DNA from: Micavibrio sp. TMED27
GTDB lineage: Bacteria; Pseudomonadota; Alphaproteobacteria; Micavibrionales; Micavibrionaceae
DNA: 41,240 bases
Reading direction: 5' to 3'
NCBI GenBank assembly: GCA_002167715.1
Contig: NHCG01000010.1
Location: 320,392-361,631 of the forward strand
The notes under the pieces were generated by a model, which worked only from the letters and a program-made list of their open reading frames with translations, did not search any database and was not told the origin of the DNA. Each line of letters opens with the position of its first letter. Position 1 is the stretch's first letter. Positions 1 to 41,240 of this stretch are shown here, piece by piece. A program made the position numbers and the translations under genes.

Positions 1-2
1 TT

Positions 3-488
3 TTTTCATCTGTATTTTTACAAATTGCACCTTTCTATGATGGGAATATGAAGTTACTCAGGCTTTTGATGGTTATATATCTTTTGAAGTCTGGATATGC
101 TTATGTACCGTACGTACTTTTTGATCCTATTATGCTTAAAAAGGGACGTGATATTTATCACGCACTTTCTCAAAACCAGGATAGTTTAGCGAGTGGTAAA
201 CCAGATTGGTCATCCTGGTTACAATGCTTTTTAGGTGTGTTGTATGAGCAGAAGAATATTCTTTTGGATCGTTTGCGTGAAGATAAAAAAGATCTATCGC
301 ATTTACCGACTTTATCAGCTCGTATCATGAAGCTTTTTGAAGAGCATAAAAGGCTTCAAATGAAGCAAATTATTAAATTTACTAATGGACGCCGTGCAAC
401 TATTAAATTACGCTTATCTGAGTTAGTTGAGCAAGGGTATCTAAAAAGACATGGTAAAGCACGGTCTACTTGGTATTCACTTGATTAA
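3..488 (+). CDS. Fic-fold protein, 3' part, degenerate Fic motif (partial at window edge)
   Basis: The reading frame is open from the window edge to the TAA at 486-488, so this is the C-terminal part of a longer gene; the first ATG (48) is probably internal. Just before that ATG the frame reads APFYDGNMKLLRLL, which aligns with the Fic active-site motif HPFxDGNGRxxR. The catalytic His is Ala and the Gly-Arg is Met-Lys. After it come the alpha-helical tail usual in Fic proteins (residues like YLLKSGYAYVPYVLFDPI) and a C-terminal winged-helix segment (roughly residues 90-146 of the part after ATG 48, 'KQIIKFTNGRRATIKLRLSELVEQGYLKR'). Known for the family: Fic enzymes transfer AMP or other nucleotides using that His. 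Inference: a catalytically dead Fic-HTH protein, perhaps now only a regulator, or a decaying gene. Confidence 0.72.
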   Translation, partial: FSSVFLQIAPFYDGNMKLLRLLMVIYLLKSGYAYVPYVLFDPIMLKKGRDIYHALSQNQDSLASGKPDWSSWLQCFLGVLYEQKNILLDRLREDKKDLSHLPTLSARIMKLFEEHKRLQMKQIIKFTNGRRATIKLRLSELVEQGYLKRHGKARSTWYSLD

Positions 489-653
489 AATTTCATATAC
501 ATACTCATGTATAGGAAAAATAACCTATAAATTCGTGAAATAATACTATTTGTATCGTAAATATGATAAATTATTTTCATAATTGACTATTTAGGATTTT
601 TTTCTCTATTAATTTGGATAAACCTTAATTTAAAAGAATATAAAATTAAAGCG

Positions 654-956
654 ATGTTTGAGACTGTCAAAAGAAGAAGGCAGAGAGTATCTGAGGTTTT
701 ATCTGCGTTATCTAATGTAGATAGGTTGCATATAGTTTGCTTACTATCTGATGGTGAGGTATGTGCTGGTGATCTTGCTAAGAAGACAAGAATTAAGCGT
801 AGTTCTATGTCACAACATCTTAATGTTCTTAAGGATGCTAGGCTGATTACGTACAGGCGAGAGCATAGAGTATTATATTACTCTATTTCTGATCCATTAG
901 TTCATGAGTTATTAAATACAGTTGAAAATTCATTCTCAGTAGTTGTTGATGTGTAA
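654..956 (+). CDS. ArsR-family winged-helix transcriptional regulator
   Basis: A 100-residue protein with the ArsR/SmtB layout. It has an N-terminal helix, 'LSALSNVDRLHIVCLLSDGE', a recognition helix region 'KRSSMSQHLNVLKDARLI', and a beta-wing 'YRREHRVLYYSISD'. The usual alpha-3 metal site ELCxCDL is here EVCAGDL with one Cys, so a classic arsenic or cadmium sensor is unlikely. It stands alone, with 165 bp of AT-rich spacer upstream (489-653). Its stop codon lies within a hairpin (955-977) shared with the convergent gene. Confidence 0.85.
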   Translation: MFETVKRRRQRVSEVLSALSNVDRLHIVCLLSDGEVCAGDLAKKTRIKRSSMSQHLNVLKDARLITYRREHRVLYYSISDPLVHELLNTVENSFSVVVDV

Positions 957-977
957 TTGGCTAAGTCTTAGCCAATT
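955..977. terminator. Bidirectional hairpin between convergent genes
   Basis: A perfect 10-bp inverted repeat (955-964 with 968-977, sequence AATTGGCTAA / TTAGCCAATT, 3-nt loop) overlaps the ArsR stop codon. It ends 2 bp before the stop of the convergent pseudopilin-like gene. The stem is AT-rich and has no long T-tract, so it may be a weak terminator for both genes. Confidence 0.55.
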
Positions 978-979
978 AA

Positions 980-1690
980 TTAGCGGGCTATGAGAACGTA
1001 ATAGAAGTGATAAGTATTGCTTGAGCCTTCTATGCATCCAGCGTTTACGCCATTTAGAATGCCGCCTGTATCTGATATGGACGCGTTATAGGTATAGTCA
1101 CCAGTAAATTTTGATGTGATATCAAAATTATTGTCAGCATCGTCAGGTGGTACATTTAGATCAATGCCTTGCTCATAATTTAAGGCAACGCACATATCAA
1201 ATGTCAGATTGGGAAGGAATAGGGCGAGGTCAGTGCATAGATCATTTGGATCGTCACATCCTTGGCCCAAGATTGTGTTGTTAGCGTTTATAAGCCACAG
1301 GGATCCGTCATTTATATTTTCTTGAGGTTTTAACCAGGAAATACTTCCACCAACTATATTAAAGACCTTGCAGTTACCATCGCTACAGTTCGCATTTGTG
1401 TAGCCTGGCATATTTACAAATTCAAAACTGATGTCAGTTTCAGATATATTGTGTCTTCGTAGCTTATTGACTGCACGTTCTACTTTCTGTGCGAAACTAA
1501 TGACATCAGCAGCGGCTATTTTGAGCTCTCTAGCTGTCATTTTAACAGTGCCATCATCTTGCATAGAGCTAGAGACTGTGAAAGACAGCGCAGCAAAAAG
1601 TGCGACGCCAATTAGCACAATCATTAGCACATTACCGCTTTGTGAATTTTTGTGCTTTATATTGTAGTTTCTTCTATTTTTTTTCTTCAT
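980..1690 (-). CDS. Pseudopilin-like single-pass membrane protein at the end of the dot operon
   Basis: I chose the ATG at 1690 (236 aa). The longer reading (ATG at 1747) would overlap dotL by 74 bp; this start overlaps it by 17 bp. A basic N-terminus (KKKNRRNYNIKHKNSQ) leads into SGNVLMIVLIGVALFAALS and then a polar ectodomain. This resembles the N-terminal helix of type IV prepilins, but the Glu at +5 is missing. The ectodomain has several Cys (NCSDGNC, GCDDPNDLC, MC, GC) that could form disulfides in the periplasm. It is the last gene of the dotM-X-dotL-pilin run. The role is unknown; a surface or periplasmic part of the secretion system is an inference from position. Confidence 0.6.
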   Translation of the reverse strand: MKKKNRRNYNIKHKNSQSGNVLMIVLIGVALFAALSFTVSSSMQDDGTVKMTARELKIAAADVISFAQKVERAVNKLRRHNISETDISFEFVNMPGYTNANCSDGNCKVFNIVGGSISWLKPQENINDGSLWLINANNTILGQGCDDPNDLCTDLALFLPNLTFDMCVALNYEQGIDLNVPPDDADNNFDITSKFTGDYTYNASISDTGGILNGVNAGCIEGSSNTYHFYYVLIAR

Positions 1691-3878
1691 TCTCAGATGG
1701 TTTTTTGAAGAGTTTTGCGCTTGCTTCTTTACCTGCATTCTCAACAATGGATCGGATTTCTTTTGGTAGATCTGCTCGCTTCATTTTCGCTCTTGGTGGA
1801 GCGGCTGGCTTTTCCGTTTGGCCATCTTTAAAGAAGTTCATAGGTGCGCCGCCACTTTGCTGTTGTCCTGCTGGCGGTGTAGGCGGTGCTACTGGTTCTT
1901 TAGATAGATCGTTATTAAGAGCGTGGACTTCGACCAGGGCGCAGATTCCTCTATCAACGCTGGCGATCTCTTTCTCTTTAACTTTACCAAAACCTTGAGC
2001 GATTGCATCTATTTCATCAGGTGTTTCTGCCTCTACATCAGCACGGCTTGCTCTCCATGATTTATTGACCATAAGATCGCGGAGCTTTGTAATAGAATCC
2101 GCATTTTTCATTAACTCATCATCTGTAGGTGGCAGAGAGAGGAAGCGTGTAACGCGCATAGCTTTCGCAAAGCCTGGGTTTGAATAAAACATGCCGCAAC
2201 TCACGACAGCTTCACCATATGTCACAACGGCTTGACCTTCTTTAAAGCCGCGAAGCTCTTCGTAGTTTGCTCTTGGTCGGGATTGTACGCCGGCCTGCTG
2301 TGTGTCGAGATAAGTCTTGGTTCCGCCTGACATCTGAAAGCCTGATACCTCTGTTACGAGTGCGGAGCCAACTGTTTTTTCGAAGAATTCTTTTGTTTCT
2401 GTTGGGTCTTCTAGTTTGCCGAAGATTTTAATGTTACAGTTCGCTGTAATAGAGTTTGCTTCTTCACGGACACGCTTTTTCATCGCAGGTAAGTCCTGAC
2501 CAGAGAAGATTAAGCAAAAACCAAGAGAACGTGCCTGCGCAGCCATAACAGCCATACCTTCGGCTGTATAGTAACCAACTTCGTCAAAAACAGTCATAAA
2601 TGGTGTTGAGGAGTGTGTCGGTTTGTTTTCAATCACAGTCGCTGAAGAGCCTTCAACGGTTGAGCCAAGTGCAGAGCCCATCATCCCCTTAATCGTTGCT
2701 GCCACGATTTTACCGAGGTTAGCGATCTCATCACCTGATTTCTCAAGCGCGGGGATGAGCACGATCAGAATGCGGCGGTTTAGAACAACATCAACCATGT
2801 CCACGTCTGCGGCTTGTGTGTCAAAAATATATCCATAGTCATCACCAAGAGACTGGAGTGATCTGGTGAACTGCATAGCTAGATAGCCATGCTGTTGACT
2901 TGCTGTTTGTGTGTCTGGTGGTGGTCCACCGCCTTCTGGTGGTTTTACATCACCGTTATCATCATAGGCGCTGGCAACAAAACCAGGAAGTGTTTCAAGG
3001 TAACCATTAATACCAGAGCGTATTTCTTCTGGTACAGCTTCGTCACGTGCGAGGCGAATAACACGGTTTAGTGAAAGGCTATCACGAAGGAGCTTTACAG
3101 AAAGCTGCATGTCTTGGTTGTCACGCTTCCATGTTAAGACAGGCATCATTGCAGATACAAGCGAGATCGCACGTTCTGCCCACATTGCGTTGTCACCGCC
3201 AGAATCAGGCATAAGGGATACAAGCATGTTCGTTAGATATGAAGCAGAACCGGATGAGAATGGGTTCATGGTGTTTGATGGCGCAGCAACATCTGAGTTA
3301 CCGGTCATGTAGTTCAAAACAAGTAGATCGTCATCACGGCCAAAACGACGAACGAGAGATGAGAGAGATGACCAAAGATCTGTATCCGCTTTACCATCAA
3401 CATAAACAAAGCCTGAGCCCCAAGCCATAGCGTTTGTCACTGTTGATTTTAGACCTTCTGTTTTACCTGCACCTGTTGTACCAAGGTATAGGATATGAGT
3501 TCTGGCATCTGAGTTCGTAAACCATACTTCTTCGTTAGTACGTTCAACATTACCCATATAAAGAATACCCTCAGCTTTTCCTGCTTTACCATTTCGGCCG
3601 TTATTCGGGTCTTTAAAACGAGCGCCGAGGGGGAGTTTAAATGCTAATTCTTTACTTCGTGTTTTAAGCCATAGAAAAAATAGTAGAAGACAGAGCATAA
3701 TGAGGTCTGCAAATGCAAAGGCCCATTCATTAAAGTAGATGCTTGCACCTGCCGTTAAGAAAACGGCTGCAGAGTAGTTTTTGCTAGCAAGTGCATCAGC
3801 AACCCTTACAAGTAAGGGGCGCACGTCCCGAAGCATTTTTTCGGGATTATGTTCGTACTTATGTTGATCAATTGCCAT
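1674..3878 (-). CDS. dotL: DotL/IcmO (TrbC-type) type IVB coupling protein ATPase
   Basis: A 734-aa inner-membrane ATPase that selects substrates and feeds them to the type IVB (Dot/Icm) transporter. Two hydrophobic segments lie at about residues 37-48 and 56-70. The Walker A motif GTTGAGKT is at 133-140 and Walker B FMTVFDEVGYY at about 427-437 (D432, E433). The length is close to Legionella DotL (about 780 aa). The C-terminal 100 residues are polar and Pro-rich (about 650-690), as in the DotL tail that binds adaptors in Legionella. The dotM-like gene lies upstream on the same strand, separated by one unknown gene; the downstream gene overlaps the 3' end. It could instead be the TrbC relative of a conjugation system; the sequence cannot separate the two. 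Confidence 0.9.
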   Translation of the reverse strand: MAIDQHKYEHNPEKMLRDVRPLLVRVADALASKNYSAAVFLTAGASIYFNEWAFAFADLIMLCLLLFFLWLKTRSKELAFKLPLGARFKDPNNGRNGKAGKAEGILYMGNVERTNEEVWFTNSDARTHILYLGTTGAGKTEGLKSTVTNAMAWGSGFVYVDGKADTDLWSSLSSLVRRFGRDDDLLVLNYMTGNSDVAAPSNTMNPFSSGSASYLTNMLVSLMPDSGGDNAMWAERAISLVSAMMPVLTWKRDNQDMQLSVKLLRDSLSLNRVIRLARDEAVPEEIRSGINGYLETLPGFVASAYDDNGDVKPPEGGGPPPDTQTASQQHGYLAMQFTRSLQSLGDDYGYIFDTQAADVDMVDVVLNRRILIVLIPALEKSGDEIANLGKIVAATIKGMMGSALGSTVEGSSATVIENKPTHSSTPFMTVFDEVGYYTAEGMAVMAAQARSLGFCLIFSGQDLPAMKKRVREEANSITANCNIKIFGKLEDPTETKEFFEKTVGSALVTEVSGFQMSGGTKTYLDTQQAGVQSRPRANYEELRGFKEGQAVVTYGEAVVSCGMFYSNPGFAKAMRVTRFLSLPPTDDELMKNADSITKLRDLMVNKSWRASRADVEAETPDEIDAIAQGFGKVKEKEIASVDRGICALVEVHALNNDLSKEPVAPPTPPAGQQQSGGAPMNFFKDGQTEKPAAPPRAKMKRADLPKEIRSIVENAGKEASAKLFKKPSENEEKK

Positions 3879-3899
3879 AGCTTAGGTGAATGCCTTTAA

Positions 3900-4469
3900 T
3901 TACTGTGCTTGTAAGAATGCATCTGCTGACATTGGGACGCCAGATTGTACAGGTGCAGCTTGCTGTGCTGGTTGTTGTGTGCTTGTGCTTGATGCCTGCT
4001 GTATTGAAGCTGGGGGTCTAGGTCTTAGGCTTGTGGCACCATTTACTAGGATAATTAATACTAGAACGCTACCGATTACGATGGCCCATTTCTTGCCACC
4101 CGATTTTTTCTGAGCATAAGCGGGGGCGTAGTTTACGTTAGCAGCATCTGCTCCTGTTGGTGCTTGCCAGATTTGACCTTGAGCATTTTCCATGGCTTTT
4201 GAAGCGGCAAGTAGGCCTTCTACTGCAAATTTTTTACTTTTGAATGGAGCTATGTCTATATTTTCGCCGCGCGGCGTTTTTAGAATGAGGGTGTAGATGT
4301 CTTTTTCTTCGTCTTTTTTGACTTCAAGGGCGGACGCTTTTGCGCTGCTTAAGTCCATTTGCCATACGACTGGGTTTTCTGCTTCTGGTAATGAAAGGAT
4401 AAGCTTCCCGTCAACGACATTGGCGCTGGCGCTTGTTTCTTCTTGCTTTTTGAATAACGTATTTAACAT
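3900..4469 (-). CDS. Unknown single-TM protein between dotM and dotL
   Basis: A 189-aa protein I do not recognise. Residues 1-120 are a soluble, beta-rich-looking cytoplasmic domain (KLILSLPEAENPVVWQMDL, DIYTLILKTPRGENIDIAPF). A basic stretch KKSGGKK precedes one membrane helix (about 128-145, WAIVIGSVLVLIILVNGA), and a short Gln/Ala/Pro/Ser-rich tail ends in ADAFLQAQ. The ATG follows AGGAG by about 10 nt. It sits 36 bp after dotM and 21 bp before dotL, so it is almost certainly co-transcribed. In plasmid R64 the equivalent slot between trbA (dotM) and trbC (dotL) holds trbB, but this protein shows no thioredoxin-like CxxC. A coupling-complex accessory role is inference. Confidence 0.75.
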   Translation of the reverse strand: MLNTLFKKQEETSASANVVDGKLILSLPEAENPVVWQMDLSSAKASALEVKKDEEKDIYTLILKTPRGENIDIAPFKSKKFAVEGLLAASKAMENAQGQIWQAPTGADAANVNYAPAYAQKKSGGKKWAIVIGSVLVLIILVNGATSLRPRPPASIQQASSTSTQQPAQQAAPVQSGVPMSADAFLQAQ

Positions 4470-4505
4470 TCTGTTTTAACTCCTAGTTTTTAACTTTTAT
4501 GTGTT

Positions 4506-5753
4506 TTATATGGCTTTCTTAACGCCTTTTTTCTTTGAATTGCTGTAATCAAGCTGCGGAATTGGACGTGCTTTGATTGACTGCATGTATTCTGAAATCG
4601 TGTCGACAGCGTCCTCGACTTTAGGGACTGGAATTGGTCTTTGTGTGAGGCGTTCTGCTTTAAAATGTGACATCGCACCAATGGCCTCTAGGTGGTATGA
4701 TTGGCGCCCAAGGTTGTTTAGCGGGTACCAAAGAGTTCGGTTATGTGCGCGAAGCCATACAAATGTTGCGGGGGCTAATACGCCGCCTTCTTCTCTGGCT
4801 GTCATAAGTGCTCTTAACATCGCCGTGGTTATAAATGCGTGGCGATTACATTTTGCTAGAAGCTCTCCTGAAATATCTTTGTTCTTTATAATTTTACGCG
4901 CTTCATTCAGAAGTGTTTTATCATTTTTCAAGTTTAGCCCTGTTTTAAATTCCCAGCATGTAGCGAGACGGCCGAGCATATCATCGGCTTCGTCACGTTT
5001 TCTTGCTGATTTCAGGCAGAACGCAGCAAGCAATACTTGCATATACGGCTCTAGTGCCATTGGACCTTTCCAACGTCCAATCAGTTGTTTCTTGAATTCA
5101 CGTGCGGCGGCTTCGCGGTCCAGGTTTCCATCAGGAATAGGGATACTGTTGTAAGCTATCCATTCTTCAGGGCCGAGGGCTTCTGCGAATAGAGGAAGTT
5201 CAGCAGGGACAGGTGAACCGGGTGGGCGCGGCGGCTGTGTTGCTGGGTTGAACTTTACGAATGGTGAAATTACGGGGAAGTTAAAGGCTTGGCGGTAGAT
5301 CAAATTCTCCAGACCCATGCGCTGTCTGTAATATGTACGGGGCCCTTTGAATATGCACCATATGCAACCAAGTCCGCATATGAAAATGAAGAGATGTTTC
5401 AGTGGCTGCATGGCCATTGCACCGAACATTGACAGGTGCGTGTAGGTTAATTGTTCTTTTTTGAATGCATCAACGCTTACAAATGAGGCTTCCCAGTCAT
5501 ATTCTTTACCGTTGAAAACGAATCTTGCTCTTTCAGTTTCCATGCCGAGAATATCAAAAATGGCATTTTGGGCATAGATAAACCAGCTGATCACCCACAT
5601 TTCTGCATAGCGAATCCAGCGCACAATATTACGAATTTCGGTATCGTAGTAATACCAAAATAACCAGCCAATAGCCGCTACAGCGACTAATAGCATGGCC
5701 CAACCTATCGCATTTTCATGCAAAGTATTTTCAGCTTGTTGTCCGCCTGACAA
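4506..5753 (-). CDS. dotM: DotM/IcmP (TrbA-type) type IVB coupling complex protein
   Basis: A 415-aa inner-membrane protein. There is an N-terminal membrane helix (about 16-32, IGWAMLLVAVAAIGWLFWYY) and another about 110-130 (LKHLFIFICGLGCIWCIF). A large cytoplasmic domain carries DotM hallmarks: LENLIYRQAFNFPVISPFVKFNP, a Pro-rich linker, an AAREFKKQLIGRW segment, and the late LWYPLNNLGRQ...HLEAIGAMSHFKAE. Known role: DotM partners DotL and helps recruit effectors. The first possible start is a TTG at 5753 preceded by GGTGAG; it gives a short N-tail before the first helix, as in Legionella DotM, while an internal ATG (5696) would cut into that helix. It is the first gene of the minus-strand dot cluster. 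Confidence 0.9.
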   Translation of the reverse strand: MSGGQQAENTLHENAIGWAMLLVAVAAIGWLFWYYYDTEIRNIVRWIRYAEMWVISWFIYAQNAIFDILGMETERARFVFNGKEYDWEASFVSVDAFKKEQLTYTHLSMFGAMAMQPLKHLFIFICGLGCIWCIFKGPRTYYRQRMGLENLIYRQAFNFPVISPFVKFNPATQPPRPPGSPVPAELPLFAEALGPEEWIAYNSIPIPDGNLDREAAAREFKKQLIGRWKGPMALEPYMQVLLAAFCLKSARKRDEADDMLGRLATCWEFKTGLNLKNDKTLLNEARKIIKNKDISGELLAKCNRHAFITTAMLRALMTAREEGGVLAPATFVWLRAHNRTLWYPLNNLGRQSYHLEAIGAMSHFKAERLTQRPIPVPKVEDAVDTISEYMQSIKARPIPQLDYSNSKKKGVKKAI

Positions 5754-6016
5754 TGAAACTCACCATTACTTATTGTTTTAGAATACATAACCCAACGCTA
5801 AAGATATCAAAAAAAATATCTAAACACTACTATTGCTTAAGAAGTTTTAAGTTTGTTTTAAAGTTTTTTTTAATTTTACTCATAAAAAGCCTTTGCAAAT
5901 GAAATAAAGTTTGATATTACACTCAGCGTTCCCAGTAATTGGGAGCCACGATATAGGCGTTGATTTTTTTTGATGTTATTTGTTCAAAGAAAAATTAAAG
6001 TGCTTTTAGGTAGTGT

Positions 6017-6092
<76 letters not shown>

Positions 6093-6126
6093 TCCTAAAA
6101 CATCTAATATCGTTTCTTTACATTGT

Positions 6127-6201
6127 TGGGGTATAGCCAAGCGGTAAGGCAGCGGTTTTTGGTATCGCCATGCGTAGGTTCGAATCCTACTACCCCAGCC
6201 A
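6127..6201 (+). tRNA. tRNA-Gln(TTG)
   Basis: Acceptor TGGGGTA pairs with TACCCCA, the discriminator is G and CCA is encoded (6199-6201). The anticodon loop TTTTGGT gives TTG. It follows tRNA-Thr by 34 bp and is probably co-transcribed with it. Confidence 0.95.
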
Positions 6202-6424
6202 TTTTTCCTTTTTTAATAATTACTAAGAGATAAAGCCCAGTTTTCAAATTAGGCAGGACTTAGTGTTGAAATGCTTCGAACTCATCAAATGTAGAAATCT
6301 CGGCGACGAATTTAATAAGCACGGCGATTTATGATTAGAGTTGCGGATGAGATACGGTTCATGCCCAGTCAAACCAATTGAAACTCTTCAACTACGGCAG
6401 TGAGCAATCTTTATAGACTGGGGA
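6202..6424. other. Intergenic region after the tRNA pair, no gene seen
   Basis: A T-rich stretch just after tRNA-Gln (6202-6214) could end its transcript. A CCCAGTC (6364-6370) / GACTGGG (6416-6422) inverted pair lies close to the 3' end of the convergent membrane-protein gene. I see no other structure. Confidence 0.4.
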
Positions 6425-7303
6425 TTAATTGTCCTCATTCTCCATATACATAAAGTTTTTGAAGATAAAAGAACTAGTTTTAGGGTCTAAAGATGCCATT
6501 ACGTCACTAAATTCTGTTGCCACTCTACAGGCCTCTCTTGGAGGTATCTGCGTCAAATAATCAAGCTTCTCAAGATTTTCTAACGGATATCCTTTTTCTT
6601 GATACCTAAGTATTATGATTTCGAATATTTCTTCAGCACTGCCCGCTCTAGGAGGTATGGAGGGGGAATTGATTGCGCTTTCAATAATGTCTGCTTTCAT
6701 ATCCGACTCTTTTTTAATAAATTCAGGTGTTATATCTTCCGGTGTGAAATTTGGCTGCCCGAGAAAATACGTCACACATAATTTTGGTTTGTTTTTGAAT
6801 TGTTTTAACACTTCATAATTCCTATTTAGCAGAGCATGAGTTTTTTCATCTGATGCTGCAGGAAGATGCTTCTGAAAATATTTTGAGACGATTTCTACAG
6901 ACGCGGCCTGCGATAACATCATGACTTGATCTTCAGGCGCATTAAAAACAATGTCTTGCATTTTCTGAGCCATAGCTTCTCTGGCATCTGGATGGTATTG
7001 AAAAATAACGGTGAAAAGTCGCTGCCGTTCTAATTCCTGCATTACACTTTCTAATGCTTGCACTTGATATTTATGGGCGTATGCTTCTTCAACATACGGC
7101 TTAATTAAACGGGGAACTTGGAAAGATAGTACAACAAATACAATTACTGCATACGTGAAAAGCTTTTCGTTTTTAAAAACCTTGGAGAGAGCGGTGCCCA
7201 TTAATGCTCCAATCAAACCGCCAACAGCTCCGAATGCTGCGCTGACAATAGCTCCATTGATACGTCCACTCGATAGAAATAAATCAACTAAAAAATCTTC
7301 CAT
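6425..7303 (-). CDS. Membrane protein of unknown function
   Basis: A 292-aa protein I do not recognise. A glycine-rich hydrophobic segment at about 17-40 (AIVSAAFGAVGGLIGALMGTAL) and a second helix at about 50-66 (FTYAVIVFVVLSFQVP) form a hairpin. A mostly helical, charged soluble domain of about 225 residues follows (ALESVMQELERQRLF, REAMAQKMQDIVF, EIFEIIILRYQEKGYPLENL). No catalytic motif is evident. It is a single gene with 220 bp of spacer downstream and about 200 bp of featureless AT-rich sequence upstream (7304-7502). Confidence 0.7.
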   Translation of the reverse strand: MEDFLVDLFLSSGRINGAIVSAAFGAVGGLIGALMGTALSKVFKNEKLFTYAVIVFVVLSFQVPRLIKPYVEEAYAHKYQVQALESVMQELERQRLFTVIFQYHPDAREAMAQKMQDIVFNAPEDQVMMLSQAASVEIVSKYFQKHLPAASDEKTHALLNRNYEVLKQFKNKPKLCVTYFLGQPNFTPEDITPEFIKKESDMKADIIESAINSPSIPPRAGSAEEIFEIIILRYQEKGYPLENLEKLDYLTQIPPREACRVATEFSDVMASLDPKTSSFIFKNFMYMENEDN

Positions 7304-7502
7304 GTCTTCCCCACATTTAAAATTCTATCAAGAGTTTAACGATATCAAAGAAATTTACCAGTCGTAAACTTGTGCCGTTAAAGACACCGTTCCAAAAAGG
7401 TCATTCTGGTAGGGCATGTGATGTGTTGTCAAAAAACAACTGTGGGGACATAGTTTATTTAAGCAATCAGTACATCCATTTTTCTACATATATTTGATTA
7501 AT

Positions 7503-8075
7503 TTAAAATCCCAAGAAATCAATTATTTCAAGATGATCTAGTAAAATGCTGGTGCCAATAATAATTAGGCAGATTCCGCCCAGTGCCTCTGCAATTTTTC
7601 CTGATTTTAGGCCAATATAATGCCCGGTCATTATGCCTGTTGTTGTCATGACAAATGTGGCTGCTCCTATTGATGTTGCGGCGATCAATATATTGGCATT
7701 TATTAAAGCGAGGGTTACGCCAACGGCCATGGCGTCAATGCTTGTGCCAATTGCCGTTAAAATAAGCATGCTTAACTTATGTTTTTCTGTTTTGGGTTTT
7801 TCTTCTTGAAAGCTTTCATAGAGCATTTTTCCGCCGATAATGCCGAGGATACAAAAGGCAATCCAATGATCAATAGATTCTATGAAGCCGCTTGCGGCTA
7901 CGCCCGCAATCCATCCGATGATGGGTGTTAGTGTTTCGACTAAGCCAAATATTGAGCCCACTTTTAAAGCTTCGGATATTTTAGGCTTGTTCATGACGGT
8001 GCCTTTACTAACTGATGCAGCGAAAGCATCAGCAGACATGCTAAAGGCCATTATTGTCGTTGAAATTATTCCCAT
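7503..8075 (-). CDS. mntP: Manganese efflux pump MntP
   Basis: A 190-aa integral membrane protein with six hydrophobic helices in two repeats. Each repeat has the acidic signature of the MntP/YebN family: SMSADAFAASVSKG near the N-terminus and AIGTSIDAMAVGVTLA at about residues 107-122. The length is typical (about 190). Known role: export of excess Mn2+ across the inner membrane. A yybP-ykoY riboswitch upstream (8133-8225) fits Mn-induced expression, as for E. coli mntP. The ATG at 8075 is the natural start, placing the first helix immediately after it. Confidence 0.93.
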   Translation of the reverse strand: MGIISTTIMAFSMSADAFAASVSKGTVMNKPKISEALKVGSIFGLVETLTPIIGWIAGVAASGFIESIDHWIAFCILGIIGGKMLYESFQEEKPKTEKHKLSMLILTAIGTSIDAMAVGVTLALINANILIAATSIGAATFVMTTTGIMTGHYIGLKSGKIAEALGGICLIIIGTSILLDHLEIIDFLGF

Positions 8076-8106
8076 TTTACACTCTTTAGTTAGATTCCAG
8101 ATACAA

Positions 8107-8128
8107 ATAGCCTGTTTTGTTCAGGCTA
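8107..8128 (-). terminator. Riboswitch expression-platform hairpin
   Basis: Read on the minus strand, TAGCCTG and CAGGCTA pair around a 7-8 nt A-rich loop, followed by a short T-rich stretch. It lies between the aptamer and the mntP start codon. It could be the regulated terminator arm, though the T-tract is weak. Confidence 0.5.
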
Positions 8129-8132
8129 TATG

Positions 8133-8225
8133 TAATCGGTCTCGCCAAGCGTAAAACGCCGATTTAGCCACGCAGTATGTGCGAGTATGTTGACTAAATC
8201 CCAAAGGAGGCTACTCCCCAATAAC
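8133..8225 (-). promoter_or_regulatory. yybP-ykoY manganese riboswitch upstream of mntP
   Basis: On the minus strand the 5' box reads GGGGAGTAGCC (8209-8219) and the 3' box GGCGAGACCGA (around 8136-8146). These are the two conserved blocks of the Mn2+-sensing yybP-ykoY aptamer. Between them lie sequences able to form the two helical arms (for example GGCGTTTTACGCT near the 3' side). The location, in the leader of an mntP gene, is the classical one. Confidence 0.88.
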
Positions 8226-8347
8226 GATTGGAAACTAACAATAAGCGTATTAAAAGGCAAGTAATTAATGTTTTTCTAAATGCGCGGCCTTTTGTTTTTT
8301 GGTAGAAAGCATTGCAGTAAAATGAAATTAATATGTATATTGATTGC

Positions 8348-9385
8348 ATGTCTATTCTAAAAAAGCGTACCCTCGTTGCTTCGGCCATGTTTATGGTTTT
8401 ATTTGCTTCATTTGCATATGCTACGCCAAAAATCCCTTTAGGCGAAGAGGTTAGGGGAATAAAGCTTAGTGGCCATTTAGCGGGCAGAAAAGTTTATAAA
8501 TTAGGTGCTGATATTAATGCGCCTGGATGCTGGCAAGATTCTGTTCAATGGACAGGTGAGGCGCTTTATTTTGGAATATCGTCTATCAATTTTTCTGAAC
8601 TCGCCTCAGGAAACGGTTTTAAGTATAAAGCTGAATGCAAGTTACCAAGCGTTCAGGAAGATGGGCGCTTTGATATTTATAAAGCGACATTAGAAAATGG
8701 ACGCTGGAAGCTTAGTAATCAAATAAAGCTTAATTCCGTTGAATCTGATGCTGCTATTGGTGTTGACGGTGCGAATATTGCTTTTATTCGGTTTTTCTCT
8801 CCGCCAAAATCATTCGATATATATTTATCGAAAAAGGATGAGCGTGGCGCCTGGACGCCGCCATATCCATATTCTTATAATTCAAAATGTAAAGAAGATA
8901 ATCCTATTTTGTTCGATAATGGTCGCAAAATTATTTTTGAATCGAACCGTGCTAATCCTCTAGGAAGCCGATGTGAAAGAAGCTCGGAAAGTATGAGTTT
9001 GTGGTTCTCAAAAATTAGTGAAAATGGGCACTGGAGTGAGCCAACCTTGCTTAAGGGCGATCCCAATAAAGGTGAAAAAAATACGCAGCCATGGATGGAT
9101 GAAAATAGCGGTTACCTTTATTGGACAGCGGATAAAGAAGGCAACGCAATCAAGCGTGTTTTGTTTCATGAAAGTCATGCGATGACTGGTTCCGAAGTTG
9201 TTTTAAGCCCTAATTTGCTTGGGTTGGTAAATGGAAGCGCGGATGGGCAAATTGTCTTTATCGGTGAGTATTCAGAAGTAAATGACTATGTGTTTATTGC
9301 TTGTGCTGAGGCTAGCCAAGGCGGAAATTTCATGAAAAGGTGGGATATTGATATCGATATTTGTGTTATCCCGCCTAATCAATAG
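8348..9385 (+). CDS. Secreted TolB/PD40-like beta-propeller protein
   Basis: I chose the ATG at 8348 (345 aa), not 8333, because it directly starts a signal peptide (MSILKKRTLVASAMFMVLFASFAYA). The mature part repeats blade-like stretches: DIYKATLENGRWKL, DIYLSKKDERGAWTPP, SLWFSKISENGHWSEP, and 'PWMDENSGYLYWTADKEG'. This D-[IL]-[YW] ... G-x-W pattern is that of WD40-like PD40 propellers (TolB C-terminal, OmpA-linked PD40 proteins). Several Cys suggest disulfides. The function is unknown; a periplasmic or surface scaffold is an inference. It is a single gene with no obvious operon partner. Confidence 0.75.
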   Translation: MSILKKRTLVASAMFMVLFASFAYATPKIPLGEEVRGIKLSGHLAGRKVYKLGADINAPGCWQDSVQWTGEALYFGISSINFSELASGNGFKYKAECKLPSVQEDGRFDIYKATLENGRWKLSNQIKLNSVESDAAIGVDGANIAFIRFFSPPKSFDIYLSKKDERGAWTPPYPYSYNSKCKEDNPILFDNGRKIIFESNRANPLGSRCERSSESMSLWFSKISENGHWSEPTLLKGDPNKGEKNTQPWMDENSGYLYWTADKEGNAIKRVLFHESHAMTGSEVVLSPNLLGLVNGSADGQIVFIGEYSEVNDYVFIACAEASQGGNFMKRWDIDIDICVIPPNQ

Positions 9386-9431
9386 TGTCTGCTCTGGCCT
9401 TGTTTCAGGGTAGATTGTTTGCTGATTTAGT

Positions 9432-10052
9432 TTATTCTTCTTTCAATAACTCTTCAATTTTGTTTTTTATCTTGTCTGAAAACGGGTTTACCTGTGATCC
9501 ATAGCTTTTGCTTAAATCGCCATTTTTATCGATTATAAATTTGTGAAAATTCCATTTAGGAGAGGATTGTAGGAAGGCCCCTTTTTTCTGTTTGCTGGCC
9601 CATTCAAAAAAGGGGTGCGCGTCATCTCCATTTGTGCTGTATTTTTGTGTAAGGGGGAACGTGACACCGTATTGTTCCGATGTGAAAGCTTTGATGGTTT
9701 CAAGATCGCCCGGTTCTTGTTTACCAAAATCATTGCATGGGATGCCCAAAACTACGAAACCACGGTCTTTATAGGTTTCGTATAGCTTTTGTAGATCTGT
9801 ATATTGTTTTGTAAACCCGCATTGCGACGCTGTATTTACGATTAGGATGACTTTACCTCGGTATTTTTCCAGAGTGAAATCCTCGCCGTCGATCGTTTTA
9901 AAGCTGAATTGATAAGCGTTTGGAACAGATTGTTTCATATGTTTTTCCTCGTTTAGCGTCTGGCTTTGTGCTTGGGTTATAGGGATGTGGCAAGCTAAGG
10001 CTATACAAAATGCCAATATTGTAAAATATTTGATTTCACGGTTTTTTATCAT
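9432..10052 (-). CDS. Exported glutathione peroxidase-family protein
   Basis: A 206-aa thiol peroxidase. Residues 1-28 look like a signal peptide (KYFTILAFCIALACHIPITQAQ). The GPx core follows with the catalytic triad: C78 in NTASQCGFTKQY, Q112 in GKQEPG, and W167 in SPKWNFHKF. Known role: reduction of hydroperoxides, in bacteria usually with thioredoxin as donor. Most bacterial relatives are about 160 aa and cytoplasmic; the extra N-terminus suggests periplasmic action here. An internal ATG (M39) could make a cytoplasmic form of normal length, so dual localisation is possible. Confidence 0.9.
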   Translation of the reverse strand: MIKNREIKYFTILAFCIALACHIPITQAQSQTLNEEKHMKQSVPNAYQFSFKTIDGEDFTLEKYRGKVILIVNTASQCGFTKQYTDLQKLYETYKDRGFVVLGIPCNDFGKQEPGDLETIKAFTSEQYGVTFPLTQKYSTNGDDAHPFFEWASKQKKGAFLQSSPKWNFHKFIIDKNGDLSKSYGSQVNPFSDKIKNKIEELLKEE

Positions 10053-10077
10053 TTTACTGGTGCTCTTTAATATGGGG

Positions 10078-10506
10078 CTATAGGTGAAAGATAATGTAAA
10101 GTGCGAGTGTGGTCATGACTATCAATGAGATATTGACCCTGAGGCGTATATACCACTGATCTAATATTTCTGCGTCATAGAGCTGTTTATCTATGAATAG
10201 GAGATAAAAGAAGCATATCAGGATGATGCCGAAGCTAATGGGTGTGTTTACTAGCACTGCAAACCACGCGAATAGTGTAGAAATATTGCTATGTATAAAT
10301 AGGTTGATCGGAGCCTCTTTGAACATGTAAATGCCCCAATGGATTCCTGCAATAAAGGATACGATCACCGCGCTATAAGTGAGGATGATTTTGTTAAAAT
10401 TAAGTGCCGTAAAGTCAGGCTGTATGAACGGGATTATAAGACAGCCTAAGAAAGGGAGTGCGCCAGCGTAGGTTAGAAATTTTGCGAGAATGGTTTTTTC
10501 TATCAT
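10078..10506 (-). CDS. DUF3429 inner-membrane protein
   Basis: A 142-aa protein with about five hydrophobic helices. The family feature is seen in LTYAGALPFLGCLI near the N-terminus and SFIAGIHWGIYMF at about residues 50-62. DUF3429 (TMEM69-like) proteins have no assigned biochemistry. The gene lies 25 bp upstream of the peroxidase gene on the same strand, so the two are probably one operon. The upstream region 10507-10742 shows no further gene. Confidence 0.8.
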   Translation of the reverse strand: MIEKTILAKFLTYAGALPFLGCLIIPFIQPDFTALNFNKIILTYSAVIVSFIAGIHWGIYMFKEAPINLFIHSNISTLFAWFAVLVNTPISFGIILICFFYLLFIDKQLYDAEILDQWYIRLRVNISLIVMTTLALYIIFHL

Positions 10507-10742
10507 AATCGCGGCTCCTTTATAGTTTTTCTACTCAACTGTATGCTCTGTTTTTTATTCATATATTAAGGATAGTGCTTATGTGTATGTGTACAAATTA
10601 AATTCTTGTCATGTTGGTTTCATGTCGGAAGGGTGTGTTTATCTTAAAAAGATGTAATTTTTGAGTAACGCAATAGTTAGGCATTATTCGTTAAAGTAAT
10701 GTGTAACCTCATTTATCCTTAATTTTGGAATGGAGCCTGATT

Positions 10743-11276
10743 ATGCCAAAAAAGAGAATTAGATCTGTAGTTCGTACAGCTTATGCTCTTGCACTACTTG
10801 GAATTACGCCAGCTAGTGCTGGTGATTATATTAAAAGCGCTGTACCTAATGCAGAAAAAGTCGGGCAAGGGCGCCTTACCTATATGTTTTGGGATGTTTA
10901 TGATGCTGCACTTTATGCCCCTAATGGATTGTGGAAGGCCGATAAGCCTTTTGCGCTTCAGCTTTCTTATTTACGAGAGATTGATGGTGAAAAGATTGCT
11001 GACCGTTCTTTACAAGAAATGCGTGAACAGGGTTTTACTGATGAGGGTAAGCTTGAGCGCTGGCACAAGGAAATGAAGAAGATATTCCCTGATGTTGATG
11101 AGGGGATTGTTTTGACGGGTGTTTTCACAAATAAAGGCGAAACCGTTTTTTATATGGATTCGACAGAAATCGGGCGCATTGAAGACCCAGAGTTTGGGCC
11201 GTCTTTTTTCAATATTTGGCTGAGTGAGAAAACGAACTCACCCAAATTGCGTGAAAAGCTGTTGGGGGTTTCATGA
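10743..11276 (+). CDS. Exported chalcone isomerase-like protein
   Basis: 177 aa from the ATG at 10743, which follows TGGAGC; an upstream TTG (10725) would add an implausible N-tail. There is a signal peptide ending around TPASAGDY, then a chalcone-isomerase-like fold: GQGRLTYMFWDVYDAALYAP, FALQLSYLREIDGEKIADRSLQEM, VFTNKGETVFYMDSTEIG, ...SFFNIWLSEKT. Bacterial members are periplasmic and are thought to bind fatty-acid-like ligands rather than act as isomerases. It is the first of five overlapping genes; its stop overlaps the next start (ATGA at 11273-11276). Confidence 0.85.
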   Translation: MPKKRIRSVVRTAYALALLGITPASAGDYIKSAVPNAEKVGQGRLTYMFWDVYDAALYAPNGLWKADKPFALQLSYLREIDGEKIADRSLQEMREQGFTDEGKLERWHKEMKKIFPDVDEGIVLTGVFTNKGETVFYMDSTEIGRIEDPEFGPSFFNIWLSEKTNSPKLREKLLGVS

Positions 11277-12577
11277 ATGATAAGCCATCAAATAGCTCTG
11301 TTTTACAATATAGTATACTCGCTCTCCCATTAGCTTTTGCTGGGCTTCCGCTTTATATCCATTCACCAGATTTTTACGCACGTGATTTAGGGATGAGTAT
11401 TGGCCTTATCGGTGCGATTCTTTTGGCAATACGTTTGCTCGATGCTTTTCAGGACCCATTGATTGGTTATTTATCTGATCGGCATGCCGATAAACGATAT
11501 GTGATTGTTTTAATGGGGGTGGTGATGTTGCTCATAGGGATGGGAGCTGTTTTTTATGGTCCGCATTTCGCCGTACCGCAGGCCTTGTGGTTCACAGTCT
11601 CAATGATCTTAGCAACTACGGGCTTTAGTATTGTGACGATTAATATCAACATGATTGGTGGTTTTTGGCATGATGATCCGCAGCAACGTACACGTATATC
11701 GGCATGGCGAGAGGCTTTTGGGCTGGTGGGGTTATTGATTGCTTCTGCCTTGCCAGCGATCTTGCAAAATTTTAGGCCAGCTGAAGAGGCCTTCCGTATT
11801 CTATTTTGGGTCTTTGGCGGCATAATGGTTGCTGCTTTTATAATGTTTACACGTTTTATGAGCCGTATTTCTGCTGGGCATATGATGAATAAAAATGACC
11901 CGCAAAGAGGGTTTTCGTTTTTCTCTATCCTTACAGGTCCAGATCGTCATTTTTTTGCGGTTTGTTTTTTCACGCATTTGGCAGCGGCTATGCCGGGTGT
12001 GATGGTTTTGTTTTTTATTCGTGATTATTTGCAGGCAGAGAGTTTATCTGGGCTTTTCTTGTGCCTTTATTTTATATCTGGTGCGTTGTTGATGACGGTT
12101 TGGGTTAGGTTGGCTAAGCGAATTGGAAAAGAGCAAGCGTGGTTTTGTTCCATGATATTGGCAGTTTGTACATTTGTTTGGGCGTTTTTCTTACAGCCAG
12201 GTGATGTGGTTGCATATGGGGTTATTTGTGTGCTTTCAGGTATGGCTTTGGGTGCGGACCTTGCTCTTCCGCCCTCTATTCTGGCGGATCGTGTGACCAA
12301 TCAAAAAGCACAGACACACGCGACACAATATTATGCGTTCATTGCCTTTATTCCAAAAACAGCGATAGCGATTGCTAGTGGTATTTCATTTTTGCTTTTG
12401 GAGTATTTAGGATTTGTTGCTGGTGCGGAAAACTCTTCTAGAGTTCTTGCTGGAGTGATTACTCTTTATGCGCTGGTTCCATGTTTTATTAAACTAGGTG
12501 CGGCTATATATTTGCGCACTTTATACAAAACCGAAGGAGATATAGATGACGATATTAAAGAGCGTTCTGCTTATTAG
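11273..12577 (+). CDS. MFS transporter, GPH/MelB-like family
   Basis: A 434-aa protein with about 12 membrane helices. Family marks are 'LLAIRLLDAFQDPLIGYLSDR' after helix 2 (the GPH-type D-P-x-x-G-x-x-x-D-R loop), TRISAWREAFGLVG in the central part and a late AKRIGKEQAWFCSM. The substrate cannot be read from the sequence. In singlet-oxygen and lipid-modification clusters of proteobacteria, similar carriers sit with chalcone-isomerase-like and DUF3833 proteins, so a lipid-related cargo is possible. It is coupled to the upstream gene by a 4-bp overlap and to the downstream gene by 32 bp. Confidence 0.87.
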   Translation: MNDKPSNSSVLQYSILALPLAFAGLPLYIHSPDFYARDLGMSIGLIGAILLAIRLLDAFQDPLIGYLSDRHADKRYVIVLMGVVMLLIGMGAVFYGPHFAVPQALWFTVSMILATTGFSIVTININMIGGFWHDDPQQRTRISAWREAFGLVGLLIASALPAILQNFRPAEEAFRILFWVFGGIMVAAFIMFTRFMSRISAGHMMNKNDPQRGFSFFSILTGPDRHFFAVCFFTHLAAAMPGVMVLFFIRDYLQAESLSGLFLCLYFISGALLMTVWVRLAKRIGKEQAWFCSMILAVCTFVWAFFLQPGDVVAYGVICVLSGMALGADLALPPSILADRVTNQKAQTHATQYYAFIAFIPKTAIAIASGISFLLLEYLGFVAGAENSSRVLAGVITLYALVPCFIKLGAAIYLRTLYKTEGDIDDDIKERSAY

Positions 12578-13085
12578 TGCTTTTGCGTTATTAAGTGGAT
12601 GTGCAGGACCAACGCTTGATCACTATAAAGGCTCTAAGCCAGATTTAGATCTTAAAGAGTATTTTTCTGGGCCTATTAAGGCATGGGGAATTGTACAAGA
12701 CCGTAAGGGACATGTTACACGCCGTTTTGATGTGGAACTGGTAGGTTCATGGGACGGTGATACTGGCACCTTGGAAGAGCATTTTGAGTATTATGACGGC
12801 AAGACGGATAAACGGACTTGGACTATAAAAAAAATAGCGAATAAGCGCTATGAGGGGACTGCTGGCGATATCATAGGCAAGGCAGATGGGGAAATTGAAG
12901 GTGGAGCTATGCGCTGGGCTTATGAAATGGATCTTGATGTCGGAGACAAGACATATCGTATTAAGTTTGATGATTGGATGTTCTTAATGAATGATGGTGT
13001 ACTGATTAACCGTTCTTATTTAAAGAAGTTTGGGTTTACTGTTGCTGAGCTTACACTTGTGATGCAAAAGCAGGATGAGAAATGA
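12546..13085 (+). CDS. DUF3833 lipoprotein
   Basis: A 179-aa protein with a lipobox (LLSGC, Cys19). It shows the DUF3833 pattern: LDLKEYFSGPIKAWGIVQDRKG, RRFDVELVGSWDGDTGTLEEHFEY, GKADGEIEGGAMRWAYEM, and DDWMFLMNDGVLINRSYLKKFGF. The family is lipocalin-like by description but without assigned function, and it is recurrently found with chalcone-isomerase-like and MFS genes. It overlaps the MFS gene by 32 bp and the next SDR by 4 bp (ATGA at 13082). Confidence 0.88.
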   Translation: MTILKSVLLISAFALLSGCAGPTLDHYKGSKPDLDLKEYFSGPIKAWGIVQDRKGHVTRRFDVELVGSWDGDTGTLEEHFEYYDGKTDKRTWTIKKIANKRYEGTAGDIIGKADGEIEGGAMRWAYEMDLDVGDKTYRIKFDDWMFLMNDGVLINRSYLKKFGFTVAELTLVMQKQDEK

Positions 13086-13798
13086 TAGATCTTTCGCACT
13101 TTCCTTTATCCTTTAATGTCGCTGTTATTGGTGCGTCAGGCGGTGTCGGGAAAGCGCTAGCTGAGCATTTAGATGCGCATAGCCAAGTGAATAAGCTCTA
13201 TTGTTTTTCAAGGAGCTCAGATGAGCATATTTACTTAGACCTAAGCGATGAAGGCAGTATTCAGCAAGCAGCTAGTTTTGTTGATGTGCCGTTGCATTTA
13301 GTTATTGTTGCAACGGGTGTTTTACACAGCGCTGACTTCATGCCTGAAAAAAGTTTAAGGGATCTGGACGCTGAGACAATGCGTAAAGTGTTTGAAGTGA
13401 ATACTATTGGTCCTGCCTTAGTTGCAAAATATTTCATACCGCTTATGGCGCGAGAGGGGAAAGGTGTTTTTTCAGCGCTATCAGCCCGTGTTGGTAGTGT
13501 GTCCGATAATAGATTAGGTGGATGGCATAGTTATCGCGCTTCTAAAACTGCTCTTAATATGATTATAAAAAATATCTCTATCGAAGCCGCACGAAAATAT
13601 AAAGAACTGGCAGTTATTGGGCTTCATCCGGGGACTGTTGATACGGGTTTGTCTGAGCCTTTTCAAAGTAATGTGTCTGAAGGAAAGCTCTTTAGTCCAG
13701 AGTCTTCAGCGCGGTATTTATTAGATGTAGTAAATTTAGTGCAGGCATCAGATTCCGGTAAGGTGTTTGCGTGGGATGGGCAGGAGATTGAAGCATGA
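13082..13798 (+). CDS. Short-chain dehydrogenase/reductase (C-factor-like)
   Basis: A 238-aa classical SDR with nucleotide-binding GASGGVGKAL at 18-27 and catalytic S134, Y151 and K155 (YRASK). After the dinucleotide fold it has the ATGVLH and NTIGPALVAK segments typical of CsgA/C-factor-type SDRs. The substrate is unknown. It is fourth in the overlapping operon; ATGA overlaps on both sides imply translational coupling. Confidence 0.88.
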   Translation: MIDLSHFPLSFNVAVIGASGGVGKALAEHLDAHSQVNKLYCFSRSSDEHIYLDLSDEGSIQQAASFVDVPLHLVIVATGVLHSADFMPEKSLRDLDAETMRKVFEVNTIGPALVAKYFIPLMAREGKGVFSALSARVGSVSDNRLGGWHSYRASKTALNMIIKNISIEAARKYKELAVIGLHPGTVDTGLSEPFQSNVSEGKLFSPESSARYLLDVVNLVQASDSGKVFAWDGQEIEA

Positions 13799-14544
13799 AT
13801 AATTATACTGATAAAAATATATGGATTATTGGCGCTAGTTCAGGAATTGGACGCGCTTTGGCTGTTGAACTGTCACGCCGGGGAGCGACTTTGGCTTTGT
13901 CTGCGCGGAGTGAAGGGAAACTTCAAAGCTTGAATGAAGAACTAGGCGGTGGGCATATTGTCTTACCTTTTGATGTTTCTAATACCTATTCATACGAGCA
14001 AGCGGCGCAAGAGCTTGAGAGGAAATTTACGCGCATTGATAGTACTCTCTTTTTAGCAGCCCTTTATTCGCCAAATTCACTTGAAGCTATGGATATAGAC
14101 GAAGCCAAGGCCATGGTTGATGTGAATTTGAATGGTGCGCTTAATACTATCCACTGTGTTTTACCGATATTGAAAAAGCAAAAAGGCGGACAGCTTGCAC
14201 TATGCGGTAGTGTGGCAGGATATCGGGGGCTTCCTAATGGACAGCCTTATAGCGCTACGAAAGCTGCTGTTATTAATCTAGCCGAATCTCTCAAGGCTGA
14301 GCATTCTGAATTTGATATTAAGGTTATCAATCCTGGCTTTGTTCGCACGCCGCTTACAGATAAGAATGATTTTAAGATGCCGATGATGATTGAACCTGAA
14401 CAAGCGGCCGGAATCATCGCAAAAGAGCTTCTTACATCACGTTTTGAGATTCATTTTCCCAAGGGCTTTACTTTTTTTCTTAAGTTCATCGCATTATTGC
14501 CCTCGCGTTTATATTTTAAAATTGCCCCTAAAACGCAGCTTTGA
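13795..14544 (+). CDS. Short-chain dehydrogenase/reductase
   Basis: A 249-aa SDR with GASSGIGRAL (13-22), S139, Y152 and K156 (YSATK), and the INPGFVRTPLTDKN substrate-loop region. Its C-terminus has a hydrophobic, basic tail (HFPKGFTFFLKFIALLPSRLYF), which suggests membrane association and a lipophilic substrate. It is the last gene of the five-gene operon, adjacent to but different from the preceding SDR (probably not a recent duplication, as the sequences differ widely). Confidence 0.88.
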   Translation: MNNYTDKNIWIIGASSGIGRALAVELSRRGATLALSARSEGKLQSLNEELGGGHIVLPFDVSNTYSYEQAAQELERKFTRIDSTLFLAALYSPNSLEAMDIDEAKAMVDVNLNGALNTIHCVLPILKKQKGGQLALCGSVAGYRGLPNGQPYSATKAAVINLAESLKAEHSEFDIKVINPGFVRTPLTDKNDFKMPMMIEPEQAAGIIAKELLTSRFEIHFPKGFTFFLKFIALLPSRLYFKIAPKTQL

Positions 14545-14598
14545 ATTATATCCAATTGTTTTATTGATGCCCATTTCGAAATAACTTGAAAAAATAAC

Positions 14599-14648
14599 CA
14601 ATTAAGTACTTGATTTAATCTCTCAAGGCATTAGATAGTACTTAATTG
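14599..14648. promoter_or_regulatory. 12-bp perfect inverted repeat upstream of the RND operon
   Basis: CAATTAAGTACT (14599-14610) and its exact complement AGTACTTAATTG (14637-14648) are separated by 26 bp. They lie 30-80 bp before the efflux-operon start codon. They could be paired half-sites for a regulator or a cruciform; AT-richness argues against a terminator for the upstream operon. Confidence 0.6.
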
Positions 14649-14661
14649 ACCAGTCAGTCAT
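14646..14661. promoter_or_regulatory. TetR/AcrR-type operator candidate
   Basis: TTGACCAGTCAGTCAT holds the TGAC..GTCA spacing typical of operators of AcrR-like repressors of efflux operons. It overlaps the right arm of the long inverted repeat and lies 20-35 bp before the adaptor gene. No repressor gene is adjacent, so the regulator would act in trans. Confidence 0.45.
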
Positions 14662-14679
14662 TTTAAGAGAGGGCTCGAT

Positions 14680-15822
14680 ATGACTATAAAATCAAAATTA
14701 ATTATTGGCGTGAGCGCGGCTGTTATCTCGATTGGTGCATGGTCAATCTATGAGGTGACAAAAGTTCAAGCAAGCGAGGAGGCTGCTGCTCAAGCGCCGC
14801 AAGCTATGCCTGTTAAGGTGAGTGTTATTAACCCAAAACCAGTTAAGCTTTGGGAGAATTATTCGGGGCATATTGTTGCTGTTGATCAAGCAGAAGTACG
14901 GCCGCAAGTTACAGGGCGTATTGTAGAGATCAAGTTTGAAGATGGACAATATGTTGAAAAAGGTGATGTTCTCATCGTTATTGATCCTCGTCCATTTGAA
15001 GCTGTATTACAGCAAGCAGAAGCAGCGTTGATCAGTGCAAAAACCGCAGAGGACTTCGCAGTTAAGGAATATGAACGTGCTCAAAGCCTTGTGAAAACAG
15101 ATGCGATTTCAAAAAGCTTATTTGATGAGCGGCTCAATGCAAAATTAAATGCTACTGCTCTGGTAAAAGCTGCTGAAGCGAGTGTGAGTGTTGCTAAGCT
15201 TGATCTGGATTATGCCTATATAAAAGCGCCAATTGCGGGAACAGTTAGCCGTGCAGAAATTACTGAAGGGAATTTAGTTCAGGCAGGGCCTAATGCGCCG
15301 CTTTTAACTTCTGTCGTTGCTGATGAACGCGTGTATGCGGATTTTGAAGTTGATGAGCGTACATATATTGAAGCGAAAAAGAATCAGAAAGATGGTAAGG
15401 CTGATAAAGTTCCTGTGAGGCTGTCTATAGAGTCTACTGAGCATATTGCCGAAGGATATATTCAAAGCTTTGATAACCGTATTTCAAGTGAAACAGGCAC
15501 AATTCGTGCGCGTGCAATTTTTGATAACAAAAATAAGTTTTTATTGCCGGGTATGACCGTGAGTGTGTCGATGGGCAAGAGTATTGCTGGTGATGCTATT
15601 ATGCTGACTGAACGTGCGATTGGGACAAACCAAGATCGTAAGTTTGTATATGTAGTCGATGAGCAAAATATAGTGAAATACCGCGAGGTTAAACTGGGAG
15701 AAAGTGTCGACGGAGCGCGATTAATTCTTTCAGGGCTTAGTAAGGGCGATAAAGTTATTACGGAAGGGCTCGTTCGTGTGCGTCCGGAAATGCCTGTATC
15801 ACCTCAAATCCAAGAGGATTAG
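14680..15822 (+). CDS. RND efflux periplasmic adaptor (MexE/AcrA-like)
   Basis: A 380-aa membrane-fusion protein. An N-terminal signal or anchor helix (about 6-24) lacks a lipobox. The biotinyl-lipoyl half-motifs are EVRPQVTGRIVEIKFEDGQYVEKGDVL and IKAPIAGTVSRAEITEGNLV. An alpha-hairpin lies between them (about 105-165) and the beta-barrel domain after them. It links the inner-membrane pump to the outer-membrane channel. It is the first gene of a complete tripartite operon, starting 7 bp after AGAGAGGG. Confidence 0.93.
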   Translation: MTIKSKLIIGVSAAVISIGAWSIYEVTKVQASEEAAAQAPQAMPVKVSVINPKPVKLWENYSGHIVAVDQAEVRPQVTGRIVEIKFEDGQYVEKGDVLIVIDPRPFEAVLQQAEAALISAKTAEDFAVKEYERAQSLVKTDAISKSLFDERLNAKLNATALVKAAEASVSVAKLDLDYAYIKAPIAGTVSRAEITEGNLVQAGPNAPLLTSVVADERVYADFEVDERTYIEAKKNQKDGKADKVPVRLSIESTEHIAEGYIQSFDNRISSETGTIRARAIFDNKNKFLLPGMTVSVSMGKSIAGDAIMLTERAIGTNQDRKFVYVVDEQNIVKYREVKLGESVDGARLILSGLSKGDKVITEGLVRVRPEMPVSPQIQED

Positions 15823-15883
15823 GAACGAAATAAGTTTCGTTCATTGAATAAGAATATAGTTATAATATGGAAGGCTAAACGCC

Positions 15884-18800
15884 ATGAATCTCTCAACAGC
15901 ATTTATTGATAGGCCTATTTTTGCCGGCGTGATTTCATTCGTGATTTTTTTGCTTGGGGCAATTGCGATGTTTCAATTGCCGATCTCAGAATATCCTGAA
16001 GTATCACCGCCTTCTGTTCAGGTAAAGGCAAGCTTTCCAGGAGCCAGTCCAGCTGTGGTCGCGGAGACGGTTGCTACACCTCTTGAGGAGCAAATTAGCG
16101 GCGTTGAAGGCCTTATATATATGAACTCATTGGCAACAACGGATGGTCAAATGACATTGACCGCTACGTTTGCCATTGGAACCGATGTGGACTTAGCGCA
16201 GCAACTTGTGCAAAACAGAGTGTCTCAAGCTACTCCGCGTCTACCAGAAGTGACGCGTGATTTAGGGGTGACAGTTTTAAAAAGCTCACCTGATTTGACG
16301 ATGGTTGTTCACCTGAAATCACCTAATAATAGTTATGACTCTCTTTATCTTCGTAATTACGGAACGATTAATATTCGTGATCAGCTTGCTAAAATTCCTG
16401 GTGTTGGGCAGGTGCTATTATTTGGTTCTGGTGACTATGCAATGCGTATTTGGATTAATCCTGACCGTGTTGCTGAACGTGGCATGAACGCATCTGATGT
16501 TGTAAATGCTGTACGCCGTCAGAATATTCAAGCGGCAGCTGGTGTTATTGGCGGTCCTCCATATGATGATAATTTGGAACTTCAATTACCTGTAAATGCG
16601 AAAGGGCGCCTTGAGACGCCTGAGCAGTTTGAAGACATCATTATTAAGCGTGATGAAAATGGTGTTATTACGCGTCTTGAGGATGTCGCAAGGGTCGAGT
16701 TGGATGCACAGAGCTATTCATTGCGATCACTTTTGAATAATGAACAAGCTGTTGCTATTCCTATTTTTTCTGCGCCTGGATCTAATGCGCTGGAGTTGTC
16801 ATCGAATGTGCGCCAGACAATGAAAGAGTTGTCGAAGAGCTTTCCTGATGATTTGGAATATTCGATTGTCTATGACCCAACGGTTTTTGTTCAGCACTCA
16901 ATTGATGGTGTTATTCATACACTGATTGAGGCGATTATTCTGGTTGTTATCGTTGTTGTTGTATTTTTGCAGACATGGCGTGCTTCTATTATTCCGTTGT
17001 TGGCTGTGCCTGTTTCTATTGTGGGTACATTTGCGATTATGTTGCCACTTGGTTTTTCAATTAACGTGCTGTCTCTCTTTGGTTTGATTCTAGCCGTTGG
17101 TATTGTGGTTGACGATGCGATTGTTGTTGTTGAAAATGTTGAGCGAAATATTGATGAAGGAAAGAAGCCACGTGAAGCGACAGTTCAGGCGATGAAAGAG
17201 GTTACTGGGCCTATTATCGCGACCTCGCTTGTTATTGCGGGCGTGTTTATTCCCATTGCATTTATTAGTGGTTTGACAGGCATGTTTTATAAGCAATTTG
17301 CCCTGACCATTGTTATTGCTACTTTTATTTCTACGCTCAATTCATTAACGCTTAGCCCCGCTATGTCTGCGCTTCTTCTAAAGCCAAGAAGTGAACAAAA
17401 AGACTGGTTAACACGTTTGATGGATCTTTTGTTCGGCTGGTTCTTTAAATGGTTTAATAAATTCTTTGATAAGAGCCAGAATAAATATGCGACAAGTATT
17501 GGTTTCGTTAGTCGTCATAGAGCTTCTATGATGCTGTTATTTGTGTTGCTCGTTGGTGCTACATACCAAATGTTTACAATGGTTCCTAAAGGCTTTGTCC
17601 CTATGCAGGATAAGCAATACCTCATTAGTTTTGCTCAGTTGCCACCTGGTGCGACACTTGAGCGTACTGAAGAAGTCATGCGTAAAATGGGTGAGATTGC
17701 CATTAATGAAGAAGGGGTGGCTAATGCTGTTCAGTTCCCTGGACTTTCTGTGAATGGTTTTGTGAACTCTTCGAGTGCAGGTATTGTTTTTGTACCTCTT
17801 GATGATTTTGAAGAACGTACATCACCTGAGCTTAGTGCTGGCGCGATTGCGATGAAGTTGCAGCAAAAATATGCGGCAATTGATGAAGCGTTTATTGCGA
17901 TTTTCCCTCCTCCTCCTGTGCGCGGTCTTGGTACGACTGGCGGGTTCAAGTTGCAGATTGAAGACCGTACGGACCTTGGTTACGAAGCATTAGATGATGT
18001 GATGAAGCAGGTGACAATGAAAGCGTATCAAGCACCAGAATTGAGCGGTGTTTACACGAATTATAACATCAATGTTCCGCAACTATATGCCAATATAAAC
18101 CGTACAAAAGTTGAACAATTAGGTTTATCAGTCGATGAGATATTTAGAACGATGCAGATTTATCTGGGCTCTATTTATGTGAATGACTTTAACCAATTTG
18201 GACGTGTCTATCAGGTTATTGCGCAGGCTGAGAAAGATTATAGAGCTACTCCTAAAGACATTAATAGACTTCAGGTGCAGAATGACCGCGGACAAATGAT
18301 CCCATTAGGCGCTGTTGTAGAGGTGCAGGAGAGCTTTGGTCCGGAGATTGCGTCACGTTATAACTCTTATAGATCAGCAGATTTGAATGGTAACCCTTCG
18401 CCGGGCTATTCATCTGGACAGGCGCAAGATGCCATTACAAAAATTCTTGAGGAGACTCTTCCTCCAGGATTTGAGTTTGAATGGACTGAGCTTACTTATC
18501 AGCAGATTCTGGCAGGGAATACAGCGATCTTTATTTTCCCGCTTTGTATCTTCTTCGTGTTCCTCGTCCTGGCAGCTCAATATGAAAGTCTAACGTTGCC
18601 TTTAGCTGTAATTATGATTGTTCCGATGGGGATTTTATCAGCGATTGTAGGTATTTATTTTACTGGTGGGGATAATAATATCTTTACACAGATCAGCCTT
18701 TTTGTTTTAGCGGGACTGGCATGTAAGAATGCTATTCTTATTGTTGAATTTGCAAGAGAGCTAGAGGACCAAGGGCGCAGTATTATGGATGCAGCGGTTG

Positions 18801-19033
18801 AAGCTTCGCGTCTAAGGCTTAGGCCAATTTTGATGACGTCGTTTGCATTTATTATGGGCGTTATGCCACTAGCGTTTAGTGTTGGTGCAGGGGCTGAAAT
18901 GAGGCAAGCTATTGGTATTGCTGTATTTTATGGGATGCTGGGTGTGACTTTCTTTGGTTTGTTCTTTACACCTGTTTTCTATGTGCTTGTTAGAAAAATC
19001 GAAGACACAATAAGACCGAATAAGAAGGCTTAA
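15884..19033 (+). CDS. RND multidrug efflux pump, HAE1 family (MexF/AcrB-like)
   Basis: A 1049-aa inner-membrane proton/drug antiporter, the usual length for the family. It begins with the hallmark FIDRPIFAGVISFVIFLLG, has FPGASP in the porter domain, and carries the proton-relay aspartates D410 and D411 in GIVVDDAIVVVENVERN, with the essential Lys in GLACKNAILIVEF of helix 10. Two periplasmic loops separate two sets of six helices. The N-terminus and G-rich porter loops resemble MexF more than AcrB. Substrates are not predictable. It is 61 bp after the adaptor and 2 bp before the outer-membrane factor. Confidence 0.95.
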   Translation: MNLSTAFIDRPIFAGVISFVIFLLGAIAMFQLPISEYPEVSPPSVQVKASFPGASPAVVAETVATPLEEQISGVEGLIYMNSLATTDGQMTLTATFAIGTDVDLAQQLVQNRVSQATPRLPEVTRDLGVTVLKSSPDLTMVVHLKSPNNSYDSLYLRNYGTINIRDQLAKIPGVGQVLLFGSGDYAMRIWINPDRVAERGMNASDVVNAVRRQNIQAAAGVIGGPPYDDNLELQLPVNAKGRLETPEQFEDIIIKRDENGVITRLEDVARVELDAQSYSLRSLLNNEQAVAIPIFSAPGSNALELSSNVRQTMKELSKSFPDDLEYSIVYDPTVFVQHSIDGVIHTLIEAIILVVIVVVVFLQTWRASIIPLLAVPVSIVGTFAIMLPLGFSINVLSLFGLILAVGIVVDDAIVVVENVERNIDEGKKPREATVQAMKEVTGPIIATSLVIAGVFIPIAFISGLTGMFYKQFALTIVIATFISTLNSLTLSPAMSALLLKPRSEQKDWLTRLMDLLFGWFFKWFNKFFDKSQNKYATSIGFVSRHRASMMLLFVLLVGATYQMFTMVPKGFVPMQDKQYLISFAQLPPGATLERTEEVMRKMGEIAINEEGVANAVQFPGLSVNGFVNSSSAGIVFVPLDDFEERTSPELSAGAIAMKLQQKYAAIDEAFIAIFPPPPVRGLGTTGGFKLQIEDRTDLGYEALDDVMKQVTMKAYQAPELSGVYTNYNINVPQLYANINRTKVEQLGLSVDEIFRTMQIYLGSIYVNDFNQFGRVYQVIAQAEKDYRATPKDINRLQVQNDRGQMIPLGAVVEVQESFGPEIASRYNSYRSADLNGNPSPGYSSGQAQDAITKILEETLPPGFEFEWTELTYQQILAGNTAIFIFPLCIFFVFLVLAAQYESLTLPLAVIMIVPMGILSAIVGIYFTGGDNNIFTQISLFVLAGLACKNAILIVEFARELEDQGRSIMDAAVEASRLRLRPILMTSFAFIMGVMPLAFSVGAGAEMRQAIGIAVFYGMLGVTFFGLFFTPVFYVLVRKIEDTIRPNKKA

Positions 19034-19035
19034 TC

Positions 19036-20418
19036 ATGAAAAATTCATATAGGAAATATCTATTACTTTTTACGGCCAGTTTTTCTTTAACTGCGTGTGT
19101 AACGGATGAGCTAAGTCTTTCTAATATTAGTATGCCTAAGCTTTGGAGTGTTGAAACCCCTAAAGACACAGTTAAAATCGAAGATGCGAAGTATTTGAAA
19201 TCTTGGTGGAAGCGATTTAATGATCCTGTGCTTGATACTTTAGTTGATAAGGTATTGAGCGATAGTCCAGATCGTTTAATCGCAGAAGCTCGTGTGTTAG
19301 AGGCCCGAGGGATACAGCGCACTGCACGCTCTGTGTTGTTTCCTCAGGTGGGTGCGAGTGCATCATTAACACGTGAAGATTATGATGTTCAAGGTTCGGG
19401 GCTATATCCAGAAACATTACATGATGCGCGTTTTGATGCGTCTTATGAACTGGATATATTTGGCCGTAATAGAAGAAGTTTTAGAGCTGCAGATGAAGGA
19501 CTCCTTGCCCTTCAAGAGGAATATCATGATGTTTCTTTAACTTTAATCGCTGAGGTTATGCGTAGCTATATTGATTTTAGAGAGGCACAGCTCCAAAAGG
19601 CTATCGCAGATAAAAACCTTAAAGCTCAGGAAAAGACGCTTTCACTAATTCAAGAATTAAAAAGAGTAGGTGAAGCGCCATTATTAGACGTGGAAAGAGC
19701 CAATAATCTTGTGAATAGCACGCGATCATCTATTCCTGAATTTAACAGAGCAGAGAAAAATGCGCGCTTGCGTATTAGTATCTTAACCGGAGAACTGCCT
19801 GAAAAGCTTGTTGATCAGCTTGATAACCAAGCTTCAATACCCGGTGCTGAGCTATTACCAGTTATGGTTAGTCCAGCGAGTGTGATTGCGCAGCGTCCGG
19901 ATGTTAGAGCCGCAGCGCATAATTTTGCGGAGGCTACAGATTTAAAAGAAGCCGCTGTTTCTAATCTCTTTCCATCATTTTCTATAAGCAGTTTTTATGG
20001 TGTTACAGATAGTGTGATATCAGGAGGTACAAACATTTGGAGTGCGGCTATTGGTACGGCTGTATCTTTGATAGATTTTGGACGGATAGAGGGGCAAATA
20101 GACGCGGCAAGTGCACGTGAAATGCAAGCTTATCAACTTTACCGTAAAACGATTATTGAAGCGGTTGTAGAAGTCGAAACGGCTTTGAATGATTATTCTA
20201 ATATCTCTGAAAGTCAGAATTCACTTCAGCAGGCCTATATTAGTGCTGATAAAGCTTTAGAGCTATCGCAAACGTTATATAAAGAGGGAGCTGTTTCCTT
20301 TTTGGATGTTCTAGATGCGCAGCGTAGTGCTAACAACGCGGAGGCAGAATATCTTAGGGCTAAAGCTTCTCAGTCAGAGAGCTTGGTGCGTTTATTTAAA
20401 GCGCTTGGTGTGTACTAA
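19036..20418 (+). CDS. Outer-membrane efflux lipoprotein (NodT/OprM family)
   Basis: A 460-aa TolC-like channel. The signal peptide ends with lipobox SLTAC (Cys21). Two OEP repeats follow, each with long alpha-barrel helices (LIAEVMRSYIDFREAQLQ; TIIEAVVEVETALNDYSNI). Typical motifs are SWWKRFNDPVLDTLVDK, VIAQRPDVRAAAHN, and 'GAVSFLDVLDAQRSANNAE'. It completes the RND tripartite system. Its end is 10 bp from the convergent kinase gene, with no strong terminator between. Confidence 0.95.
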   Translation: MKNSYRKYLLLFTASFSLTACVTDELSLSNISMPKLWSVETPKDTVKIEDAKYLKSWWKRFNDPVLDTLVDKVLSDSPDRLIAEARVLEARGIQRTARSVLFPQVGASASLTREDYDVQGSGLYPETLHDARFDASYELDIFGRNRRSFRAADEGLLALQEEYHDVSLTLIAEVMRSYIDFREAQLQKAIADKNLKAQEKTLSLIQELKRVGEAPLLDVERANNLVNSTRSSIPEFNRAEKNARLRISILTGELPEKLVDQLDNQASIPGAELLPVMVSPASVIAQRPDVRAAAHNFAEATDLKEAAVSNLFPSFSISSFYGVTDSVISGGTNIWSAAIGTAVSLIDFGRIEGQIDAASAREMQAYQLYRKTIIEAVVEVETALNDYSNISESQNSLQQAYISADKALELSQTLYKEGAVSFLDVLDAQRSANNAEAEYLRAKASQSESLVRLFKALGVY

Positions 20419-20428
20419 GCTCTTCTTC

Positions 20429-22024
20429 TTAATGCTTTGAAACTTTTTTATCCCTGATCTCTTTGAGTTTAAGCTTAAGGTGGTTGATACGATATGGTTT
20501 GTAGAGCATGGGGTAATTTTCGATATGTTTTATGTCAGGTACAGAAGCGTCTATATAACCAGTTGTGAAGAGTAACTCTATCTCAGGCTTAATAGACTCT
20601 ATTCTTGCAGCAAGCTGTACGCCGTTTAATTCACCCGGCATAGTGATATCTGTAAAGAGAATATCAATTTCATCTTTATATTTTTGAAATATTTCAAGTG
20701 CTTCGTCGCCTGTGCTGGCTTCTATAACTTTATATCCCATTTCTTTTAGCATTGTTGATGCTACAAATTTAATCTCCTCTTCATCCTCGACTAGCAGGAT
20801 TGTATCTGTGCCTTTGAAATTTTGATCTATAAAATCAACTTCAATATCGTTATGCATGTTTTTATTTTTGTCTATTTCTTTTGTTGGGAAATAGAGGGAA
20901 AAAACTGTGCCATGATCCTTTTTGCTTTTAAATTTTATGGCGCCTTTTGATTCTTTTATAAAGCCGTAGACAACACTTAGCCCCAAGCCTGTACCTTTGC
21001 CTATTTCTTTAGTTGTAACAAAGGGATCGAATATGTTTTCCATGACATTTTCATTTATACCTGTGCCAGTATCCGCAATATCTATTCTAATATATTCTCC
21101 GGGGGGGAGGTCTAGCTCTATAGCTTCTTCTTTAGATAGCTGAATATTTTGGGTTGATATATCTAGCTTTCCACCGTCTGGCATAGCATCGCGGGCATTG
21201 AGACTAATATTTATAAGCGCGTGTTCAAGCTGTGAGGCATCTACACTGATTGTCTTTATATTCCCATCAAGATTGAGAGTGATATCTATGGATCTTTCTA
21301 ATGTTCTACGGAGAAGGCTTTCAATCTCTTCTATCATTTGGTTCGGGTTTAGCGGGACAGGTTCTAAACTTTTTTGACGGGCAAAAAGCATAAGCTTACG
21401 CACTAAGTTCGCGCCGCGTTCAGTTGTGTTTTCAATATTTTTAATTCTGTTCAGTAAATCTTCTCTGTTAATTTCTTCTTTTTCACATTGCATATTTACA
21501 TCATGAATATTGCCTAAAATTACAGTTAGTAAGTTATTGAAATCATGGGCTACACCGCCAGTAAGGTTGCCGATAGCATCCATTTTTTGTGAGTGTAACA
21601 AGATTTGTTTTGTTTCGTGGTTTGCCTTTTTGAGCTCAAAGACTTCTTTTGCTTTTGCTATGGCAATATTCAGTGTGTCTCTGGACATATTATTTTTCAT
21701 TATATAATCCTGAGCGCCGTATCTGATTGCGTCTATGGCAATGGCTTCACTGCCTTGACCGGTCATCATTATAATTGGGGCTGGGCCAAGGTCACGCTGT
21801 TTGTCATAGGTGGATTTTAGAACGCTGATCCCATCCATATCAGGGAGCATATAATCAAGGAATATATAATCTATGTCATTACGATTATTTATGGTTTCTA
21901 ATGCTTCTTTTGCAGTTTTAAGCTCTATAAATTCAATATCGTTGTTATTTCGAGATTGGACTGATCGTTTAATTAGCATGCGGTCGTTAATGTCATCATC
22001 AATTATTAAGACAGCCTTGCCCAT
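20429..22024 (-). CDS. Cytoplasmic hybrid histidine kinase, REC-HisKA-HATPase-REC
   Basis: I chose the ATG at 22024 (531 aa), which follows GAGGAG; the longer frame adds 13 unlikely residues. The order is: receiver domain with phospho-acceptor D57 (YIFLDYMLPDMDG); a short coiled linker; an H-box with H160 (GGVAHDFNNLLTVI); N/G boxes (NISLNARDAMPDGG, DTGTGINENVMENIFDPF, GKGTGLGLSVVYG); and a C-terminal receiver (VEDEEEIKF ... FTDITMPGELNG). No membrane segment is seen, so the input is probably phosphorelay through the first receiver. It diverges from a small membrane-protein gene with a sigma-54 promoter. Partner and output are not adjacent. Confidence 0.92.
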   Translation of the reverse strand: MGKAVLIIDDDINDRMLIKRSVQSRNNNDIEFIELKTAKEALETINNRNDIDYIFLDYMLPDMDGISVLKSTYDKQRDLGPAPIIMMTGQGSEAIAIDAIRYGAQDYIMKNNMSRDTLNIAIAKAKEVFELKKANHETKQILLHSQKMDAIGNLTGGVAHDFNNLLTVILGNIHDVNMQCEKEEINREDLLNRIKNIENTTERGANLVRKLMLFARQKSLEPVPLNPNQMIEEIESLLRRTLERSIDITLNLDGNIKTISVDASQLEHALINISLNARDAMPDGGKLDISTQNIQLSKEEAIELDLPPGEYIRIDIADTGTGINENVMENIFDPFVTTKEIGKGTGLGLSVVYGFIKESKGAIKFKSKKDHGTVFSLYFPTKEIDKNKNMHNDIEVDFIDQNFKGTDTILLVEDEEEIKFVASTMLKEMGYKVIEASTGDEALEIFQKYKDEIDILFTDITMPGELNGVQLAARIESIKPEIELLFTTGYIDASVPDIKHIENYPMLYKPYRINHLKLKLKEIRDKKVSKH

Positions 22025-22168
22025 TTTTACTCCTCTATGGTTTAGGTAAGTTTTACTCGGCAAAATATTCTTTTTGTATTCATATTACCTAGTAGTTCAT
22101 TAGATATTATTTCAGCTCAAAATGCAGCAATCATAAGCTTTTGCATACAACCGCACTTATTTCATGTA

Positions 22169-22184
22169 TGGCACGTCTCTTGCA
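22169..22184 (+). promoter_or_regulatory. Sigma-54 (RpoN) promoter, perfect consensus
   Basis: TGGCACGTCTCTTGCA matches the -24/-12 consensus TGGCACGN4TTGCW exactly, with the invariant GG and GC at the correct 12-bp distance. It lies 35 bp upstream of the ATG of the small membrane protein, giving a short leader. A bacterial enhancer-binding protein would be needed; none is encoded in this window. Confidence 0.85.
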
Positions 22185-22219
22185 TTATGTAAATTATAAA
22201 CTAAAGAAGGGTGTATGAA

Positions 22220-22591
22220 ATGAATGTAAAAGCAGTCACGAAAATGAAAAGTGGTTCTAAGATAATTATTGTCGGAGCTTGTTTAAAGGTTACCGATATT
22301 GATGAGCGTTATTTATATAAAAAACCAGTCGATAGTTATAATGAAGCTCATTTATTAGATACTAAAAAAATCAATGTTAATGGGCTGTCATCCAGCTTTA
22401 TAGGAACGCGTTTGCTAATCCTTGCTGGGGTTTTAATTTTCTTTGGAGCGTTTGTTTCTGCAAGTTCATCGCAGTCAGGTGTATTTGAAAAGCTCAATTT
22501 TAGCGATAGCTCAAAATTGGAGGGTATGTTTAAGGATAAGAATGATGATCTTGCATATGCCCTTAATGCACTAGAAATAGGAGCGGAATAA
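22220..22591 (+). CDS. Small single-TM protein of unknown function (sigma-54 driven)
   Basis: 123 aa from the ATG at 22220, preceded by GAAGGG; an in-frame GTG at 22211 is an alternative. There is a basic N-terminal part (MNVKAVTKMKSGSKIIIVGAC...), one membrane helix at about residues 64-82 (RLLILAGVLIFFGAFVSAS), and an acidic/serine-rich tail. I do not recognise a family. It is the only gene of its transcript, bounded by the sigma-54 promoter and a strong terminator hairpin. Confidence 0.65.
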   Translation: MNVKAVTKMKSGSKIIIVGACLKVTDIDERYLYKKPVDSYNEAHLLDTKKINVNGLSSSFIGTRLLILAGVLIFFGAFVSASSSQSGVFEKLNFSDSSKLEGMFKDKNDDLAYALNALEIGAE

Positions 22592-22620
22592 AAAACAGGC
22601 TCCTATAAGGGAGCCTGTCT
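22590..22620. terminator. Bidirectional intrinsic terminator
   Basis: A 9-bp GC-rich stem (ACAGGCTCC 22595-22603 with GGAGCCTGT 22610-22618) has a 6-nt loop. An A-run on the left acts as the T-tract for the minus-strand TonB operon. It lies between two convergent genes. Confidence 0.85.
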
Positions 22621-22643
22621 TGAAAAATTATAAACCTAAATTC

Positions 22644-24692
22644 TTAGAATTTCTTAGATAGAGAAACGAATAGACGGCGTTCAATATCTGGTCCTGGTGA
22701 AGTTTGTGTATCAGCACTTTGAATATTTGTGCCGTGTACAGCAACTGTTACACCATCATCAAAGTTATAGGCTACGCGGCCATTAAAGCCTACATAGCTA
22801 TCAACATCGCCGTAACCAGTTGTAGATGTTGTGTTTGTTGTTGATGCATATGGCTGTGTACCTGAGAGGTAGTATGCGAGTGCATCTGCTTCCCATGGTC
22901 CTGAAGTATAACCAAGGTTAAACTTCACCTGGTGCTGTGGTGTGCTTTCTTCATATTCTTTACCGACATTAAGAATGCCTTGTGCATTTTCATTACGAAG
23001 ATCATCAGAGATGTACTGATAAATGTAACCTAATCCCCAGTTCCAGTTTTCTTGGAAATCACCTTTAAGAGCAAGTTCCAATCCAATTGTGTCACTGTCA
23101 CCAATGTTAAGTGTTTCTGCAATGCCTGTGGCGGTTACGTTCGCACCAATAGTTTTTACATCTTCAGAGCTTTGGTAGAATAAAGCTGAACGGAAGAGGC
23201 CGTTATCGATGAAGTCTAAGTTACGATCCCAAGCTAGTTCGTAGTTTGTTACAACTACTGGCTCTAGGCGCGGGTTACCTGTGAAATATGCAAGGCCTGC
23301 ACCTCTTAGATCAAGGTCAATACCAAATTCGATCAAACTCGGTACTTCGAGGCCACGTGCTGTACTTAGACGAAGAGTGTCTACATCACTTGCTTGGTAA
23401 ACAAGACCGCTATTATAGCTTATCTCTGTAGAGTTTTGATCAAAGTCATTATTTGTGTAACCAGAAGCGGCGCCACCTGCAAATTGACCTTCACGCTCTA
23501 GCTGAAGATGGTCAACGCGTAAAGCATTTGTCCATGATAGTTTGTCATTGATTTTCCAATTCCACATACCACTTGCTGCATAGACTTCATAGGAAATCTC
23601 AGCACCTGTGTTTTGTAAAACGGATGAATTACCTTCTGATGTTACTTCATTTTTACGGTATTCTAAACCAGCACGCACAGTGTGTTTTGGATTAAGCTCT
23701 TTTGTTGCACTTAGCTGTGCAACGAATACTTCGTTATCAAGCTTATCAGCATCTTGGTTGTTATCCCAATCAAGGTAGTTTTTATATACGTTAGCCTTAA
23801 TTAGTCCCCAAGATGTGTCCGCTTCGTATGTTGCTTTTGCTGATTTTGTTTCATATGAGCTATCGAAGAAACCTGAGAGAATATTGTAGTCACCTTGCTG
23901 TGCATTTGAACCTGAAAGTTCTACTCTTAGCTGTGATTTGTTTGTTAGCTGATACAATGCATCAAGGTTAATCTGTTCTTGCTCAGGGTCTTTGATGGAA
24001 TATGTACCATCTGTTTCAAACAGGGCGGTTGTTTCATTTCGATCACCTTCCATTGCATCAGCGCGGCGAATCCCTGCTGAAACACGAACACCAAGCTTAT
24101 CGTTCAGCTTCATTGATTGAATGAAATGTGCTTTACGGAAGTCTTGTGTACCAACAGTTACACCCGCAGATGATTCATCATTATAAAGTGGGTTGTGTGT
24201 AACGATGTTGATCACGCCGCTCACTGCGTTAAAGCCGAATAGAGCTGTGTTAGGGCCCTTAACAACCTCGATCTGTTGAATTTCTTCTAGTTGTACAGGG
24301 ATGGTTGACCATGCAGTAAAGCCATAGTGGTCAAGATAAACCTGACGACCATTCACAAGGACCAGCATTCTTTGTGATAGTGGCTGGTTATAACCACGTA
24401 CGCTGATGTCATAACCTTGTGTTGATGTTTGAAGAACGTTTACGCCATTTACTTTACGTAGAACTTCTGCAAGATCAACAGCACCAGAACGGCGAATGTC
24501 TTCTTGAGTTAAGATCTCCATTGTTACAGGTACTTCAGAGGCACGCTGTGGTTTACCTGTTGCTGATGTTGTTACAGGTTCACCAAAAAGTTCCTGCATA
24601 GTAGCGTAGTCAATACTTTGTGCATTCGCTCCTGAGTGTGCGGCCAGAGTAAGTACTGCACATGAAGCTGTTAGTGTGAGTAATTTTTTCAT
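22644..24692 (-). CDS. TonB-dependent outer-membrane receptor
   Basis: 682 aa from the ATG at 24692 (after GGAGAGAG); a signal peptide ends near GANAQS. The plug domain shows VPVTMEILTQEDIRRSGAVDL, VRGYNQPLSQRMLVLVNGRQVY, and IEVVKGPNTALFGFNAVSGVINI. A 22-strand-type beta-barrel ends with aromatic RRLFVSLSKKF. Known role: energy-dependent uptake through TonB-ExbB-ExbD. The plug resembles receptors paired with YfiR-like periplasmic proteins, and such a gene lies directly upstream. The ligand is unknown: no Fur box or riboswitch is seen. Confidence 0.93.
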   Translation of the reverse strand: MKKLLTLTASCAVLTLAAHSGANAQSIDYATMQELFGEPVTTSATGKPQRASEVPVTMEILTQEDIRRSGAVDLAEVLRKVNGVNVLQTSTQGYDISVRGYNQPLSQRMLVLVNGRQVYLDHYGFTAWSTIPVQLEEIQQIEVVKGPNTALFGFNAVSGVINIVTHNPLYNDESSAGVTVGTQDFRKAHFIQSMKLNDKLGVRVSAGIRRADAMEGDRNETTALFETDGTYSIKDPEQEQINLDALYQLTNKSQLRVELSGSNAQQGDYNILSGFFDSSYETKSAKATYEADTSWGLIKANVYKNYLDWDNNQDADKLDNEVFVAQLSATKELNPKHTVRAGLEYRKNEVTSEGNSSVLQNTGAEISYEVYAASGMWNWKINDKLSWTNALRVDHLQLEREGQFAGGAASGYTNNDFDQNSTEISYNSGLVYQASDVDTLRLSTARGLEVPSLIEFGIDLDLRGAGLAYFTGNPRLEPVVVTNYELAWDRNLDFIDNGLFRSALFYQSSEDVKTIGANVTATGIAETLNIGDSDTIGLELALKGDFQENWNWGLGYIYQYISDDLRNENAQGILNVGKEYEESTPQHQVKFNLGYTSGPWEADALAYYLSGTQPYASTTNTTSTTGYGDVDSYVGFNGRVAYNFDDGVTVAVHGTNIQSADTQTSPGPDIERRLFVSLSKKF

Positions 24693-24714
24693 TTTATCTC
24701 TCTCCAATTTTAAA

Positions 24715-25236
24715 TTATTTCTTTGTGATCATCATGCTAAAAGCAGAAGCGAATTCTGTTCCCGTTTTGCCTGCTGCGGCTGTGCTAACGAGAATGTCTA
24801 CGCTTGGCTCAGTTTTAACAACAAGCACGCAGCCACCACCAAGGCATGCTTCGTCAGTTGATACTGTTAAGCCGCCATTTGCTGCTGCTTTATCAAGAGC
24901 TGCACCGTAAATGCTGTTTGCACCGCGTGTTACAAAAATAACTTTTGATGATGCAGCGCCAGCTGAAGAGACTTTATTACCTGTTAGCTTTACTTTTTTG
25001 CCAATACCGCCAGAGGTTAGTGTGATGATTTCATCTGCATGGGCTACAGAATCAGAATTGCTTGGGTCAAATAATACGTCCATTGTAATAGCGCCGCTTG
25101 GGCCACCGTTAATAAAGCCAACTGCTTTTGCTATGGTTTCAATGTCTTTTTTACTATCTGCATACGCTGGTGCGCTAAAGAATGCCGAGGCAGCCAATAC
25201 CAAACCCAGTTTTTTTAGGTTTTTGATATGATTCAT
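24715..25236 (-). CDS. YfiR-like (DUF4154-type) periplasmic protein
   Basis: 173 aa from the ATG at 25236 (after AAAGGA); the signal peptide is MNHIKNLKKLGLVLAASAFF...AYA. The mature domain alternates beta strands and helices (AITMDVLFDPSN, KVKLTGNKV, SKVIFVTRGANSIYGAALDKA, GGLTVSTDEACLGGGCVLVV, PSVDILVSTAAAGKTGTEFASAFSMM). This order and the terminal strand-helix resemble YfiR/DUF4154, although identity to family signatures is low. Two Cys (ACLGGGC) could form a disulfide. It lies 22 bp upstream of the TonB receptor gene and is surely co-transcribed. Confidence 0.55.
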   Translation of the reverse strand: MNHIKNLKKLGLVLAASAFFSAPAYADSKKDIETIAKAVGFINGGPSGAITMDVLFDPSNSDSVAHADEIITLTSGGIGKKVKLTGNKVSSAGAASSKVIFVTRGANSIYGAALDKAAANGGLTVSTDEACLGGGCVLVVKTEPSVDILVSTAAAGKTGTEFASAFSMMITKK

Positions 25237-25283
25237 TTTTTTTCCTTTCTTTGGAACCTTAAAAGAACTCAATAGTTTCGCTA

Positions 25284-25301
25284 AGTTCTACGGGTAGAAC
25301 T
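25284..25301. promoter_or_regulatory. 18-bp palindrome upstream of the YfiR-like/TonB operon
   Basis: AGTTCTAC and GTAGAACT are exact complements with a 2-bp spacer. The site lies 48 bp before the start codon, in the divergent intergenic region shared with the chemoreceptor gene. It is a plausible operator. The GTTC/GAAC arms recall LexA boxes, but the spacing fits neither the alphaproteobacterial direct repeat nor the Gram-positive palindrome. Confidence 0.5.
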
Positions 25302-25453
25302 AAAAAATTTCGGAATTATCTACGCAGTATTGAATTTCCCTGATACACATATTCTGATATACTGTAAAGTGAGTGGGATAGTATTCCTCAATTTCCTGTG
25401 TATATATAAAGAATTGAAAAATAAAAAAATTAATCAGACAAGGATTGTTCTAA

Positions 25454-27193
25454 ATGATTAAATTAAAAGACATATCATTATTCGTGAAGTTATTGCTTCC
25501 TATTATTTCGTTAGTTTTTCTTATTGGTGGCATCGTCTTCTTATCAAAAGTGAGTAGTGATCGTCTTATTCAATCCCAAAGAGCAATTGCACAAAATGGT
25601 GTGCAGCGTGTCGCGGATGTATCTGAACTTCTGGAAACGTTTCAAAGTATCGATGGTAAATTTTATAGATACTTGATTAAACAATCGACTGGTGCGCTGG
25701 AAGATGGTGAAGATAGGATGGCTGAGCTAAAGCAAGAGGCTATTGAAATTGATGCGAAGCTTGAGAAAATGCTTCTGTATGTTGCAGAAAAAAACAAGGA
25801 ACAGTTTGCAAAACTTCGTAAAGATTTCAAGAAGTATGTGATCGGCTTAAAAGAAGATGGAACGGAAAGTGGCGAAGGAATTTATGATATCGCTATTTCT
25901 ATGATGGAGTTAGACGTAGAGTTCTTTCTTACAAAAGGTGTGAACGGATATACTGGCGTTTATAATGAGTTTTTAGCCTTGTTGCAGCAATTGGAAGAAA
26001 AAATCCTTAATGATGCAAGTTTGCTCGTAAATAATAGCGAGCAGGAAGCCCTCAAATTCCAGAAAATGTCTATGGTTTCTACAATTATAGTCGCATCAAC
26101 TATGGTGCTTATAGCTATATGGCTTGTATTGGTTGTGGTGCGTTCTATTAAAGATATTTCAGCGGCAACGGTCTTGCTTGCAGATGGCGATATGAATGTT
26201 GATGTAAATGCCTTAAGCCGTAAGGATGAACTTGGGGCGATTACTAATAGTCTTGAGCGCTTTAAAGAAAATCAGATGCAGGTTCGCAGGCTCTCTGAAG
26301 AGCAGGAAGAGCTGAAGGTTGAGCAGGAGAAACAGCGTAAACAAGACATGTTTAATCTTGCTAATAATTTTGATGCACAAATTGGTGGTCTTATTGGTTC
26401 ACTAACAACCGCATCGTCTAAATTACAGTCGACGGCTGAAACAATGCGCAATATTGCAGATGAAACATCTAAGGCTTCGAATGAGGTGGCGCTTTCTTCT
26501 GATGCTGCTAATGCAAATGTAAGTACTGTAGCGGCGGCTATGGAAGAAATGTCAGCGTCATCCAACGAAATTAGTTCACAGGTAACGACAGCTAAAAATA
26601 AATCGAATGACACAGCAACGGACGCTGCCAACGCGAACGAAACAATTGGTAATCTTAGCCACTTAGTTGAGAATATCGGTGAGGTTGTGACGGCGATTAA
26701 AGATATTGCTGAACAAACAAACCTCTTGGCTCTTAATGCAACAATTGAAGCAGCGCGCGCTGGTGAGGCTGGTAAAGGTTTTGCGGTTGTTGCTGATGAA
26801 GTGAAGAAGCTTGCGAGTGAGACAGCTAATAAAACTGAAGAGATTAGTGTTCGTATTTCTGATATTCAGCAAGCGACACTGGATTCCGTAGATGCAATGG
26901 GCCGTATCATTCATAACATTTCTGATATTGATGGTTCTGTTACCGGTGTATCTGCCGCTGTTGAAGAGCAAAATGTTACCAATAAAGAGATTGTGCGTAG
27001 TATTTCTGAGGCATCGCAAGGTGTGCAGCAAGTTGCACAAATTATTTCTGAGGTTAATCATGGTGCTAAGGAAACTGAAAACTCAGCAGATTCTGTGCTG
27101 GGGGCCTCGAATGAAGTGGCTCGCTTATCCGGTGAGTTGCAAAGTTCTATTTCTACTTTTCTTGAGGAAATTAGAAACGACAACTCTGTCTAA
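25454..27193 (+). CDS. Methyl-accepting chemotaxis protein
   Basis: 579 aa. The first membrane helix is at about 11-28 ([21 protein letters not shown]). The periplasmic helical sensor domain spans about 30-205 and looks like a four-helix bundle. The second membrane helix is at about 210-230 ([22 protein letters not shown]), the HAMP domain at about 231-285 ([18 protein letters not shown]), then a coiled-coil signalling domain. The CheA/CheW-binding tip [38 protein letters not shown] is nearly invariant. No CheR-tethering pentapeptide is seen at the C-terminus. It is divergent from the YfiR-like/TonB operon and followed by a strong terminator. Confidence 0.95.
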
Positions 27194-27220
27194 GTTTTTA
27201 GTTTTTATATTTCAAATGAG

Positions 27221-27248
27221 CCGCGGTGTTTTTACCGCGGTTTTTTTT
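27221..27248 (+). terminator. Intrinsic terminator of the chemoreceptor gene
   Basis: CCGCGGT (27221-27227) pairs with ACCGCGG (27234-27240) and is followed by eight T's. This is a canonical rho-independent terminator 28 bp after the stop codon. Confidence 0.95.
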
Positions 27249-27256
27249 ATGGCCTG

Positions 27257-27289
27257 AAAAAAAATGGCGCCTGCGGGGAGAGGCGCCAT
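27257..27289 (-). terminator. Intrinsic terminator of the tetR-gst-adh operon
   Basis: On the minus strand ATGGCGCCT pairs with AGGCGCCAT around an 8-nt loop and is followed by eight T's (27264-27257). It stands back to back with the chemoreceptor terminator. Confidence 0.95.
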
Positions 27290-27308
27290 TTAGGGGGGGA
27301 TTATTTAT

Positions 27309-28355
27309 TTAGTTCTTCAATGATTGCATATCAATGACGAAGCGGTATTTTATGTCTGATTTTAGTACGCGTTCGTAGGCGGTATTCACATCTTGCATAT
27401 TGATAACCTCAACATCCGAAACGATATTGTTCTCTGCACAGAAATCTAACATTTCTTGCGTTTCTTTTATGCCGCCAATGAGTGAACCTGCAATAATTTT
27501 GCGTCCAAAAACAATGCCCATTGTGTTCATTTCGGCAGGGGATGCACCTACGACAGCCATAGTTTTCCCAAGTTTTAACAAGGGAATATAAGGGTCTAGG
27601 TTATGTGATACTGGGATTGTGTTGAGTAGGAAGTCAAATGTTCCGGCGTGCTTTTCCATTTGTTCTTCATCGGTCGATACAAGAACTTCTTTAGCGCCTA
27701 GTCTAACGGCATCTTCTCCTTTTTCTTTTGTGCGGGTGATTATGATTACTTCTGCGCCCATTGCAGCAGCTAGCTTTACACCCATATGGCCCAGGCCTCC
27801 GAGGCCGATGACACCGACTTTATCCCCTGGCTTAACATTCCATTGTTTAAGTGGGGAATATGTTGTAATGCCAGCGCATAAGAGCGGGGCTACAGCTTTG
27901 GTATCTAGATCTTCGGAAACATTGAGTACGAAGTCTTTATCGACAACAATTTGTGTGGAGTAGCCGCCTTGGGTGATCGCGTCTGTGCTATGTGGATCTG
28001 GGCTACCATAGGTCATGACCATGCCTTTTTCGCAATGCTGTTCTAAATCTTGTTTGCATGGTTCGCATTCACGACATGAATCAACCATACATCCTACACC
28101 GACGAGCTGGCCTTCCTTGAATTCCTCAACGTTTGCACCTACAGACGTTACTCTGCCGATAATTTCATGGCCCGGAACGATAGGGTATGTCGACATGCCC
28201 CAGTCATTATGTGCCATATGAATGTCACTATGGCAGATGCCGCAATATTCGATGTCGATTTGTACATCATTTGCTCCGACCTGACGGCGGTCAAAGTCGT
28301 ATGGCTTTAGGGCATCTTTATCATTATAAGCTGCGTATGATTTAGTATTGCTCAT
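27309..28355 (-). CDS. Zinc-dependent NAD(P) alcohol/aldehyde dehydrogenase (YahK/CAD-like)
   Basis: A 348-aa medium-chain dehydrogenase. Catalytic zinc ligands are seen in CGICHSD and PGHEIIGRV, and the structural zinc lobe is CMVDSCRECEPCKQDLEQHC. The nucleotide fold has GVIGLGGLGHMGVKLAAAMGA, and ITRTKEKGEDAVRLGAKE fits the YahK / cinnamyl-alcohol-dehydrogenase subgroup, which reduces a wide range of aldehydes with NADPH. It is the last gene of the operon tetR-gst-adh, 15 bp after the GST gene. Aldehyde detoxification is an inference from the context. Confidence 0.93.
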   Translation of the reverse strand: MSNTKSYAAYNDKDALKPYDFDRRQVGANDVQIDIEYCGICHSDIHMAHNDWGMSTYPIVPGHEIIGRVTSVGANVEEFKEGQLVGVGCMVDSCRECEPCKQDLEQHCEKGMVMTYGSPDPHSTDAITQGGYSTQIVVDKDFVLNVSEDLDTKAVAPLLCAGITTYSPLKQWNVKPGDKVGVIGLGGLGHMGVKLAAAMGAEVIIITRTKEKGEDAVRLGAKEVLVSTDEEQMEKHAGTFDFLLNTIPVSHNLDPYIPLLKLGKTMAVVGASPAEMNTMGIVFGRKIIAGSLIGGIKETQEMLDFCAENNIVSDVEVINMQDVNTAYERVLKSDIKYRFVIDMQSLKN

Positions 28356-28370
28356 TTGTAATTATCCTTT

Positions 28371-29027
28371 CTATGAGAATTTACAGACGTCCATACCTTT
28401 TTTGATAGCTGGTCTTTCAAGTAATTTATCGCGCCATTTTGAGATGTTTTTATAGCTGTCTAGTTCTAGACGTTCTGCTGCTTCGTAATACACATCTAAA
28501 CATACGATCCATGGCATGATAGCAAAGTCAGCGATCGTGAGTTCGTTGCCAGCTACATATTCTTGACCGTTTAATTGCGTTTCTAGCACCTTTAGAAGAC
28601 GTTTAGCCTCTTTTTCGTATCGTTCCTGTCCATAGGATAGATCGCGTTCCTGAGGCGCGTATCGTGTAAAATGGCCCAATTGTCCGAACATAGGTCCAAG
28701 GCCAGCCATTTGCCACATAAGCCATTGTAATGTTTTTGAACGCTGAACTGGGTCTTTGGGAAGGAATTTACCAGTTTTTTCAGCAAGGTAAATGAGTATG
28801 GCCCCTGATTCCATGACGGCGAATGGTTTACCATTGTCACCAGTTGGGTCAACGATAGCGGGGATTTTTGAGTTAGGGTTTATGGCTATAAACTCATCTG
28901 TGAATTGATCGCCTTCTCTTATGTCGATTGTGTGGGCATCATATTCCAAGCCCATTTCTTCAAGGGCAATGGAAACTTTCTGTCCGTTTGGTGTTGCAAG
29001 GGAGTAGAGCTGAATTTTATCTGACAT
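28371..29027 (-). CDS. Glutathione S-transferase (Nu/Ure2p-like)
   Basis: 218 aa from the ATG at 29027, four codons inside the longest frame and following GAGG. The N-terminal thioredoxin fold includes LYSLATPNGQKVSIALEEMGLEYD, the cis-Pro loop NPNSKIPAIVD and the glutathione-binding ESGAILIYLAEKTG. The C-terminal helical domain has WLMWQMAGLGPMFGQLGHF and NELTIADFAIMPW. The TPNGQKVS start is typical of YfcG/YghU-type Nu-class enzymes with disulfide-bond reductase or peroxidase activity. It is in the tetR-gst-adh operon. Confidence 0.93.
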   Translation of the reverse strand: MSDKIQLYSLATPNGQKVSIALEEMGLEYDAHTIDIREGDQFTDEFIAINPNSKIPAIVDPTGDNGKPFAVMESGAILIYLAEKTGKFLPKDPVQRSKTLQWLMWQMAGLGPMFGQLGHFTRYAPQERDLSYGQERYEKEAKRLLKVLETQLNGQEYVAGNELTIADFAIMPWIVCLDVYYEAAERLELDSYKNISKWRDKLLERPAIKKGMDVCKFS

Positions 29028-29093
29028 ATCAATCCTCAATTCGTTGTTAAATTTGAGTTAGTTTCGTGTCGTTGAAAATCAAGTATGTACCGA

Positions 29094-29663
29094 TTACTTT
29101 TCTATATAGACCCCATGGCAATAGATATTATAGCTACGGTCAATGGCCTTATCATATTCTGCGCCAGTAAGCTCATTCTTTTGGATGTAGTTAATTGTTG
29201 CATTCATCAAGCTTCCCGCTACTTCACAGATGTAGTCACAGGGGAGGTCCACAAATTTTTTCTCATCTATTGCTCTGATTGCAGCATCATTAATGTCAGA
29301 GAAAAAATCTCTGCCTTTAGTTATGACCTCTGGGCTTAGGATTTGGGAAGTGGTTAAAAGATCTATGACTGTGTAATCTCTGGGGTTTGTGCATGCCCAG
29401 CCAATATATCCCCTCCATAGATTATAGAAGATTTCTTTTACATCGGCGCTAAAGTCTATGTCGTTTATGATGGCTTGGCTGATGATATATTTGATATGAA
29501 GATACATTGCGTCGATAAGGTCTTGCTTGGTCGCAAAGTAGTTAAAAAGCGTTCCATTTGATACGCCAGCATTTTTGGCAATTTTTGCAGTCGGCACGCC
29601 GACACCGTGCTCAGAAAAAAGCTCTATTGCTGCGTTTAATATTTTTTCTTTTTTATCACACAT
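29094..29663 (-). CDS. TetR-family transcriptional repressor
   Basis: 189 aa with the N-terminal DNA-binding domain ILNAAIELFSEHGVGVPTAKIAKNAGVSNGTLFNYFATKQDLIDAMY. The helical ligand domain follows; it resembles TetR_C-type sensors with no evident ligand signature. It is the first gene of the operon, ending 66 bp before gst. A perfect palindrome lies 12 bp before its start codon, pointing to autoregulation of the whole operon. Confidence 0.93.
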   Translation of the reverse strand: MCDKKEKILNAAIELFSEHGVGVPTAKIAKNAGVSNGTLFNYFATKQDLIDAMYLHIKYIISQAIINDIDFSADVKEIFYNLWRGYIGWACTNPRDYTVIDLLTTSQILSPEVITKGRDFFSDINDAAIRAIDEKKFVDLPCDYICEVAGSLMNATINYIQKNELTGAEYDKAIDRSYNIYCHGVYIEK

Positions 29664-29674
29664 TTTCTATTTCT

Positions 29675-29688
29675 TGACTAAATAGTCA
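29675..29688. promoter_or_regulatory. TetR operator palindrome
   Basis: TGACTAAATAGTCA is a perfect 14-bp palindrome immediately upstream of the tetR-type gene, where autorepressor sites lie. It may also affect the divergent SDR gene that starts at 29805. Confidence 0.75.
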
Positions 29689-29804
29689 GTTTTTATTTTG
29701 TCATGTTAATATATAGAAGTTAAGCAAATTCTATATATATCCGCCTGAATACAATAAAATGTAGTACAATTATCTGATAAGTGAAGTTTTATATGGGGTA
29801 AACT

Positions 29805-30629
29805 ATGTCATCACTCGAAAATAAAACGGTTTTTATCACAGGCGGTAGCCGCGGAATCGGACTTGCGATTGCTCTGCGCGCCGCGCGTGACGGCGCGAAT
29901 ATCGTTATTGCGGCAAAGACCGATGCACCGCACCCAACGCTTCCTGGTACTATTCACAGTGCTGTGGAGGAAATAGAAGCCGCAGGTGGACGCGGTCTTG
30001 GTATTAAGATGGACATCCGTGATGAGGATAAGGTTGATTCTGCCTTTAAGCAGGCAGCGGATCATTTTGGCGGCATTGATATCTTGATAAATAATGCCAG
30101 TGCTATCTATCTGGCGGGCACTGAAAAAGCCAGCATGAAGCGTTTTGATTTAATGCATCAGGTCAATGTGCGCGGAACCTATCTGGCCTGTCAAAAGGCT
30201 TATCCATATTTAAAGGCGGGAAATAACCCGCATATCCTTACGCTATCGCCGCCACTAAATATGAAATCAAAATGGTTTAAGGACCATGTGGCCTATACCA
30301 TTTCTAAATATGGGATGAGCATGTGCATGCTTGGCATGGCGGAAGAGTTTAAAGCGGATGGCATTGCGTGTAATGCCCTGTGGCCGCAAACCTTAATTTA
30401 CACGGCGGCGATGAAGATGGTCGGGGATATAAAGCCCGAATCTTGCCGTAAGGAAGCGATTGTTGCCGACGCGGCGCATGTTATTTTAACGCACGATGCA
30501 TCTGACGCCGCCAATACAGGCAATTTTTACATTGATGAAGATGTTTTAAAGGGGGAGGGTATTACCGATCTTGATCAATATGCCTATGACCCAAAGGGTA
30601 CAATAATCAAAGACTTATATTTGGATTGA
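29805..30629 (+). CDS. Short-chain dehydrogenase, HSDL2-like, higher GC than neighbours
   Basis: A 274-aa SDR with TGGSRGIG (12-19), NNAS (97-100), and catalytic S148, Y164 and K168 (YTISKYGMS). The segments AAKTDAPHPTLPGTIHSAVEEIEAAGG and ALWPQTLIYTAAM are distinctive for the HSDL2/SDR subgroup, whose vertebrate member adds an SCP2 domain absent here. Its substrate is unknown, probably acyl or sterol-like by family. By eye its GC content and GC-rich codons (GCG, CGC, GCC) stand out against the flanking AT-rich genes, suggesting transfer from another genome. It is divergent from tetR-gst-adh. Confidence 0.9.
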   Translation: MSSLENKTVFITGGSRGIGLAIALRAARDGANIVIAAKTDAPHPTLPGTIHSAVEEIEAAGGRGLGIKMDIRDEDKVDSAFKQAADHFGGIDILINNASAIYLAGTEKASMKRFDLMHQVNVRGTYLACQKAYPYLKAGNNPHILTLSPPLNMKSKWFKDHVAYTISKYGMSMCMLGMAEEFKADGIACNALWPQTLIYTAAMKMVGDIKPESCRKEAIVADAAHVILTHDASDAANTGNFYIDEDVLKGEGITDLDQYAYDPKGTIIKDLYLD

Positions 30630-30665
30630 TTATTTTGTAAAGAATGGCATTAAACAGTTTATCGT

Positions 30666-31403
30666 TCATTTATAATCACCTATTTTAAAATTTCCTGCGC
30701 CTAAATTATCAGTAAGTTCATTTGTAAAAACTGCCACACTATTGCTACCGTTAAGTCTAGCCTTGTTTTTTTTCAAAGCAGTAAGCCAAGGTAAAACCTC
30801 ATCAATGCCCCATGTCACAGATTCATCGGTAATCTCGACCGATATGGATTTAAGCGAAACGCCATCACCAAATAGCTCTTCGAAATTATCTTCCATAAGA
30901 TATTTTTGTGCTTCGACACTAAAACGCCCACCTTTTACAAGTTTTACGCTTAGAGGGTCATTCAAATCGGTGAACGTACAGAGGTCTGGATAACGCTTAG
31001 ACTCCATTTGCGCCTTCGTACCGATCTCCAAGCTGCTGTAAAACTCCGCACCTTCAATCATACCTGGAGGAGGCCCCGCAATTGTTCTTGTGACTGCTGC
31101 ATAAGCCCCAGATCTTATAATTGCAAAAACAGCACCTCGCTGCCCTAAATCAATAACAACGGCTTCGCCTTTAACATCAATTGTTGAGTGGTATGGACGC
31201 GACGGGTTATGAGGACGCGGCTCAAAAACCATACTAACTTCCCGCACTGCGCTGCCGCTCTTCACCCCTTCAGGCGTATCAATCTCAACAGTCATCTTAT
31301 ACCGCCAACTATAACGCTTGTTATTGTCCGATAACTCACTTGCTGCATAAGTTAATCCAGCCAGTACACAAACGCTTATAATCGCTAATGTTATTTTTTT
31401 CAT
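30666..31403 (-). CDS. Exported protein of unknown function
   Basis: 245 aa from the ATG at 31403 (AGGGG 6 nt upstream); a GTG at 31409 is less likely. The signal peptide is MKKITLAIISVCVLAGLTYAA, then a periplasmic domain without recognised motifs. It includes a beta-rich part (WRYKMTVEIDTPEGVKSGSA, STIDVKGEAVVIDLGQRG) and a Pro-Gly loop (IAGPPPGMIEG). No family is recognised. It is a single gene, convergent with the SDR gene and adjacent to tRNA-Glu. Confidence 0.7.
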   Translation of the reverse strand: MKKITLAIISVCVLAGLTYAASELSDNNKRYSWRYKMTVEIDTPEGVKSGSAVREVSMVFEPRPHNPSRPYHSTIDVKGEAVVIDLGQRGAVFAIIRSGAYAAVTRTIAGPPPGMIEGAEFYSSLEIGTKAQMESKRYPDLCTFTDLNDPLSVKLVKGGRFSVEAQKYLMEDNFEELFGDGVSLKSISVEITDESVTWGIDEVLPWLTALKKNKARLNGSNSVAVFTNELTDNLGAGNFKIGDYK

Positions 31404-31554
31404 GCTCACCCCTAATTCAGCTCACTTAGCGGTGCTAAAATACTCTCAGATATTTGTTGATCAATATTGTAGGGAAATTATGTGTGAAACTCGTTATATA
31501 ATCCATCTAAAAACTACGTATTAAGTTTATATTGGATTTCATTAGAAGAGTAAT

Positions 31555-31630
31555 TGGCATCCCGTACGGGATTCGAACCCGTGTTGCCGCCGTGAAAGGG
31601 CGGTGTCCTAGGCCTCTAGACGAACGGGAC
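31555..31630 (-). tRNA. tRNA-Glu(TTC)
   Basis: On the minus strand GTCCCGT pairs with ACGGGAT, the discriminator is G and CCA is encoded. The anticodon loop CTTTCAC gives TTC, and D- and T-arms are canonical. The first acceptor pair is G1-U72 rather than G-C. Confidence 0.95.
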
Positions 31631-31760
31631 GCAAGTCATTGCCTTGAAGACTTGCGTGTTATAATGCGAACTGAGGGTAAAAGGCAAGTGTTAATTTAAA
31701 AAAAAATCAAAGTTTTTATATCTGTGAATATTTTTTGATGTCTTTGATGAAATTTTTAAG

Positions 31761-31788
31761 AAAAATGGTAGCGGTGGAGAGATTTGAA
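31761..31788. repeat. Left attachment repeat of the island (copy of the tRNA-Met 3' end)
   Basis: 28 bp identical to 39007-39034. Read on the minus strand, it is the last 23 nt of tRNA-Met(CAT), including CCA, plus five downstream T's. It is the duplicated target of integration and marks the left boundary of the genomic island. Confidence 0.9.
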
Positions 31789-32024
31789 ATCTCTTTTTAT
31801 ATCAATGACTTCCTTTAAAAACAATAACTTAGTATGCCTTTATTCCTATTAAAGGTACCACGTGTGTGTACCAGTTTTCAAGTCTTGTATGTTAGTGTAG
31901 ATAATGCATCTAAAGCCAGTTTTTTCTTGCCATTTACATTCTTGTTATTGGTGTATTTTCAGTTATTTTATTCATCCGTGTGGTACTTTCACATTATTTT
32001 TATATATTTATCTTTGGAATTCTC
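31789..32024. other. Non-coding island edge with 'gtaccagtt' repeat
   Basis: AT-rich sequence between the left attachment repeat and the acyltransferase start, without a credible gene. At 31861-31876 it carries CGTGTGTGTACCAGTT. A related copy (CGTGCGTACCAGTT) lies at 34063-34076, just beyond the integrase remnant. The start at 32025 gives the natural acyltransferase N-terminus; a frame from 31980 only adds a hydrophobic tail. Confidence 0.5.
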
Positions 32025-33974
32025 ATGAAAACATTTGATACAACCGTAAATGGGCTGAGGGCAATAGCAATATTATTGGTGATGGCTTTTCATTATGGGC
32101 TTGTCCCTTTTAGTGGAGGCTTTGTTGGTGTTGATGTTTTTTTTGTTATATCGGGATATGTTATTACACTCAGTGTTCTTGAGCGTTTAAGGACTAAGAG
32201 CTTTTCAATTCTAGGATATCTCAAAAGCCGTTTCTTTAGAATATTTCCAGCACTTTTATTTGTTAGTTTTTTTACCGTAATTGCCAGTGCTTTTATCCTA
32301 TTTCCATCTGATGCTTATCGTTCCGCTTGGCATGCATTATCTTCCATTTCTTTTGTTTCAAATTTTGTTTTCTGGAAGGAAATTGGGTATTTTGATGTTG
32401 ATAATGAGTTTAAGCCATTCCTTCATACGTGGTCATTATCTGTTGAGTGGCAGTTTTATCTTTTATGGCCAATTGCGATTTTTATCTTGATGCTTTTGAA
32501 GCGCTTTTCTATTCCTCTTCTCGTTTTAGGGATTATTGTAAGTGTCATAGCGTCTACTTTGCTTTCTAAATATTCTAATTTTGTTTTTTATATGATGCCT
32601 TTGCGCGGCTGGGAATTTGCTCTTGGTGCTTTGATTGCGTTTGTGCCTAGTGATAACGGGATTAGGAAGGGCTGGCCTATTCTATCTGTTTTGGGTGTTT
32701 TGGGGGTGTTTGCCGCCTCTTTGATATATGACGAGAACACGACGTTCCCTAGTTATACTGCTGCATTACCATGTGTGTCTGCATTTTTAATTTTGTTTTT
32801 TAATAGAAGATATATCGAGCCATTTTTCTCACTCACTATCTTTCAATATTTGGGTAATATATCTTATTCTCTTTATCTCTATCACTGGCCAGTATGGGTG
32901 TTGTACAAAAATGCCGTATATAGAGATTTGGGACTGTCAGATTTTGGTTTGATATTAGTGATTGTATTTTTACTATCTCATCTTTCGTACAAATATATTG
33001 AGCAACCTTATAGAGCTAGGAAACCTGAATCCGCTAAACGGCTTAGTTTTGTACTTGTGTGTGTTGTATTGCTTTGTTGCGGTGTGTCTTATTATATTAT
33101 TAAGACTGATGGGAAGACTGGGCGTTACGATAAAAGCGAAATTGCTTTAATTGATTATTTCAAAAATAAAAACGAAGCCTATCAAGAGAAGTATGGTGTC
33201 TTTTATCCTTTAACGCCGGACGAAAAGTGGTCTGCGGATAAGCATTTAAATATCCCATGCTTGTATGATGATTACGTGCTCAAGTCAGGTGATGACCCGA
33301 AAATTGTTGATCGTGTATTTTATAATAATTCTCTGCATGAGGACAAGCATGGCAGTTATCTAGTTATTGGTGATAGTAACGGTAAAAATGTATATGAAGC
33401 ACTATTATTAGCATTCCCTGATAAGGGGTTTAGTCTTTTAATGAATTCAGGGTGTGCTGCTGTAGAAGCGCAGAATTGTTTTCCTCATTTAAAAGAGCAG
33501 CTTCAGCTTTTATTCTCTAAGGCAGATATCAATGGGGTTATTTTAAGCTCACGGTATTCTTATCAATCAATAGAGGGGGTGGATACAATCGTGCAGTACC
33601 TTCGTGAAATCAATATGCCATTTCTTATCACTGGAGCTACTCCAATGCTTCGCCGTACTATAGATATGGTTATGTTACATAAGGGTGTTGGTTTAGGTGA
33701 AAAGTTTATTTTACCGCTTACAGGTACTTATTATCATCCTGACATATTTGAAAAAGACCTCGTGTTAGAGAAAGTTTCTCAAAATTATGAGGGGTATTTC
33801 TGGGATAAAAAAGCTGTGCTTTGCCCAGATAATCAATGTGTGCTGATGGATGAGGAGGAAGGGAGCCCGCTATATTTGGATACTCAGCACCTTAGTGATG
33901 TCGGTATAGAAAAACTGGTCGAGAATATGAGGAATAGTAATGCTTTTAAGAGATTCTTTGGCTCGCAGAACTGA
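32025..33974 (+). CDS. Acyltransferase-3 / SGNH fusion, surface-polysaccharide O-acyltransferase (OafA-like)
   Basis: 649 aa. Residues 1-350 form the acyltransferase-3 membrane domain with about ten helices. It opens with NGLRAIAILLVMAFHYG (H23 is the conserved His) and GGFVGVDVFFVISGYVI, and has FLHTWSLSVEWQFYLLWP. The periplasmic C-terminal SGNH domain shows GDSNGKN and the late catalytic pair in LDTQHLSDVG (DxxH). Known role: O-acetylation or similar modification of LPS O-antigen or other glycans. It is cargo of the island, near its left end. A changed surface could alter phage adsorption or immune recognition (inference). Confidence 0.93.
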   Translation: MKTFDTTVNGLRAIAILLVMAFHYGLVPFSGGFVGVDVFFVISGYVITLSVLERLRTKSFSILGYLKSRFFRIFPALLFVSFFTVIASAFILFPSDAYRSAWHALSSISFVSNFVFWKEIGYFDVDNEFKPFLHTWSLSVEWQFYLLWPIAIFILMLLKRFSIPLLVLGIIVSVIASTLLSKYSNFVFYMMPLRGWEFALGALIAFVPSDNGIRKGWPILSVLGVLGVFAASLIYDENTTFPSYTAALPCVSAFLILFFNRRYIEPFFSLTIFQYLGNISYSLYLYHWPVWVLYKNAVYRDLGLSDFGLILVIVFLLSHLSYKYIEQPYRARKPESAKRLSFVLVCVVLLCCGVSYYIIKTDGKTGRYDKSEIALIDYFKNKNEAYQEKYGVFYPLTPDEKWSADKHLNIPCLYDDYVLKSGDDPKIVDRVFYNNSLHEDKHGSYLVIGDSNGKNVYEALLLAFPDKGFSLLMNSGCAAVEAQNCFPHLKEQLQLLFSKADINGVILSSRYSYQSIEGVDTIVQYLREINMPFLITGATPMLRRTIDMVMLHKGVGLGEKFILPLTGTYYHPDIFEKDLVLEKVSQNYEGYFWDKKAVLCPDNQCVLMDEEEGSPLYLDTQHLSDVGIEKLVENMRNSNAFKRFFGSQN

Positions 33975-34058
33975 TTTTAAAGATTGTGGCACTCTTGAGC
34001 GGTAATAATATACCGCGCCACGCCTATATAAATTTGTGTGTCCAGACACTTTTTCCAT
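33960..34058 (-). pseudogene. Remnant of a second tyrosine recombinase (N-terminal DUF6538-like part only)
   Basis: The first about 33 codons from an ATG at 34058 read HTNLYRRGAVYYYRSRVPQSL, matching the N-terminal arm domain of phage integrases ('LyrRgg.YyfRrrvP..L'). The frame then runs antisense into the acyltransferase 3' end and loses similarity. The full integrase (about 350-400 aa) cannot fit, so this is a stump. It is clearly different from the intact P4-type integrase at 37.7-38.8 kb and points to a second, now immobile element. Confidence 0.65.
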
Positions 34059-34130
34059 ACCTCGTGCGTACCAGTTATGTGTACCAAAGGCAATTATAAG
34101 CTTCTGTAATTAAATAGGTTATTGATTTTA

Positions 34131-34158
34131 TTGGAAGAAAATTGGTAGGGAGGAGGGA
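34131..34158. repeat. Degenerate third attachment-like sequence
   Basis: TTGGAAGAAAAT followed by TGGTAGGGAGGAG resembles the right junction at 38999-39028 (TTGGAAGAAAAAA then TGGTAGCGGTGGAG). The first 11 bp are identical and most of the tRNA-end part matches. It lies 73 bp outside the start of the integrase remnant, as the intact attachment site does for the intact integrase. Confidence 0.4.
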
Positions 34159-34218
34159 CTATGAGTGATACATTAGTGCATTGATGTATAGTAATTATAC
34201 CTGTTCACGTTTATTTTG

Positions 34219-34238
34219 ATGCCCCCATTTATGCCCCC
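34219..34238. repeat. Integrase arm-type repeat pair, left side
   Basis: Two direct copies of ATGCCCCC separated by 4 bp (ATGCCCCCATTTATGCCCCC). The same unit with the same spacing style occurs beside the integrase start at 38841-38909. Repeats at both ends of an element are expected for integrase arm sites. Confidence 0.5.
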
Positions 34239-34241
34239 TAT

Positions 34242-34676
34242 TTATTCTTTATTAGTTTCTGTTTTTACCTTGGTATTTTTTTCGGTATTATTGCTGTGTA
34301 TAACAAGGTTATCAACTCTGGCGTTCATAGCTCTAAAGTCGTCAGCAACCCGATTTTCTAAATTTTGATATTTATCAAAAATATATTTGGATTCAGAGTT
34401 AATCGTTTCATTCAGTTTGGTTAGTTTGCTATCAAGGTGGATGTAGATAGTGGCGGCGAGGACTATAACAGTAAGTAACGCACCTACATACCTCCATAGA
34501 TTCTTAACATCGCTTTTTAGCTCAGCATGGTCAGAAGCGGGGGTATAGCTTTTATTAAACTTTTCCGTTTGTTCAGTAATCTGTTTTTGAACTTCTCTAT
34601 CAAGTTGCGATTTTAACGCGGGGGATACAGAAGGAGGCGCTGGAGGATAAATTGGCTGAGGGGTATCTTTACTCAC
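34242..34676 (-). CDS. Unknown membrane-anchored coiled-coil protein (island operon gene 3)
   Basis: 144 aa starting with GTG at 34676, overlapping the previous stop (GTGA). The Pro-rich N-terminus (QPIYPPAPPSVSPAL) precedes a charged helix (about 20-58). One membrane helix follows (about 64-80, YVGALLTVIVLAATIYIHL), then a long heptad-like helix (LTKLNETINSESKYIFDKYQNLENRVADDFRAM) and a polar tail. This resembles the general plan of phage or secretion-type membrane coiled-coil proteins, but no family is recognised. Confidence 0.65.
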   Translation of the reverse strand: MSKDTPQPIYPPAPPSVSPALKSQLDREVQKQITEQTEKFNKSYTPASDHAELKSDVKNLWRYVGALLTVIVLAATIYIHLDSKLTKLNETINSESKYIFDKYQNLENRVADDFRAMNARVDNLVIHSNNTEKNTKVKTETNKE

Positions 34677-34924
34677 AGTGCCCCCACTAACTTTGTAATA
34701 GCAAAATTTATTTCTTTAGAGTTATCGGATAATTCTAATGCTCTTTTTATGAGATCTTTGGAGATTTCTGTTATCTGCTCCTCTGATAAATCTCCAGCCT
34801 TAGCAGCAGCAATAAGGCTATCGGAAACCTCAAGGATTTCATTTGAAATTCTCAAGTCTTGCGCAGCATTTGAGCGAGCAAGAGAAAGTACCCTGTACCA
34901 ATCATTTTGAGTGTCTGCTGTCAT
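34673..34924 (-). CDS. Unknown small helical protein (island operon gene 2)
   Basis: 83 aa, all-helical and acidic (NEILEVSDSLIAAAKAGDLSEEQITEISKDLIKRALELSDNS), with no membrane segment. Start and stop overlap the neighbouring genes by 4 bp (ATGA at 34921-34924, GTGA at 34673-34676), so translation is coupled. No family is recognised. Confidence 0.65.
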   Translation of the reverse strand: MTADTQNDWYRVLSLARSNAAQDLRISNEILEVSDSLIAAAKAGDLSEEQITEISKDLIKRALELSDNSKEINFAITKLVGAL

Positions 34925-35310
34925 GATTTCTTTCTAAATTGAACGTCTATTGTGATTGGTCCTTGCTGGACTTGTGTGCGTAATATTAGTTCTTCGCCTA
35001 ATTTTGTTATTTTAACGATGCCACTGTAATTTTGCGGTTCTCTTGTCATGACCCCATTTGCATTCATTAACCCAACTGTGGGCGGGGTGTCTTTAGGGTC
35101 TAGTAAGGCTTTAAAGCTCATTTCTCCATTTTTAGGAGTGCTAAATTCAGCATTCCAAATAACTCCTAGAGCATCTACACCTGTTAAAGTGTTGTTTTCT
35201 ACTTTTGCTGAACCGAAACCTGGTTCATAGAAATTTTCAAGTTGGGGTGACGACGCGTATGTAACATCATACATTCCTTGTAAATCATCCAGTGTAATTT
35301 CTTGAGACAT
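34921..35310 (-). CDS. Unknown soluble protein (island operon gene 1)
   Basis: 129 aa, beta-rich (ENFYEPGFGSAKVENNTLTG, GVIWNAEFSTPKNGEMSFKA, SGIVKITKLGEELILRTQVQ, TIDVQFRKKS). It looks like a small beta-barrel or ligand-binding fold, without signal peptide. It is the first of three tightly overlapping genes; its leader runs back into the structured region at 35.39 kb. The function is unknown. Confidence 0.65.
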   Translation of the reverse strand: MSQEITLDDLQGMYDVTYASSPQLENFYEPGFGSAKVENNTLTGVDALGVIWNAEFSTPKNGEMSFKALLDPKDTPPTVGLMNANGVMTREPQNYSGIVKITKLGEELILRTQVQQGPITIDVQFRKKS

Positions 35311-35857
35311 TTTAAAACCTACTTATTTTGTATTCGAAGCCAGCATATACAAAAACTCCAAAAAATCTAGTTTTTGTGTTTATGGCGTCAGTCCGCACAT
35401 ATACGACAAGAGAACATATGTGCGGATATACCCCCTTCCGTCCCCCTAAAGGGGGAGACACACACTTCTATTACCATTTCTTTTTCATTTTCTGCATTAG
35501 CAGCCGTGAAAATTTGAACATTTCAATTCAGATGGGGCTTTGGTAGCAGAAGAGAAGTTCTTGCTTTTTTTACCATTAAAAAGCACTATCAGGATGAGTT
35601 TGCGTTTTCGCAAACTTGGGGCTTAGTAACCTCTCAATTACATGCGGCTGGCATCAGCCGTTAGTGATGCGTTTTCATTAAAGACGTAATCACAGGATGC
35701 CGCTCCTTCGGTCTTATGGCCGGGAGCGGCGGCTATGTCCAAGGCTCCGGCTCAAAGGCCGTCGGCCATTTGTCATGTGATTGATGGTTACTAACTCCCG
35801 GCTACCAAGAGGTTTTCTCTTGGTGGCCTGTTAGATTTTAAGGCTAAGGGGTGGTTT
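35311..35857. other. Divergent non-coding region rich in hairpins
   Basis: A 547-bp gap between two divergent island gene sets. It holds several perfect stems: TCCGCACATAT/ATATGTGCGGA (35392-35402 with 35416-35426), TCCCCC/GGGGGA (35441-35456), AGTTTGCG/CGCAAACT around TTTT (35597-35616), GCCGCTCC/GGAGCGGC (35699-35730) and a 12-bp stem at 35800-35828. Nested pairs link distant parts: TTGGTAGC 35540 with GCTACCAA 35801, TTAGTAACC 35623 with GGTTACTAA 35786, AATCACA 35688 with TGTGATT 35776. It could be a structured RNA, a leader of the + strand genes, or an origin-like DNA structure. Confidence 0.7.
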
Positions 35858-36106
35858 ATGACAGATCTTATCATACGATTTATGAATACGATTATAGGCT
35901 TTACAGCAGGAGCTTTTGTGATTGGTGGTGGGCTAATGGGTATGCTTTATGTTTTGGATGAAGATCCATTACTAATGATTTTTTATATCCCACTTGGATT
36001 AATTATTGGTTTAATTGCTGCTACTATTATTCTAGGTATTCCGTTACTGGCTTTACGGATAAATCAGAATCTTGAAGAAATTAATTCAAAAATAAAGGCC
36101 GATTAG
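35858..36106 (+). CDS. Small two-helix membrane protein, unknown
   Basis: 82 aa from the ATG at 35858, after AAGGGG. Two membrane helices (about 9-30, TIIGFTAGAFVIGGGLMGMLYV; about 40-65, IFYIPLGLIIGLIAATIILGIPLLA) face a short charged tail. No family is recognised. It lies 2 bp before the next gene on the same strand, so the two are one operon. Confidence 0.6.
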   Translation: MTDLIIRFMNTIIGFTAGAFVIGGGLMGMLYVLDEDPLLMIFYIPLGLIIGLIAATIILGIPLLALRINQNLEEINSKIKAD

Positions 36107-36108
36107 AA

Positions 36109-36408
36109 ATGAAGAAATCACAAATATTTTTTGTACTAGCATTCTTAATGCTAGGTTATTGGGCAACACATAATTATGACGTAAACGCCTCATGCTACGA
36201 CATTTTAGAAATAGGCAAACCGCTCCATGGCCCGATATTGCTTGATAAGTGCAAAGGCAGAACTTGGACGCTTGTTCAGGATGAAACTACTCTAACTCAG
36301 CTTGGGTATGTTTCAGATGATGGTGAAGATGAAGAAATAAATACGGTCGTCTGGACTAGAGTTCCCAGAGGTGGGGGAGTTATAACTTTTGGCGACAAAG
36401 ATAAATAA
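36109..36408 (+). CDS. Small exported/anchored protein, unknown
   Basis: 99 aa. The N-terminal hydrophobic segment KKSQIFFVLAFLMLGYWA can be a signal or anchor. A small domain with two Cys follows (ASCYDILEIGKPLHGPILLDKC), then an acidic loop. It is probably periplasmic. No family is recognised. It is convergent with the Cys-rich protein gene that ends at 36410. Confidence 0.6.
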   Translation: MKKSQIFFVLAFLMLGYWATHNYDVNASCYDILEIGKPLHGPILLDKCKGRTWTLVQDETTLTQLGYVSDDGEDEEINTVVWTRVPRGGGVITFGDKDK

Positions 36409-36409
36409 A

Positions 36410-36619
36410 CTATTTTAAGCGTTGAGCTGCAGCTTGTTTTTGCTCATTAGTCATCTTCCTTTTGTGAAAAGGGTTCTTACCCATGCGATAAGGCCATAAG
36501 TCGCAGTCTTTAGCTGCACACTTTTGAACTTCTGAGTATTTGCCAGCACAGCAGTCGATACATTTTTTTCGTATGACCTTTAATAGAGGCTTTTTTGTGT
36601 GACCGTGTAAATCTTCCAT
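36410..36619 (-). CDS. Small Cys-rich mobile-element protein
   Basis: 69 aa from the ATG at 36619, which follows GAGGGA by 6 nt and avoids the 43-bp overlap the longer frame would have with alpA. The motif KKCIDCCAGKYSEVQKCAAKDCDLWPYRMGKNPF, with five Cys and a terminal basic tail, is a recurrent small protein of phages and integrated elements and is likely to bind zinc. It has no assigned function. It is second in the alpA operon, 14 bp after alpA. Confidence 0.7.
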   Translation of the reverse strand: MEDLHGHTKKPLLKVIRKKCIDCCAGKYSEVQKCAAKDCDLWPYRMGKNPFHKRKMTNEQKQAAAQRLK

Positions 36620-36633
36620 GTTTGTTCCCTCAG

Positions 36634-36843
36634 CTAAGAAGCGATCGACCGTTGATTGATACGATCTTGCATCCACGCGTCTATTTCACTCTCTAGCCAT
36701 CCGACAGAGCGAGCGCCTAAGTTGATGTTTGCTGGAAACTTGCCTTCACTTATGCTGAGATAAATAGAACTTCGGCTCAAACCAGTACGCGCCATAACGT
36801 CTGTTAATCTCAGGAAGCGTTCTTTTTTAGGTGTGTCTAACAT
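36634..36843 (-). CDS. AlpA-family regulator
   Basis: 69 aa, with FLRLTDVMARTGLSRSSIYLSISEGKFPANINLGARSVGWLESEIDAWMQDR, the AlpA/MerR-like excisionase fold. Known role: activation of integrase or excision in P4-like and CP4-type elements. It lies in the same island, about 850 bp from the integrase, on the same strand. The ATG follows AAAGGA by 5 nt. Confidence 0.9.
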   Translation of the reverse strand: MLDTPKKERFLRLTDVMARTGLSRSSIYLSISEGKFPANINLGARSVGWLESEIDAWMQDRINQRSIAS

Positions 36844-36943
36844 TTGTATCCTTTCTATGTTTGTCCAAGTGGATACAAATATTTTTAATAGAATTTAGGC
36901 TGTCGCCATAAAGATGATGGAAGGAAAATTCCTTTCAGAAAAA

Positions 36944-37666
36944 TTAGGAAATTTTCTGATCGTGGCGCTCTTTGTGTGTTTCTTTAATAGCAGTTTCTAT
37001 TTGAGAGATTGTGACATTCGGGTCTATAGGTTCAATAATGAATTTTAGCAGCTCAGAATCGCCTATTTCTCTTTTCGATATGTATTCGCCTTTGTGGTAA
37101 CGGCTTTGTTGAAACTTGTGGCCTATAATTTTTTCCAATAGGCGTTCAATTGAAATCACCCAATGATTAAGAGTGTTGCTCTTTTTAAAGCTTCGAAATC
37201 TACTATATTCAAGCGAACGCTTAATGGAATCTGAAATTACTGACAATAATTGCATTGTCTTAGTCGGCGCATCGGTTTTATTGAATCCAAAATGCTTTTC
37301 ATCTCTTATTTCAGGCAAGAACCCCATTAATGAGGGATAATGAAATTTAATTTGCTCATAAAAACCATTAACCAATTCGTTACTGAAATTTTCAGATTGA
37401 AAAACTTTGTCTAATGAAGACTCAGCTTTTTCTATGTGTTGAAGTGCTTTTTCAAGCTCTTCTTTTATTTTATGGGGAGGCAATGAATCGTAAAAATTAT
37501 AACCGCGTATGTAGCTTCTTGCTGATACAGAAATTTGTTTCTCTAGTTCTACTTTCAAGCTGTGGTCTTCAATATCCAAAATATTGAACAGTTCATCAAA
37601 AAATTCAGAAGAATATGACTTTTCATTTCCAAGTGGCTTGATGGCTTGAGTTTCTGCTTTTGTCAT
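36944..37666 (-). CDS. Unknown protein translationally coupled to the integrase
   Basis: 240 aa from the ATG at 37666, which overlaps the integrase stop as ATGA (37666-37663); a longer frame from 37702 is less likely. It is a soluble, helix-rich protein (EELEKALQHIEKAESSLDKVF, KTMQLLSVISDSIKRSLEYSRF, HWVISIERLLEKIIGH). No family is recognised. Tight coupling to int suggests a role linked to the element, either in its transfer or as cargo. Confidence 0.65.
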   Translation of the reverse strand: MTKAETQAIKPLGNEKSYSSEFFDELFNILDIEDHSLKVELEKQISVSARSYIRGYNFYDSLPPHKIKEELEKALQHIEKAESSLDKVFQSENFSNELVNGFYEQIKFHYPSLMGFLPEIRDEKHFGFNKTDAPTKTMQLLSVISDSIKRSLEYSRFRSFKKSNTLNHWVISIERLLEKIIGHKFQQSRYHKGEYISKREIGDSELLKFIIEPIDPNVTISQIETAIKETHKERHDQKIS

Positions 37667-38847
37667 GATGCCCTCAATTTGTCGAGGTGGTCTGCCCACC
37701 ATTGCATCATTTGGCGGCGTTCGTCCAAATATTGGGCGTGGTTGTAGGAGGCCCTGACTTTGTTGTTATCTTGCCGTGATTGTTGAGCTTCGATGGCATC
37801 GGGGTTGAAACCGTGTTCGTTGAGGATGGTGGAGGCTGTGCCTCTCATGCCGTGGACTGTTAACTTGCTTTTGTAGCCCAAGCGGTAGAGGGCGCGGGTC
37901 ATTGTGCCGCTGCTCATAACGCTGCGTGGATTGCGCTTTTGCGGGAAGACGTATTCGAATACGCCGTTCATGCTTTTTAGTTCTTTTAGGATTTCCATTG
38001 ATTGCCTTGATAACGGCACAACGTGGGGCTTATTCATTTTCATGCGCTCGGCAGGGATGCGCCATTCGGAACGATCAAAGATAAATTCATCCCATCGGGC
38101 TTCACGTAGCTCTGTGTGGCGAATGAATACTAGCATCATAAGTTTGAGGGCAAGCTTGGTTTGTTTTTCACCGTCGAAGTTTTCAACGGCGCGGAGGTAT
38201 TCGGGGAGGTCGTACTCTTCAAGGTGGGGGTTATGTTTTACTTCCTGCCTTAGAAGGATGTCTCTGGGTTTGATGTGCAGCGCCACGTTGCGATCTGTAA
38301 TTTCTTCGACAACGGCATAATCAAGAACGCGTTTGATATTTTGGTATGCGCGTTTGGCTATATCGAGTGCGCCACTATCTTCGATGCGTTGGACACAGCG
38401 AATAACATCTTTCGGGGTAATGGTTGCAACTGGGTATTTGCCTAGGAATGGGAAGACGTGCATTTCAATTCTGCGCCATGTTTTAACAGCGTGAGTTTCT
38501 TTCCATGTTTGGCGTTGTCTTGCGTACCATTGCTCGGCAACGGATTGGAATGTGTGTTCAGCATCTTTAAAGACTTGCTGCTTTAGTTTTTGCTTTTCGT
38601 GTGAGGGGTCTTTGTTGTCTTTGAGAAGGGCTTTGGCTTCAGCTCTCATTTCTCGTGCTTGTGCTAGTGATACATCGGGATATACGCCAATGGCGAGGCG
38701 TTTTTCTTTTCCAGCGAAGCGATATTTCATGCGCCAATATTTTGAGCCGTTAGGCATGACCTCAAGATACATGCCTTGACCATCGGCTTTGCGATAGGCT
38801 TTTTCTTGTGGTTTGGCGTTTTTACAATCTATCTGCGTTAGGGGCAT
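37663..38847 (-). CDS. int: P4-type tyrosine integrase of the island
   Basis: 394 aa: N-terminal arm-binding domain (DUF4102, 'KADGQGMYLEVMPNGSKYWRM', 'RLAIGVYPDVSLAQARE'), core-binding domain (about 97-185) and catalytic domain with R248 (TELREARW), H332 and R335 (VHGMRGTAST) and Y368 (RASYNHAQYL). The family's box-II His in 'QLAH' or 'QLSH' is here R358 (EAQQSRQD). The ATG at 38847 lies inside an ATGCCCC-type repeat, suggesting self-regulation. It lies 160 bp inside the intact tRNA-Met. Confidence 0.93.
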   Translation of the reverse strand: MPLTQIDCKNAKPQEKAYRKADGQGMYLEVMPNGSKYWRMKYRFAGKEKRLAIGVYPDVSLAQAREMRAEAKALLKDNKDPSHEKQKLKQQVFKDAEHTFQSVAEQWYARQRQTWKETHAVKTWRRIEMHVFPFLGKYPVATITPKDVIRCVQRIEDSGALDIAKRAYQNIKRVLDYAVVEEITDRNVALHIKPRDILLRQEVKHNPHLEEYDLPEYLRAVENFDGEKQTKLALKLMMLVFIRHTELREARWDEFIFDRSEWRIPAERMKMNKPHVVPLSRQSMEILKELKSMNGVFEYVFPQKRNPRSVMSSGTMTRALYRLGYKSKLTVHGMRGTASTILNEHGFNPDAIEAQQSRQDNNKVRASYNHAQYLDERRQMMQWWADHLDKLRAS

Positions 38848-38909
38848 GTGGGGGCATTTCTTTTGGTGAAAATTCCTTATGCCCCCAAATGTGCCCCTTT
38901 ATGCCCCCA
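38841..38909. repeat. Integrase arm-type repeats at the int promoter
   Basis: Inverted copies GGGGCATGTGGGGGCAT (38841-38857) and direct copies ATGCCCCC, TGTGCCCC, ATGCCCCC (38879-38909) face each other around 38868. The int start codon is inside the first. Similar units lie at 34219-34238. The pattern suits binding of the arm domain and autorepression. Confidence 0.55.
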
Positions 38910-39006
38910 GATGTCAATAAATTTGCTGGGATGCCTGTGGATCAAGCGCATCTCGTAACCCTTGTTTTTCAAGGTGTTTTGGACGTTCCGGGATTTCGTT
39001 GGAAGA

Positions 39007-39034
39007 AAAAATGGTAGCGGTGGAGAGATTTGAA
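39007..39034. repeat. Right attachment repeat of the island, in tRNA-Met
   Basis: 28 bp identical to 31761-31788, covering the last 23 nt of tRNA-Met plus five adjacent bases. Being in the intact tRNA, this copy shows that the element restored the gene on insertion. Confidence 0.9.
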
Positions 39035-39087
39035 CTCCCGACACAAGGATTATGATTCCTCTGCTCTAACCCCTGAGCTACACCGCC
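39012..39087 (-). tRNA. tRNA-Met(CAT), island target
   Basis: On the minus strand GGCGGTG pairs with CACCGCT, the discriminator is A and CCA is encoded. The anticodon loop ATCATAA gives CAT. The acceptor has a normal paired first position (here G1-U72) and the D-arm is elongator-like, so it is not initiator tRNA. An Ile2 (lysidine) identity cannot be fully excluded. Confidence 0.92.
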
Positions 39088-39280
39088 ACGTGTGATAGGG
39101 CAAATTTAAGTCGCTTATATGGCTTTTTTATAGTGCACTTGTCAAGCCTTATGCGCTGTTTCATCCAAAAAAATATTTAAGAAAATTGAAATGTTGCATT
39201 GCGTCACAGTGCCTTAGTGTACTTAGCTCTCATACGCGCTATAATATTAGTATGGCTTAAAAAAATGGAGATTCAAATAT

Positions 39281-41236
39281 ATGAACACAAATAAGACTTA
39301 CCCGCCGTCAGGTGAGATCCTTAAAGGTATTGGTATCACTGAAGAGAAATATGAATCGATGTACAAAGGCTCGATTGAGCAACCTGAGGTGTTCTGGGCT
39401 GTACAGTCAAAAAGAATCGATTGGTTCAAGCAGCCGACAATCATTAAAAATACAAGTTTTGAAGGTGATGTATCTATTAAATGGTATGAAGATGGTGTTT
39501 TGAATGCCTGCTTCAACTGTGTTGATCGCCATTTGCCTAAGAAAGAGAATGATGTTGCACTTATTTGGGAAGGTGATGACCCAAATGATGATGCTAAGGT
39601 TACGTATGGAGAGTTATTAAGCGAAGTTTCCCGGCTTGCGAATGCGCTTAAGGCTCTGGATGTAAAAAAAGGCGATCGCGTTATCATTTATATGCCGATG
39701 GTTTTAGAAGCTGTGTATGCGATGTTAGCTTGTGCACGAATTGGTGCTGTACACTCTGTTGTTTTTGGTGGGTTTTCACCAGATGCGCTTAGAAACCGTA
39801 TTGATGATTGCGAAGCGAAAGTCGTTTTGACAGCTGATGAAGGTGTGCGAGGCGGACGTAATGTACCGCTTAAGTATAATGTTGATGCTGCTGTTGAAGG
39901 AAGCGGTGTTGAAAAAGTCTTGGTACTTAAGCATCGCGGCGGTGATATTAATTGGAATGAAAGCCGTGACATCTGGTGGAACAGTCTTGTTGATGCGCAA
40001 TCAGATGTATGTCCATGTGAAGAGATGAACGCTGAGGATCCTTTATTTATTCTTTATACATCTGGGTCGACTGGAAAGCCTAAGGGGGTTTTGCATACAA
40101 CAGGCGGTTATATGGTTTATGCGTCATTAACGCATGAGGCAGCCTTTGATTACCGTGAAGGTGAAGTCTATTGGTGTACAGCAGATGTTGGCTGGGTTAC
40201 TGGACATAGTTATATTGTTTACGGGCCGCTGGCTAATGGGGCTACGTCATTGGTATTTGAAGGTGTGCCTAGCTACCCTGATTATAGCCGTTTTTGGCAG
40301 GTCGTTGACAAGCATCAGGTTAATATTTTCTATACAGCGCCGACCGCTATTCGCGCATTGCTTAGGGAAGGGGATGGTCCTGTGACGAAGACCTCTCGTA
40401 AGTCTTTGCGTGTTTTAGGGACTGTTGGTGAGCCAATTAATACAGAGGCATGGCTTTGGTATTACGAGGTTGTTGGTGATGGGCGTTGTCCTGTCATTGA
40501 TACGTGGTGGCAAACGGAAACAGGTGGATTTATGGTGACTCCGTTGCCGTGTCATACATTGAAGCCTGGTAAGGCTATGAAGCCGTTCTTTGGTATTAAG
40601 CCTGCCTTGGTTGATAATGACGGAAATATACTAGATGATGATGCTGAGCGTGATGAGCGCGGTGCTATTGAGGGTAATTTTGTTATGCTTGATAGTTGGC
40701 CAGGTCAAATGAGGACTGTTTACGGTGATCATGAGCGCTTTATTCAAACATATTTTTCAACATTCCCGGGTAAGTATTTCTCAGGTGATGGCGCACGCCG
40801 TGACCGTGATGGAGATTACCGTATTACCGGTCGTGTTGATGATGTGATTAATGTGTCTGGTCATAGGCTAGGAACAGCTGAGATCGAAGATGCATTAGAT
40901 GAGCATCCTCAAGTTTCTGAATCGGCTGTTATTGGCTATCCTCATGATATTAAAGGGCAGGGTATCTATGCATATGTGACTTTGTTTGAAGGGGTTGAGG
41001 CAACAGATGATCTGAAAAGGGATATCGTTAAGACTGTTCGCTCTATTATCGGGCCAATTGCAACACCAGATATTATTCAGTTTACGGAGTCACTTCCGAA
41101 AACACGTTCGGGTAAGATTATGCGCCGTATATTGCGTAAGATTGCAGCGAATGAAGAGAGTAGTATTGGTGACACGTCTACACTGGCGGATCCATCGGTT
41201 GTTACGGACCTTATTAAAGGTAGAACCGCCGTTTAA
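39281..41236 (+). CDS. acs: Acetyl-CoA synthetase (AMP-forming)
   Basis: A complete 651-aa enzyme that makes acetyl-CoA from acetate, ATP and CoA in the cytoplasm. It has the adenylation motifs [15 protein letters not shown] and [47 protein letters not shown], and the catalytic/acetylated K612 in [17 protein letters not shown]. Length and sequence match Acs closely. A TATAAT-like hexamer lies at 39240-39245 without a clear -35 box. It stands alone, outside the island, just upstream of tRNA-Met and divergent from it. Confidence 0.97.
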
Positions 41237-41240
41237 GCCC

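Follow-up and report, generated by a model that had tools for sequence, protein, structure and literature searches.

In a 41,240-nt stretch of the Micavibrio sp. TMED27 genome (hereafter the window), the DNA integrated at the 3′ end of a tRNA-Met gene is probably two integrative elements stacked at that site, not one island. Our best joint explanation, held with moderate confidence, is that element E2 (31761 to ∼34150) is stacked with element E1 (∼34150 to 39034), and that E1 carries a structured leader RNA for which attenuation is the likeliest mechanism. The features are collected in Table 1.

Table 1. Features at the tRNA-Met locus, in window coordinates.
Feature	Coordinates	Strand	Evidence or remark
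Free att copy, proposed outer (left) end of E2	31761..31791	.	Direct repeat
AT3-SGNH acyltransferase (E2 cargo)	31980..33974	+	Pfam PF01757, PF19040
DUF6538 integrase stub, 39 residues (E2)	33942..34058	-	Pfam PF20172, E 4.4e-7
Degenerate third att-like site, proposed E2/E1 junction	34124..34164	.	Local alignment, shuffles; arm-pair spacing
TGCCCCC arm-like pair, 12 bp apart (34220/34232), distal side of E1	34220..34238	.	Motif scan; 28-nt match to distal arms of Photorhabdus element
83-aa and 144-aa ORFs	34242..34924	-	Trio with 129-aa gene retained in G021 element
129-aa protein, predicted calycin-like barrel	34921..35310	-	
Structured RNA, sRNA-Xcc1 relative	35616..35832	+	R1 model 197 bits; covariation, pseudoknot, shuffles
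Terminator-like hairpin (helix 9) at RNA 3′ end	35800..35828	+	Weak T tract in window copy
82-aa hydrophobic protein gene	35858..36106	+	Start 25 nt past RNA
99-aa ORF, next after 82-aa gene	36109..36408	+	Relative after RNA in L220
88-aa ORF	36410..36676	-	Nothing above family cut-off; retained in sister elements
AlpA-type regulator	36634..36843	-	Pfam PF05930 (Phage_AlpA), E 1.6e-22
252-aa protein	36944..37702	-	No family match; beside alpA in sister elements too
P4-type tyrosine integrase (E1)	37663..38847	-	Pfam; phrog_1 integrase
TGCCCCC arm-like motifs, integrase side (beside tRNA)	38850..38908	.	Motif scan
att copy in tRNA 3′ end, right end of E1	39007..39037	.	Direct repeat, 30/31 vs 31761-31791
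tRNA-Met(CAT), target gene	39012..39087	-	ARAGORN; Rfam tRNA 63.2 bits

The sequence-only reading had proposed a single 7.3-kb island bracketed by a 28-bp exact direct repeat. We confirmed the repeat (31761–31788 and 39007–39034, the second copy inside the tRNA gene) and take it as real; chance alone would not be expected to give a 28-nt exact match in a sequence of 41 kb, and over 31 nt the copies are 30/31 identical. Pfam searches bore out that int and alpA lie between the copies. The integrase, with Arm-DNA-bind_3 (PF13356), Phage_int_M (PF22022) and Phage_integrase (PF00589) domains above cut-off, has its gene start ∼165 bp away from the 3′ end of the tRNA, and the claim of integrative DNA at this end with an integrase adjoining the intact gene was supported. 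The stretch from 31700 to 39200 is single copy in its own genome. As a boundary, the repeat held at the right end: in two congeners with tRNA-Met beside acsA (G001 and G004), homology to the window starts at 39007 and 39008, and the DNA past the tRNA 3′ end differs from the window's left flank. The view that the two 28-bp copies are both ends of one element was not supported.

Three observations mean that a single island is probably not the best reading, and point to two elements joined at ∼34150: the DUF6538 integrase stub, the position of the distal arm-like pair and the third att-like site. The TGCCCCC motifs, whose arm function we infer, include a distal pair 2.4 kb from 31761 and ∼60 bp from the internal att-like site. 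In six of seven comparable elements checked, an arm-like pair lies 59–76 bp from a tRNA-end copy. This spacing predicts an E1 end at ∼34150–34167, where the degenerate tRNA-Met end copy lies. Ranked by match to the tRNA-side att region, that internal site comes third in the window, with a local score of 44 (110 and 62 for the repeat copies, 34 for the next match), which was reached by 0/200 shuffles of the island interior (highest 36). Counting against stacking, the tRNA part of the internal site alone is marginal (its score was reached by 7/500 shuffles of the surrounding 150 nt), the exception among the seven elements (L113) lacks a tRNA-end repeat close to its arm pair, and no tRNA-Cys repeat turned up where the sister element in G021 has its far end. 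Counting for it, a Photorhabdus locus (L126) has a following integrase-like stretch at this tRNA.

If the P4-type integrase moved 31761–39034 as one element, the DUF6538 stub and the internal att-like site would be old debris within it. Such an element would have the best-matched pair of copies as its ends, which could still recombine, and its integrase in the expected place; the arm-pair spacing shared with most other elements argues against it, as do the separate GTACCA motifs that a motif scan found on both sides of the left part, and we consider a single island unlikely. Under stacking, E2 would have come first, bringing its acyltransferase and a DUF6538 integrase now reduced to the stub, and E1 would then have inserted into the restored tRNA end by means of its own P4-type integrase. 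The tRNA-end copies at the far side of E1 are near-perfect at the outer site and degenerate at the internal one. If the attP core of E1 bore a tRNA T-arm of slightly different sequence, this contrast between the two sites would be accounted for. Similarity beside the internal site runs into non-tRNA sequence, which a simple insertion order explains poorly.

Comparisons of acsA in 57 genomes, and of the tRNA flank plus the left-flank gene in seven genus genomes, yielded no strict empty site and no genome syntenic on both flanks; neither the same genes without the repeat nor core chromosomal genes between its copies were seen. Other inserts occupy tRNA-Met in the family, one of 16.8 kb with a 37-nt exact repeat (G030) and one of 11 kb with a 48-nt repeat at 98% (G078). 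The best relative of the E2 acyltransferase in 142 genomes, at 51%, is in G005, and the loci compared, including this G005 locus with 1.5-kb flanks, yielded no good match to the DUF6538 stub. E1 resembles P4-type AlpA tRNA-targeting elements in its integrase domains, its place by the tRNA 3′ end, AlpA, two-sided arm-like pairs and, putatively, the tRNA-end repeat, but it is small, and the element it is stacked with has only an integrase stub. Pfam and PHROGs scans of ten proteins recognised no primase, packaging or transfer genes, nor any of the primase/replication, capsid-remodelling and packaging genes of a P4/PICI-like phage satellite.

E1 also contains a structured RNA. Compensatory changes support 29/45 of its pairs, and its fold was matched by 0/500 shuffles on five measures. 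Its terminator-like hairpin comes after a 5′ domain and a long-range pseudoknot, whose 3′ strand overlaps ∼five pairs in the lower hairpin stem. The pseudoknot was present in 27/27 copies (0/2000 shuffles) and again in 32/32 further copies, after five antisense matches had been excluded. Among the RNA rows, L247 was left out first and L222, L246, L253 and L088 later. The outer P1 extension is weak (7/2000 shuffles), and the upper P4 helix was not supported as a third covarying switch partner (168/2000). Pairing cells held 142 G-U against 13 A-C, which indicates that one strand is selected as RNA.

A model search found the RNA in 103/142 genomes of the order, and it occurred in 48/385 genomes sampled from the class (including its own genome and two family members). 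A blastn search of plasmid and phage collections at E 0.001 gave no match to the window RNA, and an exact 19-nt core pattern was absent from viral contigs. Among the matches listed for genomes G000–G056, plus three others, 21/77 copies lie within 15 kb of a P4-type integrase match, against ∼3% expected. Two of these 21 (in G005, where the copy adjoins an integrase fragment, and in G008) come from blastn rows alone, and excluding both leaves 19/75. The majority of copies are not near such an integrase, which counts against the joint explanation.

By model scores, the RNA is a sub-threshold relative of sRNA-Xcc1 (RF02221). The window copy gave no match to RF02221 at E up to 1, and its relatives score 27.4–43.3 bits, under the gathering cut-off of 53 bits. 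An Aeromonas caviae copy (L309) bridges both models, matching RF02221 at 71.6 bits and the whole R1 model at 24.6 bits (E 1e-7); accepted RF02221 members L307 and L308 were missed by the R1 model. The 87-nt Rfam model aligns full-length to the 3′ part of the window RNA's relatives, its closing stem is the pseudoknot helix, and both RNAs have a mobile setting. The difference is an extra 5′ domain, which here makes the RNA ∼170–235 nt, and its treatment here as a leader.

We read the RNA as a transferable leader, on its position relative to downstream genes. An ORF start with ATG and an RBS-like site follows within 45 nt in 50/62 copies, compared with 1/59 on the other side and 167/5000 (3%) at random positions. 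In two plasmids, a same-strand CDS begins 38 and 46 nt past above-threshold RF02221 matches. Both observations argue against a self-standing trans-acting sRNA gene that lies beside other genes by chance. Such a gene would agree with PMC2996969, which reports sRNA-Xcc1 as a separate 88-nt sRNA, cloned with mapped ends and a band near 100 nt, and with the terminator-like 3′ end here; we regard it as possible, on the doubtful side. The unit might also be a recombination site comparable to an integron attC, working as folded single-stranded DNA and carrying its neighbour gene along as a cassette. It lies beside unrelated small genes, two copies are ∼280 bp apart in G029, and sRNA-Xcc1 is found in integron cassettes, according to PMC12444791. 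We rejected this very improbable reading chiefly on the G-U and A-C counts; loops such as AUGUCCA are as conserved as the stems, and the hairpin with its short gap to a start codon fits a leader.

The leader is possibly a transcription attenuator, as a covarying leader fold with a terminator lies upstream of a gene. The RNA would act as the 5′ leader of the small hydrophobic protein gene, 25 nt ahead of it: with the pseudoknot formed, the hairpin would be weakened and the gene read, and with the pseudoknot absent, a short RNA would be released. Like riboswitches and attenuators, it has a structured 5′ leader, a terminator-like hairpin ahead of the ribosome binding site and a putatively competing helix overlapping the hairpin stem; it differs in that diverse accessory genes lie downstream, not one pathway. 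Counting against the proposal, the T tract of the window hairpin is weak, and a promoter search of 35300–36000 gave nothing above chance (2 found, 1.5 expected).

Stacked islands at one tRNA are a familiar phenomenon, and the corrected island ends therefore chiefly put the map right. The RNA is of greater interest, as a family classed as a trans-acting sRNA appears here to form the core of a larger RNA that contains a pseudoknot and stands before unrelated accessory genes. We tentatively propose, with limited credence, that transferable regulatory leaders of this kind form a widespread class, of which sRNA-Xcc1 would be the known short form. These would travel with mobile accessory genes, many of which encode exported or membrane proteins, and would switch them in response to one shared cellular signal through pseudoknot-controlled antitermination. 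If the RNA is a common switch for acquired genes, it would suggest how mobile cargo comes under host control. PADLOC returned one marginal match among eight cargo proteins, the 83-aa ORF (E 0.0095).

The repeat-bounded stretch at tRNA-Met is probably two elements, not one: E2 (about 31761-34150) and E1 (about 34150-39034). The sequence-only reading had placed a 28-bp exact repeat at tRNA-Met(CAT) bracketing int, alpA and cargo, which is borne out by the repeat and the gene calls: the direct repeat is exact across 28 nt (30/31 across 31 nt), and its copies enclose a P4-type integrase (int), alpA, an AT3-SGNH acyltransferase and small ORFs. The proposal of a single island spanning 31761-39034 is made less likely by a DUF6538 integrase stub, a distal arm-like motif pair and an interior att-like site. 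Past its 39 DUF6538-like residues, the stub ORF continues into the acyltransferase gene at its 3′ end. E1 and the left flank both have a G+C content of 41%, and E2 one of 36%. In the congeners G001 and G004, homology on the side of acsA (the gene beside tRNA-Met) begins from 39007 and 39008; neither has a clean empty site without the insert, because the DNA on the non-acsA side differs.

Coordinates of the tRNA, the integrase stub and the repeated motifs
Feature	Position	Strand	Basis or remark
Window	G000:C2:320392-361631		own genome, 2.5 Mb, 22 contigs
tRNA-Met(CAT)	39012-39087	minus	
Integrase stub	ORF 33870-34058	minus	N-terminal 39 residues like DUF6538 integrase (PF20172, E 4.4e-7)
TGCCCCC motifs between int and tRNA	38850 (reverse), 38880, 38902		motif scan
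TGCCCCC pair	34220, 34232		motif scan; further single motif at 34679
GTACCA motifs	31855/31868 and 34068/34081		flank the acyltransferase on both sides

We infer that the TGCCCCC and GTACCA motifs are integrase arm sites. The motif scan found ten GTACCA copies in the window and no TGCCCCC near 31761. A TGCCCCC cluster was present in 31/80 loci with related integrases, mostly immediately before int. Seven loci with a distal TGCCCCC pair 12 bp apart were checked (L066, an eighth with such spacing, was left out, and the L126 pair was recognised by eye, one copy being short of one base): an exact 12-17-nt tRNA-end repeat lay 59-76 bp from the pair in six (L085, L090, L095, L117, L125 and L126), and none was found near the pair in L113. 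Applied to the window, this spacing would place the E1 end near 34150-34167. The interior site that best resembles the att region, 34124-34164, has GATTTTATTGGAAG and GGAGGAGGGACT in common with the tRNA-Met junction of L062, a locus whose integrase is 70% identical to that of the window. GATTTTATTGGAAG is outside the tRNA, and similar words adjoin the tRNA in L218, in L219 and at the window's own right end. Judged from the layout alone, E2 would have inserted first and E1 later.

In Photorhabdus tasmaniensis (L126 9752-17400), a tRNA-Leu carries a P4-type element, a 17-nt tRNA-end repeat and then another integrase-like stretch. Since this stretch lies directly beyond the repeat, stacking at a single tRNA is also seen there. 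The E1 trio of 129-, 83- and 144-aa proteins recurs at tRNA-Cys of G021 (74, 71 and 34% identity) as distal cargo of an element with an integrase related to that of the window; beyond it are yceD-rpmF-like genes (named by eye), and no tRNA-Cys repeat was found at the trio end. The integrase, a 252-aa protein, alpA and an 88-aa ORF occur together in G050, where they adjoin tRNA-Gln and a 34-nt repeat (94%) is present, and in G107, where they adjoin tRNA-Phe; in G088 the last three are found close to where a contig starts, with no int. The 252-aa protein is present in 4/142 genomes, own genome counted. Repeats also bound tRNA-Met inserts in G030 (37 nt, exact) and G078 (48 nt, 98%). In several family members another tRNA-Met copy, complete or partial, lies no more than about 200 bp from the intact gene (e.g. 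L222 1067-1115 and L223 606-678); these copies are perhaps old insertion scars. Relatives of the 129-aa protein (34921-35310), most of them 20-28% identical to it, occur in 56/142 genomes of the order. The predicted model of this protein is an eight-stranded barrel (pLDDT 88.7) nearest to lipocalin-like folds, although none of the PDB matches reached E 0.001.

E1 also carries a structured RNA (35616-35832, plus strand). Matches to 35380-35870 by blastn (E up to 0.01) were found in 61/142 genomes of the order, mostly, not all, within the RNA part. Folding z was −8.4 on the plus strand and −7.3 on the minus strand. RNAalifold on 27 aligned copies gave 45 pairs, 29 of them with compensatory changes. 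Paired cells made up 95.7% versus 83.0% in shuffles, 0/500 shuffles matched the structure on any of five measures and slid partners paired at 28-53%, controls that lean toward structure as the fold was derived from that same alignment. Of 1196 cells, 142 were G-U and 13 were A-C, which argues that the plus strand is the RNA under selection. In a long-range helix, GGCCGGGAG in mid-RNA pairs with CUCCCGGCC close to the 3′ end, with 9-11 contiguous pairs in 27/27 aligned copies (equalled by 0/2000 shuffles) and at least six in a short excerpt of 32/32 copies outside the alignment (0/2000 shuffles). The outer P1 extension was weak (7/2000 shuffles), and the upper P4 helix as a further pairing partner was unsupported (168/2000). 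The noncoding 51 nt before the RNA (35428-35478) are 88% identical to L218 8712-8760, in a sister element at tRNA-Gln.

The RNA occupies a leader-like position. By permissive criteria (ORFs of 40 aa or more, with any start codon), all 62 copies had a same-strand downstream ORF, starting within 41 nt in 61 and at 111 nt in one; by stringent criteria (an ATG start no more than 45 nt away and an RBS-like motif), the counts were 50/62 downstream versus 1/59 on the opposite side and 167/5000 at random positions. Downstream products varied (lipoprotein-like, barrel-like, small, HNH-like and methyltransferase-like proteins, named by eye), and 38/62 had hydrophobic N-termini versus 55/174 control ORFs (Fisher p 7e-5), by a crude rule and with controls that were longer and from partly different loci.

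The 3′ strand of the long-range helix overlaps about five pairs of a terminator-like hairpin (helix 9). This overlap of pseudoknot strand and hairpin stem suggests that the RNA may work as an antitermination switch. The T tract of the hairpin in the window copy is weak, and the same anatomy is compatible with release of a short RNA acting elsewhere.

An Rfam search of the window copy (E up to 1) returned tRNAs only and no sRNA-Xcc1 (RF02221), a known mobile small RNA. Among relatives, RF02221 positions 1-87 were matched in 5/20 loci (E up to 0.5), in 8/8 loci chosen among shorter forms (E up to 1; L241, L243 and L249 count in both sets) and in 8/11 of another set (E up to 0.5), with scores of 27.4-43.3 bits, under the cut-off of 53. 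The RF02221 consensus identified four records in a plasmid collection; the three examined (L307, L308 and L309) all exceeded the cut-off, L309 with 71.6 bits and the other two with 72.6 and 69.7 bits. Two annotated records have a CDS start at 3118, 38 and 46 nt past the RF02221 match, and the third has no annotated feature after it. R1, a model of the RNA, matched Aeromonas caviae L309 along the entire model length (24.6 bits, E 1e-7), with no match on L307 and L308. The Rfam closing stem of sRNA-Xcc1 is the pseudoknot helix of the window-type RNA. We treat the latter as an extended relative of sRNA-Xcc1, not a filed member. Excerpts of the literature describe sRNA-Xcc1 as 88 nt, with mapped ends and a band near 100 nt (PMC2996969), as located ahead of symE in the integron cassette that is most widespread in Xanthomonas (PMC12444791) and as represented in Xylella fastidiosa Temecula1 by seven homologues, of which five are grouped in one genomic island (PMC12189769); excerpts of PMC4909258 and PMC8876359 name it in reference lists only. 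Among the titles and abstract openings listed for sRNA-Xcc1/RF02221, none mentions a leader or attenuator role, which is no proof of absence.

R1 detected the RNA in 103/142 genomes of the order (E up to 0.001; maximum 10 matches per genome) and in 48/385 of a class sample (E up to 1e-6), 45 of the 48 being labelled as same class only. Five of the 80 named related-integrase loci carry it (L065, L083, L088, L095 and L096); these include MAGs labelled as Gammaproteobacteria and as Sphingobacteriales, which may reflect misbinning. It was also found in L222 and in the E1 sister elements L216 and L220, upstream of lipoprotein-like genes in the latter two. The own genome has two further copies. One (C13:6830) has an integrase 4 kb away and a downstream lipoprotein-like gene resembling that after the RNA in L251. 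The surrounding stretch of contig C13 (L284 1427-11365), with an integrase, large ORFs, the RNA copy and lipoprotein-like gene, and tRNA-Pro, is probably a further element.
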